Source: Hondaea fermentalgiana
Taxonomy: Eukaryota > Sar > Bigyra > Thraustochytrida > Thraustochytriidae
Reading direction: 5' to 3'
DNA: 64,000 nt
Assembly: GCA_014084085.1 (NCBI GenBank)
Contig: NPFB01000005.1
Span: 248,001-312,000, forward strand
Each line of letters begins with the position of its first letter. The first letter of the stretch is position 1. Below the pieces are notes generated by a model. It worked only from the letters and a program-made list of their open reading frames with translations, was not told the origin of the DNA and did no database searches. A program made the position numbers and the translations under genes. Below, one piece after another: positions 1-64,000 of this stretch.

Positions 1-149
1 GGCAATAACGTACAAAGTTCAATCAACGCTTCACATATCTGTAGTAGCAGTATATCGCGTTGTGGCTGACTGTCTGCAGCCGACTGTCTCACTGTCTACA
101 CAGTAATGGTTGCCGGCGAGTCGAGCAGTAGAGCAGCTTTAGGACCGCG

Positions 150-1481
150 ATGGATGAACTTGTACGCGATGAGATTCGTGCGCAGTCTGGGGAAAAGAGC
201 GCACGACGCTCACGCAGGTCTGCTGGCCATCGTCTCGGCGGCAAGGCGAGCAATGGAAAGCTAGCAGCGCTGGCGCGCTCGTCCCAGCGGCTGCTTCAAA
301 GGCGCGGCGTAGATTGGAGAGGTGAACGCAACGCAGCCTCACGAGGTTATCGCTGTGCTACATATGTCGACGATGGAGACATGGAGGAGAAGGACGAGGA
401 AGAAGAAGATGCACAAGAGACCAAGGAGATTGAGGAAAAGCAGAGAGAGATGGAAATGGCCGCAGCGCAGGCTGCTCGAAACTCGCAAGCCTTGGAGGTT
501 GCGATATTGTTTCATCTTTCGAGCCCGTCAAGAGATGTGGTGCCGCGCGTCGACCCTTCGCAAGTATCGCGGGCTCTCGGCGGCGCAGGTCAGCCGGAAT
601 GGTCGGCCCGAACCACAAGCGCTAAGGCGAGACTTGTCTGCATGCGGTATGCTTCCTTTGACGAGGCTGACAGCGCCTGGAAGCACTTTGACACTCGCCA
701 AGCGAGTCGCCGACGTCGAGTCTTTCACTTGGGGCAAGCACTTGAAGTTCGCGCGGTCTCGCGACAAGAGGTGACTGCGCACGAATGCGGCTTCAAGGTC
801 GAAATGGATCGCCATAATGCAGAGGTTTTCAGCTCCCAAGAAGAAAGAGATGACGACAAAGAAGGGAACGGGAATCTGACCACGGGTAAAGGCTGCTCTG
901 ACGCAACCGCGAGCACGCGTGATCTTAAATTGCTGGACTTTCCCGCTCTCCTCGACATCTTGGGTGACCAGATTGTATCTGTGCGAAACGTCTTTGCATT
1001 GTACCAGGACACGGGTACCCTCGCAGGCCGGGAATTGATCGCCTTGGCCTTGCACGAAAGCCTGGACATTCCCATCGAGGAGGTCGACGCCGCGCTCTGT
1101 CCCGGTAAGGTCGACGTAAATGCCTTGGCGACTGCGATGGAGATGGGCGAGCCCTGCTTTGCCTTGGCGCACTTTTGCAGACTCTGCGTCGCGGTGCTGC
1201 AGTACTCTTCTCTGCAGAACCCGACGAATGGCGCAGGTCAACGTTCTCCTGAGCGCCTTCGTTTCAGCGAATCCGAGGCGGAATCAGTTTTTGCAAGTTT
1301 CAAGTTGTTTCCTCGCGACGACTTTATCGAGTCGTACGACGTCGCCCCAGCTCTACGGTCCCTGGGGCTTCCGGCCGACGACGACAAGATAATGCGCGAC
1401 CTCGACGCTCAAAGCATTTCCCGCGTGCGTCTCGCCTTTTTCCTTTCCCTCGCAAACGGCGCGGCGCGCCGTCATCGGTGA
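150..1481 (+). CDS. Hypothetical protein with degenerate calmodulin-like EF-hand fold
   Basis: A 443-residue open frame starting at an ATG. I do not recognise the family. Residues 70-100 are acidic and probably coiled coil. The last ~170 residues alternate hydrophobic and charged helices in the rhythm of EF-hand pairs (about 280-345, then 385-440, the latter with FKLF followed by DVAPALRSLGLP), but no Ca2+-binding loop with the D-x-D-x-S/N pattern is left. If it is EF-hand-derived it is a non-calcium-binding, light-chain-like version. A weaker alpha/beta segment near residues 115-205 could be an RRM-like fold, but I see no RNP motif. There is no signal peptide or membrane segment. Codon use is GC-rich like its neighbours. 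The gene is probably real, the function unknown. Confidence 0.6.
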   Translation: MDELVRDEIRAQSGEKSARRSRRSAGHRLGGKASNGKLAALARSSQRLLQRRGVDWRGERNAASRGYRCATYVDDGDMEEKDEEEEDAQETKEIEEKQREMEMAAAQAARNSQALEVAILFHLSSPSRDVVPRVDPSQVSRALGGAGQPEWSARTTSAKARLVCMRYASFDEADSAWKHFDTRQASRRRRVFHLGQALEVRAVSRQEVTAHECGFKVEMDRHNAEVFSSQEERDDDKEGNGNLTTGKGCSDATASTRDLKLLDFPALLDILGDQIVSVRNVFALYQDTGTLAGRELIALALHESLDIPIEEVDAALCPGKVDVNALATAMEMGEPCFALAHFCRLCVAVLQYSSLQNPTNGAGQRSPERLRFSESEAESVFASFKLFPRDDFIESYDVAPALRSLGLPADDDKIMRDLDAQSISRVRLAFFLSLANGAARRHR

Positions 1482-3423
1482 TCTCGCTGACACTCGCATT
1501 CTCACGGTTGATCGTGCCTTGGCCCCTTTTCCATCTTCTTCCTTTTCGCGATGAAAAGGTTTCGCTGCGATCAAACGTCATGCATGACATCATCAATCGA
1601 AACCTACGCAGGACCCTCCCTCCCTGCTCGCCAAAAAGATTATCGGTCGCCGAGCGACAGCCGCGACCTGTGTAGCTAGCTAGAAAATGCAACCCAATCC
1701 GAGCAAAAAGGATACGTATAACTAACCTCCCGCTCCTTCAAGTTATCGCCGCTTCTTGTCGAGGCTGCAGCTGCTGCAGCTGGTGCGGCTGCGATGCGCG
1801 GCGATGCGATGCGCGGCGATGCGATGCGCAGGCGACGGTTGACTCGTGTCGCTGTCGCAGGTCGACGCTGGCCGCGCATTGCGCAAACATTCGCTGCGGG
1901 AGACCTCTCGGTCGGCACGGCCGAATCTTGCTTGCCTAGCCCGCGCCCCTCTGCGCCAAGCTCCGCCCGCGCCCCCGTACCTCATCCCAGTGAGCGCGCC
2001 TCTGCGAAGGGGCGCGGTCAGCGCTGTGGCCAAGAGGCCCGCGAGGAGAGGTACAGGCAGACGCAACCACTGGGACCCTTCGTGCCACGTTGGAGGGGTG
2101 AGCGGCGGGGTCCTTACTCACAAAGTACACGCAGTGAAGGAGGAGCAGTGGCATGGGAGGGCGGAACGCGCGACGAGTTTCAGGGTGCGCGCGCGGAGCC
2201 ACCCATTTCTTCGATTCAACTGAGTCCCGCAGCTCGACGGGAATCGTGAAAGAAGGAGAAAAGAAAGAAAAGAAAGACGAAGAAAAGAAAGGCAAGAAAG
2301 GAAAGGAAAGGAAAGGAAAGGAAAAGAATGAAGGGGCGATGATGCGACAACGTGGAGGAGACGCGACAAGACGCGGCGCGAGACCGACGCCGCCGGCGCG
2401 GACGACGAGCGTCGCGTCGCGATCGCAGCGTCGGCGAGAAGAAGAACGAGTTTCTAAGCAGTGCGTGCGGCCAGATAATTCTAGCCGAACGAAGGATCGA
2501 AGGAAGGCAGGAAGGATCGCAAGAAGAATCGTCGCATGCATGAGTCAGCCAGAAGGGCGCCCAAGATGCGAGAAAGATACGATCTTGGATTCCTTCCCTC
2601 CCTGCCTCCCTCCCTCCGTGCCGCGCATGCCGCCGCTGCTCATCGCCGCGACGCCAGGCTGGCTGGCTGGCCGGCTGGCCGCGGCGCGCTGCCAGGCTGC
2701 GCGGGGCCTGGCCTGGCCTGGCTGCGGCGCGGCGCCCGGTCAGAGTCAGGAGCGGACGCCGGCGGCTGAGCTGGACTGGCGCTGGGAATCTGAACGAATA
2801 TAGAAGAAAGGAGAGGCCCTTGACCGCGGCGGATGAGTGGAGGCGGAGGAGCAGGAGAGGAAGGAGGCCTCGCCTCGAGAGGCGGCGGCTTGCTAGCTCG
2901 CAAGCAATGCAGGTTTTGTCTCCGTCGCGACCCCTTTCCTTTCTGCGCGGCGGGTGTCCGCGTACATACCGTCCGCGGAGGAGGCAGGCGGGCAGCCAGC
3001 CAGCCAGCCAGGCATGCATTCATGCTGAGAAGGAGGGAAGGAAAGAGGGCGCGCCTTCCCGAGCAGACAGATCGCGCCGGAAGAAAGGTGGGCGCGCAGG
3101 ACCAGTGGAGGCAGGAGGGAAGGAGGGGTCTCGCGCCGCACGGCCGTCCCACCCGAGCCACTACGTCTACGTCACTGCCCTCGTGCCACTGGTGCTGGAG
3201 TGACTGATGTCACTGCGTATACATGCTGCAGTGGAGTTCCCCTGAGCAGGACGCCAGTGGCGCGAGGGGGGCGGGAGAGGGGAAAAGGAGACGCCGGAGG
3301 GGCCGGGGAAGGACTCGGAAGGGGCGGCGAGCGAGGGGCGGCGAAGAGCAGCAGCAGATCGGCAACGCAGGACAAGGGGAGGAGAGCAAGAAGTAGCAGC
3401 AGCAGCAACTCGAAGCAAGCACG
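1482..3423. other. Gene-free low-complexity intergenic region upstream of AHCY
   Basis: About 1.9 kb without a convincing gene. It holds iterated GCGATGCG units near 1790-1830, a polypurine tract (2247-2331), CTGG/GGCT tetranucleotide runs (about 2655-2715) and CAGC runs near 2995-3010. Open frames here sit on both strands, are arginine/proline/serine-rich and look compositional. It presumably carries the 3' end of the upstream gene and the promoter and leader of S-adenosylhomocysteinase. No clear TATA box is seen. Confidence 0.6.
2247..2331. repeat. Polypurine (GAAAG/GGAAA) tract
   Basis: About 85 nt almost entirely of A and G on the plus strand, made of iterated AAAGA and GGAAA units with only a few C interruptions. 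Simple repeat. Confidence 0.8.
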
Positions 3424-4872
3424 ATGGCGGAGTACGCGAAGATGCCGTACAACATTGCGGACGACTCGCTCGCCGACTTTGGCCGCAAGGAGATCAACCT
3501 CGCCGAGGTGGAGATGCCCGGCCTCATGGCGTGCCGCGAGAAGTTCCAGGACAAGCCCCTCAAGGGCGCCCGCATCGCCGGCTCCCTGCACATGACCATC
3601 CAGACCGCCGTCCTCATCGAGACTCTGCACTCGCTCGGCGCCGACGTGCGCTGGTGCTCGTGCAACATCTTCTCGACCCAGGACCAGGCCGCCGCCGCCA
3701 TCGCCGTGGCCGGTACCGCCGCCGTCTACGCCTGGAAGGGCGAGTCCCTCGAGGAGTACTGGGAGTGCTCCCTCGCGGCCCTCACCTGGCCCGAGGATGA
3801 CGGCAAGGGCAACGGCCCCGACGTCATCGTCGACGATGGTGGTGACATCACCCTCCTCATCCACCAGGGTATTGAGGCCGAGAAGAAGTTCGCGGCTGAC
3901 GGCACCCTCCCCGACCCGGAGAGCACCGACAACGCCGAGTTCAAGTGCGTTCTCAACATCCTCAAGCGCGAGCTCGAGCGCGACCCCCGCCGCTGGCACA
4001 AGATCATCGACCGCATCGTCGGTGTCTCCGAGGAGACCACCACCGGTGTCCACCGCCTGTACCAGATGGAGAAGGAGGGCAAGCTCCTCTTCCCCGCTAT
4101 CAACGTCAACGACTCGGTCACCAAGTCCAAGTTCGACAACCTCTACGGCTGCCAGCACTCGCTCCCGGACGGTATCATGCGTGCCACCGATGTCATGCTC
4201 TGCGGCAAGAAGGTCCTCATCTGCGGATACGGAGATGTCGGCAAGGGCTGCGCCAAGGCCATGAAGTCCAACTCCGCCATCGTCTACGTTTCCGAGATCG
4301 ACCCCATCTGCGCCCTTCAGGCCTGCATGGAGGGTCTCCAGGTCGTCGACCCCGCTGACGTCATTGGTGATATTGACATCCTCGTTACCGCCACCGGCAA
4401 CAAGGGCGTCTGCACCTACGAGATGATGTCCAAGATGAAGAACAACGCCATCGTGTGCAACATTGGCCACTTTGATAACGAGATCGAGTACGGCACCCTC
4501 CAGGCCAAGTGCAAGCGCGAGAACATCAAGCCCCAGGTCGACCGCTTCATCTTTGACGACGACCATGCTGTCATCATCCTCGCCGAGGGCCGCCTCGTCA
4601 ACCTTGGCTGCGCCACCGGCCACCCTTCCTTTGTGATGTCTAACTCCTTCTCCAACCAGACCCTCGCCCAGGTCGAGCTCTGGACCGAGCGCAACTCGGG
4701 CAAGTACAAGAAGTCCGTCTACGTGCTTCCCAAGAAGCTCGACGAGGAGGTCGCCCGCCTGCACCTTGCCAAGCTCGGCGCCAAGCTCGTCAAGCTCAGC
4801 CAGGAGCAGAAGGACTACCTCGGCATTGACCCGGACACCATGCCCTGCAAGCCCGAGACCTACCGCTACTAA
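3424..4872 (+). CDS. AHCY: S-adenosylhomocysteine hydrolase (adenosylhomocysteinase)
   Basis: Full-length 482-residue enzyme that reversibly cleaves S-adenosylhomocysteine to adenosine and homocysteine, relieving product inhibition of SAM-dependent methyltransferases; cytosolic NAD-dependent homotetramer. Family motifs are intact: [15 protein letters not shown] near the N terminus, the substrate segment [11 protein letters not shown], the NAD-binding glycine-rich loop GYGDVGKG (residues 268-275), [18 protein letters not shown] and the C-terminal KPETYRY with its conserved Lys and Tyr. It carries the ~40-residue insertion around residues 125-170 ([11 protein letters not shown] and following) typical of plant and many bacterial forms and absent from animal enzymes. 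Single exon, strong codon bias, ATG after a purine-rich leader. A 587-codon open frame on the opposite strand is a codon-bias shadow. TPMT-like methyltransferases lie elsewhere in the window. Confidence 0.98.
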
Positions 4873-5224
4873 GCGGATGCCTGGGTCATCGCTCGCTCTG
4901 TGTCTCTTCATGTCATGCGATTTGTCGCATTGCATGTTGTAGATGATTTCTCTTCATTCAATTTTCCAATTCTATCCTGCTTTTGCTTTCTGTTCGTCTT
5001 CTTGTTTCCCTTCTTGCCAATACATTCACAGCTGTGAGCGCCCAAGACGAGTCTCTCGACACTTTCTTTTTTTTTATAACATAGCAAAAGTATTCACCGA
5101 TCCGGACGAGCCTCTGGCGGCTAGCCTGCAGCCGTGTCATGGTACTACTACTACTACGTGTATGCCGCAAAGCAAAGAACGCAAATGCCCATCTTTTCTT
5201 ATCTTACCATTTCCTTTCATGAGG
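4873..5224. other. Convergent 3' intergenic region
   Basis: 352 nt between two converging genes. It is AT-richer than coding DNA, with a T-run at 5066-5075 and a TACTACTAC run near 5142. No gene is seen; it presumably holds the two 3' UTRs. Confidence 0.6.
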
Positions 5225-6967
5225 CTAGCCTACACGGACAGCGATGCTCGGAGGTCCTGGTTTCGACTTGCCCAAGAGATTGGCAGCCACAATGCGAAAA
5301 ATATACGCGCCTGGTCTCATCTGCTCGATCACCTTGCGAGTCGTCTTGGCAGGAACCACGGCAACCACATCCCACTCAACATTCTCGAGACTCGGCGCCA
5401 TCGTCCCGGACCCGTTCCGCCCCGTTCGTGAGTTGAAAGACGACGAAGAGTCTAGCGACGAGTGCGTTGAAGTCCGGCGCAACGCAGACGTTGGCAAGAC
5501 GGCACCCTCCAGACGGTACGCCGTAATCTTGCAACCATTGGAGGTCGCTTTAGGCCAGGTGACCTGCACAGAACGTTTGCTCAAAGACTGAGCCTCTGGA
5601 GCTTGCGTCACGCTTGGCGCACTCGCGCATAAGACAGGCTCGCTCCAGACGCTAAATGCCGATTGACCGCTTGCATTGCAAGTGGCAACACGCGCCTGGA
5701 GCGCGAAAGGCAAGTCTTGCAAATCTGTAATCAAAAGTCGCCCCGGATTTGATCCTGGCGCTTGAATGCACCTCGAAAAGATTCCTGCATCGTTCGACTT
5801 TGCCTCCGTTGATTCCTTTTCGACCTCTTTCCCCCCGTTTGGGTCGTAGTCTGCCGCCGCCTCATTGCCCTCGCCATCATCATCGTCTGCACGCCGCAAT
5901 TCGATAATGTGTTGCTGAAGCGGCAACGTCTTACCCAAGCTTACTCGCGGCGGCGTCCATGACACCTCAAGGGTTCCAAACTTGCTGCACTGGACTCGAG
6001 GCGGATCGGATACCACGGCTGGCGGCTCCCGTTCGCAGCCTTGTAAGAGAATGTCACGGACCTTGTCCGTCCTCGCGACATCGAGCGCCGAATAACCGTG
6101 GATGGGCTCTGTTTCGTTGACACGCGCGCCTCGCTGCAAGAGGTATTTTACAACGGCGCAATGACCCTGTTGACTTGCCAGAAACAGCGCCGTGCATCCA
6201 GCCTCATTTCTCGTATCAAGCGGAGCGCGATACTCGCTCAGGAGCGCCTCCACGACGGCTAAATGTCCAGCATACGCTGCATAGTGCAGCGCCGTGTACC
6301 CAGCGCCAAATTCGCTCGTGTCAGCGAGCCGAACAACGTCTGGGTCCTCAGCGATGCGTGCTCTAACGAGGTCGAGACGCCCCAACCAGCAGGCTTTGAA
6401 AACGTCGACTTGCAGTGCACGACGACCTGCCGCCGCAATCGAACAGAGCTTGTCGCCAACAAGCTCGTCGATGGAGCCGCTCCACCAATTTATAAACTCG
6501 CCGAGCTCAATGGCTCCGGACGAGTCTCTGTCAAGTCGGCGCATGACAATCTCCAGCTCAACAGGGTCCTGCGGCATGCCCAAGTCATCGCAAAGAGCGC
6601 CAAGCTCCTCGACCGAGATGCTGCCGGACCCGTCCACATCGTAACACCTGAAAGCCTCCGTTGCCGACTGGCGGTCTGTCTCCAGCAGCGTCTTCATCGC
6701 CGGCTCTGTTTCCATGATTCGTGTCAAACAGAAGGTCCGCAAACGTCCTCGGCCCGACTCGGCTCGCAGGGGCGCCTGCGAGCCCTCTTCGCTCCAAGCA
6801 CGCGATACCTGTGGCGTGAGCGCTTGTTTCGACTGTTTGCCCATCCCATCCCGCGATCGCCGTGGTGTATGCCCTTGCTCTGCCTGTCTCCTTGTCTGTC
6901 CCAAATGCAAGTCAAAGCTCGTTCGCCCCAGCTCGTGCACTTTACTCGCACAACAAAGCAACTCCAT
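5225..6967 (-). CDS. EF-hand / ankyrin-repeat / fibronectin type III multidomain protein
   Basis: A 580-residue protein from the ATG at 6967; a second good start is the ATG at 6715 (context AATCATGG), just before the first domain, and the 84 residues between show no domain. In order: two EF-hands with complete loops, DVDGSGSISVEE (from about residue 110) and DRDSSGAIELGE; three to four ankyrin repeats (TALHYAAYAGHLAVVEALL, then TALFLASQQGHCAVVKYLL); then two fibronectin type III-like domains (first near LEVSWTPPRVS, second after VQVTWPKATSNG). Likely a cytoplasmic Ca2+-responsive scaffold, since no signal peptide or membrane span is visible. The combination is unusual and I know no named orthologue. 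Divergent from the acyl-CoA synthetase gene across about 720 nt. Confidence 0.8.
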   Translation of the reverse strand: MELLCCASKVHELGRTSFDLHLGQTRRQAEQGHTPRRSRDGMGKQSKQALTPQVSRAWSEEGSQAPLRAESGRGRLRTFCLTRIMETEPAMKTLLETDRQSATEAFRCYDVDGSGSISVEELGALCDDLGMPQDPVELEIVMRRLDRDSSGAIELGEFINWWSGSIDELVGDKLCSIAAAGRRALQVDVFKACWLGRLDLVRARIAEDPDVVRLADTSEFGAGYTALHYAAYAGHLAVVEALLSEYRAPLDTRNEAGCTALFLASQQGHCAVVKYLLQRGARVNETEPIHGYSALDVARTDKVRDILLQGCEREPPAVVSDPPRVQCSKFGTLEVSWTPPRVSLGKTLPLQQHIIELRRADDDDGEGNEAAADYDPNGGKEVEKESTEAKSNDAGIFSRCIQAPGSNPGRLLITDLQDLPFALQARVATCNASGQSAFSVWSEPVLCASAPSVTQAPEAQSLSKRSVQVTWPKATSNGCKITAYRLEGAVLPTSALRRTSTHSSLDSSSSFNSRTGRNGSGTMAPSLENVEWDVVAVVPAKTTRKVIEQMRPGAYIFRIVAANLLGKSKPGPPSIAVRVG

Positions 6968-7688
6968 GGTCAACGGACAAGTCTCGAGAATTTGGGAATG
7001 TCCTCACGCAGCTTCTCGGCTGTTCTCAGCACACGTTGGCCAAAAGGCCTTTCCCTCTTTTATTCTAGAGAGTCCAACTCTTGCATACGTGTCTCCTACT
7101 ACGTAGTCTGAGCTAGCAGCTACCCCTACCAATAGGTTGGATGTTGAGAATCCATTTTTTTTTTCTTCTTCTTCCTCGTAGCCCCGAAGCGCGTCTTTTC
7201 TGAGGGTGGAAAGCATTGGACTGTGTGACCTTTTCCGTTTCTCTCCGTACGAACTACTGGCCTGAACAGAGAGAGTGTCTCTGCTGGCATGATGCGGATC
7301 CTACTCTGTTTCGCTCCATTGATTTCCCCATCGGTCCATCGACACAAGGCCCTGTTCTCCGCGGCGACGACCCTGCGCATGATTACACCTTGAGATTCCT
7401 CTCTCCTCCCCTTTGCCTCCCTCTGCTCGACCCCGTCGCCACTGGAAACAACAGAAGAAGAAGAAGAAGAAAAAAAAATGGAACGGGATTCTGGGTGCTG
7501 CTGGACAGACTGGACACGGGCGATGGTCAGTCAGCCAGCCTTGCTAGCTTGGCCAGCTTGTTTCAGGTGAGCTAACTCAAAGTGGCAAGTTCGGAACAGC
7601 AGTCACCCAAAGGTCGCCGCGACCTCGCCACCTCTCCGAGCTCGAGACGCCAAGGCGGTCTTGAATTGTTCGTACGCTTGCGACCAAG
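6968..7688. other. Divergent promoter region
   Basis: 721 nt between the EF-hand/ankyrin/FN3 gene (minus) and the acyl-CoA synthetase gene (plus). It contains a T-rich run near 7155-7170, an AGA/A-rich run near 7451-7478 and GCCAGC/TAGC simple motifs at 7540-7565. No gene is supported. It must carry both promoters and 5' leaders. Confidence 0.6.
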
Positions 7689-9956
7689 ATGGGCGCAAGT
7701 GCATCTGTGCCGCAAAAACCACTCGACTTGGGACCCGAGTACCATGTCCCATACAGTAAGGAAAATGCACCTCATTCGGTCACGCTCATTACCGACGAGA
7801 GACCAATTAGGTATGCACGCAAGGGCATCGCCTCCGAGGCTGAAAGTCCTGCTCGAACAGTCATCGAAATTATTCGCAAAGTCGAAAGCATGCAATCCTC
7901 TAGTGCCTCTGCCCTCCGTGTAGAACGGCCCTGTCCTCCTCTGGACCCAGTTACGAAGAAATCTCCGCCACCCATGGACCCAACCAAGCTCACCACCTGG
8001 ACTTACGCCGAATACTTTGCAGAGGCGAGGAGTCTTGCGGCCGCTCTCGTGGGACTCGGTTTCCAGGAGCGCGACACGGTCTGCATCTTCGGATTTAACG
8101 CCCCAGAATGGCACATGTCTGCACTTGCAGCCGTCATGGCTCACGGAAGCTTCTCAGGCATCTACCCTAGCGACACGCCGCAACAGATTCAATGGAAAGC
8201 TTTGTTGACAAATGCCTCGGTGGCCTTTGTGGACTCCAATTCCGGGGCCGATCGCTTCATCAAGATTGTCGATCAACTGCCGTATCTCAAGGCTGTCGTG
8301 CATTGGGGCGACGATTTTGACAAGACCAAGGGCCCCATTTCCCGCGTTGATGGCACGCAGGTTCAATATCTTCATTGGAAAGACGCTCTTGAATGTGGAG
8401 TTGGACACGACGCCGAAGTGGAGTCTCGAATGAATGCTGCCAAGCCGTCCGATTGCTGCAATCTCATCTTCACAAGCGGTACTACTGGCAAACCGAAAGC
8501 TGCCATGCTCAGTCATGACAACATTATCCATTGTTGTCATATTGCCAGCGCATCCATCCGTAAATTCATCAACATTCAGGAGCAGCAGCGCACACTTTCG
8601 TACCTGCCTCTCTCGCACATTGCAGGCACAGTGTTTGACATTTTCCTGCCAATTGTCTCCATGTTTGATTACGGGGCCGTCTCAGAGAAAGGCTGGGAGG
8701 TTACGATGGCACGTCCTTACGACCTCAAGGCCGGCTCGCTCAAGGACCGTCTTGTGTTGACTCGCCCCACCATCTTCCTCGGCGTCCCACGTGTGTGGGA
8801 AAAAATCCATGAGCGCATGCTGATCATTGGTTCAAAGGTCAAGGGCGCGAAACGAAAGATTGCCAACTGGGCCAAGTCGAAATCACTCCGCAACGCTGAA
8901 GACGCACAAGTTGGCAGAAAGGGTACAACGCCATTTGGATATGGGGTTGCGTCTGGGCTCTTGGCCAAAATTAAAAAGGCTCTCGGCCTCGACTGCTGCC
9001 GTTTGGGTTTCTCAGGAGCAGCCCCACTTAAGATGGCCACCCTGCGGTACTTTGCTTCCATCAACATTCAGATTAACGAGCTCTATGGCATGTCTGAGTG
9101 TACAGGCACAACGACCATGAGCACACCGCTCACGCACACTTGGGGAAGCGTGGGCTTTCCTCTGCCCGGCGTAGAAATCAAAATCTTCAAGCCCTCTTCT
9201 GAAGCCGGCTCCACTTCCGACGCTGCAGAGAAGGTCGAGTGTCCACGTGCGCAGGATCTGTTTCGCCCGCAGCCCGCTGAAGAGGGCGAAATTTGCTTTC
9301 GAGGCCGCCACATCATGTTGGGCTATTTGGCTAACCCAAGCCTTGGCGAGGACCACGTGCTCGAAATGCGGCGCAAGAATCGCGAGGCAATTGACAATGA
9401 GGGCTGGCTGCACTCTGGCGACAAAGGATGCATTGATACCTCTGGCATGCTTCGCGTGACCGGCCGCTACAAGGAGCTGATCATTGGAGCCGGCGGCGAG
9501 AACATTGCCCCAGTACCCATCGAAGACGCTATTCTTGAAGCCTGCCCGGCAATTTCCAACGTGATCATGATCGGTGACAAACGCAAATTCAACGTGGCCC
9601 TCGTCACACTGAAATCCGAGGGTGCAACAGGAGAGCTTCCTGGCAGTGACGACCTTGCTGGCCCCGCACTCGATCTTGTTGACGGTATCACAAAGGTCAG
9701 CGAGGCCATTGCGTCCGAGGCATTTGCTGAAAAGGTCACGGATGTTTTGGTGGCAGTCAACAAGAATGGCAAGGTTGTGCCCTCGAACGCGGCCAAAATC
9801 CAAAAATTTATGATCTTGCGTCAGGACTTTTCCATCACCACCGGCGAGCTTACGGCAACGTTGAAGCTTAAACGTAGTGTCGTGGAGGACATGTACAAGG
9901 TCCTCATTGACAGCATGTATGAGTCCGGCGAAACGTACGTGCAATGCCCACCGTAA
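7689..9956 (+). CDS. Long-chain fatty acyl-CoA synthetase, bubblegum (ACSBG) type
   Basis: A 755-residue ATP-dependent acyl-CoA ligase (fatty acid + ATP + CoA to acyl-CoA + AMP + PPi). The adenylate-forming P-loop FTSGTTGKPK lies at residues 261-270, followed by SYLPLSHIAGTVFDIF, ELYGMSECTGT, the adenosine-contact segment NEGWLHSGDKG and the hinge RVTGRYKELIIGAGGENI. These, with the overall length, resemble the ACSBG family more than the ACSL1/FAA group. The start is well placed (CAAGATGG). The N terminus MGASAS has Gly2 and Ser6, matching the N-myristoylation consensus, so it may be lipid-anchored; no transmembrane helix is obvious. The C terminus gives no peroxisomal targeting tripeptide. 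It would feed acyl-CoA to lipid synthesis or oxidation. Confidence 0.93.
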   Translation: MGASASVPQKPLDLGPEYHVPYSKENAPHSVTLITDERPIRYARKGIASEAESPARTVIEIIRKVESMQSSSASALRVERPCPPLDPVTKKSPPPMDPTKLTTWTYAEYFAEARSLAAALVGLGFQERDTVCIFGFNAPEWHMSALAAVMAHGSFSGIYPSDTPQQIQWKALLTNASVAFVDSNSGADRFIKIVDQLPYLKAVVHWGDDFDKTKGPISRVDGTQVQYLHWKDALECGVGHDAEVESRMNAAKPSDCCNLIFTSGTTGKPKAAMLSHDNIIHCCHIASASIRKFINIQEQQRTLSYLPLSHIAGTVFDIFLPIVSMFDYGAVSEKGWEVTMARPYDLKAGSLKDRLVLTRPTIFLGVPRVWEKIHERMLIIGSKVKGAKRKIANWAKSKSLRNAEDAQVGRKGTTPFGYGVASGLLAKIKKALGLDCCRLGFSGAAPLKMATLRYFASINIQINELYGMSECTGTTTMSTPLTHTWGSVGFPLPGVEIKIFKPSSEAGSTSDAAEKVECPRAQDLFRPQPAEEGEICFRGRHIMLGYLANPSLGEDHVLEMRRKNREAIDNEGWLHSGDKGCIDTSGMLRVTGRYKELIIGAGGENIAPVPIEDAILEACPAISNVIMIGDKRKFNVALVTLKSEGATGELPGSDDLAGPALDLVDGITKVSEAIASEAFAEKVTDVLVAVNKNGKVVPSNAAKIQKFMILRQDFSITTGELTATLKLKRSVVEDMYKVLIDSMYESGETYVQCPP

Positions 9957-10235
9957 TAAGAAGCGCTCTCATGTATTTTATACTTTTTATATTTTTTCTC
10001 TAAAAGAAGAATTCACGCCAACCTCGTCCAGCAATACAATGTCGTGTGCAACTTTCTGGGTGCAAGGTAGCGTGCATCTCCGCTTGCTTGCCCTACAGAT
10101 TTGCATCGTCGCGCTCTGCTGCCCGCTGCTCAGCCCGGGAAAACTCGTTTCCTCATAGTCTTCACTACCAATCTCCAGAAACAGAGACGCGGCTCTTGCT
10201 CGAGAGTGACCCAAAGGAGAAAAGGATCTGCCGCG

Positions 10236-13200
10236 ATGGTCGAGGTTAAAGTGCTCGTGCGCGTGCTTGAAGCGTCGCTCTCGCAGGACGGGGCAGTAAG
10301 TTTGCTCGTCGCTTGTGGCCTGCCGAGGAGTGCGGAAGAACGCGGCTGCAAGATCCGGGCTGGCTGGTCTGGCGAGCTGGCTGGCCGGCTGGCTGGCTGG
10401 CTGGCTGGCGGGCGGGCGGGCTGGCTGGCTGGTGTTCACCAGCGCTGCGAGCGCGGCGGCTCGAAGGGTGAAGGAGCTCGGCGGACGGCGGAGGCATCTT
10501 GGAGGAGTACACTCGAGCGCACAGGCTTACTAACCATGCGGACGATTTAGACACGCAAAGCTGCCGAAGCAGAGCTGGAGAGACTCCAAAATTCTGGTGG
10601 CTGCCTCTTGGCCCTTTTGTTCGTGGCGCGGCAGGCCCATCAGCTGCCAGGAACTCTGTGCGTCCTCGCATCAGTGGTCTTCAAGAACTCAGTCCTGAAA
10701 ACATGGTCTAAACGAGATGTGATCTCTGAGGAGGAGCGAGGAGAGCTGCGACAACAGCTCCTTCGAAATCTCGATGAGCCGCAGAGACAAATTTCGGTGC
10801 AGCTGAACCTTGCTCTCGCTAACATGGCCCGCGTAGACTGGCCGCGATCATGGGAAGAGCTTTTTCCAGCTCTTCTTGGGTACATTGACGAGCAAGATTT
10901 GCTGAAAACCCGCCGTGGATTGCAGGCCACCTTGGGCGTGCTCAAAGAGCTCAACACGAAGCGAATGCCGGCCGACAAGATGCGTTTTCGTGAGCTCTGC
11001 ACGCAGCTCATTGATGGCGTTCACGCACTTTGGGTCGCACAGCTCGGCAGACTCCTTGCGAGCGATGCTACACAGGACACACTCGAGCAGCGGGGACGTG
11101 GCGAGGTCGTGCTCGCGGCAAGTAAAATTCTGCACATTTTAGTTGCCTATGGCTATTCTGAGGAAACCTTTGCGTCCGGAGCCCAGCCCCGCAAGCTCTT
11201 GGAAGAGCTCTGCGTCTCGCCCGTCGAAGCCAATCTTCTTCAGCAGTGTCAAAGCGCAAGCGCTGCTCGGCGTGATGCAAGCCTCGACGCGCGAGCGCGC
11301 CCGCTCGTTGAGTCATTGACAAAGACACTCCGCGCTCTTCTTAGACTTGTCAACGATGCACAGGAGAAGAAAACGCTCGGCTTTGCAGCCTACCTGCAGC
11401 CCTTCTTGGAGAAAGGCTGTCGTAACAGCATCATGTTCATGCAAAGCGTTCCGAGCGTGGTCGCCCAGCAGAGCGGATTCTTTGACGAAAAGCTTGCAGT
11501 TCTGAGCGTGACTTTTCTTACCAATGTCCTTAACTGCAACGAGTATAAACTTTCCAACAGCGCCGAGGAACCGCGTGGCGCCGGTAAGCTCATCACCGCC
11601 CAGGGCGATGTCGATGGCGTTGGTACCATGCAGAGCGCACAGGCCGCGCACGTGGTTCTCGAGCAATTCTGGACAAATGACCGAGTATGCGAAGTGGTCC
11701 GTAACATTGTGCTTCGTGCTCTGGTCCTGAGCACGGAAGACCTCGAGGAGTGGACGACGAACCCTGAAGAATTTGCAATGCGTGAGGAGGAACAAAGCGC
11801 CTCGCGCGTTTTTCGTCCGGCCTGCGAGAATCTTTTGCTGGCGCTCGTCGATGCGCATCCGGAACCAACTTGCGCCACTTTGCTCGAATTGCTCAAGCAG
11901 AGCGAGTCGGAGACGATTGAGCCGGGCCCAACTCTCTCGAGTCAAGCGGCTGCTCGTGAGGCCGTCTATGCTTCCATTGGGATCTGCGCCTATTGGCTGC
12001 ACGAAAAGCTGCCCTTTCGCGCCTGGGTGGAGCGCAGTTTGCTGCCGCTGCTCGGAGAAACTCGCGAGGGCCTCAGCGTCAATGTCTTGCGTAGCCGTGT
12101 ACTTTGGCTTTTGGGCTGTCTGCCGCCTGAAGAGTACGACGACAAGCAGGGTGCTCTCTTCGAGTTTCTTCTCTCTCTTGTCGAGAACGACTCCACAGAC
12201 CTTGTTGTTCGCATTCAAGCTATGCGAGCCGTGCAACGCCTTTTGGAATCGTGGTGCTTTGTTCCAAACCTCTTTGCCCCCTTTCAGACACGGGCCATTC
12301 GCGCTGCGATGAAATTGAGTAGCCAATGCGAGCTTAGCTCGACACACATTGGCATTATTGCCACGGTCTCTGTGCTTGTGACGCGGGTCGAGGAGGCTAT
12401 TCTACGGAGTCTTCCTGACCTTTTCCAGCCCATTTCCTCGTTGTGGGCTTCTCATGAGGGCTCAGACTGGAGTCTGTGGAAGATTGCCGTGCTCCGACTC
12501 CTGGAGAATGTTGCCGAGAAGATTGGTGAGGCGGGGCAGCTCGACACAGATCGCAAGTTCGCCATTATTCTCGAGCTCCAAGGTCTTTTGCTCCCGCTTG
12601 TGGCGGTATGCACTGACACGCAAAACCCAGACTTTGTCTACCTTGGCGAACCCGCAGTGGATCTCTGGGCGGCTATTGCCAAAGCGACGGCGCGGTATAC
12701 GCCGGAGATGCACGCGCTCACGCGTCGCCTCCCGTCTCTGCTTTCGTCGCTCGGGACAGACGTTACTTTTTTCACGCGAGTTCTTGACATTTTTGAGGCG
12801 CATTTGCTTTCCGCTGCGACTGATATTGTGCGCGATTTTGGCGCTGACACCTTGCTTCCTTTATTTGACACGTATTTGGCGCGTGGCGTCCTCAAGGTGC
12901 AGCAAGAGATTCGATTACTGCGGTCGCTGGAGATCCTGCTTCGCTCCCAATGCTCCGAGCTCCCGCGCGTCCTCGCGCCGGTGCTTCAGCGTCTAGCTAC
13001 GGTCGTACTGGACGCTGGCGCGGCGTCCAACGGTCTTGATCAGCAGCTTCATGTGACCTATTTGAGCATGTTGGCGCGTCTCGTGTTTGAGTTCGGCCCT
13101 CAAGGTGTCTCTGCAAGTGTGAACGGACTGCCCATGCTGCAGCTCATCGATGCTTGGCTCTCTCACTACAAAAACATTGGTGGCGCTGCCTATGGCGTGT

Positions 13201-13607
13201 GGCGCCGCAAGCTCTGGACCCTGGTACTTTGCTCGCAGCTTAGCGAGACGCTGGCGCGCCGTCCCTGGTCATCGGGCGATCAAAGTGCTATCGGGGCTGA
13301 CAGAGAACGTTTTACTGCCATTCTGCATGTGTGGGCCGACATTCGGGCAGACCTCGCGTCAGAAAAGCAGAACGAGGTGGCCGCAAAGCGAGCGCTCGAG
13401 GCGATGGGTGCCAGTAAACCACAGGATGGATCAGCCATGTCCTATTTTCACGAGCGCAAGGCTCAGTCCTTTTGGGCTGATCGTGTCGTTTCGCTCAATC
13501 TCGACAATGTCTTGCGAGGCGCTTTGCGCGAGTGCTCGAACCTTATGCCGCAGCAGATACTCGAGGTCTTTGTCAGCTCGGATCCCGTCGTCGCCGCGCT
13601 CTTTTGA
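10236..13607 (+). CDS. Importin-11-like karyopherin beta (two exons)
   Basis: Nuclear transport receptor of the importin-beta family, 1038 residues from exon 1 (10236-10295) and exon 2 (10551-13607). The long open frame begins at a TTG (10608), so the true start must lie upstream. The ATG at 10236 gives 20 residues, then a GTAAGT donor; splicing to the ATTTAG acceptor at 10550 keeps phase 0 and yields ATRKAAEAELERLQ, the typical first helix pair of importin-beta proteins. QLPGTLCVLASVVFKNSV and QISVQLNLALANMARVDWP match the importin N-terminal Ran-binding HEAT region and read most like importin-11. The rest is HEAT-repeat solenoid. An acidic loop and Ran-contact residues cannot be assigned by eye. 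Converges on the thioredoxin-like gene with 131 nt between stop codons. Confidence 0.85.
10296..10550 (+). other. Spliceosomal intron 1 of the importin-11-like gene
   Basis: 255-nt intron: donor GTAAGT, perfect TACTAAC branch sequence at 10528-10534 (branch A at 10533, 17 nt before the end), acceptor TTTAG. It contains a CTGG tetranucleotide run around 10372-10432. Its length is a multiple of three, but the acceptor TAG is itself an in-frame stop, so retention would truncate the protein. Confidence 0.88.
10372..10432. repeat. (CTGG)n microsatellite inside an intron
   Basis: Tandem CTGG/CTGGCGGG units forming about 60 nt of low-complexity sequence between the donor and branch site of the importin intron. 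The same motif recurs at about 2655-2715. Confidence 0.75.
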
Positions 13608-13738
13608 TCGTGTTCGTCTGTTCGTCTATTTGTTTGTTCGTTTGTCTGCCTTACCAGAAACCAAACCGCTCTCTTATTTCTAATGTCCATGGATCGCAGG
13701 CGGCGGCTGCAAAGTGTACGTCTGTAATCTACGCTCAG

Positions 13739-14524
13739 TCACGTGATCGGACGTGGATTGGGTCCCAGATTCTGCTCGAGCAGTCTGATTGCATCCCCGA
13801 AACCATGGAGATCATCATCATCATCATCACCGCCCTCGTTGCCTGTGGTGGGTGCTCCCACAAATTGGTCGACCACAATCCCATTGCGGAGGATCAGGAA
13901 CGTTGGGACAGTGAGGATGCGAAAGTCGCGGGCTAGTGCCTCACATTCGTTGATGTCGACTCGCGCAAACTTAACTGCAGTATCGTCGTTCTCCGGCTTT
14001 CGACTGGCCAAGTTCTCCAACGTCTCGGCCACCCGTTCGCAGTCAATAGCCCACTCCGAGAAAAAGTGCACGATGAGACGCTCATGCACGGTTTTGACCG
14101 TGTCGAACTCGGCGGGCGAATTGATGCGTCGGACGTGCTTTGTGAGCTTTTCCAAGGCCGAGCGCACGGCTCGCATATCTCCTTCACGGATATAGTCTAC
14201 TCTGGTGTCATTCTTGTAAAACATAAAGCATGGCGCATGCTCCACCTCGTACTTTTCCCTTACATCCTCGTCGCACGTGACCACGTCGACGCGCACGAAG
14301 GAGACTTGTTTGTATTGTTTGTCGGTGGCCAACTTTTCTAGAGTTGGCGCAAGCTTGTGACATGCTCCAGAATCCTCGTAAAAGTAGATGCCGAGAAGCG
14401 CCTCGCTCCTGCGCAACTCTTGGAGCTCCTGAAGGCTCCCGGCCTTGGGGATGGCACTTCGGACGTCCATCTTCGTCTCCTTTCTGATCCGGACCTCTTG
14501 CGCTTTTGTCGGCTCGGATGCCAT
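13739..14524 (-). CDS. Tandem thioredoxin-fold protein lacking canonical CxxC motifs
   Basis: 261 residues with two thioredoxin-like domains (about 25-130 and 135-255). Each has the expected strand, active-site loop and cis-Pro loop: domain 1 YFYEDSGACHKLAP and HAPCFMFYKN; domain 2 FFSEWAIDCERVAE and ILTVPTFLILRNG. In both, the first (nucleophilic) cysteine of the WCGPC motif is replaced, by Ser52 and Ala159, while the second position remains Cys (Cys55, Cys162). A classical dithiol reductase is therefore unlikely; a binding or chaperone-like role, or monothiol chemistry by the remaining cysteine, is possible. No signal peptide or KDEL is visible, so it is probably cytosolic. An Asp run (GDDDDDD) near 241-247 interrupts the last helix. 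Its start is only 105 nt from the ASCC3-type stop. Confidence 0.8.
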   Translation of the reverse strand: MASEPTKAQEVRIRKETKMDVRSAIPKAGSLQELQELRRSEALLGIYFYEDSGACHKLAPTLEKLATDKQYKQVSFVRVDVVTCDEDVREKYEVEHAPCFMFYKNDTRVDYIREGDMRAVRSALEKLTKHVRRINSPAEFDTVKTVHERLIVHFFSEWAIDCERVAETLENLASRKPENDDTAVKFARVDINECEALARDFRILTVPTFLILRNGIVVDQFVGAPTTGNEGGDDDDDDLHGFGDAIRLLEQNLGPNPRPIT

Positions 14525-14629
14525 GCATTGCCTCCTTGCTAACAGTCACGTGTCTAGAAAAGTGAACGGTAAATTTATAAAAATTCCATACTTTTTTTTT
14601 GTCTTGTCCAGTTGTCACAGTTGTCCACA

Positions 14630-17600
14630 TCACTTTTCAGGAGGTGATGATGCTGTGGGAAGCGTAAATTCCTGGTCGAGGCCGCCCATGGCGCCCGAGA
14701 GGATACGTACTGTAGTGGGAGGCGCATCAGATCTACATACGAAGCGCATGCTAACGGGCCGCTGAGGGAAGCCGATGAGATGTTTGGAATGAACCACGCG
14801 ATCCTTTGCGTCGCAAACGAGAACCCACCACGAGTGTTTCTGGATCTTGACCAGCGATGCCGCACGAGGCAAGTCCGCCTTGGCTTCGTCCTTATTGACA
14901 ACCTCGAGCATGAGGTGCAACATGCTTCCCGAATCCTCGATCGTGCCCGAAACTGCAAAAAGTGGGATCGATCTTAGAGCCGCCTTGGCTGTCTTCGGTA
15001 TCCGGAGAGAGCGCAAGTCGCGCGCTGCGACGCGCAACAGGTCGTCAATCACGCTGTCTGATTCACCTTCGAGCTTGGCGGCGAGTTCATCGGCGAGACT
15101 ACGCTTGACACCTGGAAGGTGCGACAAGGCCGAGTCCGAAAACCAACGTGCCTGCGTGCAACTCTGCGACACGCGCATGGCCGCCCGAACAACCTCAAAG
15201 TCGCCATGATCGGCAGCAATCTCAATGAGGGCAGCCACAACACGCGCAGACTGGTCAAAAACGGATCGTAGATCGCCGACATAATCCTTGATGGGCATTG
15301 GGACGCCCTTGCAGTGCGCTTGCAAAAGTAAAAAAGCCTTGCAATGCGGATCTTCTGCGGACCAAACGCCGAATGGGTCCCAGGGAAGAGCCTCGCTAAA
15401 GTCTCGGTTCAGCAAGTCTTCATTGTGGCGAACGGGAACCTCGGCAAACTCGTGCGCGCTGACGATCGTCTCGAAAACCTTGCGCACAAGCTTGGAGACA
15501 GAAGAAACAGGTCCTGCCGGATTGTCTTCCGCACGCTTGTTGCGGCGTTCTCGAACAAAGCTAGAAAACAGTGCCACCGTACGGTAATCGAGATAGTAGA
15601 ATGCTGCGGTCTTGCCCCCGCGCGTAGGCGCAATATTGACATTCGAAAGATTCTTGTCGAGGATCTCCTTGTCAGTCTTATTTGTCACCGAGGTCTCAGT
15701 GTTCCAAGTCCCACGCTGTCCGCCCATGGCGAGCCCCTTGTGCTCCTCGAGACGAAGACACCCGGCGCGTCCAAGATCCGCCAAAATTTGGCGCACAAGC
15801 CGAATCAGAAAGAGCGCGACCGCATCCGTGTCCGCGCTGTCGAGTCCGTAGTAGGATGGATTTGCGGGCAAACGGCGGAAAAAATAGGTCCATGACAAAT
15901 AGTCAAGCGCCTCGCGCTCGTTCGTGATGGAGCCTGCGGCAATTTCTGCGTTCAAGTGATTGTGCAGAAACTCCGGCAAGTGGCTTTCCACGGGAAATGG
16001 TTCGTACAGGAACTTTTTGTAAAAGTCCTTGAGCGACTCCTCGACAAAAATCATCGCAACACCTTCTTGATCAAACTGCGGACGACCCGCACGCCCCATC
16101 ATTTGCAACACGTCAGTGACAGGAAAGGGTTGGTAGCGTTTGGTCTTGGCGTCGTAGTACTCTGTTCCCTTGATCACCACAAGGTGCGCGGGAAAGTTGA
16201 CGCCCCATGCCAAGGTGGACGTGCACACCAAGATCTGAATTTTGCCATTGACAAAGAGCTCCTCAACAATGTCCCTGTTACGCGCCGACAGGCCGGCGTG
16301 GTGGATACCAATGCCAAATGCCAATGTGTGACGCAGCGTCTCGTCGTCAATGCCGGACTGAATGATCGCATCCATGTCCTGGGCGTCCATGTGAAGGAAG
16401 CGACGCGGGTTGTCGGAAGACGCACAAAGCGAGATGAGGTCCATTGATGTGATGCGGGTTTGACGGCGCGAGGCCACAAAAATGAGCACTGGCTTGGTCG
16501 GTGAATGCGTAAGAATAGCTTGATAGGCTGGCTTTGTCATTGTCGCCATGCGCGGGCAATAGTGCTTGCCCGGGAAGCCATGAATATGGGCTTCCAGCGG
16601 CACGGGCCGCACCGCGGGACGAAAATTGTACAGACCGACCTCGTTGCGAATTCCAAGCCAGCTCGCAAGGTCGTGGGCGTTGGCAAGAGCCGTACTGAGT
16701 CCGACAATACGGACTGGGTGGCCCGTGGTTTCCGCAATGTATCGCATGCGCGTCACAATAACTTCGAGCACGGCGCCGCGCTCCTCGCCAAGTAAGTGGA
16801 TCTCATCGATAATGACCAGACGAACCTGCTTGACATAGGAACGGTCTTGCCACATGCGCGAGGCTCCATCCCACTTTTCCGGGGTGGTAATGAGGACATC
16901 GGCGCGGCGCAGCACGCCAGGATCTGGTGTCACATCGCCAGTGAATTCCACCACGCGCTTGTTCAGCTGTTTGCCAAGTGTTTCTTGCCATTCCTTGGAC
17001 CGTTCCGCGACGAGGGCCTTCAATGGCGCAATGTACACGACCTTTTGTTTGGGATACTGCTTGAAGACGCGCAAGAGGGCGAGCTCAGAAGAAATGGTCT
17101 TGCCCGAGCCCGTCGGGGCGCCGAGCAGCACATTCTCGTCCGTGTGGTACATGACGTGGAAAATTTGAGTCTGGATTGGATTGAAGTGCGAGAACTTGCG
17201 TGCATACATGCGCTCAAATGCGTCATCGTGCAGAGCGGACCGGGGCAAGGGTGCGAGCGCGAGCAGATCTGTGTGCTGCTTAACTTTGGCAGGCAGCACG
17301 AGCTTGTCGAGAGTGAGCGGGACTACTGCTTCGCTCCCGAACCATGTGTCGCTAAAGATGCGCAGGTAGTATTGTGGTGGCAGAGGCTCAAAAATCGGAA
17401 TCGTGAACTCGCGTCGCGTCGAGCTGCTGTTTTGTAGAGCGAGTGCAGCAAGAGCAGGATGCATTTTTGACTCTGTGGCACCACTGCCGTCCTCGCCGTC
17501 GAGATCTCCATCGGCCCCAGGCAGATGATTTTCGCTATTAAGATGGCGCGCGGCTTTCCAGTCAGCCTTACGCAGCGTGAAGCGCTCGGCGTGGTAAATC

Positions 17601-20600
17601 CACTCGGAGTTCTGATCATCGACCCAGAACCAAAACGACTGGGCGGCCCCATGCACGCGGTCGTTCCAGTCAAAGTCCGGAAAGATATCCAAGGAGACTC
17701 GCAGAATCGTGCGCGTGAGTGGCTGCAGGTGCGCCTCGACCTGCAAATAGGGCACGTGGCGACAGACGCGAAGCACCTTTTGACCGAGATGTTGATGGCG
17801 CAGCATGGAGTTGATCTCCCCACCGTCCATCTCGACGAGATTCTCCAGACTGCACGAGTCCCCGCGATCCTCCAGCTTCTTGACCATTTCGGCGGCGAAG
17901 AACTGGGGAACAAATTGTCGAAGAGGGTGCGCATAAGGAGGCCACCAACAACGCTTGTCCAGAGCCGTGCAGATGGCGAGCATCTTCTCGGACATGCCTG
18001 ACCAGCGCTTCTTGAGCACAATCTCAAAGACCGCTCGCGCAATGCGGCCCATATTTTGCGAAATGTAGCTCATGTCCGAAGACAGCGTAAAGTTGCGCAC
18101 AAACGACCGCGTAATGTAGGTTTGCAGGAGAATACAGGCCTTGCCTCGGGGCGAGTCTGCAGGGGAGAGAACGTCCACGGCGCAGGCCGACTTGCGCAGC
18201 TTGCCGAGCTCCGAGATTTCCTCTTCGCGCACTTTGAGGTTGTCGAACTCCGAGGCGTGGCAAAGAAGATCGAGAACCTGCGCGTCAGTGAGTCCCGGGC
18301 GCAGCTTGGTGTTAAACTCCTCAATCGTACCGTGGCCAATATAGTAATGCGAGGCTACACGTCCAAGATCCGTGACGCCAAAGGGCGCTTGCAAGTCTGG
18401 CACAGCGGATCGTCCCATGGCGACCGCCGTGCGAGGCCCAAGTGCAAAGCGAGACATCCTTGCGCGATCAAGCTCGCGAGCCGCCGATACAATGAGCTCG
18501 GCGCGCCTTCGCAGCAGTGTCGGATCTTCTTGAAGCTCCTTGTGGGTGATGCCGTAGCGCACGGGATTCCGCATCATACGAATGTGCAAAAATGTATACG
18601 AGAGCCACTCGGCGGCCTCCTCGAGGTTGGTCACGGTGCCCGAGACAATTTCGGCGTTCAAAGCGTCAGGGAGGTGCTTGTCGAGCTGCGACTCGAGCGG
18701 AAGAGCGTGGTTGAGCATGCTAAGATACCGATTGAGCTGGTCTTTCTCGGTGATGAGTACCGCTTCACCACGGGTGTCGTACTGAGGCCTTCCCGCGCGT
18801 CCAAAGCACTGGAAGACATCTTGCATGTTGAGTTCGACAAGACCGCCCTTTTCTGCCACATAAATTTGTGTGCCCTTGATGATGACAGTGTGCACGGGGA
18901 GATTCACGCCCCAGGCCAGTGTCGCCGTACAACAGAGAACAGAAATGGCCTGCTTGGCAAACATCTTCTCCGTGAGCGAGCGATCCGCGCGCAGCATGCC
19001 GGCATGGTGCACCCCGATACCCGACTGGAAAAGCTCACGCACTTCGCCACTTTTGGATTTGGCCACGTCTTTGGCGAAAAGGTCGCGACTCTTTTTGTTA
19101 ATGACGCGCTCCGCAGTCTCAAAGATTCCGACAGCCTTCTTTTGCGCGGCCTCGAGCAGCGCCCTCGCCGTCTTTCCCGTATCTTTGCGCGAGTGAACAA
19201 AGATCATCACTTGGTGGCCGCGACGAATGGAGTCGACCGCTTTTTCGAAGGCAATGTCGTTGTACATGGCAAGCTTTTTTTGCACGTTCTTCTCGATGAC
19301 TCCGATGAAGGTCTGGTCCAGGGGCACCGGACGATATGCATTGTCGAAGAAGAAGAGGCCGTTGAGCGGGTCCACGCGTAAGAATTCGGCAGCGTCGCGG
19401 TAGTTGGGCAAGGTGGCGCTGAGGCCGACAATGCGCACCATGCGCTGTTTTTGCTCGACGAGTCGTAGCGTGCGCGCAACAAGCGACTCGATGACGGGAC
19501 CGCGATCTTCGCCAATGAGATGGACCTCGTCAATAATGAGAAGGCCCACAGCCTCTACCAGAGTGCCGTCGCCAGATTTGCGCGTGATCACATCCCACTT
19601 TTCCGGCGTGGTAACGATCACCTGCGTTTTTTCAATTTCTGTGCGCGTGAGCTGCATATCACCCGTCAGCTCGCGCACCTTGATCCCCAAAGGCTTGAGC
19701 CGCTGGCCAAATTTGTCGACAACTTCTTGTGCGAGGGCCTTCATGGGAGCCACATAGATGATCTTGACGGCGTGTATATCCTCGGCGTGTTGTTCGATCT
19801 CGCGAACTACCGCGGTCATGGCAACGTTTGTCTTACCTGCGCCGGTTGGTGCACACACGAGAAGGTTATGGTTCGTGTGATAGGCCATGGTGAAGACTGC
19901 GGACTGCAATCGGTTCAGCGATGGGATTCCTTCAAAGGCGACTTGGGCCAGGCTTCCGAACGCGGAAATGGGCACTCGCGCATCATCATCGGGACGGAAC
20001 TTTTTCTTTGGGGCAGGGACTTCGACCTGGACGTATCGTCCTTTGCCCTCGTCGCCCTCTGCGTCCGCGCCGGGCCCAGTGATGCGGTCCATTGTCATGT
20101 GTTCTTCCCGCGTGCCGGCAGGACGGGATCCATTCTGGAGCACCGGCAAGGCGAGCTTGCGCGCGTTTCTCTCGGCTGGGTCACTGGCATCCATGCGTAC
20201 GGTAATGTTGTTACGTCCGCCGGTGGCAGAGCTCCTCGATGACGGAGCAAAGGCTGGCATTACAAAGCCCGAGGCGCTCGCACCGGTGTGTTGAACATTG
20301 GATGCCCTTGAAGCGGGCGCAGTCGCACTCTGCGAGGAGGGACTGCCGCTGTCTCCAATAGCCAGCGCTGAGCGCTTTGCAAGCAAGGATGCAATGAGCT
20401 CAAAAGTACCCTCGCTCATACCGAGAAGATCAAAGAGCTGGCCCTGGAGCTCGTCGCTCGAGGCGTCGCTGGAGAGAAGCGCGCGTATTGAAGCCGCCAA
20501 GTCTGCGCCATTCATGGCATTACCCTGGTCAAGTTTGGACACGTGCAGCATGCACTGCTCCTCGAGCCAGCGCACAGGATTTTCACCCTGTGGGAATGCT

Positions 20601-21298
20601 TGTTCCTCGTCATGGCGAGGGGCTCCTGCTGACGCCCCTGCTCCTTCCCTTCCTACATCGTCGTCTGCTCCATCGCTTTCTGTCCCGTCGCTATCTAAGT
20701 CAATTTTTTGCACCGATTCAGCGTGGCTGCCTGGTCCAGGAACCCTGTACATCTGCCCAAGGTCTGCGCCAGTGTCCTTCTTTTGCGCATCACCTTCATC
20801 GGTCCAGGCGAAAAGCTCTTGGGCAAGGCTGCGCGCCTCGACCACATCAGACTTCTTGATGGACGGATTGCCTAACTTGAGCTCAATGTCGAGCTTTTTG
20901 AGCCCCGCTTCGCCATTGAACCCTTCGAAAAGATCGCTTGCGATGGCTTCGAGCCGCTCGCCGACAGCCTGTTCTTCGTCCGCAGCAAAGCTGGCGCAGA
21001 GCTCCATAAATTTGGTAAACTTCTTGCGCATTGCGGGTTGCGGTTTCTTGCCTCGCTGGAGAGAGTCCCAGGTGAACGAGGCGTGGGCATTGTTGCCTCC
21101 AGGCGCGCCCGCGCCGCCGCTCTGAAGTCGCTTGACGGCCTCCTGAAGCTTCGCTCGCCGCTGCAGAATGAGCTCCGATTGCGAGAGCCTCGCGTCGCCA
21201 TGGCCGCCGTCACCGTTTTCTCGCGCCAGCGCTGAGGCCCTCGACCGCAGGAAGCATGTCAGCCGAGGCGCTCGTTGGTCGTCAAGGCTTACGTCCAT
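14630..21298 (-). CDS. ASCC3/Slh1-type double-cassette Ski2-like helicase
   Basis: 2222-residue protein with two complete helicase cassettes, each followed by a Sec63 module. Cassette 1: Walker A APTGAGKT (about 483-490), DEVH (590-593), SATLPNYRD, GRAGRPQYD. Cassette 2: APTGSGKT near residue 1395, DEIH near 1497, MMGRAGRPQFD. The pairing of GLFFFDNAYRPVPLDQTFIG with LYEPFPVESHLPEFLHNHLN, and the overall length, fit ASCC3 (ribosome quality control / ASC-1 complex, also alkylation damage repair) better than the spliceosomal Brr2. Both cassettes look catalytically intact. Residues 1-470 are a poorly conserved, partly acidic N-terminal region. Single exon, the largest gene in the window. Plus-strand open frames opposite it are shadows. 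Confidence 0.92.
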   Translation of the reverse strand: MDVSLDDQRAPRLTCFLRSRASALARENGDGGHGDARLSQSELILQRRAKLQEAVKRLQSGGAGAPGGNNAHASFTWDSLQRGKKPQPAMRKKFTKFMELCASFAADEEQAVGERLEAIASDLFEGFNGEAGLKKLDIELKLGNPSIKKSDVVEARSLAQELFAWTDEGDAQKKDTGADLGQMYRVPGPGSHAESVQKIDLDSDGTESDGADDDVGREGAGASAGAPRHDEEQAFPQGENPVRWLEEQCMLHVSKLDQGNAMNGADLAASIRALLSSDASSDELQGQLFDLLGMSEGTFELIASLLAKRSALAIGDSGSPSSQSATAPASRASNVQHTGASASGFVMPAFAPSSRSSATGGRNNITVRMDASDPAERNARKLALPVLQNGSRPAGTREEHMTMDRITGPGADAEGDEGKGRYVQVEVPAPKKKFRPDDDARVPISAFGSLAQVAFEGIPSLNRLQSAVFTMAYHTNHNLLVCAPTGAGKTNVAMTAVVREIEQHAEDIHAVKIIYVAPMKALAQEVVDKFGQRLKPLGIKVRELTGDMQLTRTEIEKTQVIVTTPEKWDVITRKSGDGTLVEAVGLLIIDEVHLIGEDRGPVIESLVARTLRLVEQKQRMVRIVGLSATLPNYRDAAEFLRVDPLNGLFFFDNAYRPVPLDQTFIGVIEKNVQKKLAMYNDIAFEKAVDSIRRGHQVMIFVHSRKDTGKTARALLEAAQKKAVGIFETAERVINKKSRDLFAKDVAKSKSGEVRELFQSGIGVHHAGMLRADRSLTEKMFAKQAISVLCCTATLAWGVNLPVHTVIIKGTQIYVAEKGGLVELNMQDVFQCFGRAGRPQYDTRGEAVLITEKDQLNRYLSMLNHALPLESQLDKHLPDALNAEIVSGTVTNLEEAAEWLSYTFLHIRMMRNPVRYGITHKELQEDPTLLRRRAELIVSAARELDRARMSRFALGPRTAVAMGRSAVPDLQAPFGVTDLGRVASHYYIGHGTIEEFNTKLRPGLTDAQVLDLLCHASEFDNLKVREEEISELGKLRKSACAVDVLSPADSPRGKACILLQTYITRSFVRNFTLSSDMSYISQNMGRIARAVFEIVLKKRWSGMSEKMLAICTALDKRCWWPPYAHPLRQFVPQFFAAEMVKKLEDRGDSCSLENLVEMDGGEINSMLRHQHLGQKVLRVCRHVPYLQVEAHLQPLTRTILRVSLDIFPDFDWNDRVHGAAQSFWFWVDDQNSEWIYHAERFTLRKADWKAARHLNSENHLPGADGDLDGEDGSGATESKMHPALAALALQNSSSTRREFTIPIFEPLPPQYYLRIFSDTWFGSEAVVPLTLDKLVLPAKVKQHTDLLALAPLPRSALHDDAFERMYARKFSHFNPIQTQIFHVMYHTDENVLLGAPTGSGKTISSELALLRVFKQYPKQKVVYIAPLKALVAERSKEWQETLGKQLNKRVVEFTGDVTPDPGVLRRADVLITTPEKWDGASRMWQDRSYVKQVRLVIIDEIHLLGEERGAVLEVIVTRMRYIAETTGHPVRIVGLSTALANAHDLASWLGIRNEVGLYNFRPAVRPVPLEAHIHGFPGKHYCPRMATMTKPAYQAILTHSPTKPVLIFVASRRQTRITSMDLISLCASSDNPRRFLHMDAQDMDAIIQSGIDDETLRHTLAFGIGIHHAGLSARNRDIVEELFVNGKIQILVCTSTLAWGVNFPAHLVVIKGTEYYDAKTKRYQPFPVTDVLQMMGRAGRPQFDQEGVAMIFVEESLKDFYKKFLYEPFPVESHLPEFLHNHLNAEIAAGSITNEREALDYLSWTYFFRRLPANPSYYGLDSADTDAVALFLIRLVRQILADLGRAGCLRLEEHKGLAMGGQRGTWNTETSVTNKTDKEILDKNLSNVNIAPTRGGKTAAFYYLDYRTVALFSSFVRERRNKRAEDNPAGPVSSVSKLVRKVFETIVSAHEFAEVPVRHNEDLLNRDFSEALPWDPFGVWSAEDPHCKAFLLLQAHCKGVPMPIKDYVGDLRSVFDQSARVVAALIEIAADHGDFEVVRAAMRVSQSCTQARWFSDSALSHLPGVKRSLADELAAKLEGESDSVIDDLLRVAARDLRSLRIPKTAKAALRSIPLFAVSGTIEDSGSMLHLMLEVVNKDEAKADLPRAASLVKIQKHSWWVLVCDAKDRVVHSKHLIGFPQRPVSMRFVCRSDAPPTTVRILSGAMGGLDQEFTLPTASSPPEK

Positions 21299-21584
21299 GG
21301 TCGCTTATGCGCGCCGTCCGCTTTTCTCCACGCAAGCAATCGTGGTCTGCGGAGCAGAGCTAGCTAGCTAGCTAGCTGGCTTGCCAGTGGTGTCACTGTT
21401 GCAAACAAGTGAGAGGAAAGGGTCACGGAACGAGGACCGAACGGGTCACACGCTACGCCAAGGCTGTGGCGTGCTCCCGGGTCGACTCTTCCAAAGAGCT
21501 TACCAGAACTTGGAGCCGTAAAGCACCAATCAAGAACGCGCTAGAATATCTTCGATGGTAAGCTTGATGATGTAAAGATAGATT

Positions 21585-23831
21585 TTACAAGTCGAGATTT
21601 TCATCATGGTAGTAGGGCTCAAGCGCAACATCGTCCATTGCGAGCCAGAGCCGCTGCAGAATAAGCCCCGAGAGAATAGCTGCCAAACTTGCCGGCATAT
21701 CCTTGCAAACTCTCTTGACTGCAGCTCGCGCAATAAAGACCGCAGCGACGGGAGCAGGTGTGATGGCAAGCGAGCTCAGAATGAGTGGAACGGCGACGCC
21801 TGCAACGGTGGTGATATTCAGCGTATTGTTTTCTTGCTTCATCTTGATGCGAACGATGTCCCGGAACTCCTGCTCAAAGAGGTCAGCTTGAGAACCCCAC
21901 TGCGCGTTCCACGAGACACCTGGGGTCTCCATGTGGCGGGAGGTTTCGTTCTCTGTTTCTTCCGAAGATGCATTCGCGCTTTCTTGCGCAAAAGATGTCG
22001 CGTCGGTGCCGTGAAAGGCTACAGGGAGTGCGGCACGCTTGTAGGCACTAAGAACTGCAATTGCAATGTGCGCTTCGTCAACAAAACCGTGTTTGCGAAG
22101 TCGAGCAGCTTTGGCAGACAACTCGGACGAGCTGGCAACAATCTCGACAGCGAGTTTGCGGAACTCGTCTCGTGACAAGTCCTGTGCAGATCTAGATGCC
22201 CCATCTTCCGCATCTGCCGCGCTCTTGCTGCAGTTTGTCATGTTCCCAAGACGCTCAGAAGAACCTTCGTCGCTGCGAGCGCCAGTTTCTTCCTCCTCTA
22301 TGTGATCGCTTTGGCAAGATTCGCTACTGGTCGCTGGAATGTGAAACGTGCCACCTGGAAAAATGGTGTCAGATCGAGCAGCGAATACTTGCTGCGCAAA
22401 GAGGTTCTCAAGGCTCGCTGGTCCCGCAGAGAGGGTCTGCACTTGACTCCACTCTGCAGAGACTGTCTTTGACACTTTTGCATCTTTGAGTTCGCGCAAA
22501 AGTTCTTGATCCATTTGTTCCCTTTGCAACAAACGCAGAGGGGATGCACGGCGCGTGGACATGATTCCAAAAAGAACGCGGTGCAAGAGCTGGTACCAGT
22601 CGAGACTTCGAGAGAGAGGGTTTACTTTCTCGCGAAACGTGTGTCTCGCGCGAGCCACGATACCATTGCGCTTGTGAGCGAGGATCGTGTACGCTTCCCA
22701 GTGCGGATCACCAAATCGCGAGCAGCGGACAATATTGATGTCGAGCGAAAGCGCCCAGGCTGCGCGTCGACCAGGATGCATGGAGACAAGCAAGAGGAAG
22801 GGCCGGATAAGCCCGAGCTTCAGTGCCTTCGTCTTGTAGTTGCTCGCGCGCTCCATGTTGCGGACGCCCATAGCATTGTCATAGGTCGCAGCGCAAGCGC
22901 CTTGAAGCGTAGGCCAGCCGTCGGCCTGCGCTTGAGCAACAATCTTGGCAAACTTGATTTTGTCATCGATGGCTAATTTGTTGAAGCGCCGCTCAAGCCA
23001 GTCGAGCGAGTAACGCTCTGGCGGAAGACTCTCGTCGACGGTTTTTTCTTTTTCGTCCCTCGTCATGAGCGAGTCAGAAGACTCAGTCATTTGTGTTATC
23101 TGATAGCTGAAGACGAGCGGGAACAAAACCGCACGGGTTTCGAAGCGCAAAACTAAATCAATCGTGCATATTTCTTCTCCATCCACAAGTTCCTCATCCT
23201 CTTGGTCATCATCGCCGTCCTTGCCGAGGTCGTCTTTCTCAGAACTGGCATCGCCATCACGCACAGTTTTGGGTGGCACATCGATGACCACGGAAGCTCG
23301 GGCGCGGGTTGAGCGAAGAAGAAGATTTGCGTCAACAGAGCCATCGGAAGTCTTGGCGTTGACGCTAAGTTGGCGAATCGCGTTGCCCGTAAGCTTGCCC
23401 ATGACGCGATGATTTTCGAGTGGGCCCTGCGCGCCTTCTGGGATCCAGACGTCGAGTTTCCATTTTCCAGGGCTAATTTCGCAGACAACCTGCCGGGGCA
23501 TCCCGAGTCGAGCTGACAGTTCTGGCGAAGCAAATGTGCAGGAGGAGCTCATGCTCGAGGCTACGCTCGAAGGATACGGAAGCAAGCTCGTAGTCTGCAC
23601 AGGACTGTCGTGCGGGTTTGCGCGCTGCTCCTGTAGGGGCATCGGCGTGTTGCTCGCTGCGTTCGCTCCGTGCTCGTTGCTGACCGTCGCTACCGGCCCC
23701 TTGCCCTCGCTTGCACTCATAGCTAGCGCCTGCTGCAGGTCTGCTTGCTTGCCAGTGGTCACGCACGGCCTCGCTCGCTCGCCCGCTCGCTCGAGTTCGT
23801 TCTTCGACTCGCCGAACTTGGGACACCGCAT
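21585..23831 (-). CDS. Unknown protein with C-terminal hydrophobic membrane-anchor region
   Basis: 748 residues from the first ATG (23831); the open frame extends 17 codons upstream but opens with TTG. A second plausible start is the ATG at 23720 (MSASEGKG). Not recognised. Residues ~120-270 are beta-rich (CEISPGKWKLDVWIPEG) with an acidic insert; ~275-520 are helical and basic (SLDWLERRFNKLAIDDKIKFAKIV is split by a DDK turn); then a low-complexity linker. The C-terminal ~75 residues carry two hydrophobic stretches (VAGVAVPLILSSLAITPAPV and ASLAAILSGLILQRLWLAM) suggesting a hairpin or double membrane span with a short acidic tail. No catalytic motif is visible. Lies 286 nt upstream of the ASCC3-type gene in the same orientation. 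Confidence 0.7.
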   Translation of the reverse strand: MRCPKFGESKNELERAGERARPCVTTGKQADLQQALAMSASEGKGPVATVSNEHGANAASNTPMPLQEQRANPHDSPVQTTSLLPYPSSVASSMSSSCTFASPELSARLGMPRQVVCEISPGKWKLDVWIPEGAQGPLENHRVMGKLTGNAIRQLSVNAKTSDGSVDANLLLRSTRARASVVIDVPPKTVRDGDASSEKDDLGKDGDDDQEDEELVDGEEICTIDLVLRFETRAVLFPLVFSYQITQMTESSDSLMTRDEKEKTVDESLPPERYSLDWLERRFNKLAIDDKIKFAKIVAQAQADGWPTLQGACAATYDNAMGVRNMERASNYKTKALKLGLIRPFLLLVSMHPGRRAAWALSLDINIVRCSRFGDPHWEAYTILAHKRNGIVARARHTFREKVNPLSRSLDWYQLLHRVLFGIMSTRRASPLRLLQREQMDQELLRELKDAKVSKTVSAEWSQVQTLSAGPASLENLFAQQVFAARSDTIFPGGTFHIPATSSESCQSDHIEEEETGARSDEGSSERLGNMTNCSKSAADAEDGASRSAQDLSRDEFRKLAVEIVASSSELSAKAARLRKHGFVDEAHIAIAVLSAYKRAALPVAFHGTDATSFAQESANASSEETENETSRHMETPGVSWNAQWGSQADLFEQEFRDIVRIKMKQENNTLNITTVAGVAVPLILSSLAITPAPVAAVFIARAAVKRVCKDMPASLAAILSGLILQRLWLAMDDVALEPYYHDENLDL

Positions 23832-24332
23832 GTTGAGAAAAAAGAGGGAAGCGAGACCTCTTTTCTTGTGGATATGAGTCAAATCCTCTCAACGGATCGT
23901 TTTGTTTTTTTCTTTCTTTTCTCGCGGTGAGGATTTCCGCTCTCCAAGGCCGCGCCGCTCCTGGGCCCCGTCCGCGCCGGCTTCGATCATAAGGACGACA
24001 AGCACCCTCTCTCTCTGTTCGCATCGCCAAAATCTTGGCGCGGACCTGCAGCAAGTAGGCCTATAAGTAAGTATGTGAATAATCGGGTAAAGCGAGCAAG
24101 GTGAAAAGGACTCTCGACTTGGCGCAGCACGCAGCAAAACCGCAGAGATTGGTGAGTTTGTCGGAGGTCTGCTCGCGCGCGGTGGGGCGAGTCTTCGGGA
24201 CGCGGCTCGAGGCATACGCACGAAGAGTAGTTTGTCCGCAATCGAGGCAAGGCAAGGTCTGACGTAGCCAATCGTGTTTGAATTTGTCAAAGGAGAAACG
24301 AGCGCACAGGGCAAAGCGCTGTTCCTTGCACC
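23832..24332. other. Divergent promoter region
   Basis: 501 nt between a minus-strand gene (membrane-anchored unknown) and a plus-strand spliced gene. T-rich near 23900-23925, otherwise mixed composition. No gene is supported. Confidence 0.55.
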
Positions 24333-25251
24333 ATGTACACGTCCAAGTACACGGTGAACCCCAAGGCGGATCTGGGTCACCTGTCCATCAATGTGTCTCG
24401 AGACAAGCAAAAGAATGTCTATGTCAGCATGCGCGATAAGAACAGCCGCTACGAAGGCAAGCAGATTTCCCTGCCGCACAAGAACGAGCTTTTTAGCAGC
24501 TTTCCTTTTTACAAGGACGGCAAGGGTGATCCCTACCAGGGACGCAACAGTGAGTGTTTCCTCTATTGACGCGCAAACGTATCGTGATGCTCATGAAAGT
24601 AATAGCTAGGTGCTAACGCGGGCTCTGCAAACTATCACAGGTTATCTTAAGGCTGCCCGGAAGCATGGGTTTGGCTCGAGCGATCCTCCGAAGCGAGATG
24701 AGTTTTCCAACACTATCGCCATTGAGCAGTACCGCGAGGCGATTCGATCGGTAAACAATTCGCAGGCCAAGGCTGCAAAGGCTATTTTGGAAAAGAAGGC
24801 GCTTGAAGGCGGTGGAGATGAGGTGCTGCCTAGTCCTGAGGCAAAGGAGGAAATTGAAGAGTTTTTCGAGTACGATCAGGCTTACTCGGTCAAGCCAGAT
24901 GAGATTGGCAAGGTGCGCACATGGAAACCAATGGTACGTCAACTTTTTCGAAGAGCCTCACTTGCTGAATGCGTTGCACTTTCGAACCTACTCGTTGAAG
25001 CAAAAGTCCCACCACAACATAATACAAATGAGAAAATGTACAGGGAGGGAGAAAGAGAGAGAGAGAGAGAGATCATGATGACTAACAAGCTGCTACACAT
25101 TTCACAGAAGTATGGGTCAATGCGCACGACAAACACCAACTATGGCATGGACTGCCATCAGCCGAACACGAAGAACACAAGTCGACGAACTACCTCCACG
25201 GCGCTCTTTTTCAACAACAATCATCTCACCGTTGGTGACCACGAGCACTAG
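24333..25251 (+). CDS. Spliced unknown protein, possible axonemal/ciliary component (three exons)
   Basis: Exons 24333-24549, 24641-24933 and 25108-25251 give 217 residues ending at TAG. The joins keep frame: the first intron splits a codon after its first base (RN-S-YLKAARKHGFG), the second lies between codons (WKPM then KYGSM). All junctions are GT-AG with CTAAC branch sites. Translation: MYTSKYTVNPKADLGHLSIN, then GFGSSDPPKRDEFSNTIAIE, a helical basic middle, and a C-terminal RTTNTNYGMDC. No enzyme motif, signal peptide or membrane span. Short proteins with YG/TTN-type motifs occur among microtubule inner and ciliary proteins, and the next gene resembles CFAP119, so a flagellar role is suspected but unproven. 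The gene model is firm, the function weak. Confidence 0.7.
24550..24640 (+). other. Intron 1 of the spliced unknown gene
   Basis: 91 nt: donor GTGAGT, branch TGCTAAC (24611-24617), acceptor ATCACAG. Phase 1. It contains in-frame stops, so it must be removed. Confidence 0.85.
24934..25107 (+). other. Intron 2 of the spliced unknown gene (in-frame, no stop)
   Basis: 174 nt: donor GTACGT, branch GACTAAC (25080-25086), acceptor TTTCACAG. It holds an AG dinucleotide run near 25044-25072. Length is 58 codons with no stop in the reading frame, so a retained form would add 58 residues. Confidence 0.82.
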
Positions 25252-25488
25252 GCAGCTGTTCTACGAAGCAAATGATGGAAGCCGCTGGGCCTGACGTGCC
25301 GCCTGATATCTTTTTTCATTGAATAATCGAAACTTTACACCAACACCACAAGTAATGATGTGACTTGACTCGCAACGGATCTATGGCAATGTGTCGAGAA
25401 AAAGCGGTCGGGGATCGCCCAATGACATCTGCAGCTCGCGACTTGGTTCTTGCAAAGCGCTCTCTGCGCGCGCTGTGTGCGCGCCACC

Positions 25489-25941
25489 ATGTTTGACGAG
25501 GCGCTGCTCAGCTCGCGAGACGTGACGTGGTGCAGACAGCATCTTGAGGAAGCTGCCTTGGCAAGCGCGACCGGACCCGCCGCGCAAAGAGACGCGCAAC
25601 CGGCAGACCCAAGTCAACTGCCCACCGAGCTGCTCTTTGAGGCTCTCTGCCTCGCACGGCGTTGCGAATGGTCATGGGAATGCACGCGCGAAACCTTTAT
25701 CATTCTTCTGGAAGTCCTCGCGTTCGAGCGTGACGAGCCTCTATGTACAATGATGCAAAGTTTTGAAAAGTTCAAGCAGCTACTCGTTGTAAAAAGCTGC
25801 GAGCGTCCTCCATGGACGATTGGGCTTTTCACGCCAGAACAAGCCAATGATCTTACCCGCTTCATCCTAGAACACCACTACAAGCACTTTGCAATGCACA
25901 AGCATCTGACAGCCACTCATCGACCAGTGCTGGAACTGTAA
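25489..25941 (+). CDS. CFAP119/CCDC189-like (DUF4464) protein
   Basis: 150 residues from an ATG in an ideal context (GCCACCATG); the open frame upstream begins only with TTG. The compact helical protein with ERPPWTIGLFTPEQA followed by FILEHHYKHFAMHKHL resembles the conserved C-terminal block of CFAP119 (CCDC189, C16orf93), a sperm and cilium protein whose family shows a similar RPP-[FW]S-x-x-[LV]F-[NT]-PEQ pattern followed by a tyrosine/histidine-rich helix. It is shorter than the animal protein and keeps only this core. No signal or membrane segment. 237 nt downstream of the spliced unknown gene on the same strand and convergent with the chromodomain-membrane gene. The assignment is from motif memory, not a search. 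Confidence 0.6.
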   Translation: MFDEALLSSRDVTWCRQHLEEAALASATGPAAQRDAQPADPSQLPTELLFEALCLARRCEWSWECTRETFIILLEVLAFERDEPLCTMMQSFEKFKQLLVVKSCERPPWTIGLFTPEQANDLTRFILEHHYKHFAMHKHLTATHRPVLEL

Positions 25942-26111
25942 CGAGTGACTCATTTTCTTGCTTCCTCTTCGTTATCACTTTCGAAGATCCAGATTTTGCA
26001 GCATACAAAGCGAAAAATGGCGCGCGAATCGTTCATACCCTTACAAACCAGGATAAATCGAAGATGAAGGAAAGTGCCACCGTGTAATAACAGTGAAATA
26101 AAATGCTTTCT

Positions 26112-27545
26112 TTAGGATTTTGATGTAGCTTGCCGAGAGACACGTACCTCCTCGTAAATCGAGGAGGCAGTGGAAGACAAAAGGGCCAGAAGACCAAAAG
26201 CCGTATGAATCAACAAAAATACAAGAGTGTCGTCTCCTGAGCTTGCGGGGGATCCTGAATGAAAGGAGTTTATTGGACGGATATCTTCAAAATGACGGAG
26301 TTTGGCCTTTGTACATACATAGCAGACGCACACCACAAGCTCTGACAAGATGAATAGGTTTAGCTCTTGTGTACGAGAGTTGGGTGTTGGAATGGCCTTG
26401 ACTACAAGTGCAAAGCTGAGACAAAAGTGTGCTGCAGATAGGGCCTTTAGCAAGGGTTTCCTGTGATCTTGTACGCTCTGTATCACAAACAGACCCAACA
26501 CAGTGTATGTGATGACAAGAAAGGCCATTGCAAGCACACGCTCAAGCACGACCAAAGGAGATGTTTTTCGTGTGGGTGTCCTATCCATTACTATGTGGAT
26601 TGCGGCCGGAACAAATACTGCCATACCTCCGAATATCAGCTCCAAAGAATCAACATCAGAAGCATCTCGAAAGAGAAGATTGAAAGCGAAGCAGGCGGTT
26701 GCAATCCCCCGAAAGAGGTTGGCAGGCGACTTTGGGATAGAACAACCAATTCGAAAGAGACAAGCCAAGACAAAGAGACCTGTCAAAATCTCTTGCGCCG
26801 AAGACATGCGTTTCTCATCGGTCAGAAACGAGCAACAAGCAGAAGCGGCTGCAAGTTCGTTTGGATACTCCACTGGTATTTGCAGACGTTTTGCATCCAT
26901 TATCAGAGTGCAAAGCGCGTAGAGATTGAGCTCTTTCATTCCCTCAAAAGTCATGTGCTGGAAAAGTCGTAGCCTTCCTATGACACCGTTGTATGTTCTC
27001 CCGCTTGCAGCCTGTTCCTTTAGCATTGCAAGACAGACTTTAAGGATAACAATTAAAAGGGAACACAGGAACAGTAGGCCGAGCAGTGAATTGTCTCCTG
27101 ACGTCAAGTTGTTCGACATGGACTGTCCCGATTGAACCTCCTGCGAGGTTTGTCCTGCCGAAGACTCTGAGGCATGGTCAGTTTCTTTGACTGGAATCTG
27201 CTCAGAAGAAGAAGAGGGGGGCGACGAGGGCGATACGGATGATGATATCTTCTTGGAGCGAGCCTGCGGGGTTTTGGAACGAGTCCGCCGCTTTCGGCCA
27301 AGTTTGGATCGTGGCGCAGAAGCCGCTTTGAGGGCAGCGTCGTAACTCTCGACTTGCGTCTTGAATCCATCGTAAATGAGGTCTTTGCGCGTCTCCCACG
27401 TGTTGTGTTCGTCGCCGTGATCTTCCCATTTGACGAGGTACTCTTGTACGGTCGCGCCTTTCCGCTTGACCTTGCGTCGGCTCAAAATTTTCTCAATGTG
27501 GACATCCTCGTTGTCGTCGTCGTCGCTCGTTGACTCGTGTCTCAT
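26112..27545 (-). CDS. Chromodomain-polytopic membrane fusion protein, paralogue A
   Basis: 477 residues from the ATG at 27545 (the open frame upstream opens with TTG). Residues ~13-70 form a chromodomain (HIEKILSRRKVK, QEYLVKWEDH, NTWETRKDL). Compared with HP1-type domains the aromatic cage is incomplete: the first aromatic is Val15 and the third His43, only Trp40 remaining. Residues 80-100 are basic (KLGRKRRTRSKTPQARSKK), a likely nuclear localisation or DNA-contact region, then a Ser-rich linker. From ~153 to 462 there are about six to eight hydrophobic spans (for example 154-174, 252-270, 303-320, 336-357, 440-460). The loop DRTPTRK (321-327) is shared with paralogue B. The architecture suggests an integral inner-nuclear-membrane protein with a nucleoplasmic chromatin reader, analogous in plan to lamin B receptor but not homologous by any motif I can see. 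Confidence 0.82.
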   Translation of the reverse strand: MRHESTSDDDDNEDVHIEKILSRRKVKRKGATVQEYLVKWEDHGDEHNTWETRKDLIYDGFKTQVESYDAALKAASAPRSKLGRKRRTRSKTPQARSKKISSSVSPSSPPSSSSEQIPVKETDHASESSAGQTSQEVQSGQSMSNNLTSGDNSLLGLLFLCSLLIVILKVCLAMLKEQAASGRTYNGVIGRLRLFQHMTFEGMKELNLYALCTLIMDAKRLQIPVEYPNELAAASACCSFLTDEKRMSSAQEILTGLFVLACLFRIGCSIPKSPANLFRGIATACFAFNLLFRDASDVDSLELIFGGMAVFVPAAIHIVMDRTPTRKTSPLVVLERVLAMAFLVITYTVLGLFVIQSVQDHRKPLLKALSAAHFCLSFALVVKAIPTPNSRTQELNLFILSELVVCVCYVCTKAKLRHFEDIRPINSFHSGSPASSGDDTLVFLLIHTAFGLLALLSSTASSIYEEVRVSRQATSKS

Positions 27546-28094
27546 GGTTTGAGGCGAGGTTTTCCTCAAAGCGAAGCGAAGAAGGAAAGCAGGACGAGCG
27601 CGCGCCGCGAACAGAGACCCGCGTGAGACGGTCTGTCTTTTCTTTCGCGAGCAACGCGCAGTATCGTTGTGTGGCCAAGGTTAGCTTTTGGATTTCTAGT
27701 TTCTCCAAATCTTCGTTTTTACAGTTAGTTTTCCAAGACGCAGTTCGATAAAGCGATCGACAGCGAAATGGCGTTCTCACGTGCTTAAAGCACTTGGAGC
27801 CTGCAGACTTTACGCCATTTGGCGTATAAGATCATAACTTTAGACAAGAATCTTCTTTTCCGATAATGCTTTGACTCCTCTTAACGTTTATTTTGGTGTA
27901 TAAAAAGAAAGCAATGCAAAAGGGGTACGTGTTGGCCTTGCGCTTGACGCATATTTTCTTGTCGAGATGATCACCCAGTCTACCCAAGCCTAGGCCTAGG
28001 CCTCACGAAGGCATCATCATGCATGGGTTCATCTTTTTGCCTGCCTGCCTGCTTTACTTTCCTTTTTGCGCGCTGTCACAGCTGAAGTAGCACC
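27546..28094. other. Intergenic region between chromodomain-membrane paralogues
   Basis: 549 nt: promoter and leader of paralogue A plus the 3' region of paralogue B. AT-richer around 27830-27920. It includes a CCTAGG-repeat palindromic patch at about 27988-28002. No gene seen. Confidence 0.55.
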
Positions 28095-29552
28095 CTAGGG
28101 ACGGTGGAACATGATGGCAGAGCACATGAAAAGGACTCCATTGGTAAGCCCGAGAATGTTGTGCAGAATATCAAAATGAGGCAAGGTGACGTCATGCATC
28201 TGGCCATCGAAGCCTGCAACCTGAAAGGTCTCTGGGCCCGGAATCTTGCCCGCATGCTTGGGATGAAGCTTTGCCAACGCCACCATCACATAGAGTACGC
28301 CGCAAACGGTTCCAGCGAGCTCAAGCGAGAGATAAAAAGGAGCACCGCCTCGAGACCCAACGAGGCTTGCGAGGAAACGCGCCAGTCCCCGGCAAACGTT
28401 GAAGAGGGCGATGGTGCCAGTTCCGTACAGGTACCTGGTATCGAAATCGGCATTTTCCTGTTCGTACTGCTTGTATACGATGGCAAGAATGGCCACGAAG
28501 CCCAGGACGGAAAGAACATTTGCGATAGCATCCGCCATTTTCTTCTTACGGAGAGCGTGCTCCTTGGTAGGCGTTCTTTCATCGCCAGAAAAGAGAGTCA
28601 GGAGGACGAAGAGCTGCCAGAGGAGGAGCGTAAAGATGTGCTTGGAGAATTCGCCGGGCTCGGTCATGTTACTCTCAGGGAACACCTTGGCTGTGGCCTC
28701 TACAAAGAAGGTCATGGCAATCCAGATCATGACGACAGCCGAGAGAAAAGCAAAGTCGGTCGAATGCCCGTAGCGAAGGGTGTAAAGAGCAGAGATGACC
28801 ATTGGCGCTGGGTCCGTGAGAACTGACGCCATGTGCAGACGCTGCAAGTCGGTTACCTCATTGTTAGTCTTGCCATCTGGAGCAGTGTATTTGAGGTCCA
28901 TGCGCAGAATCTTCCAGGTGACGCTGAGAAGCCACGAGCCGAGGAAGAGAAGGAGGAAGTGAGCCGCAAAGTTGCCCGAGGTCGCGTTGGCAATGTCCTG
29001 CTGCGAGAGGTTTGCCGCGAGTGCCGCCTGATCCTGAAGGGCCGAGGCGTCATCCGTGACATCCTCCTCACCTCCATCATCTTCATCGTCGTCCTCTTCT
29101 TCGACGTTATCGTCGGCTTCTTGGTCCGCTTCCTCCTCCTCCTCGTCTTCCTCCTCGGCCACATCTTCGTCGCCGTTCTCCTCTTCCACTTCCTCTTCCT
29201 CTTCTTCTCCTTCTTCTTCTTCGTCATCGTCGTTGCTCTTTGGGGGAGTGCGCTTGCTCGGCGTCTTGGAGCGACGACGCTTTGAGGACGTAGACTTGGA
29301 GGTCGTGGCAGTGCTCAGACTGGCATCGTGTTCGTCAACTTCGCGGGTGTAGCCATCGGCGATCAGGTCTGTGCGCGTCTGCCAGGTGTTGTCATCGCTG
29401 TCGTAACCTTCCCATTTAATGAGGTATTCGAACTCAACGCGGCCGCCGTCAAGCTGGATCTCACGACGCGACAAGATGACCTCAATCTTGTAGTCCTCTT
29501 CTTCCTCGTCGCCGATGATCGCCTCCTCGGGGGCGAGCTTCTCGGCGGCCAT
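28095..29552 (-). CDS. Chromodomain-polytopic membrane fusion protein, paralogue B
   Basis: 485 residues from the ATG at 29552; the open frame extends upstream only from a GTG. Chromodomain at ~20-78 (DYKIEVILSRR, FEYLIKWEGYDSDDNTW) with a full HP1-like aromatic cage: Tyr21, Trp47, Tyr50, so binding of a methylated histone lysine is plausible. A basic stretch KRRRSKTPSKR (91-101) is followed by ~60 residues nearly all Glu/Asp (108-168). From ~196 to 482 it is polytopic (spans near 196-215, 265-290, 305-322, 342-361, 376-395, 408-427, 463-482). Linker RSKTP and loop RTPT (326-329) are shared with paralogue A, supporting common ancestry over the whole length. Tandem, same strand, 549 nt apart. 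Predicted inner-nuclear-membrane chromatin tether; the compartment is inferred from the architecture only. Confidence 0.85.
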   Translation of the reverse strand: MAAEKLAPEEAIIGDEEEEDYKIEVILSRREIQLDGGRVEFEYLIKWEGYDSDDNTWQTRTDLIADGYTREVDEHDASLSTATTSKSTSSKRRRSKTPSKRTPPKSNDDDEEEEGEEEEEEVEEENGDEDVAEEEDEEEEEADQEADDNVEEEDDDEDDGGEEDVTDDASALQDQAALAANLSQQDIANATSGNFAAHFLLLFLGSWLLSVTWKILRMDLKYTAPDGKTNNEVTDLQRLHMASVLTDPAPMVISALYTLRYGHSTDFAFLSAVVMIWIAMTFFVEATAKVFPESNMTEPGEFSKHIFTLLLWQLFVLLTLFSGDERTPTKEHALRKKKMADAIANVLSVLGFVAILAIVYKQYEQENADFDTRYLYGTGTIALFNVCRGLARFLASLVGSRGGAPFYLSLELAGTVCGVLYVMVALAKLHPKHAGKIPGPETFQVAGFDGQMHDVTLPHFDILHNILGLTNGVLFMCSAIMFHRP

Positions 29553-30254
29553 CCTCGCCTTGTGGTGCCTGCGCTTCGACCTTCGGTTGACCAAGGAAAG
29601 CGTCTCTCTCTCGCGCGCGCGATTTCTGAAGGACAAGGCGCGCTTTTTCACGCAGCTCGGCAGGAGCTGTGCGGAGGGAAGTAAGAGCGCGCGTCGGGCG
29701 CGCGTCGAGTGCGCAAGCGGGCGAGCGAACGGACGCGCGTGCGTGCGTGCGCGATCGAAACGTGTCTGTCAGAGCGGTTTGCCAGCACGATCCTGTCTAG
29801 AAACCACTTAGCAGAAGCGGTGCGATTTTCGGTTGTGCAAAGAGTCATTGTTTCCTGGTCTGGTATATTGCGCGATTGCTGGTTAGCATCATCATCAGCA
29901 GTGACGAAAAGACCCAGATGTGGACCAAGTTTTGGCCTTGCTGGGGGCCGTACCATTCGCAGCGGTCAAGGGGCTTCGAGACAGAAAGAGTGTACGATGG
30001 AGGCTAACAGCATCCGATCATTTGCTGTCAATTTTTCTTTTTGAATAAGAGAAATAAAGAAGAAGTAAGCAACAAAAGGCTGGACCTAAATTTTCATCAT
30101 AGCTTTTACATGGATGGGATGAGAAGCACGAGAAAGAAAGTGAGCATTGATCAAAAACGAAAAGGTATCATGCTGCCCTATCCAAGGACTTGGAATGAGG
30201 GACGCATTTTCTCTTTGGTCTGAACGGCACGAGAGAAAGGCGCAGTGGATTGAA
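29553..30254. other. Intergenic region upstream of paralogue B
   Basis: 702 nt. It has alternating CGCG/GCGTGC near 29690-29750 and an AT-rich half (30010-30200) toward the 3' end of the kinase gene. Short open frames here do not look coding. Confidence 0.55.
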
Positions 30255-31815
30255 TTACATGAGCAGGCACTTTGAGTTGGAGCGCATGAGCTCGGCGTCA
30301 GATGCGTCGAGCGGGAGCTTGCCGCGGCGGTATCTGTTGAGGATGTCAGCCTGGAGCGCCTTTTCGTCGACGTGAAAGCTGAGCACGCGAGAAATATCCG
30401 TCATGTGGTCAAAGATGGCGACGAAATCGTCGAACTCGGGCATGTCGCTGGGCAGGACCTTGACTTTGTGGACATCGGGAAGCTTGCGCTCTTCGTTGGC
30501 AGCAATCTCAGACTCAGACTCGGCGTAAACGACGCCCGAATCCGGGGTCCACACGGGCTCGTGTGTGGCAGTCCGAATGGTATCGAGATCGAGCGGCTTC
30601 CAGATGCCGTGTTCTGGGTCCAGCACTTCATTGGCCCCGCCTCCAAGGCATCCGAGGCGCTCCTGCACGTCGCGCTCGAGGAGCTGCGAGACAAAGAGAG
30701 CGACGCGCTTGGGGAACCCTGGCGGGTAGTGAACAGGCGCGTGCAGAGTGGCCTCGTTACGTGAGCTGTAGCCTGTAAAGCGGCGCGAGAATGGATTGAA
30801 GCCCGCAAAGAGTTCGTAGACACAAACGCCATAGCTCCACCAGTCAGCATCCTGGCCGTAGCGCTCACCGCTGAGGACCTGCGGGGACCAATAGCCCACA
30901 GTGCCGGCACGTCCTCGAATAAGCTTGCCGTTGCCGACATTGACGGCGAGGCCAAAGTCAGAGATGCGGCAGCGACCTCGAGCGTCGAGCAGAATGTTGC
31001 GCGGTTTGAGGTCACGCATGACGTATCCGAGGGAGTGGATGTGACCGAGGCCGTGCGCAATTTCTGCCGCATAGACGAGCGCACGTTTGTGCGGGAGGGG
31101 TCCCTTTGACAAATGGAAGCGAAGATCGCCGGCAATGGCAAGCGGGAGCACAAAGTGAAAGGACTCCTTTGTCTGGTATGCGTAGAGGAGGCGCATGCAA
31201 TAGGGAGAAGGCTTGTTAGCAAGAGCTTCCAGAACCCGTCGTTCGGACTTGACTTGAGAAAAGGTGCGACGGAATTTGACAAGCTTTTTGGGCATGACCT
31301 TCATGGCCATGGGGCGGCCAGTGTGCATGTGCATGCAGGCATACACACGGCCCGTCGCGCCGCGGCCAAGCACGCGCAGCTTGGTAAAGTGCGAATCCTG
31401 TACAGGGCGCATTGCAAATGACTTGATGCGGCAGTAGTTGCGCATGGAGGCCTTGTGTGCACAGAAGCGAAGGAACATGGGTTCGCAAACGGTGCTAATG
31501 AGAACCTCGATGGCTTCGTTGAGGCCGATTGTGCGCTCCGAGTGCAACTTGCGCAGCGAGACAATCTGCCGTCGGCGCTCCTGCGCGCGAAGATGATTAA
31601 TGGAGTTTGCTCTTCGAAGCTTGGTGACGGCGCTTGTGAGGGGAAGGTCGGAAAACGTGCTGGAGAATCTCCGGCGGTCTGTCTCGCCAACTCGCGACGT
31701 GCGCCTACCGTTGGAGTCGGCGTCGTCGTCGGCACCGTTCTTCAGAGCGCGGGTAGCCTCAGTCCCTTCGTCTGCTTCGTGTCCGTCAGGGAAATCAGAG
31801 ATGGAATAGGCATCA

Positions 31816-31848
<33 letters not shown>

Positions 31849-32789
31849 ATCTCGTGGTCGACTTCGCCATCGAGTTCCTGATCATCTTGATTTCCGTGGT
31901 CATTTTCGTCCTGTTCCAGCGGGTCGAGATGGTCAGGAAGGCCGCCAAAAGCCTCCTCACGCGAAGCTGGAAAATCGATGGAGCCGACGCTGCCGGGCAA
32001 GCGGCGCACGCGCAAAAGCGAATGAAACTCGTCGTCTGGATGATCGACAATGGTGCTCGCCTTTTTCAAAAGCTCGGGGACGGGGAAATCACTGCGCGAT
32101 GCGTTTTCGTCGTTGGCACCGATGAGTTCATCTTCATCATCTTGAGTGGCCCGATCTGGTCCAGACTCTGAATCCTTGCCTTCGTCGCTGCTGCTCGCAA
32201 TTGCAGCGGCGTCGCCCGAGTCGTGCGCCATGGCCTCGTCAAGTACAGAGGCGAGAGTTTTTTGCACGGCAGGGTCGAATCCGTGGGCAGAAAGACCACG
32301 CAGAACGGGTTCGAGAATGTCGAGATCGTAGTGACGAATGAGGAGCACGACGATGCTGCGAGAGACGGAGTTAGAAGGATCTGCGCGTTTTCGCGCGTAG
32401 AACGCGTTGACAAACTTGAGAAAGGTGGCTTCGTGCTGATCGGGGAGTCCGTGGATGGAGGAGTCGTCGGAGAAGCTCGATACCGAGGTGGTGTCATCCA
32501 GTATATCATCGATGAGTCCAGCGGAGTCTGTGGCTCTAGAGAGGGGTGTACCGCGTTGTTCTTCGGCGGTATGTGCGAGCTTGTATTCGAGATCAGCGAA
32601 TTTTCGGAGAAACCATACACCAATGGGCTCCTTGATGAGGGTGTGCAGGTCGACGTCGGCCATGCCCGTGACTTTGCGTGAGGACAAGGTCCGCGGGAGC
32701 TCGGGAATGCGGCGGATCGGGCGCCGCTTCAGGTCCAGCATGGCCTCCTTGTACTTGGCCTCATGGAGGATGGTGGAGAGGTCTTCCAT
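30255..32789 (-). CDS. GRK-like RGS-homology protein kinase with C-terminal CaaX box
   Basis: 844 residues from the ATG at 32789 (the open frame continues upstream from a GTG). The N terminus MEDLSTILHEAKYKEAMLDL resembles GPCR kinases. An RGS-homology region starts near residue 55 (EPIGVWFLRKFADLEYK, then FLKFVNAFYARK), is interrupted by a long acidic linker with a poly-Asp run (31809-31850) and probably resumes before the kinase. Kinase domain at about 465-735: GRGATGRV, AMKVMPKK, MRDLKPRNILL (HRD changed to MRD), SDFG, and GTVGYWSPQVL with the APE glutamate replaced by Gln. Then an AGC-type C-tail. It ends CLLM, a CaaX box predicting farnesylation, as in some GRKs. Likely phosphorylates activated GPCRs at membranes. 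The active-site substitutions are mild; activity is probable. Confidence 0.88.
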
Positions 32790-35700
32790 CGTGCTCCTAA
32801 GGTTCGCGTGCAGGCGGCCGGCCGCGTACAGCCCGATCAATGGCTGGGGAGGGCTCACAAGTCCAGCACGTGCGCCTGCGTCTGCGTTCTCGCGACGCGA
32901 GACGCGGGGGGTAGAAGCGCGCGCGCCGAGGAGAGGAGGGAGGGGGTTCGGGGAGCCGGGCTAGGAGGGCTGAGGAGGTAGGGCGGCGCGCGAGGGCGGC
33001 GCGCGAGGACGGCCCTGTTACGGTCTGCCTAGCTGGCGCGTGCCGCTCTACTATACTTATTAACGCCTGCCGAGGGGAGTGTGCACCGCCCCAGGACGAG
33101 TAGGGCCAAAGTACGCGTGCGCTCGTCTGCATGTAGGTCGAAACGAATGAGTCGTCACATGCTACAGGGAGTCGGGCTCTGGCGCTCGCGGGAGGTGGTG
33201 GTGGGGGGGGAGGGGTGAGCACCGCACCGCCAGCGGTGATCAGCCAGCATCAATAGGCCGGACTAGGCCTTGACACGTGAAAGAAAGAAATCCTGTGACC
33301 GGGCATGTTTAGCCAGGGCTGCGTATCGCTTTCCAGGAAGCATTTCGTCCAGTTGGCTGAATCGCGACGATCATGTCATCGGCATCATGATCGTGTAAAA
33401 CAGACCAGCTCCCCTCCTCAAACGTAAGGTTCTGCTTGACAGTAAGGTAGAGTAGAATAACATTGGATGCTCACCTAGCACGTGTTTTATTTCTGGAGCA
33501 GAAAGGCAGTCCGCACCGCGGACACTTACCTCAAATGTATGAGGGAGTGGAGAAATTCGAAGGAGCGACTAATGCCTCGTCTTGGTGTCGAAGTAGTTCA
33601 TGCATGGTGAAGTTATAAAGTCAAACGAACTCGCAGAGAAGAAGCAGAAGAAGAAGAAAAAGAAAAAGAAAAAGAAGAAGAACGAGAAGGAAGACAGTAG
33701 TTTTGCAGGCAGTGGAGAAGTGGAAGCACACGAGGATAGAGAAATTGCAATTTGCACACAGTGGACAATTGATTGTCCAAATTAAAAACTCCATCCAGCA
33801 TTCTTCACGCTGAGATTCGTGATGAAAATTGTTCGCACAAAGGACGTCTGACGTGTCTTGCACGGCGATGGGCAACGCCGTTAGGAATAAACAAATTGTC
33901 GCGAGGTTCGCACCATTTTCAATACGACCTGGATGAATGTTGGTGTGGTGTTCCGGTTATGCTGCCTTTCATGGCTGCAGAAACAGTTCCATGGCAGCTC
34001 GGCGTGCCAAGGTTCAAAGACGGTATCCCCATGTTCCCCATGTTCACTGTGTTCCCTTGGCTCGAGAAGTCCCCTTGTTCCCGCACGGCCCTTCGAGGCG
34101 CCATTTTGTCCTGCAATTGATCCCTATCTTCCATGGATAGTCGGCAATTTATCTACCTTTTCCCTTCGAGACGCTGAAGCATGCACGCTTGCCACCATGG
34201 TCATTATACCATCTCTGCAGCTGCTACTCACACTGTCAGGCCCTGCTTCTGGCGAGCAGAGTGGCCATGGCCATGGTGGCTGACCGCTGCAGCTGCCGCT
34301 GACGAATGCAGTGCGTGGTGGAGCGACATGTCCCGAATCTGCAGCTGCGCGCCCTGCAGCTGCACGCGCCGTGCTGAACGCCTCGGACGAAATCGCCAGC
34401 TAGCCGTTGGCCGAACCCCCGCCACCGAAGGCTTCGTCGTTCGCGGGGGCCGCCATTCGCGAATACCGTAGACGCGCACTAGCCGGTCTTAGCTCTCGGC
34501 AATTCCGACCGAAGACCCCGCCCGCGCGGCGGCGGCGACCATCTCCCCCGACCTGCCCCGGCTGTGGTGACGGCTGTGGGGCCACCATCACCTGGCGCGC
34601 GAGGAGGTCGACCCGGGCTGAGGTTGGCTGGCTGTTTTCAGGTTCTCTTGAAAGTTTCGGTTTGTTGCAGTTTGTTTGTTCCGGCCGTGCGTCACAGCAT
34701 CGCGCACGAGAGCGCACGCCTCGCTCCGGTTCTGGCCCTGCCACGATGGCCGTCGTGCCGCAACCGCTGCCGCTTGCTGCAGTCAGCGCAGTGCTTCGCG
34801 CTGCAGCGGACAGTGATGGGCGGGTGTGGCTGCAGCAGCGTACCGAACGGGGGTTGGTCCGTCTCCTCGGCCTTCAGCAGCGAGATTCTCGATGATCATT
34901 CGCGGTCACTCCGCCGTTCTAACAAGAACAAGAACAGCAACGACAGCCGCTAGAGGCCGCGCGACACGAAACGACGAGCAAGCAAGCAAGCAAGCGAGCA
35001 ACAGCAAGCTGCAGCTGCAGCTGCAGGTTTACTATACACTGCCAGCCAGACTGGGCCAGACTATCATCACTGGCACCTGCAGCATGACAAACAACTCGAC
35101 TTCTGGCCGCCAGTGGCAAGGAACGAAGTCGATGTCAGCCGCCCCGAATGTGTGTGCGCGCGGGTGTGCGCTCGCCTGCCTGCCTGCCTTCTTGGGGTCA
35201 AGTCCGGAGCAGGCTCGCGCGCCGGGGCGCCTTCGTCGCGCCAAAGCGCGTCTCGCAGTCGCGGTGCGCACGCAGAGCCTGCTCCAACGAGCAGCCAGGC
35301 CACGGAGAAGCAGGTGCCGCCTCACTGCATCGTTTCTTTGTCTGTCTATCTGTCTGTCTGTCTGTCAGGCGCCTCACTCAACTCTGTCCGCCGTGCGCCG
35401 CAGCCGCAGCCGCCCTTTCTGGCACCGGTCCTGGCACGACGCTGCGCCTCGAGAGGAGAGGAGAGGCCGCGTGGCGCCGCTGCCTGCAGCTGCAACTTGG
35501 CACCGGCAGCGGACAGATCAGCGTCGGGTGACGGAGTGAGGAATTGTCGCACGCACGCACGCACGGACACGGCACCGCGCCTACGCGGCAGGAGAGCGGC
35601 GAGCGACTGGCGAGCGACGATCGATGGATTGGCAGGCCGCCTTGACATTGAGTCAGGTCACCGTGGCCGCCGCGCGCTGTAAAAATGAGATGGAAATAAA

Positions 35701-36295
35701 AAACGAAATAAAAATAAATTAGAATAAAAGCCAGGAATCCAGTGCAGGCGCCAGGCCCGCGACGGCGGACACAGGGTCTCTCGACCCCACTGGGGTGCGC
35801 AGAGATAATTCTGTCCTGCCCTCGTGTGTGCCACCGCACTGATATATACAACAAGCAAGTTATGTGTGCGCGCTCGGGTGGAGAGCAAGTCTTTCCCATC
35901 TGCCGACGGCGCGTCAGGACTGCGGTGGGCGCCGAAATGGACATTTTCGACCGAACGACCGCCAATCCCGGGCGACAATCATCGAAAGAACGACCGACAG
36001 TGAACCTTCTGAAAAAAGAAAAGAAAAGTACAAACAAAAGAAAAGAAATGAAAGAACGAACAGCGGCGACCGCAGTCGCTCTCGCCGCCAGCCAGCCAGC
36101 ATGTAGCAGCCGCAGCCGCGCCCTGTCGCCTCGCTTCTTCTTTTCTCTGCACTGCAGCCACCATGGCCAGCAACAGCAGCAGCCAGCTGCCATGGCTGCA
36201 GCAGTGGCAGCTACACCGCCGTCGTTGTTTTCTTTTCGCGGTATACTAGCCTATGAATCAATACACATCCCGCCGCCACCCACTTGCGCCACCTT

Positions 36296-36297
36296 TT

Positions 36298-36348
<51 letters not shown>

Positions 36349-36448
36349 NNNNNNNNNNNNNNNNNNNNNNNNNNNNNNNNNNNNNNNNNNNNNNNNNNNN
36401 NNNNNNNNNNNNNNNNNNNNNNNNNNNNNNNNNNNNNNNNNNNNNNNN

Positions 36449-36500
<52 letters not shown>
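36296..36500. repeat. (TTTC)n microsatellite interrupted by assembly gap
   Basis: Uninterrupted TTTC units on both sides of 100 N (36349-36448), about 50 nt on each side in the same orientation, so the gap is probably an unresolved expansion of the same repeat. The 100-N size is a placeholder, not a measured length. Confidence 0.9.
36349..36448. other. Assembly gap (100 N)
   Basis: Exactly 100 N. Open frames spanning it are artefacts. Confidence 0.99.
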
Positions 36501-36501
<1 letters not shown>

Positions 36502-37353
36502 GCCCCAACCACCGACCCTCGCGCGCCCTTCGTCGTGCGCCCTGTCGTTGGCTTGTCGGCCGCGTCGGGCTTCGACACCGGCGTCGCGCGAGCGTCGCAA
36601 AGCGCGCAAGCAGGACGGGCACAGGCGCCCCGGCACAGCAGGCGGGCACAGCACAGCAGGCGGCCGCGCCGGCAGGGTCGGGTCGAATCGGCAGCAGGTT
36701 GGATAGACGGCGCATCATCGGCGGGGGGACCAAGGGCGGAGGGAGCTGCCTGCCCAACGGCGTCGGTCAAGACCGCGCGCGGGCCCGAGGGTCGCGCCAG
36801 GGAGGGAGGAGGAGCGGGGGAGGTAGGGAGGGAGGGAGGATGGAGGTCGAGCGGTACGGCCGCTGCCGGCTGCGACACGCGACGTCACCCCGCGGCTCCT
36901 GCCTTCCTTCCTTCCTTCCTTCCTTCCCTCCCGCCCTCTCCCTCTCCGCGCCGGGATGGAGGCGAGCGAGGTCTTTGATCATTCATTCGTTCATTCGTTC
37001 GTTCGTTCGTTCATTCATTCTTCCCTCGCCCCTGGAGCCTCGTTCCCAGTTCCTTCCTCGCGGCTCTCTCCCTCGGCTTCCTTCTTCCCTCGGACCGACA
37101 AAGACCTTTTCTATTTTGTTTCTTTCTTTTTTCTTTCTTTCTTTCTTTCTTTCTTTTCGGTCTGCGTGTTGATGCGCAAAAAGAAACCGCATCGGCGGCA
37201 AGCGCCGCAGACCCCGGCAGAACAGAAACCAGGCTCAGGAGCCCCGGCGCGAGCGAGCGAGCGAGCGCGACGGCAGAGAGACAGACAGCCAGGCAGGCAG
37301 GCGCGCGAGCAGGCGGAAGGCGTCGCGAGCGAGCACAGCCAGCATAGCGCAGG

Positions 37354-39315
37354 ATGAGGTCGCTGATCGAGCGGCTGCCCAGCAGCGTCGAGGGGCGCCT
37401 CGTGGAGAGGAGACACAAGCATCTGGTGCTGCTCCCTTGGCAGCGTTCCCACGTCGTCGATGCGCGGGTCCGCGGGTCGTACCTGCTCATCGATAGCGCC
37501 GCGGCCTCAGAGCACGCGCCGCGCGGCGCCCTCGCCGCAGCAGCAGCAGGCAAGAAGGCCGTGAACGCCGACCTGCCGCAGGAGTCGAGCTCGCACGGCG
37601 TCAAGCCGCAGCAGGAGGCACAAGAGCACACAACCACAAAGGCCAAAGCCACCGATGACGGCGAGGCTTTGCGCGCAAACGCCGTCGACCTAACGGCGCG
37701 CGCCCGCGTCGTCAACCTCGAGGGCGCCGTCGTGGCTGATGTGAGCACTAGCAAGGGGAAGAAGAAGCGCCATGCCTTTCGCGTGGCCTTCATGAATGAG
37801 AAACGCAAGGTCCACCATATTGAGCTCGAGTGCGAGTCGCAGGAACAGGTGCAAATGTGGGTCCGCGCTATCGAGCGCGCCTCGCACCGCGCCGCGCCGC
37901 GCAAGGACGACTTTGAGCCGCTCCTTCTCCTCGGTTCGGGCCACTTCGGCAAGGTCACCCTTGTCGCGCACAAACCCACAGGCACTGTCCTCGCGCTCAA
38001 GGAGATGCGGGAGGAACAGGTCGCCGCAGCGCGCATGGAGGCCGCGCGCATCCGCGAACAAAAGAAACGCAGCTCCAAAAAGAAGAAGTTCAACTGGAAC
38101 GCCAAGGGCATCGGACAGCTCAAACTTGAGAAACAAATCACCGAGCGACTCCTGCTCGGCGAGCTCGTTGACGATCGCTGGGTTGCCCGCCTGGCCTTCG
38201 CCTTTCGCGAGCGTGGCAAGCTCATGCTCGCACAAGAGTTCGCCGCCCGCGGCGATCTCTGGAGCCTTATTCGCTCGCAAAAACGTCTCAGCATTGGAGC
38301 CGCGACGCAAATCTCCAGCGAGCTCGTCTCGGCTGTGGGGAGCCTGCACGCCCGCGGCATCCTTCACCGGGACATCAAGCTAGAAAACATTATGCTCGAC
38401 ACCGATGGCCACATCAAGCTTATTGACCTCGGTCTCAGCAAGCAGCTCTCGATCCGCCCCGTAATTCGCGATGACCGCAAGCGCTATGGCTTCACTTTTA
38501 GTCTCTGCGGTACGCGCTACTACATGAGTCCCGAGCAGATCAAGGGCACGGGACACAACCTTTCCACCGACTGGTGGCAAGTTGGCTGCCTTATCTACGA
38601 GTTAGTCGTTGGCAAGCCCGCATTTTTTGACAAGAACACCGCCAAGATTGACGAGCGCATCCTCTCTGGCGAGGGCCCGAACATGCTGGCCTTTCGCAAG
38701 TTCGCCGGCGAGTCCCACCAAACCGAGCTCGCCTGCAAGCTTATCCAAAGCCTCCTCGTCCACGATACCTCGGACCGTCTCGGGGCCGCTGGCGCCGACG
38801 AGGTCCGCAAGCATCCTTTTTTCCAGGAGCTTTCCTGGTCCAAGGTCGACGCGCGTCAGGGCGCTGTTGACAAGGACATTGCCTCGTACGTCGACTCGGG
38901 CAAGCCCGGTCACATTGTCGACTCCGAGGTTGTAGCTAAATACTTTCGTGACGCCAAGACACTCGACGGCGAGAAGCTCAACGACAATCTCGCCATCTCT
39001 CTTAAATTGTCTTCCTCGGCCTCTTCTGGGTCTCTTGCTTCTGCGGATACCCCAGAGGTCGACCGGAACCGCTTCATGGTCGGTGGCACCCGCAACGGGT
39101 CCACCGCCTCGGCAGCTACTGCCCAGTCGGATAAGCGCCACTCCAGTGACTCTGTGTCTACTTTGGCAACGTCCTCCAACAACACTTACTCGGGTCGCCA
39201 TGCCAAGCCTACGCTGCCCCGCCGGACTGAATCCCGCGGCCCGCTGCTCGGCTTTTCCTTTGCTGCGCCAATCGACACACTCATGGACATGAGCCAAGGC
39301 CTCGTGTCCTCCTAG
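37354..39315 (+). CDS. PH-domain AGC-family protein kinase (Akt/RSK-related)
   Basis: 653 residues. N-terminal PH-like domain (about 12-180) with a low-complexity insert: GRLVERRHKH at its start and HHIELECESQEQVQMWVRAIERA as the C-terminal helix. Kinase domain: GSGHFGKV (194-201), LALKEM, HRDIKLEN (from His338), IDLG (Asp358; DFG changed to DLG), CGTRYYMSPEQI. The PDK1-type T-loop reads FSLCGT, with Ser in place of the usual Thr. A basic ~35-residue insert follows beta-3 (RSSKKKKFNW). The C terminus LLGFSFAAP resembles the AGC hydrophobic motif with phospho-acceptor Ser635. Architecture and tail place it near Akt/RSK kinases acting at phosphoinositide membranes, but PH-lipid specificity cannot be read. 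Preceded by a long CT-rich leader. Confidence 0.9.
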   Translation: MRSLIERLPSSVEGRLVERRHKHLVLLPWQRSHVVDARVRGSYLLIDSAAASEHAPRGALAAAAAGKKAVNADLPQESSSHGVKPQQEAQEHTTTKAKATDDGEALRANAVDLTARARVVNLEGAVVADVSTSKGKKKRHAFRVAFMNEKRKVHHIELECESQEQVQMWVRAIERASHRAAPRKDDFEPLLLLGSGHFGKVTLVAHKPTGTVLALKEMREEQVAAARMEAARIREQKKRSSKKKKFNWNAKGIGQLKLEKQITERLLLGELVDDRWVARLAFAFRERGKLMLAQEFAARGDLWSLIRSQKRLSIGAATQISSELVSAVGSLHARGILHRDIKLENIMLDTDGHIKLIDLGLSKQLSIRPVIRDDRKRYGFTFSLCGTRYYMSPEQIKGTGHNLSTDWWQVGCLIYELVVGKPAFFDKNTAKIDERILSGEGPNMLAFRKFAGESHQTELACKLIQSLLVHDTSDRLGAAGADEVRKHPFFQELSWSKVDARQGAVDKDIASYVDSGKPGHIVDSEVVAKYFRDAKTLDGEKLNDNLAISLKLSSSASSGSLASADTPEVDRNRFMVGGTRNGSTASAATAQSDKRHSSDSVSTLATSSNNTYSGRHAKPTLPRRTESRGPLLGFSFAAPIDTLMDMSQGLVSS

Positions 39316-39923
39316 ATTCGACGACCTCTTTCTTCTTTCTTTTTTCGATGAGAAAAGTCGGCCCTGTTTACTTTTGACTTGTAAATCCGTACACTAGAAA
39401 TTTCAATGAATACATACGTAGCATGCTCCTTTTTCTTTTTTTGCCAACGCTGACGACGCAAAAGCTTTATTGTTTTGCAATGAAATTCGCGGGAAACCTA
39501 ATGAAAATTATTGTGGTGGGATTTGTCGTCAAAGATTAACAAACGTATCATCTGCAGCTGACGTTTAATCTGGGATCACACAAACCTGCTCTTCAGCAAG
39601 TAAATTGCCGCATCTACTTTTTATTTTTTAACATCCAGCCGCAGTCCGAGCTTTGAGATTCACCGTGAGTCCGAGTCTCACCGCCACCGTCACCGTGTTT
39701 CCCTTATTTGGCCTATTTTAGGCCTCTTTCTTGAGCCGTTAGCTTCCGTTACGGATGATGAGTGCAGTCCAGTGCGGCGACTAGCAGTGAGAGTAAGTGG
39801 GATGCGTGCGCTGCATTCTGCTGCATGCATGCATGCATGCATGAATAGAATCGATAATCGACGAACGACGACGGAAAGACCAGACGTGAACGGGCTGAGG
39901 TTCTCCATCTCCCCACTTTTGCA
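39316..39923. other. Intergenic region between PH-AGC kinase and CFAP300
   Basis: 608 nt, AT-rich from 39350 to 39640 (kinase 3' UTR and intergenic), then the CFAP300 promoter and leader with an ATGC tetranucleotide run (39822-39846). No gene seen. Confidence 0.6.
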
Positions 39924-40808
39924 ATGGAAATCGTCGCAGAAAACGGTGGCGCGGCGGCAGGCGGTGCCAGCAAGGCATCGCGCAAGCTCGTCTCGGAGTT
40001 GAATGCTCCCGGTGAGCGACACCAGTGGAGCTTCGCGCCCGTTCCTGCGCAAGATGCTGGCCTACTCGCCGACAGGGAAAAGCAAGAGACGCTCATGCGG
40101 TGGGGACTCGACAAAACACTCATCCTCGAGCGATTCAGGGTCACCTCCGGCGGCAACGACCTCGAGGCCAACCCCGAAGCAGCACTGCTCGACTTCTTCA
40201 ACAGCCCCATCGTGCAAGCCCAGCTCGCAAAGGCACGCTCCGCCAGCCAGGACACCAGGATTCGCGTTCCAACTGGCCAGTACCAGAGTGTGCAAAATGA
40301 GCCTTTGCGAACAAATATTGTTGATCTCTCGTTCTTGCGCCGTCTCAAGGATCCAGAGCATCGGCTAGTAAGCGACAACGGTCACCTCCGCAAGTGCATG
40401 GATGAAATCCATGACGGCGCTACAAGCAGCACACTTCTCACGGAGATGCTTATTAACGAAGAGTCTGAACATGCCGACCTGTACACGCCAGAAGAGCAGT
40501 CTGAGCTCATTTTTCGGCTTTTTCGCTGGATTGCAGTCGGTGGTGCACTCTGCCAAGCCGACGACAACCTCGAACCTTACTCAGACATGCTCCGCGCGCT
40601 GTACAAGGAGCTTGTCCACGTCGTCAAGGACCCGGACACACAACAAATTAAAGTCACCTCTCACCCCTTTCTCGTCACGGGTCTCGACAACGATGCAAAA
40701 GATCTATTTGCCCGACCGGACAATATGCACAACGTTGCCCTTGTCATTTTTCACCCGCGCCAATTTGCAGTTACCTACTTATCATCCTCCTTCATCCCTT
40801 TCTTTTGA
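39924..40808 (+). CDS. CFAP300: Cilia- and flagella-associated protein 300 (C11orf70 family)
   Basis: 294 residues, close to the human length. The family core is recognisable: LDKTLILERFRV near the N terminus, DLSFLRRL, GHLRKCMDEIHDG, LLTEMLINEESEHADLY, ELIFRLFRWIAVGGALCQADD, YKELVHVVKDPDTQQIKV, and a C-terminal strand NVALVIFHPRQFAVTYL. CFAP300 takes part in cytoplasmic assembly and transport of axonemal dynein arms; loss in humans causes primary ciliary dyskinesia. Its presence implies motile flagella with dynein arms, for example zoospores. Cytosolic, no signal peptide. Only 54 nt separate its stop from the convergent stop of the RS/Lys-rich gene. Confidence 0.85.
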   Translation: MEIVAENGGAAAGGASKASRKLVSELNAPGERHQWSFAPVPAQDAGLLADREKQETLMRWGLDKTLILERFRVTSGGNDLEANPEAALLDFFNSPIVQAQLAKARSASQDTRIRVPTGQYQSVQNEPLRTNIVDLSFLRRLKDPEHRLVSDNGHLRKCMDEIHDGATSSTLLTEMLINEESEHADLYTPEEQSELIFRLFRWIAVGGALCQADDNLEPYSDMLRALYKELVHVVKDPDTQQIKVTSHPFLVTGLDNDAKDLFARPDNMHNVALVIFHPRQFAVTYLSSSFIPFF

Positions 40809-40862
40809 CCTGCAAAGAGAGAGAATGAATGTAAGGGAAAATGGACAGAAAAAAACAAAAAT

Positions 40863-42116
40863 CTATCTTTCGCTTTCGCTTCCGCTTTTGCTCCCGCCGC
40901 TGGCTTTGCTCGCTTCGTCCTGACGCTGATCATCCCTATCCTTCGTCTTCTTGTCCTTTTTATCCTTTTTGTCCTTGTTCTTTTTCTTCTTATCCTTTTT
41001 GTCTTTCTTGTCCTTGTGTTTTTTGCTCTTCTTGCTCTTCTTGTTTTTCTTGCTCTTCTTATCTTTCTTGTCCTTTTTGTGTTTTTTCAGCTTCTTCAAG
41101 GCCTTTTTCTCGGCCTTCTTCTCCTTTTTGCTTTTCTTCTTGGCATTTGTGCGGCTATAATCGCTTCCGGACGACCCGCTGCTGCTCCGCGAGGACACGG
41201 ACGAGGACCGCGACGAGTACGAAGATCGCGACGACACGCTCGACCGTGAGCTCGAGCTCGACGCCGAAACGCTGCGATGCCGCCGTCGCTTTCGTCGCGC
41301 CGTCTCCTCCTCATCCTCCAATTCCACATTGTCGCTTCGCTTGTGAAATTGTTGGCGGTATGCGTCCACATCGGCAACGCCACGGCGTAGCAAGTCGCTC
41401 GCATTTGAATCGGCGGGCGCGCTTCGGTCTTGCGCGCGTTCGCGAAGATCCTGCCGGTCATCTTTCCGCATCGAGCGCGAACGGCCTCTTCGAGGGCTAC
41501 GACTTCGACTTCTTGTTCTGTGCGCATACCGGTCCATCCGACGAGACGGAGATCGTGACCTTTCTCCATGACGACGTCGGTCCCGATCGTCTCCCAGACG
41601 ACTTGCAGACCTGCGAGGAGAAGGCAACCTTTTTGCATGACGTGGAGGGCTACGCCCACGGGACCTGGATCTTGCGCGAGATCCCCCTCGCGACGATTCT
41701 CGCCCAGGCGATAAGGCATCCCGCATTGTGCCATGTACAAGGTGGGCGCGAATGGGCATTCCCGCGAGCTCGCCGCCTTTTTCCCAGCACCAAAGAGCCT
41801 CGGCTGCCGCCTCCCCGGCGGCAAACTCCACCAAGACCCAGTGTCTGCGAAAGACAATCTCCTCGATTTTGCCGTGAACGCCGAAAATCTCGAGCACATG
41901 CGATCGCTGCAGTACGTCCACGCCCTCTGGGGCCGCCCTTTGTCGACGTCGTTTCTCTCGCCCCGCCTGCTCCGACGCAGTAGTTGCTGCCGACGTTGGC
42001 GGCGGTGTCGGCGCTGTAGGTCCTGACGGCCGCGGCCAGGGCTCCCGGCCCGCCGGCGAGTGCGTCACGCACAGCACCGCCGGGCCCGAGGGCCCGCGCG
42101 GCACGCCGCTCTGCAT
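40863..42116 (-). CDS. RS- and lysine-rich nuclear protein with divergent RRM-like domain
   Basis: 417 residues from the ATG at 42116 (the open frame upstream begins with GTG). Residues ~70-130 resemble the second half of an RRM (HVLEIFGVHGKIEEIVF, HWVLVEFAAGEAAAEAL); the first strand could be AVLCVTHSP at ~13-21, separated by a ~40-residue Pro/Ala insert, so the RRM is split or degenerate. Then an RS region (SRARSRSRGRSPPR, TRSRSRSPRRGRSRS), a serine-rich block, and a ~75-residue tail of repeating KKDKKDKKSKK units. The layout recalls SR-related splicing or exon-junction factors (RNPS1-like). Nuclear localisation is expected from the basic tail. Divergent from the first TPMT-like gene. Confidence 0.75.
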   Translation of the reverse strand: MQSGVPRGPSGPAVLCVTHSPAGREPWPRPSGPTAPTPPPTSAATTASEQAGREKRRRQRAAPEGVDVLQRSHVLEIFGVHGKIEEIVFRRHWVLVEFAAGEAAAEALWCWEKGGELAGMPIRAHLVHGTMRDALSPGRESSRGGSRARSRSRGRSPPRHAKRLPSPRRSASRLGDDRDRRRHGERSRSPSRRMDRYAHRTRSRSRSPRRGRSRSMRKDDRQDLRERAQDRSAPADSNASDLLRRGVADVDAYRQQFHKRSDNVELEDEEETARRKRRRHRSVSASSSSSRSSVSSRSSYSSRSSSVSSRSSSGSSGSDYSRTNAKKKSKKEKKAEKKALKKLKKHKKDKKDKKSKKNKKSKKSKKHKDKKDKKDKKKKNKDKKDKKDKKTKDRDDQRQDEASKASGGSKSGSESER

Positions 42117-42665
42117 GGTGCGCGGTTCTTCCGCCACGGACGCAACGAGCTCGCTCCTCGCGATCTCGAGCGAGAGTTTTGGCGATGACGATCGTGTGCC
42201 ATCGCCCGCCGCACAGTATAACGCAACAAGTGTGCCTTTCCATAAACGTCACATTTGTTTGATTCGCAGAAATGGTCTCGTCTTCGCAGACCTTGTGGCA
42301 GGAACGAAGGGAAAGCGCCAGGCCGGTGAAGACTATCGACAAGACCGACGAAATGCCCATCGAAGTCACGGTCGCTGTTTTGATTGCCATTGGTTGATTG
42401 TTTGATTGTTTGGTTGATGTGAGAAACTCCGACGAATGAATGTCCGCTCCTGGGAAAATGCAGCGCAAAAACCAAAAGCAAGATCAGATCGACACCTTGA
42501 AAAACTCGCACTGCTGCCAGAAGCGGCGGCGGCGGCGACGGCGGCGACGAGGACGACAACAAGAAGGAGTAGATCAGTGCGGCTTGGTCGCGAGGTAGGA
42601 GCTCAGCTGCATCTAGATTCGCGCGCTCGAGGTACGTACGAGCTTCGGAGACAACACGGGCCAAG
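42117..42665. other. Divergent promoter region
   Basis: 549 nt between the RS/Lys-rich gene and the first TPMT-like gene. TTGATTGTTTGATTG units near 42390-42415 and GGCGGC/GACGAC runs near 42522-42560. Frames in it are not convincing. Confidence 0.55.
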
Positions 42666-43457
42666 ATGACGCTCATGGCTCTTTCGGCAGCAGCCAGGGC
42701 TTGCGCAAAACGAGGCGCGTCCCTTCAAGGCGTACGCGCGTTCCATGGTGCGGCTGGTCTGCAAAACACGCACACGGAAAAGTGGACCAACATGTGGACC
42801 GAGAAGTTTCAAGAGACGCAGCCCTTTTGGCACATCGACGCGGTCAACAAGCGTCTCCTGCAATTCAAAGACGAGTTCATCCAACACGGCGCAAGACACA
42901 GCTTCCTCGTGCCTCTCTGTGGCAAATCGCTCGACCTGATCTGGCTCTCTCAGTTTGGCTTTGTTGCCGGTGTTGAAATCTCCCAGGATGCCATCGATCA
43001 GTTTCGTGCAGAGAATCGCCTAGAGTGGGATGCCACCGCGCTTGAGCAAAGCGACAAAGCACTCTTCCGCGCGACCGTACCAAGCACGGCAAATGAGGTC
43101 GCGATTGCTAAAATGGACTTTTTCAATCTTCCGCCCGGCTGGAGCGACATCGGGGCCTCCTCAAGACGGCGCAAGTTTGACCGCGCATGGGATCGCGCGG
43201 CCCTTGTGGCCATTGATCCACCCATGCGATCCGAGTACGTCGACGCTTTTGTTCAACAGCTTTCCAACGATGCTGTTGTGCTGCTCAGCTCCTTCGTGTA
43301 CCCCGAAGGTGCACATGCGGGGCCGCCGTTTTGCGTTCCAGAGACCGAGGTCCGCGCTCTCTATGAGCCATACTTTCACGTCGACCTCCTCATGCAGCGC
43401 CCAATTCCCATGGATCAGACAGAAGAACTCGTTTTTCTCATGAAGCGTAAATGTTGA
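42666..43457 (+). CDS. TPMT-like SAM-dependent methyltransferase, copy 1
   Basis: 263 residues of the thiopurine S-methyltransferase family. SAM-binding core: FLVPLCGKSLDLIWLSQFGF then VAGVEISQDAIDQF; downstream KMDFFNLPPGW, DRAALVAIDPPMR and the C-terminal EELVFLMKRKC. The first ~30 residues (ALSAAARACAKRGASLQGVR) are basic and Ala/Ser-rich without acids, a likely mitochondrial presequence. The native substrate is unknown; family members methylate thiols or selenium/halide compounds. Tandem with copy 2, 890 nt away on the same strand, with strongly similar cores and different leaders. It would produce S-adenosylhomocysteine, the substrate of AHCY. Confidence 0.9.
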   Translation: MTLMALSAAARACAKRGASLQGVRAFHGAAGLQNTHTEKWTNMWTEKFQETQPFWHIDAVNKRLLQFKDEFIQHGARHSFLVPLCGKSLDLIWLSQFGFVAGVEISQDAIDQFRAENRLEWDATALEQSDKALFRATVPSTANEVAIAKMDFFNLPPGWSDIGASSRRRKFDRAWDRAALVAIDPPMRSEYVDAFVQQLSNDAVVLLSSFVYPEGAHAGPPFCVPETEVRALYEPYFHVDLLMQRPIPMDQTEELVFLMKRKC

Positions 43458-44347
43458 TCCAAGAACAACTCGTCAGTTTCGTATACCGCCTCACGATAAC
43501 GCGGAATAGAAAACGTCATCTCGGTGGCCAATGAATTAATCTCAGAGATGTCGGCGTGAGCGTCTGCTTCTTTGGCAACATTAAATAGTACCGTGAACCT
43601 CTTTCAGTCGTATTTTTATCTGTTGGAGCGAGCAAGAGTTTTGAGCTGGTCACAGGAAGACGTGATAAGCAAGCTGCGATCACAACAAAACGACAACTTC
43701 GTCTGGGTGGGAGTCCAGCAAGTATGACAGACTTTACCTTTCGAGCTAATGTTGATAAGGCTGTTTTGCGCTGATTGCTCAGTTTGTGCTTTTGAAAAGA
43801 AAGTGTACTTTATTCGTCGAAGCGATCTACTGACAGTCATTTTATAAAACATGACTCCGAAAGCAGCTGAGCTTTCATTAGGTCTTCATTCTCTCGTCGC
43901 GCAGAAAAGGATGTATATCAGAGTGCACGCAAATCTAAGAAACGCAATCAGATCCTGGCGCTCTACATTTTCTTGCACTGCTCTTGCACGCAAATGTGCG
44001 GTGAGCGTCATTTGTGCAAAGGGAGTTCGACCGGTCGATCGGTCGGTCGGTCCGAGTTGGTCAGGTCACTCACATGTCAATGCAACGATTTTCTCTCTTT
44101 TTTTCTTCTTCTTTTTTTTAGTGCCTCGATCCATCCATCGGGGAATCCATGCGGCAAAACCCGAGGTGAAAGTAGCCGAGGCGAAAGTAGCCGAGGTCGT
44201 GATTTGGCGCAAGCAAAACTGCTTTCGCTTTTGGAAAAGCGCAGCACATCGAGCTAATCTCACGCGCTCTTTGCTTGCCCACGCGCAGAAGCAAGAGCTC
44301 GCCAGCTTGCTACTCGAAACAAACCCTCGAGGCACTTGGCATCCACC
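43458..44347. other. Intergenic region between the TPMT-like copies
   Basis: 890 nt. AT-rich to 43900; a CGGTCGATCGGTCGG palindromic run near 44032-44055; a T-rich patch at 44097-44120; a direct repeat of GAAAGTAGCCGAGG near 44168-44198. Short open frames are not supported. Holds the promoter and leader of copy 2. Confidence 0.55.
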
Positions 44348-45184
44348 ATGCTTCAAGGCTTGATCTCAGCTCCGCTTCGCCGCGTCTTTGGACTCGGCGC
44401 GGCCGCGACTCTTCTCTCGCTCGGCGCGACTGCCGCGGGAGCGTCTGCCGGCAATGCCATGTGCCAAGGCGAAGATGGCGAGGCCACCGAGCCAGAGCAT
44501 CTGGAGATGTGGCTCAAGCGTTGGACGACACAATACAAGACAGAAAAACCCGGATTCCACATGGAGGCTGTCAATCCCAATCTAATCAAATACCGGGAAC
44601 AGTTTATCACGGGCGAAGGTCCGCGCAACTTCTTCGTTCCACTCTGTGGCAAGACCCTGGACCTCTTGTGGCTGGCTCAGTTTGGTTTTGTGGGCGGCGT
44701 CGAGATTTCGCAAGACGCCATCGACCAGTTTGCCGAGGCAAATGGGCTGTCTTGGGACAAGGAGGCCATCGAAAAATCAAACAAGGCCCTTTTTCGCGCC
44801 ACTGCTCCGGGCTCTGGGAATCAGCTCGCCATCGGCAAGATGGATTTTTTTAATCTGCCCGACGGCTGGAGCGATCTCGGCGAGTCCCAAAAGCACAAGT
44901 TCAACTTTGTCTGGGATCGTGCCTCTCTCGTCGCCATCAACCCGCCCATGCGTCAGGATTACGTCAAGACCATTGTCGAGCAGTGCACTCCGGATGCCAA
45001 GGTTTTGCTTTGTACCTTTGACTATGCTCCTGGCGTCCGCGAAGGACCTCCGCATGCCGTGTCGGAGGCTACCGTGCGCGAGCTTTTCGAGCCCTTCTTC
45101 GTCGTCGATCTTCTCGACCGTCATACGACACCCATGCCGGAAACCGAAGAGCTCGTTTTCCTCATGAAGCGCAAATCCGAATAA
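44348..45184 (+). CDS. TPMT-like SAM-dependent methyltransferase, copy 2
   Basis: 278 residues from the ATG at 44348 (context CCACCATG; the open frame starts at a TTG 12 nt earlier). Core as in copy 1: FFVPLCGKTLDLLWLAQFGF, GGVEISQDAIDQF, KMDFFNLPDGW, DRASLVAINPPMR, C-terminal EELVFLMKRKSE. The N-terminal ~35 residues (MLQGLISAPLRRVFGLGAAA, then Ala/Gly-rich) look like a mitochondrial presequence with a hydrophobic stretch, possibly a membrane-tethered or bipartite signal. The leader shares little with copy 1 although the catalytic domains are close, so targeting may have diverged after duplication. Substrate unknown. Confidence 0.9.
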   Translation: MLQGLISAPLRRVFGLGAAATLLSLGATAAGASAGNAMCQGEDGEATEPEHLEMWLKRWTTQYKTEKPGFHMEAVNPNLIKYREQFITGEGPRNFFVPLCGKTLDLLWLAQFGFVGGVEISQDAIDQFAEANGLSWDKEAIEKSNKALFRATAPGSGNQLAIGKMDFFNLPDGWSDLGESQKHKFNFVWDRASLVAINPPMRQDYVKTIVEQCTPDAKVLLCTFDYAPGVREGPPHAVSEATVRELFEPFFVVDLLDRHTTPMPETEELVFLMKRKSE

Positions 45185-45753
45185 GTAAGCTTATTGGCAC
45201 CACTCCAAGTTTCACCTTGATATCTTCTCCCTCTCCCCCTCTTGTCGTCCCAGCTTGTGAGACCGACCCAAAATACCTTTGCGCTTTGACAAAAGAACAT
45301 GCCGCAGCCGAGCACATGAGTGATGTAGCACAGCCTGCGACGGCCATACTCAAACTGAACCGCTACGCGCGAGCTCCATTGTTGGACGCAAAGCTCAGCC
45401 CGACTTCGTGCGCCCCTCGTCCGTCGTCCCCAATTTTCGGTTGTCTCTTGAGCCATCTCTTGGGCAGTCCTCTTCTTTACTAGATACATAGGGGGACCCC
45501 TGACCACTGTCCCGCGAAGGCGTGCAACCGCCACGAAGAACCGCGCAAGGGACGCGGCCTCGAACCCAGGCGGCGAGACAGACCTGCAACCGCCGCCTGC
45601 CAGCAGCAGGCGAGCGACGGCGAGGCCAGAGAGCGAGACGCAGGAAGGCGAGAAACGACCGCGCGCGCGAGGCCGCGAGCAGAGCAGCGCGGAGCAGAGC
45701 AGAGCAGAACTGCGCAGCGCAGCGCAGGCACGAGCGAGAGCAAAGCCTGCAAA
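45185..45753. other. Promoter and leader region of topoisomerase II
   Basis: 569 nt. The last 100 nt carry GCAGA/GCGCA iterations (45680-45735), likely the 5' leader. No gene supported; the minus-strand frames across the start are shadows. Confidence 0.55.
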
Positions 45754-48700
45754 ATGAGCAGCGACGAAGACTTTTGCATGGAGCTGAGCGACGGCGACGA
45801 CGACTTCCGCCCCGCGCTCGACAAGGAAAACGTCCGAAGCCAGCCGGCGGCAAAGAAGACAGGCAAAGCCAAGGCAAAGGACAAGGCCAAGCCCAAGGCC
45901 AAGACAAAGGCCAAGAAGAACCTCGTGCTTGACTCGGACTCAGACGAGGAGGACGAGGCGTACGATGCCTTCGACATCGACGATGCCCCTGCAGCCAAGG
46001 GAAAGAAGAAAACGGGTGCCGCTGCATCCCGACGCACATCGATGGAGCGCGACCAGCTCTCGAGCAAGTACCAAAAGAAAACCCAGCTTGAGCACATCAT
46101 GCTGCGGCCCGACACCTACATTGGTTCTACGGAACAGGTCACCACGCAAATGTGGGTCTTTGACGAGGGCAAGGGCATGCAATTCCGCAATGTAACGTAC
46201 GTCCCCGGCCTGTACAAAATCTTTGACGAGATCCTCGTCAACGCTTCCGACAACAAGCAGCGCGATCCCAACATGCGCAACATCAAGGTGACAATCGATG
46301 AGGACACGGGCAGCATTTCCGTGTGGAACGACGGGCGCGGTATCCCCGTCGAGATGCATCGCGAGCACAATGTCTACATTCCTGAACTCGTCTTTGGCCA
46401 CCTCTTGACGGGTGAAAACTTCGAGGACACCCAAAAGCGTGTTGTCGGTGGACGCAACGGCTACGGTGCCAAGCTTGCCAACATCTTCAGCAAGGAGTTC
46501 TCCGTGGAGACCAATGATGCCAAGAGCGGATATAGGTACAAGCAGACCTGGACCAAGAACATGAGCGTCAAGGGCGAACCCGTGCTCAAGTCAGCTACTG
46601 CCAAGGAGTTCACGTGCGTGACTTTCACACCCGACTATGCCCGCTTCGGCATGCCCGATGGTCTCGACAACGACACAATCTCGCTCCTCAAGAAGCGTGT
46701 GTACGACGTTGCGGGTGTCACAGACAAGTCCGTCAAGGTCAGTCTCAACGGCACACCTCTCAAGGTCACAACTTTTGAGCAGTACATCGACCTCTACCTG
46801 CCCAAGGACGTCAAGGACGAGCCCGAGGATATCGACAACGATGATGATGACGACGACGAGTACAGCGACGACAACTGGAGTGGCAAGAGCAAATCGAAAA
46901 AGAAGGCAGCCAGCAAAGGTAAGGGCAAGGGCAAAGGTGGCCCCGTGCGCAAAATCTACGAGCGCGCCAATGAGCGATGGGAGATTTGCATCGCGCCCAG
47001 TCCAGATGGACAAATGCAGCAGGTCAGCTTCGTGAACGGTATCTGCACCATGAAGGGCGGCCAGCACGTCAACTACGTGGCTGATCAGGTGGCCACGCTG
47101 CTGCAGCCCTTGCTCAAGAAGAAGAGCAAGGGTTCCGATCTCAAACCGCATCAGGTCAAGAGCCATCTCTGGATCTTCGTTAACTGCCTTATCGAGAACC
47201 CGGCCTTTGACTCGCAGACCAAGGAGACGCTGACGACGCGGCATCCCAAGTTCGGGCCCAAGAAGATGCTTCCGCAGCTGAGTGAAAAGGCGGTCAAGCA
47301 AATCGAAAAGACGCCCATCATTGACAACATTCTCTTCTGGGCAAAGGCCAAGGAGATGCGCGAGCTTTCGCGCAAGGCCGGAGGCACGAAAAAGTCCAAA
47401 ATTAAGGACGTCGAAAAGCTCGACGACGCCAACAATGCCGGCGGTCGCAACTCGGAAAAGTGCACCCTCATTCTCACCGAAGGTGACTCCGCCAAAACCT
47501 TGGCCATTAGCGGACTCAGTGTCGTCGGTCGTGACAACTACGGCGTCTTTCCGCTACGAGGAAAACTCCTCAACGTCCGCGAGGCCTCGCACAGTCAGAT
47601 CATGAAGAACGAAGAAATTCAAAACATCATGAAGATCATGGGACTGCAGCCTGGCAAGAACTATACTGACACCAAGGGTCTTCGGTACGGCCATCTCATG
47701 ATCATGACGGATCAGGATCATGATGGTTCGCACATCAAGGGACTACTCATGAACTTTATCCACCATTTTTGGCCCTCGCTTCTCAAGGTACCCGGCTTTT
47801 TGCAGGTCTTCATCACGCCCATTGTCAAGGCGACTCCAATGGGCGGCCGTGCAGAGGGCAGACCTTTCTACACCATGCCCGAGTATCAAAACTGGCTCGA
47901 AGCTCTGGCGCCTACGCAGCGCAAACGCTGGAAGATCAAGTACTACAAAGGTCTCGGTACTTCGACGGCCAAGGAGGCCAAAGAATACTTTGCGGAAATC
48001 AATCATCATCGCATTGACATGAAATGGGAAGGTGACGAGGGCGGAGACGCTCTTGATATGGCGTTTTCGAAGCGCCGTGTTGCCGACCGCAAGCAGTGGC
48101 TGGCCAAGTTCGTTCCCGGCACCTTTATGGACTTTGCCGTCGACAATATTGCCTACAAGCAGTTTGTCAATGAGGAGCTCATTCTGTTTTCCATGGCTGA
48201 CAACGTGCGCAGCATTCCCAGCATGGTCGATGGCCTCAAGCCCTCGCAACGCAAGGTACTTTACTCGTGCTTTAAGCGCAAGCTGCGCTCTGACATCAAG
48301 GTCGCGCAGCTTGTTGGCTACGTGTCGGAACACTCGGCGTACCACCACGGTGAAGTCTCGCTCTCGTCGACGGTCGTCAGCATGGCGCAAACCTTTGTTG
48401 GCTCCAACAACATCAACCTGCTCTTCCCCAGCGGCCAATTTGGCTCGCGCATTCTCGGCGGAAAGGATGCTGCGTCTGCCCGTTACATTTTCACGCGCCT
48501 CGCGCCTCTCACGCGCAAGCTCTTCCATGAGCACGACGATGCGCTCCTCGACTACCTCGAGGATGATGGCCAGTCTATCGAGCCCAAGTACTATGCGCCG
48601 GTTGTGCCCATGGTCCTCATCAATGGTTCGCAAGGTATTGGCACGGGCTGGTCCACGGACATTCCCTGCTACAACCCGCGGGACCTCATTGCGTATCTGC

Positions 48701-50715
48701 GCCGCAAGATGAACTGCCTCGAAATGGACGCCAAACTTCAGCCCTGGTACAAGGGTTTCAACGGCGAGATCACTCCGGAAATTCATGCCAAAAAGGGTTT
48801 CACGGGTCGCTACAAGGTGTGCGGCGTCTTTAAGCGCGATGAGGATCAGGACGCTATCATCATCACAGAGCTTCCCGTCGGGACGTGGACACAGACGTAC
48901 AAGCAGTATCTCATGGACGACAAGGTCTTTCCGGACAACTTCATCAAGGACATTCGTGAGAACCACACGGACTCGACCGTGCACTTTACCATTCTCTTGT
49001 CCCCGGAAGCCTATCACGAGATGCGCTCCGACGCCGCGCTCATTAAACGCTTTCGTCTCGAGTCTCACGTCAACACGACGAACATGCACGCCTATGGTGT
49101 CGATGGTGTCATCCGCAAGTATGACACGCCCGAGGCCATTCTCGACGAGTTTTTCGGCTACCGTCTCGACATGTATGCGAAGCGCAAGGCGCACATTGAA
49201 AAGACGCTCCAATCCGAATGGCTCAAGCTCGACAACAAGGCGCGCTTTGTCAAGATGGTGATTGACGGCAAGATTGTCATTGCCAAGCGTAAGAAGAAGG
49301 ATCTCGTGGCCGAACTGCACGACAAGGGCTTTGACCAGTTCCAGCCCGCGCAAAAACGCACGGCGCGCAATGCTGCGGACCCAGAGGACGACATTGAGGA
49401 GGACGAGGAAGCCGAGGGCGCCGTCGATGTCGATGTTCCTGCTTCGTCGTCGTCCTCGAGCGTTGATGTCCTGGCCAAGGGGTACGACTACCTGCTCTCC
49501 ATGCCGCTGTGGAACCTCACTCTTGAAAAGGTCCAACAGCTGTACGAGCAGCGCGATGGCAAGCGCGAGGAGCTCGAGACGCTTCAGTCGAAGAAGCCGC
49601 ACAACTTGTGGGAGGAAGATCTCGACGCCCTCGAGGAAGCTCTTACGGAACAAGACGAGCGGGACGCTGAAGAGGCTGCACTCGAACAGGTGCAACGCCG
49701 GGGTGCCGGCAGGGGCCGTGGTCGCAAACCCAAGAAGAAGGCTGCCCCCAAGCCCAAGGCAAAGAAAATCACCATGGACCTTGATTCCGACGATGATCTT
49801 CAGGACTTTATCGTCGACTCTGACGATGAAGATGAAGACTTTGAGGTGGCCCTCAAGGCCAAACCAGCGCCAAAGTCGCGCGCCTCTCGAAAGGGGCCGC
49901 GCAAGCTTGCACCCAAGGTCGAGTCCAGCGTTGCCCCTGAGCCCCCGGCCGTGATCAAGATCAAGGAGGAAGAGGAGGACCAGGAGATCCTTTCCTTGTC
50001 TGAGCGTCTCAAGGCGCGAATGATGGTCTCACCTGCGCCCCCGCCCAAGCCCCCCAAGGCAGGAACGAAGCGACGCAAGGAGGCCACGCCGGTCCAGCCA
50101 TCGAAGCCTCGCTCCTCGAAGGTTCTTGCAGATTCTGATGATGAGGAAAGCGAGTATTCTGATGCTTCGGGTGAGCGCGTCTCTTCCTTTGCAATCACCA
50201 CACCAACGATGGCCAAACCCGATGCCAAGAAGTCTCGACTGAAGACTGCAGAAAAGGAGCCTGCGCCCAAGCCTCGCGCTGCGGCCAAGGCTGCCAAGAA
50301 GTCTGCATATGTGGAGCTTTCGGACGAAGAGGATGAGGACGAAGACGAGCTGGCGGAGACTCCCCTCAAGCCCAAGGCCAAGCCTCGTGCCAAAGCAAAG
50401 GCCAAGACCAAATCCAAGGCCGTGACGAAGAAGGAGCCCCTTCTGGCCGAGAGTGACCAGGACGAAGACGATGATGAGGTTGAGACGGCGCCGAAGAAGA
50501 GCGTTCCGAAGATTGATCTCGATCTCGATGATGACGAGGAAGAAGATGACGACGAGGAGGAAGAAGACGGTGAGCCATCTCCAGCTCCACCTCCTCGCGC
50601 TCGCCGTGCTCGTGCGACCAAGACCAAGGCCCAAGTCTCTTTTGTCGAGGAAGACTCGGATGACGATGAGTTCGAGTTTGAAGAGGATGAGGATGACGAG
50701 GATTTTTCAGACTGA
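45754..50715 (+). CDS. TOP2: DNA topoisomerase II (type IIA)
   Basis: 1653 residues; passes one duplex through a transient double-strand break using ATP. GHKL ATPase: NASDNKQRD, NDGRGIPVEMH, GGRNGYGAKLANIF. TOPRIM: EGDSAKTL (Glu576) and DQDHDGSHIKG (Asp653, Asp655, Asp657). Winged helix: GLKPSQRKVLYSCFKR, and catalytic Tyr911 in ASARYIFTRL. GGKDAAS and NGSQGIGTGWST mark the breakage core. An acidic/basic insert (about 365-400) lies in the transducer. Residues ~1200 onward are a divergent, disordered C-terminal domain of alternating Lys/Arg and Asp/Glu blocks ending EDEDDEDFSD, typical for nuclear localisation and regulation. Single exon, strong codon bias. The 650-codon minus-strand frame is a shadow. 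Confidence 0.98.
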   Translation: MSSDEDFCMELSDGDDDFRPALDKENVRSQPAAKKTGKAKAKDKAKPKAKTKAKKNLVLDSDSDEEDEAYDAFDIDDAPAAKGKKKTGAAASRRTSMERDQLSSKYQKKTQLEHIMLRPDTYIGSTEQVTTQMWVFDEGKGMQFRNVTYVPGLYKIFDEILVNASDNKQRDPNMRNIKVTIDEDTGSISVWNDGRGIPVEMHREHNVYIPELVFGHLLTGENFEDTQKRVVGGRNGYGAKLANIFSKEFSVETNDAKSGYRYKQTWTKNMSVKGEPVLKSATAKEFTCVTFTPDYARFGMPDGLDNDTISLLKKRVYDVAGVTDKSVKVSLNGTPLKVTTFEQYIDLYLPKDVKDEPEDIDNDDDDDDEYSDDNWSGKSKSKKKAASKGKGKGKGGPVRKIYERANERWEICIAPSPDGQMQQVSFVNGICTMKGGQHVNYVADQVATLLQPLLKKKSKGSDLKPHQVKSHLWIFVNCLIENPAFDSQTKETLTTRHPKFGPKKMLPQLSEKAVKQIEKTPIIDNILFWAKAKEMRELSRKAGGTKKSKIKDVEKLDDANNAGGRNSEKCTLILTEGDSAKTLAISGLSVVGRDNYGVFPLRGKLLNVREASHSQIMKNEEIQNIMKIMGLQPGKNYTDTKGLRYGHLMIMTDQDHDGSHIKGLLMNFIHHFWPSLLKVPGFLQVFITPIVKATPMGGRAEGRPFYTMPEYQNWLEALAPTQRKRWKIKYYKGLGTSTAKEAKEYFAEINHHRIDMKWEGDEGGDALDMAFSKRRVADRKQWLAKFVPGTFMDFAVDNIAYKQFVNEELILFSMADNVRSIPSMVDGLKPSQRKVLYSCFKRKLRSDIKVAQLVGYVSEHSAYHHGEVSLSSTVVSMAQTFVGSNNINLLFPSGQFGSRILGGKDAASARYIFTRLAPLTRKLFHEHDDALLDYLEDDGQSIEPKYYAPVVPMVLINGSQGIGTGWSTDIPCYNPRDLIAYLRRKMNCLEMDAKLQPWYKGFNGEITPEIHAKKGFTGRYKVCGVFKRDEDQDAIIITELPVGTWTQTYKQYLMDDKVFPDNFIKDIRENHTDSTVHFTILLSPEAYHEMRSDAALIKRFRLESHVNTTNMHAYGVDGVIRKYDTPEAILDEFFGYRLDMYAKRKAHIEKTLQSEWLKLDNKARFVKMVIDGKIVIAKRKKKDLVAELHDKGFDQFQPAQKRTARNAADPEDDIEEDEEAEGAVDVDVPASSSSSSVDVLAKGYDYLLSMPLWNLTLEKVQQLYEQRDGKREELETLQSKKPHNLWEEDLDALEEALTEQDERDAEEAALEQVQRRGAGRGRGRKPKKKAAPKPKAKKITMDLDSDDDLQDFIVDSDDEDEDFEVALKAKPAPKSRASRKGPRKLAPKVESSVAPEPPAVIKIKEEEEDQEILSLSERLKARMMVSPAPPPKPPKAGTKRRKEATPVQPSKPRSSKVLADSDDEESEYSDASGERVSSFAITTPTMAKPDAKKSRLKTAEKEPAPKPRAAAKAAKKSAYVELSDEEDEDEDELAETPLKPKAKPRAKAKAKTKSKAVTKKEPLLAESDQDEDDDEVETAPKKSVPKIDLDLDDDEEEDDDEEEEDGEPSPAPPPRARRARATKTKAQVSFVEEDSDDDEFEFEEDEDDEDFSD

Positions 50716-51084
50716 AGAGCGAGCGATCCTGCCGCTTTTTCACCAACTTCCCAAAATTTGCTAAGATTTCCAATCAATGAGATGCATTTGCACATGATAC
50801 GTTTGATTTATGTTCCTCTCTGCACAACGCGGTCGCTTGAGATTGTAGCGAATGCCGGGTTTACAGGTCTTAATTTTAAGCCATAACCGGTCCTAAAAAA
50901 TAACTCTTAAGCCATGTTTTGAGCGATGGTGTAATGCGATGCAATGCGAGGGAAAGCACAAACGATCGAAAGATCAACCCAAACAAGGATTGGCAAAAGG
51001 AGCACAGACACACGCGAGCAAGTAGACGAGCAAACAGAAAGGGGAGGAGAGACAGAGCGCTGCGCCAAGCGTGCACGGGAAATC
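50716..51084. other. Intergenic region TOP2 to enoyl-CoA isomerase
   Basis: 369 nt; AT-rich 3' UTR of topoisomerase II, then a purine-rich leader. An in-frame ATG at 50944 could extend the isomerase by 47 residues, but that stretch (charged, no presequence character) looks like leader. Confidence 0.55.
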
Positions 51085-51957
51085 ATGCTTGCTCGTCTTG
51101 GCTGCGCAGCGCGAACTGCGCAAGTACCGGCCTTGATGACCAGCTCGAAGCGCGGACTGACGACGGCCCTCTCCGGCGACGGCGAGCTCGTGAGCGTAAC
51201 GCGAGAGGCCCTTGGTGGGTCCGAGATTGCCGTGGTGCGCATGCAGCGCGCTCCTGTCAACAGCCTGAACCTGGCCCTGATTGAGGAATTGACTGGGGTT
51301 ATTCGCGAGCTGGACAGAGACCCGTCTCTACAGGGCATGGTCCTAGCATCGAATCAACGCGCCTTTTCCGCAGGTCTCGACCTGACTGAGGTATACAAGG
51401 CGTCCGAGTCTCACTTCCGCAAGTTTTGGGGCAGCTTTGAAGAGCTCTGGTACACGCTGTACATGTCTCGTCTCGCGACAGCGGCGGCAGTTGAGACAAA
51501 CTCGCCGGCTGCCGGAAGTGTTCTTGCGCTTTCGTGCGACTATCGTGTTGTCGCGGACGACCCCAAGCTTCGCATGGGACTAAACGAGACCCAGGTTGGT
51601 ATGGTGTGTCCGCGTTGGTTGCAACAGCTCTGTGCGCGCACCGTCGGAGAGCGCACGAGCGAGCTTCTCCTTCAGCGTGGCTACATGATGTCTGCTGAGG
51701 AGGCGCTCAAGTTTGGCTTTGTGGACGAGATGGTGCCTCGCGACGAAGTGATGGGCCGAGCGCTTCATTTCCTTGAGCCCATGGTCAAGCTTCCTCCTAA
51801 TGCGCGCGCCACGACCAAGAAGCAGCAGCGCGAAGCAATCGCCGCAATGTGCGGCCCACACTCGGGAACTGAGCTTTGGGACGTGATTAATACGGAGGAG
51901 TGCCAAACCACGATTGAGAACATCATGACTGCGCTCAGGAACAAGAAGAAGAAGTAA
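51085..51957 (+). CDS. Mitochondrial enoyl-CoA delta-isomerase (ECI1-like)
   Basis: 290 residues from the ATG at 51085, chosen over the upstream in-frame ATG at 50944 because MLARLGCAARTAQVPALMTS is a good mitochondrial presequence and the length then matches ECI1 (~300). Crotonase fold: RAPVNSLNLALIEEL, oxyanion-hole motif FSAGLDLTEV, second oxyanion segment PAAGSVLALSCDYRV, and LNETQVGMVCP with the catalytic Glu characteristic of ECI1 rather than of hydratases. It shifts cis/trans-3 to trans-2-enoyl-CoA so unsaturated fatty acids can enter beta-oxidation. The C-terminal KNKKKK is basic. Together with the acyl-CoA synthetase and ACOT genes it reflects fatty-acid metabolism. Confidence 0.88.
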   Translation: MLARLGCAARTAQVPALMTSSKRGLTTALSGDGELVSVTREALGGSEIAVVRMQRAPVNSLNLALIEELTGVIRELDRDPSLQGMVLASNQRAFSAGLDLTEVYKASESHFRKFWGSFEELWYTLYMSRLATAAAVETNSPAAGSVLALSCDYRVVADDPKLRMGLNETQVGMVCPRWLQQLCARTVGERTSELLLQRGYMMSAEEALKFGFVDEMVPRDEVMGRALHFLEPMVKLPPNARATTKKQQREAIAAMCGPHSGTELWDVINTEECQTTIENIMTALRNKKKK

Positions 51958-52255
51958 TTCCGAATCTTCACCCCTTTCTTTTGTCTCTCCCAAAATTAGA
52001 AAAACTCAACATGACCAGAAAATGTTTTCCTCTTTATAAAGCAGCTCGAAGCGAACGCGAAGGTTACCTCGGCAGCGGCGCACTACGTTTGTGCGTCGCT
52101 TCGCTGAGTTGCGGATACTTGACGTGGGCGAGAGCCCCAGAAGAAAAAATGAGAGCCCCAGAAGAAATCTTGCTCGACTGCGGCACCTGCGTGCACTCAC
52201 CCGTTCTCTTTTTGCAATTCAAGGTGATTGCACCTCGCAACAGAATGCAGTAAAT

Positions 52256-52918
52256 TTAGAGTGCCCGTGCAAGAAAGACTCCAGCTGCGACAACAGCCGC
52301 GGTAGCCGCGGCCGCGAAAATGTAGGCGTCAGCCTCGCTAGGCGCGTCCGGCTCAGGAAGCGGGGTAGACTTGGGCTTCTTTGCCTTGGGTGCGACGAGA
52401 CGCTTGACCTGGGCAGCGCCCTGGAGCTTGCCAACGACGAAGCCATTGGCCGTTGCGCGAGCCTCCTCGGAGTGCCCGATCTCGGCAAACTGACGAGTGG
52501 CATCCCGGCCTGAGACATCGACAATGACCTCGACTCCACCGGGGTGATCGAGGAGAAATTTCGTGACGTCGTAGACGAGGCCGTGCACAGCGACCCAGCA
52601 GTCCTCTGCGGTCGTGTGTTTGGCGAGTTCTTCGGGGGAGATTTCATTCAGGGTCGCGTCGGCACTCTTGGGAGCACGTTTGACACCCTCGAGCGTGCCA
52701 ATCAGGAAATCCTCGCGCCGCGTGAGGGCTTCATCGGAGTGACCAATCTCTGCAAACTGCCGCGTGGCATCCGTCCCCGCGACATCCGTGATCGGGTCGC
52801 CGCCGCCAGGATGTTCGCTCAAGAACGAGGTGACATCGTACACTTTACCTCCAATCGCCACCCAGCAATCCTTCTCGCTCGCGTGCTTCGCGAGCTCCTC
52901 CTTGCTGACCTCGCGCAT
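52256..52918 (-). CDS. Tandem cytochrome b5-domain tail-anchored protein
   Basis: 220 residues with two cytochrome b5 heme domains (about 4-80 and 93-168). Each keeps both axial histidines: FLSEHPGGG (His36) with EIGHSDEA (His60), and FLLDHPGGV (His125) with EIGHSEEA (His149). A Lys/Pro linker precedes a C-terminal hydrophobic helix (about 199-217) ending ARAL, so it is predicted tail-anchored in ER or outer mitochondrial membrane with the domains cytosolic. Most b5 electron donors (to desaturases, elongation hydroxylases) have one domain; a tandem form is less common. The two domains are similar enough to suggest internal duplication. Divergent from the DDX6 gene over 1.5 kb. Confidence 0.92.
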   Translation of the reverse strand: MREVSKEELAKHASEKDCWVAIGGKVYDVTSFLSEHPGGGDPITDVAGTDATRQFAEIGHSDEALTRREDFLIGTLEGVKRAPKSADATLNEISPEELAKHTTAEDCWVAVHGLVYDVTKFLLDHPGGVEVIVDVSGRDATRQFAEIGHSEEARATANGFVVGKLQGAAQVKRLVAPKAKKPKSTPLPEPDAPSEADAYIFAAAATAAVVAAGVFLARAL

Positions 52919-54448
52919 CTTGCTTCGCTCGCCCGCCCGCCGTCGCGCCCTGACCTAATCCAATCCAATCCAATCCAATCCAATCCAAGCAAACCCAATC
53001 TGATCACTTCGCCCCGTGCGCCCGGCCTCGCTCCTGCCCCAGCTCCTGCTGCAGCTCCTGCTGCTGCTGCTCGCCGCGGCGGACCCCCTTCACTTGGCGA
53101 TCTGTCGCGCGTCCTGCTCCTCCGCCTGGTCCCCGTCCCCGTCCTCGTCGTCGTCGTCGCCGCCTGTCTGCCTGCCTGCTGGCCGCGCTGACTCCGAGTC
53201 AGGCGGGCTCTCCTTTGTCAGTCTCTGTCTCACTGACAGTGTGCAGGCCACCATGGCCAGCGACGCGACCAACTTTACTGACATTGCGCGCCGCTGAGCA
53301 AACAGGAGAAGGCTGCGCGGTGCCGAGAAGGATAGTCGAAGGTGAAGGTGAAGATGAAGATGAAGATGAAGATGCTCACGAAGATGGAGAAGGTGGTGGA
53401 TTGGAGATGAAGATGGAGATGGAGATGGAAACGGAGGGGAGATCAAGTATGGTCAGGAGCGAAGAAGAAGATGATGAAGGAGAAGCTGCCATCAGAAGGA
53501 GAAGATGGAGCCTGCCACGCCACTGCTCGAGTCGCGAAGAAGAAGGAAGGGCCCAGAGCGGCCGCGCAAGGAGACAGACGTCTGCCTGTCTGCTACAGCG
53601 CGCCAAGCGCACTTTTCGCGCGCGGCCGCGGCTTACTGCCAGTAGCCAACTGCTGCTGCGGCAAGTGGGTTATGCGGGGCCGCAAGTGCACAAAGGAGCG
53701 GCCGCAAGTGGACTTTCCCCCTGGCAAGCTGCCACGCTATCCCCTGAAAGGCGGCCAGCCCGCCCGCCAGGATAGCGGCAGCTGCAAGTCGGGTATCGGA
53801 GGCCCGCAAGTGCGACATCCGCGCCGCGCAAGTGGAGTATCCAAGGGAGAGCGGTTGATGGGAAGAGTAGGGTAGGGAGCAGCCAGATCGCGATCGAGGC
53901 GAGCGAGGAAGGCGGCTTCTCGAGCGGCGGCGGCGGACGCGACGTTGCGCGGCTTGCGCGGAGCGAGCGGGCGCGGGAGGCGCACGCGGGAAGACCCTCC
54001 GCACCGCCTCGTGCCGCCCGGCCTCGAGGCGCGGCGGCGCGGTCGCGGCAGAGCGGGGCAAAGCAGAGCAGAGCAGAGCAAAGCAAACACCGGACCAAGG
54101 CGAGGCGGGTGAAACTAAACGCCCGGCGGAGCGACCTCGTGCCGCGGCGAGGAGGAGGAGGAGAAGAAGAAGGGGAGGCACGCGCGAGAGCAAGCGACGA
54201 GCGCGCAGACACGTGCGCTAGCGAGGCGACAGTAGACTCTCACTTTCCGGAGGTCGAACACGTGCGTGGGGGAAGGCTTCGAGCAAGAGCAAGTTGGGAC
54301 GCAACGCCAACCTTTACGCGCGAAGGGCTATTTCTGTCGTCGCGTTGTTTGAGGTGCCTGTGCAAAAACCCACAAGCAAGTACACGGACGCACGTAAGCT
54401 AAGCTACGTTGAGCTAGGCTGATCAAGCGAGCAAGCGTCTTTTGAACA
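52919..54448. other. Divergent promoter region between cytochrome b5 and DDX6 genes
   Basis: 1530 nt without a supported gene. It contains AATCC pentamer repeats (about 52957-52988), CTGCTG/CCCC runs (53040-53070), GAAGATGAA/GGAGATGGA purine repeats (53340-53430), the GCAAGTG array (53661-53834) and GCAGA/AGCAAAG runs near 54060-54085. Confidence 0.6.
53661..53834. promoter_or_regulatory. Phased array of GCAAGTG motifs
   Basis: GCAAGTG at 53661, 53682, 53704, 53806 and 53828, with variants GCAAGCT at 53724 and GCAAGTC at 53784. Spacings inside the two groups are 21, 22, 20 and 22, 22 nt, near two DNA turns. The blocks 53661-53718 and 53784-53842 are diverged copies of one another. A GCTATCC/GGATAGC inverted pair lies between them. 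Candidate transcription-factor array; no factor is known. Confidence 0.55.
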
Positions 54449-56059
54449 ATGCAGCAGCAACAGCAGCAACAGCAGCGCCAGGGCTATGGTAATGGGTACT
54501 ACCAGCAGCAACAAGGTCAGCAGCAGCAGCCGGGTCAGCCAATGGGCTACCAGCAAGCGCAGTACGGATACCCGATGATGACGCCGCAGCAGCCTCCCAT
54601 GATGGGTGGCGGTGGATATGGGATGCAAATGATGACACCCCAATCCATTCCCGGCATGGGCGGAGCACCTTCGCAGCAGCCGCCGCCGCAGCAGCAGCAA
54701 CAGCAACAGCAACCGCAGCAGCAACAGCAGCAGGCGCCGGAGCCAAGCGCCGCGGCAGACAAGACAGGAGCAAGTGGAAAGGAAAGCGCCCCCGCTCCAA
54801 CTACTAGCGCAGGGGCAGCACCCCCGGGCGGAGCAGGTCTCGTCGGAGGAGGTGACGATTGGCGATCAGGTCTCAAGGCGCCCCCAAAGGACACACGGTT
54901 TAAAACCGAAGATGTGACCAAGACCAAGGGCAACGACTTTGAGGACTACTTTTTGAAGCGGGAACTGCTGATGGGCATCTTCGAAAAGGGCTTTGAGAAG
55001 CCATCGCCGATCCAAGAAGAGGCGATTCCCATCGCCCTGGCAGGAAGGAACCTCTTGGCCCGCGCCAAAAACGGTACTGGCAAGACAGCGGCCTTTATCA
55101 TCCCTTGCCTCGAAAAGGTGGATACAAGCAAAGACCACATCCAGGCGCTCGTGCTTCTCCCGACACGCGAGCTGGCCTTGCAGACTTCAGCCATCTTCAA
55201 GGAGCTGGGCAAGCACATGGACGTCCAAGTGATGGTGACCACGGGCGGCACCATGCTCCGCGATGACATTATGCGTTTGTACAATCCGGTGCACGTGATT
55301 GTGGGCACGCCGGGACGACTGCTGGACCTCGCGCGCAAGCGGGTGGCCAAGCTTGAGCAGTGCTCCACCGTGGTCATGGACGAGGCCGACAAGCTTCTGG
55401 CACCCGAGTTCGAGGTGCTCTGTGAGGAGATTTTGAATTTTTGCGCCAAGGACCGGCAGATCATGCTCTTCTCCGCGACCTTTCCCATGTCGGTCAAGCG
55501 GTTCAAGGATCGTAACGTTCCCAAGCCGTATGAAATCAATCTCATGGACGAGCTCACGCTCAAGGGCGTGACGCAGTATTATGCATTCGTGGATGAGCGC
55601 CAAAAGCTGCACTGTCTCAACACGCTCTTTAGCAAGCTGGAAATCAACCAGTGCATGATCTTTTGCAACTCGGTCAACCGCGTCGAGCTCTTGGCCCGCA
55701 AGATTACCGAGTTCGGCTCTTCGTGCTTTTACATTCACGCCAAGATGTCGCAGATGGCGCGCAACAAGGTTTTTCACGAGTTCCGTGCGGGCGGCGCTCG
55801 AGTCCTGGTGACCACGGACCTTTTCGGCCGCGGCATTGACGTGATTGCCGTCAACTGTGTCATTCACTTTGACTTTCCTCGCAATTCGGAGAGCTATTTG
55901 CACCGCACGGGTCGCTCGGGCCGATTTGGGCACCGTGGTCTTTCCATCAGCTTTATCACATACGAGGACCGCCACGATCTCTTCCGGATCGAGAAGGAGC
56001 TGGCCACCGAGATCCAGCCTATCCCGGCCGAAATTCCGCGCGAGCAGTATGTCGACTAG
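54449..56059 (+). CDS. DHH1: DDX6/Dhh1-type DEAD-box RNA helicase
   Basis: 536 residues. An N-terminal ~130-residue Gln-rich region (CAG/CAA tracts with Met/Gly/Pro) precedes a complete DEAD-box core: Q motif region [15 protein letters not shown], Walker A AKNGTGKT (Lys212), [21 protein letters not shown] (311-314), [33 protein letters not shown]. The core matches the Dhh1/Me31B/DDX6 subfamily, which promotes mRNA decapping and translational repression in P-bodies. The polyQ N terminus probably drives condensate formation. C terminus short. Single exon, ATG after GAACA. Convergent with MTHFD. Confidence 0.95.
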
Positions 56060-56915
56060 GCGCATTTATGTGCGCGCGCTTCTCGCTTATGCCACTTTGC
56101 CTCGTTTCCGGGTGTGGCGGAATTGTCCGTCCCGCTTTTACAATGAGAATCTTGGCAGGGTTATTTCGGACACGATAGCGTGCAGTATTTCGTCGGCTCT
56201 AGGTGGTAGTGAACCTCCTGCGACTGGATCGAGGAGAGATATTCTTCCTGGGGCTTGCGCGCTGGCCCAATGAACACAAACTTGAGAGCAAATGCACAGA
56301 CTGACAAGAACAGAGATCTTCCTTTCGCGTCACGACCCAAGAGTGAAACACACATTTCGCTGGCAACTTTCTTCTTTTTCACAAACCAAGGAGGAGTCGG
56401 CAAACAAGGGCCAAAGACGAAAGGGGCTGGATCTTCATTTCCAAAAACCACACAAACTATACCAACGACAGACACCCTCATTCCATTGCGGGGTCTCGAC
56501 GTTGTTCAAGCAACAATGCCGGGCTCCCTTTTTTTTCTTTTTTCTTTTTTATTTCCATTTTATCGTCTTTTGGGGAGGATTTGTGTCAAGTTTGCTCATG
56601 TCTTGATTATATCCGTCTGCGGGTAGTTTCTCCTTTTGCGCTCGAGAGAGATGAGGAGTTGCACAAAATGAATGAATGAATGAATGAATGAATGAATGAC
56701 TGTAAATCGGATCGAATCGGATCGACGAATCGAAATTCCATTCAGCGACAGCAAAACTAAGCTAGGGCCTAGAAAGTCATTGTGCCTCCTTGGCTACGGT
56801 CCTCTTTGTGAAGATACGCAGGTCAAGAAGCACTGCAGGCGGTCAAGAACATAGTGGTACGTAATTTGAAGAGAGAGAGAAAGAGATTGGGGATGAGAGC
56901 GGCGGGTGACATTGT
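56060..56915. other. Convergent intergenic region DDX6 / MTHFD
   Basis: 856 nt, AT-rich with a T/C-rich run (56528-56556), a run of AATG tetranucleotides (56667-56699) and ATCGGATCG repeats. No gene supported; 3' UTRs and spacer. Confidence 0.6.
56667..56699. repeat. (AATG)n microsatellite
   Basis: Eight tandem AATG units downstream of the DDX6 gene. Confidence 0.9.
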
Positions 56916-58076
56916 TCATGGCTCGTGGGCGCTGGAGCCGTACTTCCAGCGAACCGGGACAGACTGCTGGCGAGCAGGATTGGCGGACTCGTCGCTGTGG
57001 CGGAGCTGGTAAGCAGGCATGTAAGTTTCGCCGGTGAGCTTGCGCTCGAGGCGGGCCTTGGCGTTGTTGACAGTGTTGACCATGAGCATGGCCACGGTCA
57101 TGGGGCCAACACCGCCGGGAACAGGGGTGATGGCGCCAGCGACCTGGCGGGCGGCCTCGTAGTCGACATCGCCGCACATGCGGACACCGCTCTTACGCGA
57201 AGGGTCCTCCTTGAAGTTGATGCCAACGTCAATGACGGTGGCGCCAGGCTTGATCCAGTCGCCCTTGACGAACTCGGGCTTGCCGATGGCGGCGATGATG
57301 ATATCGGCTTCGCGGCAGATCTCGGGAATGTTGGGCGTGCGCGAGTGGCACATGCTCACGGTGGCGTTCCTGTGGAGAAGCATGAGCGCCGCCGGGAGAC
57401 CGACGATGTTGCTGCGGCCCAGCACAACAGCGTGCTTGCCGGCAATCTCGCAGCCGGAGCGCTCGAGGAGCACAATGGACCCGAGGGGGGTGCACGAGGC
57501 GTTGCGGCTCTCGAGGGGAACAAAGTCGCGACGAGCGTGGCGCAGGTCCTCGCCGGCGCGCGCGAGACGGCCCATGTTGAAGGGGTGGAAGCCGTCGACA
57601 TCCTTGTCGACGTCGATGGCCTCGAGAATCTCGGTCTGGTTGCACTGCGCGGGCAGAGGCAGCTGAACGAGGATGCCGTCAATGTCGCTGCGCTGGTTGA
57701 GCTGGCGGACGACCTCGAGGACCTCTTCGTGGCTGCAGTTCTCGGGAAGGGTGGTTTCGATGGAGCGAATGCCGACGTTCTTGGCGGCCTTCTTCTTCAT
57801 TTGCACGTACTTGTGCGAGTCGGGGCGGTCGCCCACGAGCACGACTGCAAGGCCGGGCGTGGCATCTTCGCCGTGGTTCTCGCGCAGGATCTCCACGTCC
57901 TGCTTGACCTCACGCAGGACATCGTCGGCGATGGCCTTGCCGTCAATCTTGGTGGCGATTCCGGCCACCTGCGAGGCGAAGGGTCTCGCAAGCGCGTTTG
58001 CGGAGCGGAGCTGCGCGAAACGTCCGTTGTGAGCCAGGGCCTGACGAGCCCGCACGAGAGGAAGAGCCCTGCGCAT
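56916..58076 (-). CDS. Mitochondrial methylenetetrahydrofolate dehydrogenase/cyclohydrolase (FolD/MTHFD2-type)
   Basis: 386 residues. The basic N-terminal ~40 residues (MRRALPLVRARQALAHNGRF) are a likely mitochondrial presequence. Bifunctional FolD core: GDRPDSHKYVQMKKKA with Tyr90 and catalytic Lys94, GILVQLPLP, DVDGFHPFN, GRSNIVGLPAALML, and GGVGPMTVAMLM. It interconverts 5,10-methylene-THF, 5,10-methenyl-THF and 10-formyl-THF. There is no C-terminal formate-THF ligase domain, so it is not the trifunctional enzyme. An extra ~15 residues precede the CTPLG motif, and a ~25-residue tail follows the core. Supplies one-carbon units, linking functionally to AHCY and the methyltransferases in the window. 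Confidence 0.95.
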   Translation of the reverse strand: MRRALPLVRARQALAHNGRFAQLRSANALARPFASQVAGIATKIDGKAIADDVLREVKQDVEILRENHGEDATPGLAVVLVGDRPDSHKYVQMKKKAAKNVGIRSIETTLPENCSHEEVLEVVRQLNQRSDIDGILVQLPLPAQCNQTEILEAIDVDKDVDGFHPFNMGRLARAGEDLRHARRDFVPLESRNASCTPLGSIVLLERSGCEIAGKHAVVLGRSNIVGLPAALMLLHRNATVSMCHSRTPNIPEICREADIIIAAIGKPEFVKGDWIKPGATVIDVGINFKEDPSRKSGVRMCGDVDYEAARQVAGAITPVPGGVGPMTVAMLMVNTVNNAKARLERKLTGETYMPAYQLRHSDESANPARQQSVPVRWKYGSSAHEP

Positions 58077-59523
58077 GGTGTTGCTCGTGCGCTTGTGTTC
58101 TTTGCGAGAGACCGCTGGGACTCAAGACCCTCGAGCGAGCGCTCGACCGGTTGACCAATCGGGTTCTGCTTGCTCCCGCGCTGTTCTCGATCAGGGATTG
58201 CCAGTTTGCTCGCCGCCTTTTCGCCTCGCGCCGCCCGCGCCGCCTTTTCGCTTCTTCCCGCTTCCCGCGTTTCTGCATTTTCCTCTGGCTGCTGCATTTT
58301 CTTCTCCTCGCTGTTGCTGGTCCACTTCGCAAAAGCGGAAAACGCGCTCGCGCCGCGCCGCAGACCAGGAGGCAGCGTGGCCGGCGCCGCCTCGAGCGAG
58401 AGCCGCGCGCTGCCTCCTTCCTTCCCTCCCTCCTGCGTGCGTGCCTGCCTGCCTGCGTGCCTGCTCGTCTGGCCGCCAGCGCAGAAGTCGCTGCCGCGCG
58501 GCGCCGGGCACCGCCGCGCGCAGGCTCGACTAACTTCACAGGCAGGCGGGGACGCGCTCAAAAGTGGCCCAGCCCGAGAGGAAAGCCGCCAAGAAGAAGG
58601 GAAAGTCGAGGCGAGACGAGACGAGACGAGGCGAGACTTTTGCGCGCAGACGCAGACAGAGAGAGCTGCGGCGAGGGTGGCAGAGCGCGCGAGAACCGTG
58701 CAGTAGTCTGCGAGCCTTGGGCGTGGAACTCGCGCTCGGCCATGCACGGGCGGCATGCGTGTGGCGGAGGACGGGGAGGTGGATGCGTGGATGGATGGAT
58801 CGATCGATCGATCGCCAGCCAGTTGGTTGTTGAAGGTGGCGGGGGACTGACTGTGACTGTGAATGCCTTGCCATGGTTGGCGAAGGAGTGAAGACGGCGG
58901 CGCCGTGCGGGATTCGGGGCGCGCTCGCTCGGGGTCGCGCGCGGAGCCGAGCCGAGCCGAGCCGAGCCGAACCAAGCCACCCGTGATCCTCTCGGCGGAA
59001 CTCGCGATCGGCAGGGCGCGCGCGCGCGATAGCGGCAGCGACAGCGACTGCGACAGCGACTTCTCTCTGGCTGGTCTGCAGCGTGGGACGAGATCCACGG
59101 CCACTGGCAGCAGTGGCATCTTGCTGCACAGGCTGCGCTGTGTTTTCCCCTTCCTTTTTATTATTACCGTCATCTTGTCTTTCCTAACCGGGTTCTTCCT
59201 GCACGCTGACGGTGTGCGCTCGCCGTCTTTCTTTTTTCGCAGCCGGCAACTTCAAGTGGGCAGAAAGGGCAGCGCAAAGCGTACTTTTTTGCCCTTTTGG
59301 GATGCGCGGACCTCGTGGTGGGCCGTGTACACGTCGTGCGGCAACGCGAAGGATGCCGTACACGAGGCAGGGTGACGCGATGGATGAGAGCAAGAGCAAG
59401 TACCGGAGCAAGAGCAAGAGCAAGAGCTCGAGCAAGGATTTGCGAAAGTAGTATACGTATACCAGCAAGAGTAGCAAGAGTGGCAAGACCAAGAGTGTAG
59501 CAAGACCAAGAGAAACAGGAGTG

Positions 59524-59820
59524 TACTTAGGGGTGCACTTACTCGGTCCACCTTATAAAACTGAAAGAAGCTTCTCNNNNNNNNNNNNNNNNNNNNNNNN
59601 NNNNNNNNNNNNNNNNNNNNNNNNNNNNNNNNNNNNNNNNNNNNNNNNNNNNNNNNNNNNNNNNNNNNNNNNNNNNTTCGGATCCATACAAGCCCGAATA
59701 GCCCCGAACGGCTAATTTATTACTGGTATGATGAGGTGAACTTACTCATATCTTCTAGGGAGACTGAGACACCCTCATATTAGTAATATGAGGTGGACCG
59801 AGTAGGTGCACCCCTAAGTA
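59524..59820. mobile_element. TA-flanked terminal-inverted-repeat element (MITE-like), interrupted by gap
   Basis: Left TIR 59526-59556 begins CTTAGGGGTGCACTTACTCG; right TIR 59788-59818 is its inverted copy with two mismatches over about 31 nt, ending CACCCCTAAG. Both ends are flanked by TA (59524-59525 and 59819-59820), matching the TA target duplication of Tc1/mariner-type transposition. A hairpin CCTCATAT-x5-ATATGAGG (59773-59793) lies at the inner edge of the right TIR. 100 N fall inside, so true length and any internal ORF are unknown. Visible internal sequence shows no transposase. Confidence 0.75.
59577..59676. other. Assembly gap (100 N)
   Basis: Exactly 100 N inside the TIR element; placeholder length. 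Confidence 0.99.
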
Positions 59821-60409
59821 GTCGAGCAGTGGCGAGAACGAGAGCGCCCGATCAGCAGCTATCTTGTCATTGCGCAGTCCGTTTGGGACTCGAAGCGCGC
59901 TTCGATTCGCACGCTTCTACTCGCGGGGCGCTTCAGCGGCCAGGGTCAAGATGCCCGAGGAGGAGAAGGAGGGCCACCCGTCCAACCTAGCTGGTCACGC
60001 GCCCCGAAAGAGGCACGTAAGAAGGAAAGAAGAGAAGAGATGACGACGCTAGCGATGGCGGCAACAAAGGTTGACGCAGGTGACGGCGCAGTTGCTTGGC
60101 AAGGCGCGCAAGGCATCGAGGAGCGTAACGCAGGTTGTCCTGATCTCGGCGCGCCACGAGCGTCGCCAACATCGAAGAGCGAACGACCGACGTGCGCGTT
60201 GCTTCGCGTCGATTCAAGTAGAGTCGAGTCGAGTCGAGTCGCGTCGCGTCGCTTTGCACTCTGTTTAGGCAAGCAGGCAGCAGTCGAGCAACGTCGAGCT
60301 CGCCACCCATCCTGAGACCGCCGACTTTGTTGGGTCTGCACTGCAAAGGATACTTTGAAACACTCCTCCTTCGTCCCGTTCGTTCGTGCTGTCGGCCGTG
60401 CGTACAACC

Positions 60410-61798
60410 ATGCTGGCTAGACTCGGAGGCTCGCGCGCGGCGGTGCAGAGGACGGTCACCGCGCAACCCCGATGGCGCTACGCGGCCTTGTCGTCGAGCA
60501 AGGACGGGCGCCGCGGCGACGACGGGGCGGGACAGCACAAGACCCCGATCGTGAACCTGCTCTGGGAGCTGCGCGACGCGGTGCGACGCGAGCGCGAGGT
60601 CGGCGCGGTGCGCAAGAGCGAGTCCAAGACCCTCGCAGAGGATGATGACTCGCTCGAACCGCAGACACCCATCTCAACCGAGGTGCTCTACGAATTCTCA
60701 AAGGATGCCTCGCTCAAGGACAAGTACTTGAACCCATGGCACAGGATTCGCGTGGGAAACGTCATCGAGGATCTCGACGCGCTGGCCGGCAACGTTGCCT
60801 TTCAGCACTGCTCGGCAAACCACCAGGACATGAGCTCGACCATGCTGGTCACGGCGTCCGTCGATCGCATTACCATGCTTCACCGCGCCAGTCTCGAAGA
60901 CGACGTCAAGCTCTCCGGATGCGTCTCCTGGGTCGGAACCTCGTCGATGGAGATTAAGATGCAAGCGCTCTCGAGCTGGTCTCAGGAGCCATTCTTGGAG
61001 GCCCTCTTTACCTTTGTGGCACGCGACAGGGTCACAGGTCGTGCGCGACGCATCAACCCACTCAAGCCTGAGACGCCCGCCGAAAAGGCTGCCTTCGAGG
61101 CTGGGCGCAAGCGCGCCGATCATCGCAAACAAATGCGAAAACAGCACAAGGACGCAAAGTTCTATCGCTCGTATCTTGAGGATGTACTGGCAAGTGAACT
61201 CAAAGACTCGGACGAGGCCATCACGATTGAACAGGCTGCGAACGCTCTTTACAACAACGCCAAACCCCGGCTCTTCATGCCTGCAATCGCTCTCAAAAAC
61301 GCGGTGCGACTTTCCGAGACACGGCTCTCCAACACCTTCATCATGCAGCCGCAGGAGCGCAACACGGCAGGCCGTATTTTTGGCGGCTTCCTCGTGCGTC
61401 GCGCGTACGAGCTGGCCTTTGCCACCGCCTATGTCTTTGGCGGCGCTGTGCCCCGCTTCAGCGAGGTCGACGAGGTCGTCTTTCGGACGCCTGTCGATGT
61501 TGGCGATCTTGTGCACTTTGAATCTTGCGTTCTCTTCACGTCCAAGACGCTGCACGCAAACCCTTCCATTCACGTTGAGATCCTCGCTTCCGTCGTGAAC
61601 CCAGAGGCCACGAATACGCACGTTTCGAACTCTTTCAACTTCACCTTTGAGGTGCCGCCGGGGTCGCAACCTCTGAGCACTGTACTGCCTGAAACGCGCG
61701 ATGAGGCGCTCAACATCGCCACCCGTTTCTACGGCGACGTGGCGCAAAAGATTGAAGATGAGACTCTTCTCTCTGAAGCAACTCGCGACGGCGCCTAG
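60410..61798 (+). CDS. Mitochondrial acyl-CoA thioesterase, ACOT9-like (double HotDog)
   Basis: 462 residues from the ATG at 60410 (context ACAACCATG; the open frame upstream opens with GTG). Likely mitochondrial presequence MLARLGGSRAAVQRTVTAQP. Two HotDog domains: the first around 135-240 (CSANHQDMSSTMLVTASVDRI then KLSGCVSWVGTSSMEIKMQA is split in the sequence), the second around 305-420 (MQPQERNTAGRIFGGFLVRR, EVVFRTPVDVGDLVHFESCV in two strands). The N-in-first-half HQD and second-half N-T-AGRIFGG patterns match the ACOT9/ACOT10 layout. Hydrolyses acyl-CoA to free fatty acid and CoA. It shares its first six residues (MLARLG) with the ECI1-like leader. Confidence 0.88.
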   Translation: MLARLGGSRAAVQRTVTAQPRWRYAALSSSKDGRRGDDGAGQHKTPIVNLLWELRDAVRREREVGAVRKSESKTLAEDDDSLEPQTPISTEVLYEFSKDASLKDKYLNPWHRIRVGNVIEDLDALAGNVAFQHCSANHQDMSSTMLVTASVDRITMLHRASLEDDVKLSGCVSWVGTSSMEIKMQALSSWSQEPFLEALFTFVARDRVTGRARRINPLKPETPAEKAAFEAGRKRADHRKQMRKQHKDAKFYRSYLEDVLASELKDSDEAITIEQAANALYNNAKPRLFMPAIALKNAVRLSETRLSNTFIMQPQERNTAGRIFGGFLVRRAYELAFATAYVFGGAVPRFSEVDEVVFRTPVDVGDLVHFESCVLFTSKTLHANPSIHVEILASVVNPEATNTHVSNSFNFTFEVPPGSQPLSTVLPETRDEALNIATRFYGDVAQKIEDETLLSEATRDGA

Positions 61799-62702
61799 AT
61801 TCTCGCGATCCTCGTCTGCGCCCATGGTCTGCCTCCCTCCTCCTCGTGGAAATGTAAAGAAAATGCACGTCTGGGCATCGAGAATGAACGCCTTCGGCCG
61901 ACCGAGTTGTCCCTTGCTGGATCTCTGTAGGTACCGTGACATTGTGTAGACCTGCTTGATAGAATTTTACGGATCGATTTCTTGTTGATCCTTGGGCCAC
62001 AGCCAATGTATGGATGAAAAACACCCAGGATGCTTTGGTGAACGACCATGACCGACCATGCGTCCCAAAGGAAGACCTCGCAATGCGCTGATCGGCGACA
62101 CGAGAATGAACCATGGCCTCCGTCTTCTTCGGCCCTGTGTCCTGTGGACCTCCTCGCGGGGCACTCATTTCCATTCTTTTTTGGTTTCGCTTTTTTGTTT
62201 TCCATGTGTTTGTTTTTTCCAGTTCGCGTTTTTTCATCTCGTCCCGCTCCCCGGCGGCTGGGCGGCAAGGTCGGCTTGCCGCTTGCGGCGCCGCGCCGGC
62301 TTGAGGACAGCGGCAGGGGGCGTAGCGCGGCGCGCAGGCCACCGCGACGCCGCTCCCTCGGCGAGGCTCTCGCCGAGCACAAGCAAACGAACGAGCGAGC
62401 GAGCGAGCGAGCGAGTCGAGAGAGAGAGAGAGAGAGAGAAAGAAGAGGCACGTGTGCACTTTTTTCTTTCTCGCTTGCTTTCTTTTCTCGATTCATTCTT
62501 GCCCTTTTCGGCCCTTGTTTCTTGCACTTCCCCACCACATTCTGCACTTGCATCTGGCTGACAGGGGTGAGAATGCGCGCGCGTGCCGCGAGGCAAACAA
62601 ACCCTCTTCGCCACGTTCGCTCTGCTTCGCGGCGCGGCGCGAGTCGGGGACGGAGACGCCGGCGCAAGGGCGGCGGGAGGCGCGCGCGGGGCGCGCAGCG
62701 CG
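61799..62702. other. Intergenic region upstream of the partial gene
   Basis: 904 nt. GAGC tetranucleotides (62394-62414) followed by an AG run (62418-62440), then T/C-rich and GC-rich leader. Frames on both strands here are arginine/serine-rich and not supported. Confidence 0.55.
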
Positions 62703-64000
62703 ATGAGCAGCAAGGAGGCAGCGGCGGCGGCGCCGACGTCGAAGGGCGCGGCCCGGCGAAGGCGGCAGAAACAAAATGCGCTCGACAAGTGCCCTGGCTA
62801 CGAGCCCAACCCGGCCTTCCAGTACCTCGAGCGCTGCAAACACTGCGGCTTCTCCAAGGCCGAGCACAAGGTGATCAAGTCTTCGGGAGAAGGCGTGCTG
62901 TACTCGTACCTGGACAGCGAAGGCGAGAAGAAGGCAGACGCCCCGAAAAGGGACCAGGCAGAAGCCCCTCTATTTTCGTACCTCGATGTTCAGGTGCGCA
63001 CACAGGGCAGCAAGCCCAAAACCAATCAGCCTGGTGTGGCAAGTTTCGTTCCTCAGGGACCCTCCCAAGATGTTTCTGCTGCCTTTCCAAAACGGCATGT
63101 CAGTGCAAACAAACAAGGGAGCGCCGTCGACCACCACGACGAGCATGAAGAAACCCTCGATGCTCATGGACCTACACAGGCGGCAGCAGCGGCGGCGGCG
63201 GCAAGGACCAGTCTGCATGACGCCAAGCAGCCTGCCCAGCAAGTCTCGCACAGAGAAAAGGCGGACAAGGATGACGACGACGACGATCACCACCACGACC
63301 AAGAGGAAGACGAAGAGGACGACCAAGGAGATGTTCCCACGATTCATGAAAACGGTCCCATGGCTGGCGCCCCGAGTGCCACGCTCGCAAGTGACGCGGC
63401 GGAAACCGGATCCTTGATGGACTCGATGTCCCACATGTCACAATCCTTTGATCCTGCCGCAACACTGCGGACCGTCTCGGGGCTCTTTTCGCGAATTCTG
63501 CCCCAATCAGAACCCGACGTCACGAAGCGCGTCGAAGAGGACGCAGAGGAAGAGGAGGACGATGTGGATGAAGACGCAGACTTTGAATCTCCATCCGTTG
63601 CCCCTGCTCGCAAACCCTTGTTCTCTTTGCGATCAGAATCCTCGAATCGTCCCTCTCAGCCTGCCGTGAAGAAGTCATCGATTACGTCGCTGGCATCGTC
63701 GTCGGCCAAGGCCGATCCCTCCACGCGCAGATCGACTCGTGTCTCGGGTATGCAACGTGTCTCTCGTTTCTTTGCTCTCGGCAAGCAACGTCCCGTGTCG
63801 CGTCTGGCCGCGTCGTCCCCGGCGCGCGCGCCCCTCGATGTCACATCTGCCCGCGATGCCCACCTCGAGCAGATCCAGCGCCTTCTCAAAGTGACGAATG
63901 CCGGTGCCAAGCGAACGCGCGCCAAGTTCCGTGTGTATGAGGAGCCTTCCAAAGAAACTCTCGATTTGTATCGAAGCGATACTGGCAAGCTCGTGTGGAG
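62703..64000 (+). CDS. Unknown acidic protein with N-terminal CxxC-x6-H motif (3'-truncated by window)
   Basis: An ATG at 62703 opens a frame that stays open to the window end (432 codons plus two bases). Near the N terminus, ERCKHCGFSKAEHK has Cys-x2-Cys-x6-His, a possible half of a small zinc site. Most of the rest is low complexity: an Ala run, Asp/His/Glu blocks (DDDDDDHHHDQEEDEEDD), Ser-rich segments and a second acidic block, so largely disordered. The last ~60 residues (LEQIQRLLKVTNAGAKR, then FRVYEEPSKETLDLY) look more ordered and may begin a folded domain outside the window. Not recognised. The start is plausible but not proven. Confidence 0.65.
   Translation, partial: MSSKEAAAAAPTSKGAARRRRQKQNALDKCPGYEPNPAFQYLERCKHCGFSKAEHKVIKSSGEGVLYSYLDSEGEKKADAPKRDQAEAPLFSYLDVQVRTQGSKPKTNQPGVASFVPQGPSQDVSAAFPKRHVSANKQGSAVDHHDEHEETLDAHGPTQAAAAAAAARTSLHDAKQPAQQVSHREKADKDDDDDDHHHDQEEDEEDDQGDVPTIHENGPMAGAPSATLASDAAETGSLMDSMSHMSQSFDPAATLRTVSGLFSRILPQSEPDVTKRVEEDAEEEEDDVDEDADFESPSVAPARKPLFSLRSESSNRPSQPAVKKSSITSLASSSAKADPSTRRSTRVSGMQRVSRFFALGKQRPVSRLAASSPARAPLDVTSARDAHLEQIQRLLKVTNAGAKRTRAKFRVYEEPSKETLDLYRSDTGKLVW

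Follow-up and report, generated by a model that had tools for sequence, protein, structure and literature searches.

Two neighbouring genes in the genome of Hondaea fermentalgiana, P0001 and P0002, each encode in a single reading frame an N-terminal chromodomain followed by a polytopic hydrophobic region; as read from the genomic frames, this chromodomain-membrane fusion is real. The best explanation of the pair, which we advance tentatively, is a chromatin-to-membrane tether that resembles LBR but arose independently, with P0002 as the reader and P0001 as a divergent paralogue. Tethering of chromatin to the nuclear membrane is plausible and partly supported; topology, localisation, ligand and the tethering itself are what we infer for the pair.

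Architecture of the gene pair

The genes lie in a 64,000-nucleotide stretch of contig NPFB01000005.1 (the window), both on the minus strand. P0001 (26112-27545, read from 27545 to 26112) encodes 477 residues comprising a chromodomain, a basic Ser-rich linker and about eight hydrophobic spans, and P0002 (28095-29552, read from 29552 to 28095) encodes 485 residues comprising a chromodomain, a basic cluster, an acidic linker and about eight hydrophobic spans. Each is one open frame with no intron, the chance of frames this long being ~2e-10 for P0001 and ~6e-9 for P0002 on stop frequencies derived from base composition, and other long genes of the window are likewise single frames (2222, 1653 and 927 residues). 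The open frames, Pfam matches and Kyte-Doolittle peaks confirm the initial annotation in its view of two adjacent same-strand genes, each joining an N-terminal chromodomain to hydrophobic spans.

The chromodomains of P0001 (residues 16-69; 27339-27500, minus strand) and P0002 (residues 21-64; 29361-29492, minus strand) both pass the Pfam cut-off for PF00385 (E 7.2e-12 and 1.1e-8, respectively) and are paralogous, with 47% identity over 70 residues. A profile of the two ranks CBX5 first (8.9e-11) among the PDB matches listed, followed by CBX1, CHD1-type proteins and Swi6, and phmmer gives 34-36 bits to CBX5 and Swi6; among those matches, the HP1/CBX5/Swi6 chromodomain is the nearest by sequence, and its three-residue aromatic cage, at the positions defined in the available part of PMC4776139, is common to P0002 (Y21, W47 and Y50, intact in alignments with Swi6 and CBX1). 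In P0001 the positions aligned with CBX5 are V15, W40 and H43, V15 falling one residue ahead of the Pfam match; with two of the three cage residues gone, conventional recognition of methyl-lysine is improbable for this protein. The proposal that the genes encode histone readers is partly supported, P0002 being a candidate reader by virtue of its full cage in the alignment and P0001 probably not a usual one. Neither protein has a Pfam match to the chromoshadow domain, the membrane part occupying the place of this C-terminal domain of HP1, and SNF2 ATPase and ABC ATPase domains are absent from both (Pfam).

Counts of K+R place a basic, NLS-like cluster at residues 79-99 of P0001 (27249-27311, minus strand) and 86-104 of P0002 (29241-29297, minus strand), about equally far behind the chromodomain; both may act as nuclear localisation signals. 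The basic linker that had been described is hence present in both proteins as a cluster, but P0002 is basic only over residues ~86-104 and then strongly acidic, with a linker at residues ~108-170 (29043-29231, minus strand) whose composition suggests that it is probably disordered; its N-tail as a whole has 72 D+E versus 17 K+R. The N-tails are 156 (P0001) and 194 (P0002) residues long, no signal peptide is apparent in either by eye, and the first ATG of each frame lies directly ahead of the chromodomain. The acidic linker also gave matches to Mitofilin, NPR3, Pox_Ag35, MutL and others that fall short of the Pfam/NCBIfam cut-offs and seem to reflect composition. L021, a SUN-domain protein encoded in this genome (examined minus the first 33 codons of its open frame), has a similar N-tail, with a basic cluster and a long acidic linker ahead of its main span.

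The membrane parts comprise residues 157-458 of P0001 (26172-27077, minus strand; peaks at 157, 253, 274, 301, 337, 364, 394 and 440) and 195-480 of P0002 (28113-28970, minus strand; peaks at 195, 241, 266, 305, 342, 381, 408 and 462). With eight Kyte-Doolittle peaks of at least 1.1 in each protein, the earlier estimate of about six to eight spans is borne out; seven (P0001) and five (P0002) peaks reach at least 1.6. Shuffled membrane parts had means of 3.05 and 1.54 peaks at this higher threshold and attained the observed number in 1 and 2 of 500 shuffles, respectively; at the threshold of 1.1, eight peaks arose in 76 of 500 shuffles of P0001, and so are not unusual for its composition, and in none of 500 for P0002. 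None of 15 other window genes has more than two peaks of at least 1.6.

Neither membrane part matches anything over the Pfam or NCBIfam cut-offs or has a significant PDB match; at a Pfam E value of up to 10, that of P0002 has no match and that of P0001 has two sub-cut-off matches, neither to ERG4/ERG24. No second copy was found elsewhere in the genome. BLASTP aligns P0001 and P0002 significantly in the chromodomain region only. Local alignment of the membrane parts, limited to a stretch of ~60 residues about span 1, gives z values of 2.0-3.4 against two types of shuffle; z is 0.1-1.5, not clearly over shuffles, for end-free global alignment. An E value of 0.016 over 74 columns with a probability of 2.8% is given by hhalign, and MAFFT alignments are unreliable past span 1. 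Homology of the two membrane parts is suggestive only.

Searches of a protein collection returned only P0002 itself for its residues 175-485 (8000 candidates scored, chosen by shared words) and for its region 14-84 (21 candidates), and nothing, P0001 itself included, for the whole of P0001 (7999 candidates, similarly chosen). This collection seems poor in eukaryotes, such that the absence of homologues from it is weak evidence. None of 95 pattern matches in viral contigs or 594 in prokaryote genome contigs was confirmed, phages gave no match to P0002, and no orthologue was found in searches that hardly covered eukaryotes. The statement that this architecture belongs to no described family agrees with Pfam, NCBIfam and PDB, eukaryotes being barely sampled.

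Relation to known chromatin tethers

The available text of PMC5617974 describes human LBR as a reader (residues 1-60), a basic RS segment (61-89), a linker extending to residue 211 and eight spans. The pair likewise has an N-terminal reader, a basic segment, a long linker and about eight spans, with N-tails of a length comparable with the 211 residues of LBR. Both termini of LBR are nucleoplasmic. The Tudor fusion of LBR is confined to Metazoa according to the part of Koreny and Field 2016 (PMC5630835) available. Whereas LBR combines a Tudor domain with a sterol-reductase membrane domain, the pair combines a chromodomain with a membrane domain lacking a family match: Pfam finds no Tudor domain in either protein, and the two ERG4/ERG24 matches of the genome both lie away from the pair, the one scanned (L019) being without a Tudor match, all of which supports the proposed independence from LBR.

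The chromodomain protein CEC-4 of C. elegans is, to our knowledge, without a transmembrane part, unlike the pair. It holds H3K9me chromatin in place at the periphery of the nucleus, as described in a review (PMC7649781) in the main text of which the word 'transmembrane' does not occur. Heh1/Heh2/Man1 similarly have a chromatin-binding N-terminal region, an NLS and a disordered linker ahead of their spans (PMC4695851 and PMC5630835, each in part), but their LEM-like/HeH and MSC domains are not matched in the pair (Pfam), and MSC is unmatched genome-wide in a search without a positive control.

By analogy, we propose that the tandem-duplicated pair may be proteins embedded in the membrane of the ER/nuclear envelope, with the N-tail directed toward the cytosol/nucleoplasm, and that the basic cluster and flexible linker could take the protein via the nuclear pore to the inner nuclear membrane. 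There the chromodomain would keep chromatin at the membrane by binding a methylated lysine, in all likelihood that of a histone tail, as LBR does with its Tudor domain. P0002 would be the competent reader; P0001, a paralogue lacking most of the cage, might have another or weaker ligand, be a non-reading partner, or be a decaying copy.

Alternative explanations

It is unlikely, though less so than the other alternatives, that the chromodomain reads no histone and instead serves as a module for protein-protein contacts on an ER/endomembrane protein, possibly even in the lumen. Chloroplast SRP43 binds the tail of a membrane insertase through its chromodomains, and cpSRP43 is among the weak matches of the pair profile (0.0021); that profile, however, favours HP1 by many orders of magnitude. 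The loss of the cage from P0001, with the remainder of the domain kept, would fit such a module, but the full cage of P0002 argues for a reader. With respect to topology, K+R counts flanking the spans favour an N-out orientation in 8 of 8 topologies for P0001 (margins of 1 to 5) and 4 of 4 for P0002 (1 to 8); in these two proteins the 15 residues ahead of span 1 contain no K/R and the 15 behind contain 2 and 4, and in both N-x-S/T sequons, 6-14 residues ahead of span 1, would suit a lumenal tail, though they are near the membrane. These counts of charge tilt towards the N-terminus being lumenal, but are not decisive because span 1 of L019, an ERG4/ERG24-family protein, has a matching pattern (1 K/R ahead, 3 behind); L019 is a single polytopic control and its orientation is assumed from LBR, the N-terminus of which is nucleoplasmic (PMC5617974, available part). 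The basic clusters and the lack of a visible signal peptide also speak against translocation of so long a tail.

The chromatin machinery of the genome bears on the same question. We found seven chromodomain proteins, i.e. four SNF2 remodellers, one EF3/New1-type ABC protein (L003), P0001 and P0002, and no genome match for Pre-SET, SUZ12, VEFS, chromoshadow or MSC in searches run without a positive control. Three of 17 SET matches were compared with PDB (L011, L012 and L013) and best resemble SETD2/ASH1L (H3K36) and MLL (H3K4); the H3K9 enzyme EHMT2 scores lower for L011 and L013 and is not among the best 60 of 82 for L012. Both the missing Pre-SET and SUZ12 matches and the H3K4/H3K36 likeness of the three SET proteins would favour a module that reads no histone. 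Since Pre-SET and SUZ12 were unmatched, the suggested role in heterochromatin is unsupported, with the same reservation as to controls. Histone H3 of this genome (L025) has a canonical tail including K4, K9 and K27. Another SET protein, L015, has a PRDM2 PR domain match under the cut-off (23.2 of 27 bits). Outside the chromatin machinery, a search for the omega-3 protein PfaA, which bears on a labyrinthulomycete affiliation, gave fragments under its cut-off (best 461.9 of 1010.1 bits), with matches in 11 of 14 controls as well. A bolder version of the tether, which we consider quite improbable, is that canonical HP1, PRC2 and writers of the Su(var)3-9 type have been lost from the lineage, its sole stand-alone HP1-class reader persisting as a membrane-anchored protein, so that recognition of the mark and positioning of chromatin at the nuclear membrane would be a single molecular act; P0002 would then be the reader and P0001 a non-reading partner, both with an anchor of one new family.

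Very unlikely, and compatible with the preferred tether explanation for P0002, is that P0001 is a decaying, pseudogene-like copy such that P0002 alone matters. With six other window genes as the reference, the coding scores of P0001 are negative in its linker and membrane part, the latter having a GC3 of 0.45, compared with 0.66 in that of P0002 and 0.60-0.91 in the six reference genes. Within the membrane part, one antisense frame scores slightly above the true frame; for the linker, two to three of the five other frames beat its -0.254 (same-strand -0.127, antisense -0.052). The two lost cage residues and spans barely alignable with those of P0002 are also consistent with decay; against it, 477 codons remain open, and the chromodomain core, basic cluster and span number are kept. 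We take P0001 as coding but drifting, because its frame is open and its architecture is common to P0002.

Less likely again is derivation of the chromodomain from an elongation factor 3/New1-type protein, which would tie ribosomes to the ER membrane. L003 has a similar chromodomain core, matches both chromodomains (BLASTP 33 bits, 37-39% identity), beats the CHD-type segments compared alongside and shares with the pair ILSRR and a helix-like stretch behind the domain. It carries ABC ATPase modules, however, and by eye has just the W of the three cage residues; the pair profile ranks HP1 first with no EF3/New1 protein among the best 60 of 81, and the phmmer scores of CBX5/Swi6 are similar to the BLASTP score of EF3, though the programs differ. 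Least likely of all is an only apparent fusion, due to two separate genes, a hidden intron or an assembly join, for although P0001 codon statistics drop from the chromodomain to the remainder, two neighbouring genes have the same architecture, each in an open frame, the true frame has the best codon score in all three P0002 segments, and the protein collection holds P0002 as a 485-residue protein, perhaps from the same assembly and so not independent.

Implications

How chromatin is held at the nuclear envelope in protists without LBR or emerin is largely an open question. The pair would provide an easy test case, with one domain for in vitro assay and one protein to tag, and would help to identify the mark in a genome where the usual H3K9/H3K27 machinery went undetected here. 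An HP1-class reader and a polytopic anchor in one polypeptide would constitute a convergent LBR.

A tandem gene pair and its setting

Two adjacent genes on the same strand, as proposed in the initial annotation, are each present as one open frame: P0002, the upstream gene (29552-28095, minus strand; 485 aa), and P0001, the downstream gene (27545-26112, minus strand; 477 aa), with 549 bases between them. The genome is eukaryotic (36 Mb in 238 contigs) and includes PfaA-like fragments; the G+C content of the window is 0.48-0.65. Together with the long single-frame genes, these two features point to a probable labyrinthulomycete. Other single frames in the window are of 2222, 1653 and 927 aa; since long single-frame genes are usual here, a hidden intron within P0001 or P0002 is possible, though not expected. 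Directly upstream of P0002 is a protein kinase frame (30255-32789, minus strand; Pfam 4.8e-49), and just past the 3' end of P0001 is a frame with the CLAMP domain of a flagellar C1a complex subunit (5.1e-14; 25426-25941, plus strand), the presence of which makes a flagellate stage of the organism probable. Two further genes of the window encode TPMT-family methyltransferases (42666-43457 and 44348-45184, plus strand; Pfam E 4.6e-41 and 5.7e-39, respectively) and form another local tandem pair, and a small protein has two cytochrome b5 domains and one hydrophobic peak (52256-52918, minus strand).

Domain architecture and orientation

The predicted N-terminal chromodomain and about six to eight hydrophobic spans are borne out for both proteins, with PF00385 at the N termini (Pfam; 7.2e-12 for P0001, 1.1e-8 for P0002) and 8 hydrophobic peaks in each. 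The chromodomains are 47% identical over 70 residues, the identity extending beyond the Pfam model into a common RxDLIxDG(F/Y) stretch, and a two-sequence profile made from them has CBX5 as its top match (8.9e-11), followed by CBX1, CHD1-type proteins and Swi6, among the best 60 of 81 matches. The aromatic cage is formed by Tyr20, Trp41 and Phe44 in mouse HP1 beta, and by Tyr24, Trp45 and Tyr48 in Drosophila HP1a, as described in PMC4776139. By alignment, P0002 has a complete HP1-type cage (Y21, W47, Y50) and P0001 retains 1/3 of the cage residues (V15, W40, H43).

The linker, proposed to be basic, is so in its first part, where both proteins have an RSKTP-containing basic cluster after the chromodomain (residues 79-99 in P0001, 86-104 in P0002), but is then very acidic in P0002 and Ser-rich in P0001. 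A SUN-domain protein of the same genome (L021) has a similar layout, i.e. a basic cluster and an acidic linker ahead of its main span. PMC4695851 reports that yeast polytopic membrane proteins reach the inner nuclear membrane by active import, driven by an NLS plus a disordered linker.

The membrane parts gave no Pfam match reaching cut-off (searched at E<=10), nothing significant in the PDB (best E 0.076 and 0.45), and no further genomic copy at E<=10 beyond themselves (1 and 2 candidates scored); with each other they align weakly, around span 1 only. The simplest history would be that the genes duplicated in tandem and their spans then diverged fast, P0001 likely drifting more, because its membrane part has a GC3 of 0.45 and its linker and membrane part have negative coding scores, with some other frames outscoring the true frame there.

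A tether requires the N-tail to be on the cytosolic/nucleoplasmic side. By eye, no signal peptide is visible ahead of either chromodomain, and each N-tail carries 17-25 basic residues. K+R counts flanking the spans lean towards a lumenal N-tail in 8/8 and 4/4 topologies tried, some by a margin of one, and N-x-S/T sequons lie 6-14 residues ahead of span 1 in both proteins. L019, an ERG4/ERG24-family relative of the lamin B receptor (LBR), has the same span-1 pattern (1 K/R before, 3 after), so the counts do not settle the orientation; on general grounds we lean towards a cytosolic/nucleoplasmic N-tail.

Chromatin machinery and the proposed tether model

Nine chromodomain matches above cut-off, from 11 candidates, fall in seven proteins: P0001, P0002, an EF3/New1-type ABC protein (L003) and four with a SNF2 domain (L002, L006, L007, L005/L027). 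Among these SNF2/chromodomain remodellers, L002 has an added bromodomain, by position between its two chromodomains, and L027 has several PHD-type fingers in a 2216 aa frame. Chromo_shadow, Pre-SET, the VEFS-Box of SUZ12 and MSC had no match in this genome and zero in the control genomes, leaving absence unproven; HP1, Su(var)3-9 and PRC2 may have been lost, but there was no positive control for the chromoshadow, Pre-SET and VEFS searches. H3 (L025) has a canonical N-tail. There are 2 SUN-domain and two ERG4/ERG24 matches; L019, the one of the latter scanned, has no Tudor match.

Comparison of 3/17 SET matches with the PDB places L011 nearest SETD2, and L013 and a 132-residue segment of L012 nearest MLL1; H3K9 enzymes score lower for L011 and L013 and are not among the matches listed for L012. 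The chromodomain is HP1-class, while the three compared writers belong to the H3K4 and H3K36 types. A serious rival is that the chromodomain is instead a non-histone protein-protein module, which we consider less likely than not.

A family joining a chromodomain to a membrane domain was not found among the papers listed by literature searches in which coverage of subscription journals is thin. Membrane-anchored chromatin readers are already known as a kind, and it is this combination of reader and anchor that we could not find there; the LBR Tudor fusion is described as Metazoa-restricted in Koreny and Field 2016 (PMC5630835). An LBR-like tether is the best-supported model for the pair, in which the P0002 spans would anchor the protein in the nuclear membrane and its chromodomain would bind methylated histone, with P0001 being a divergent partner or a decaying copy.
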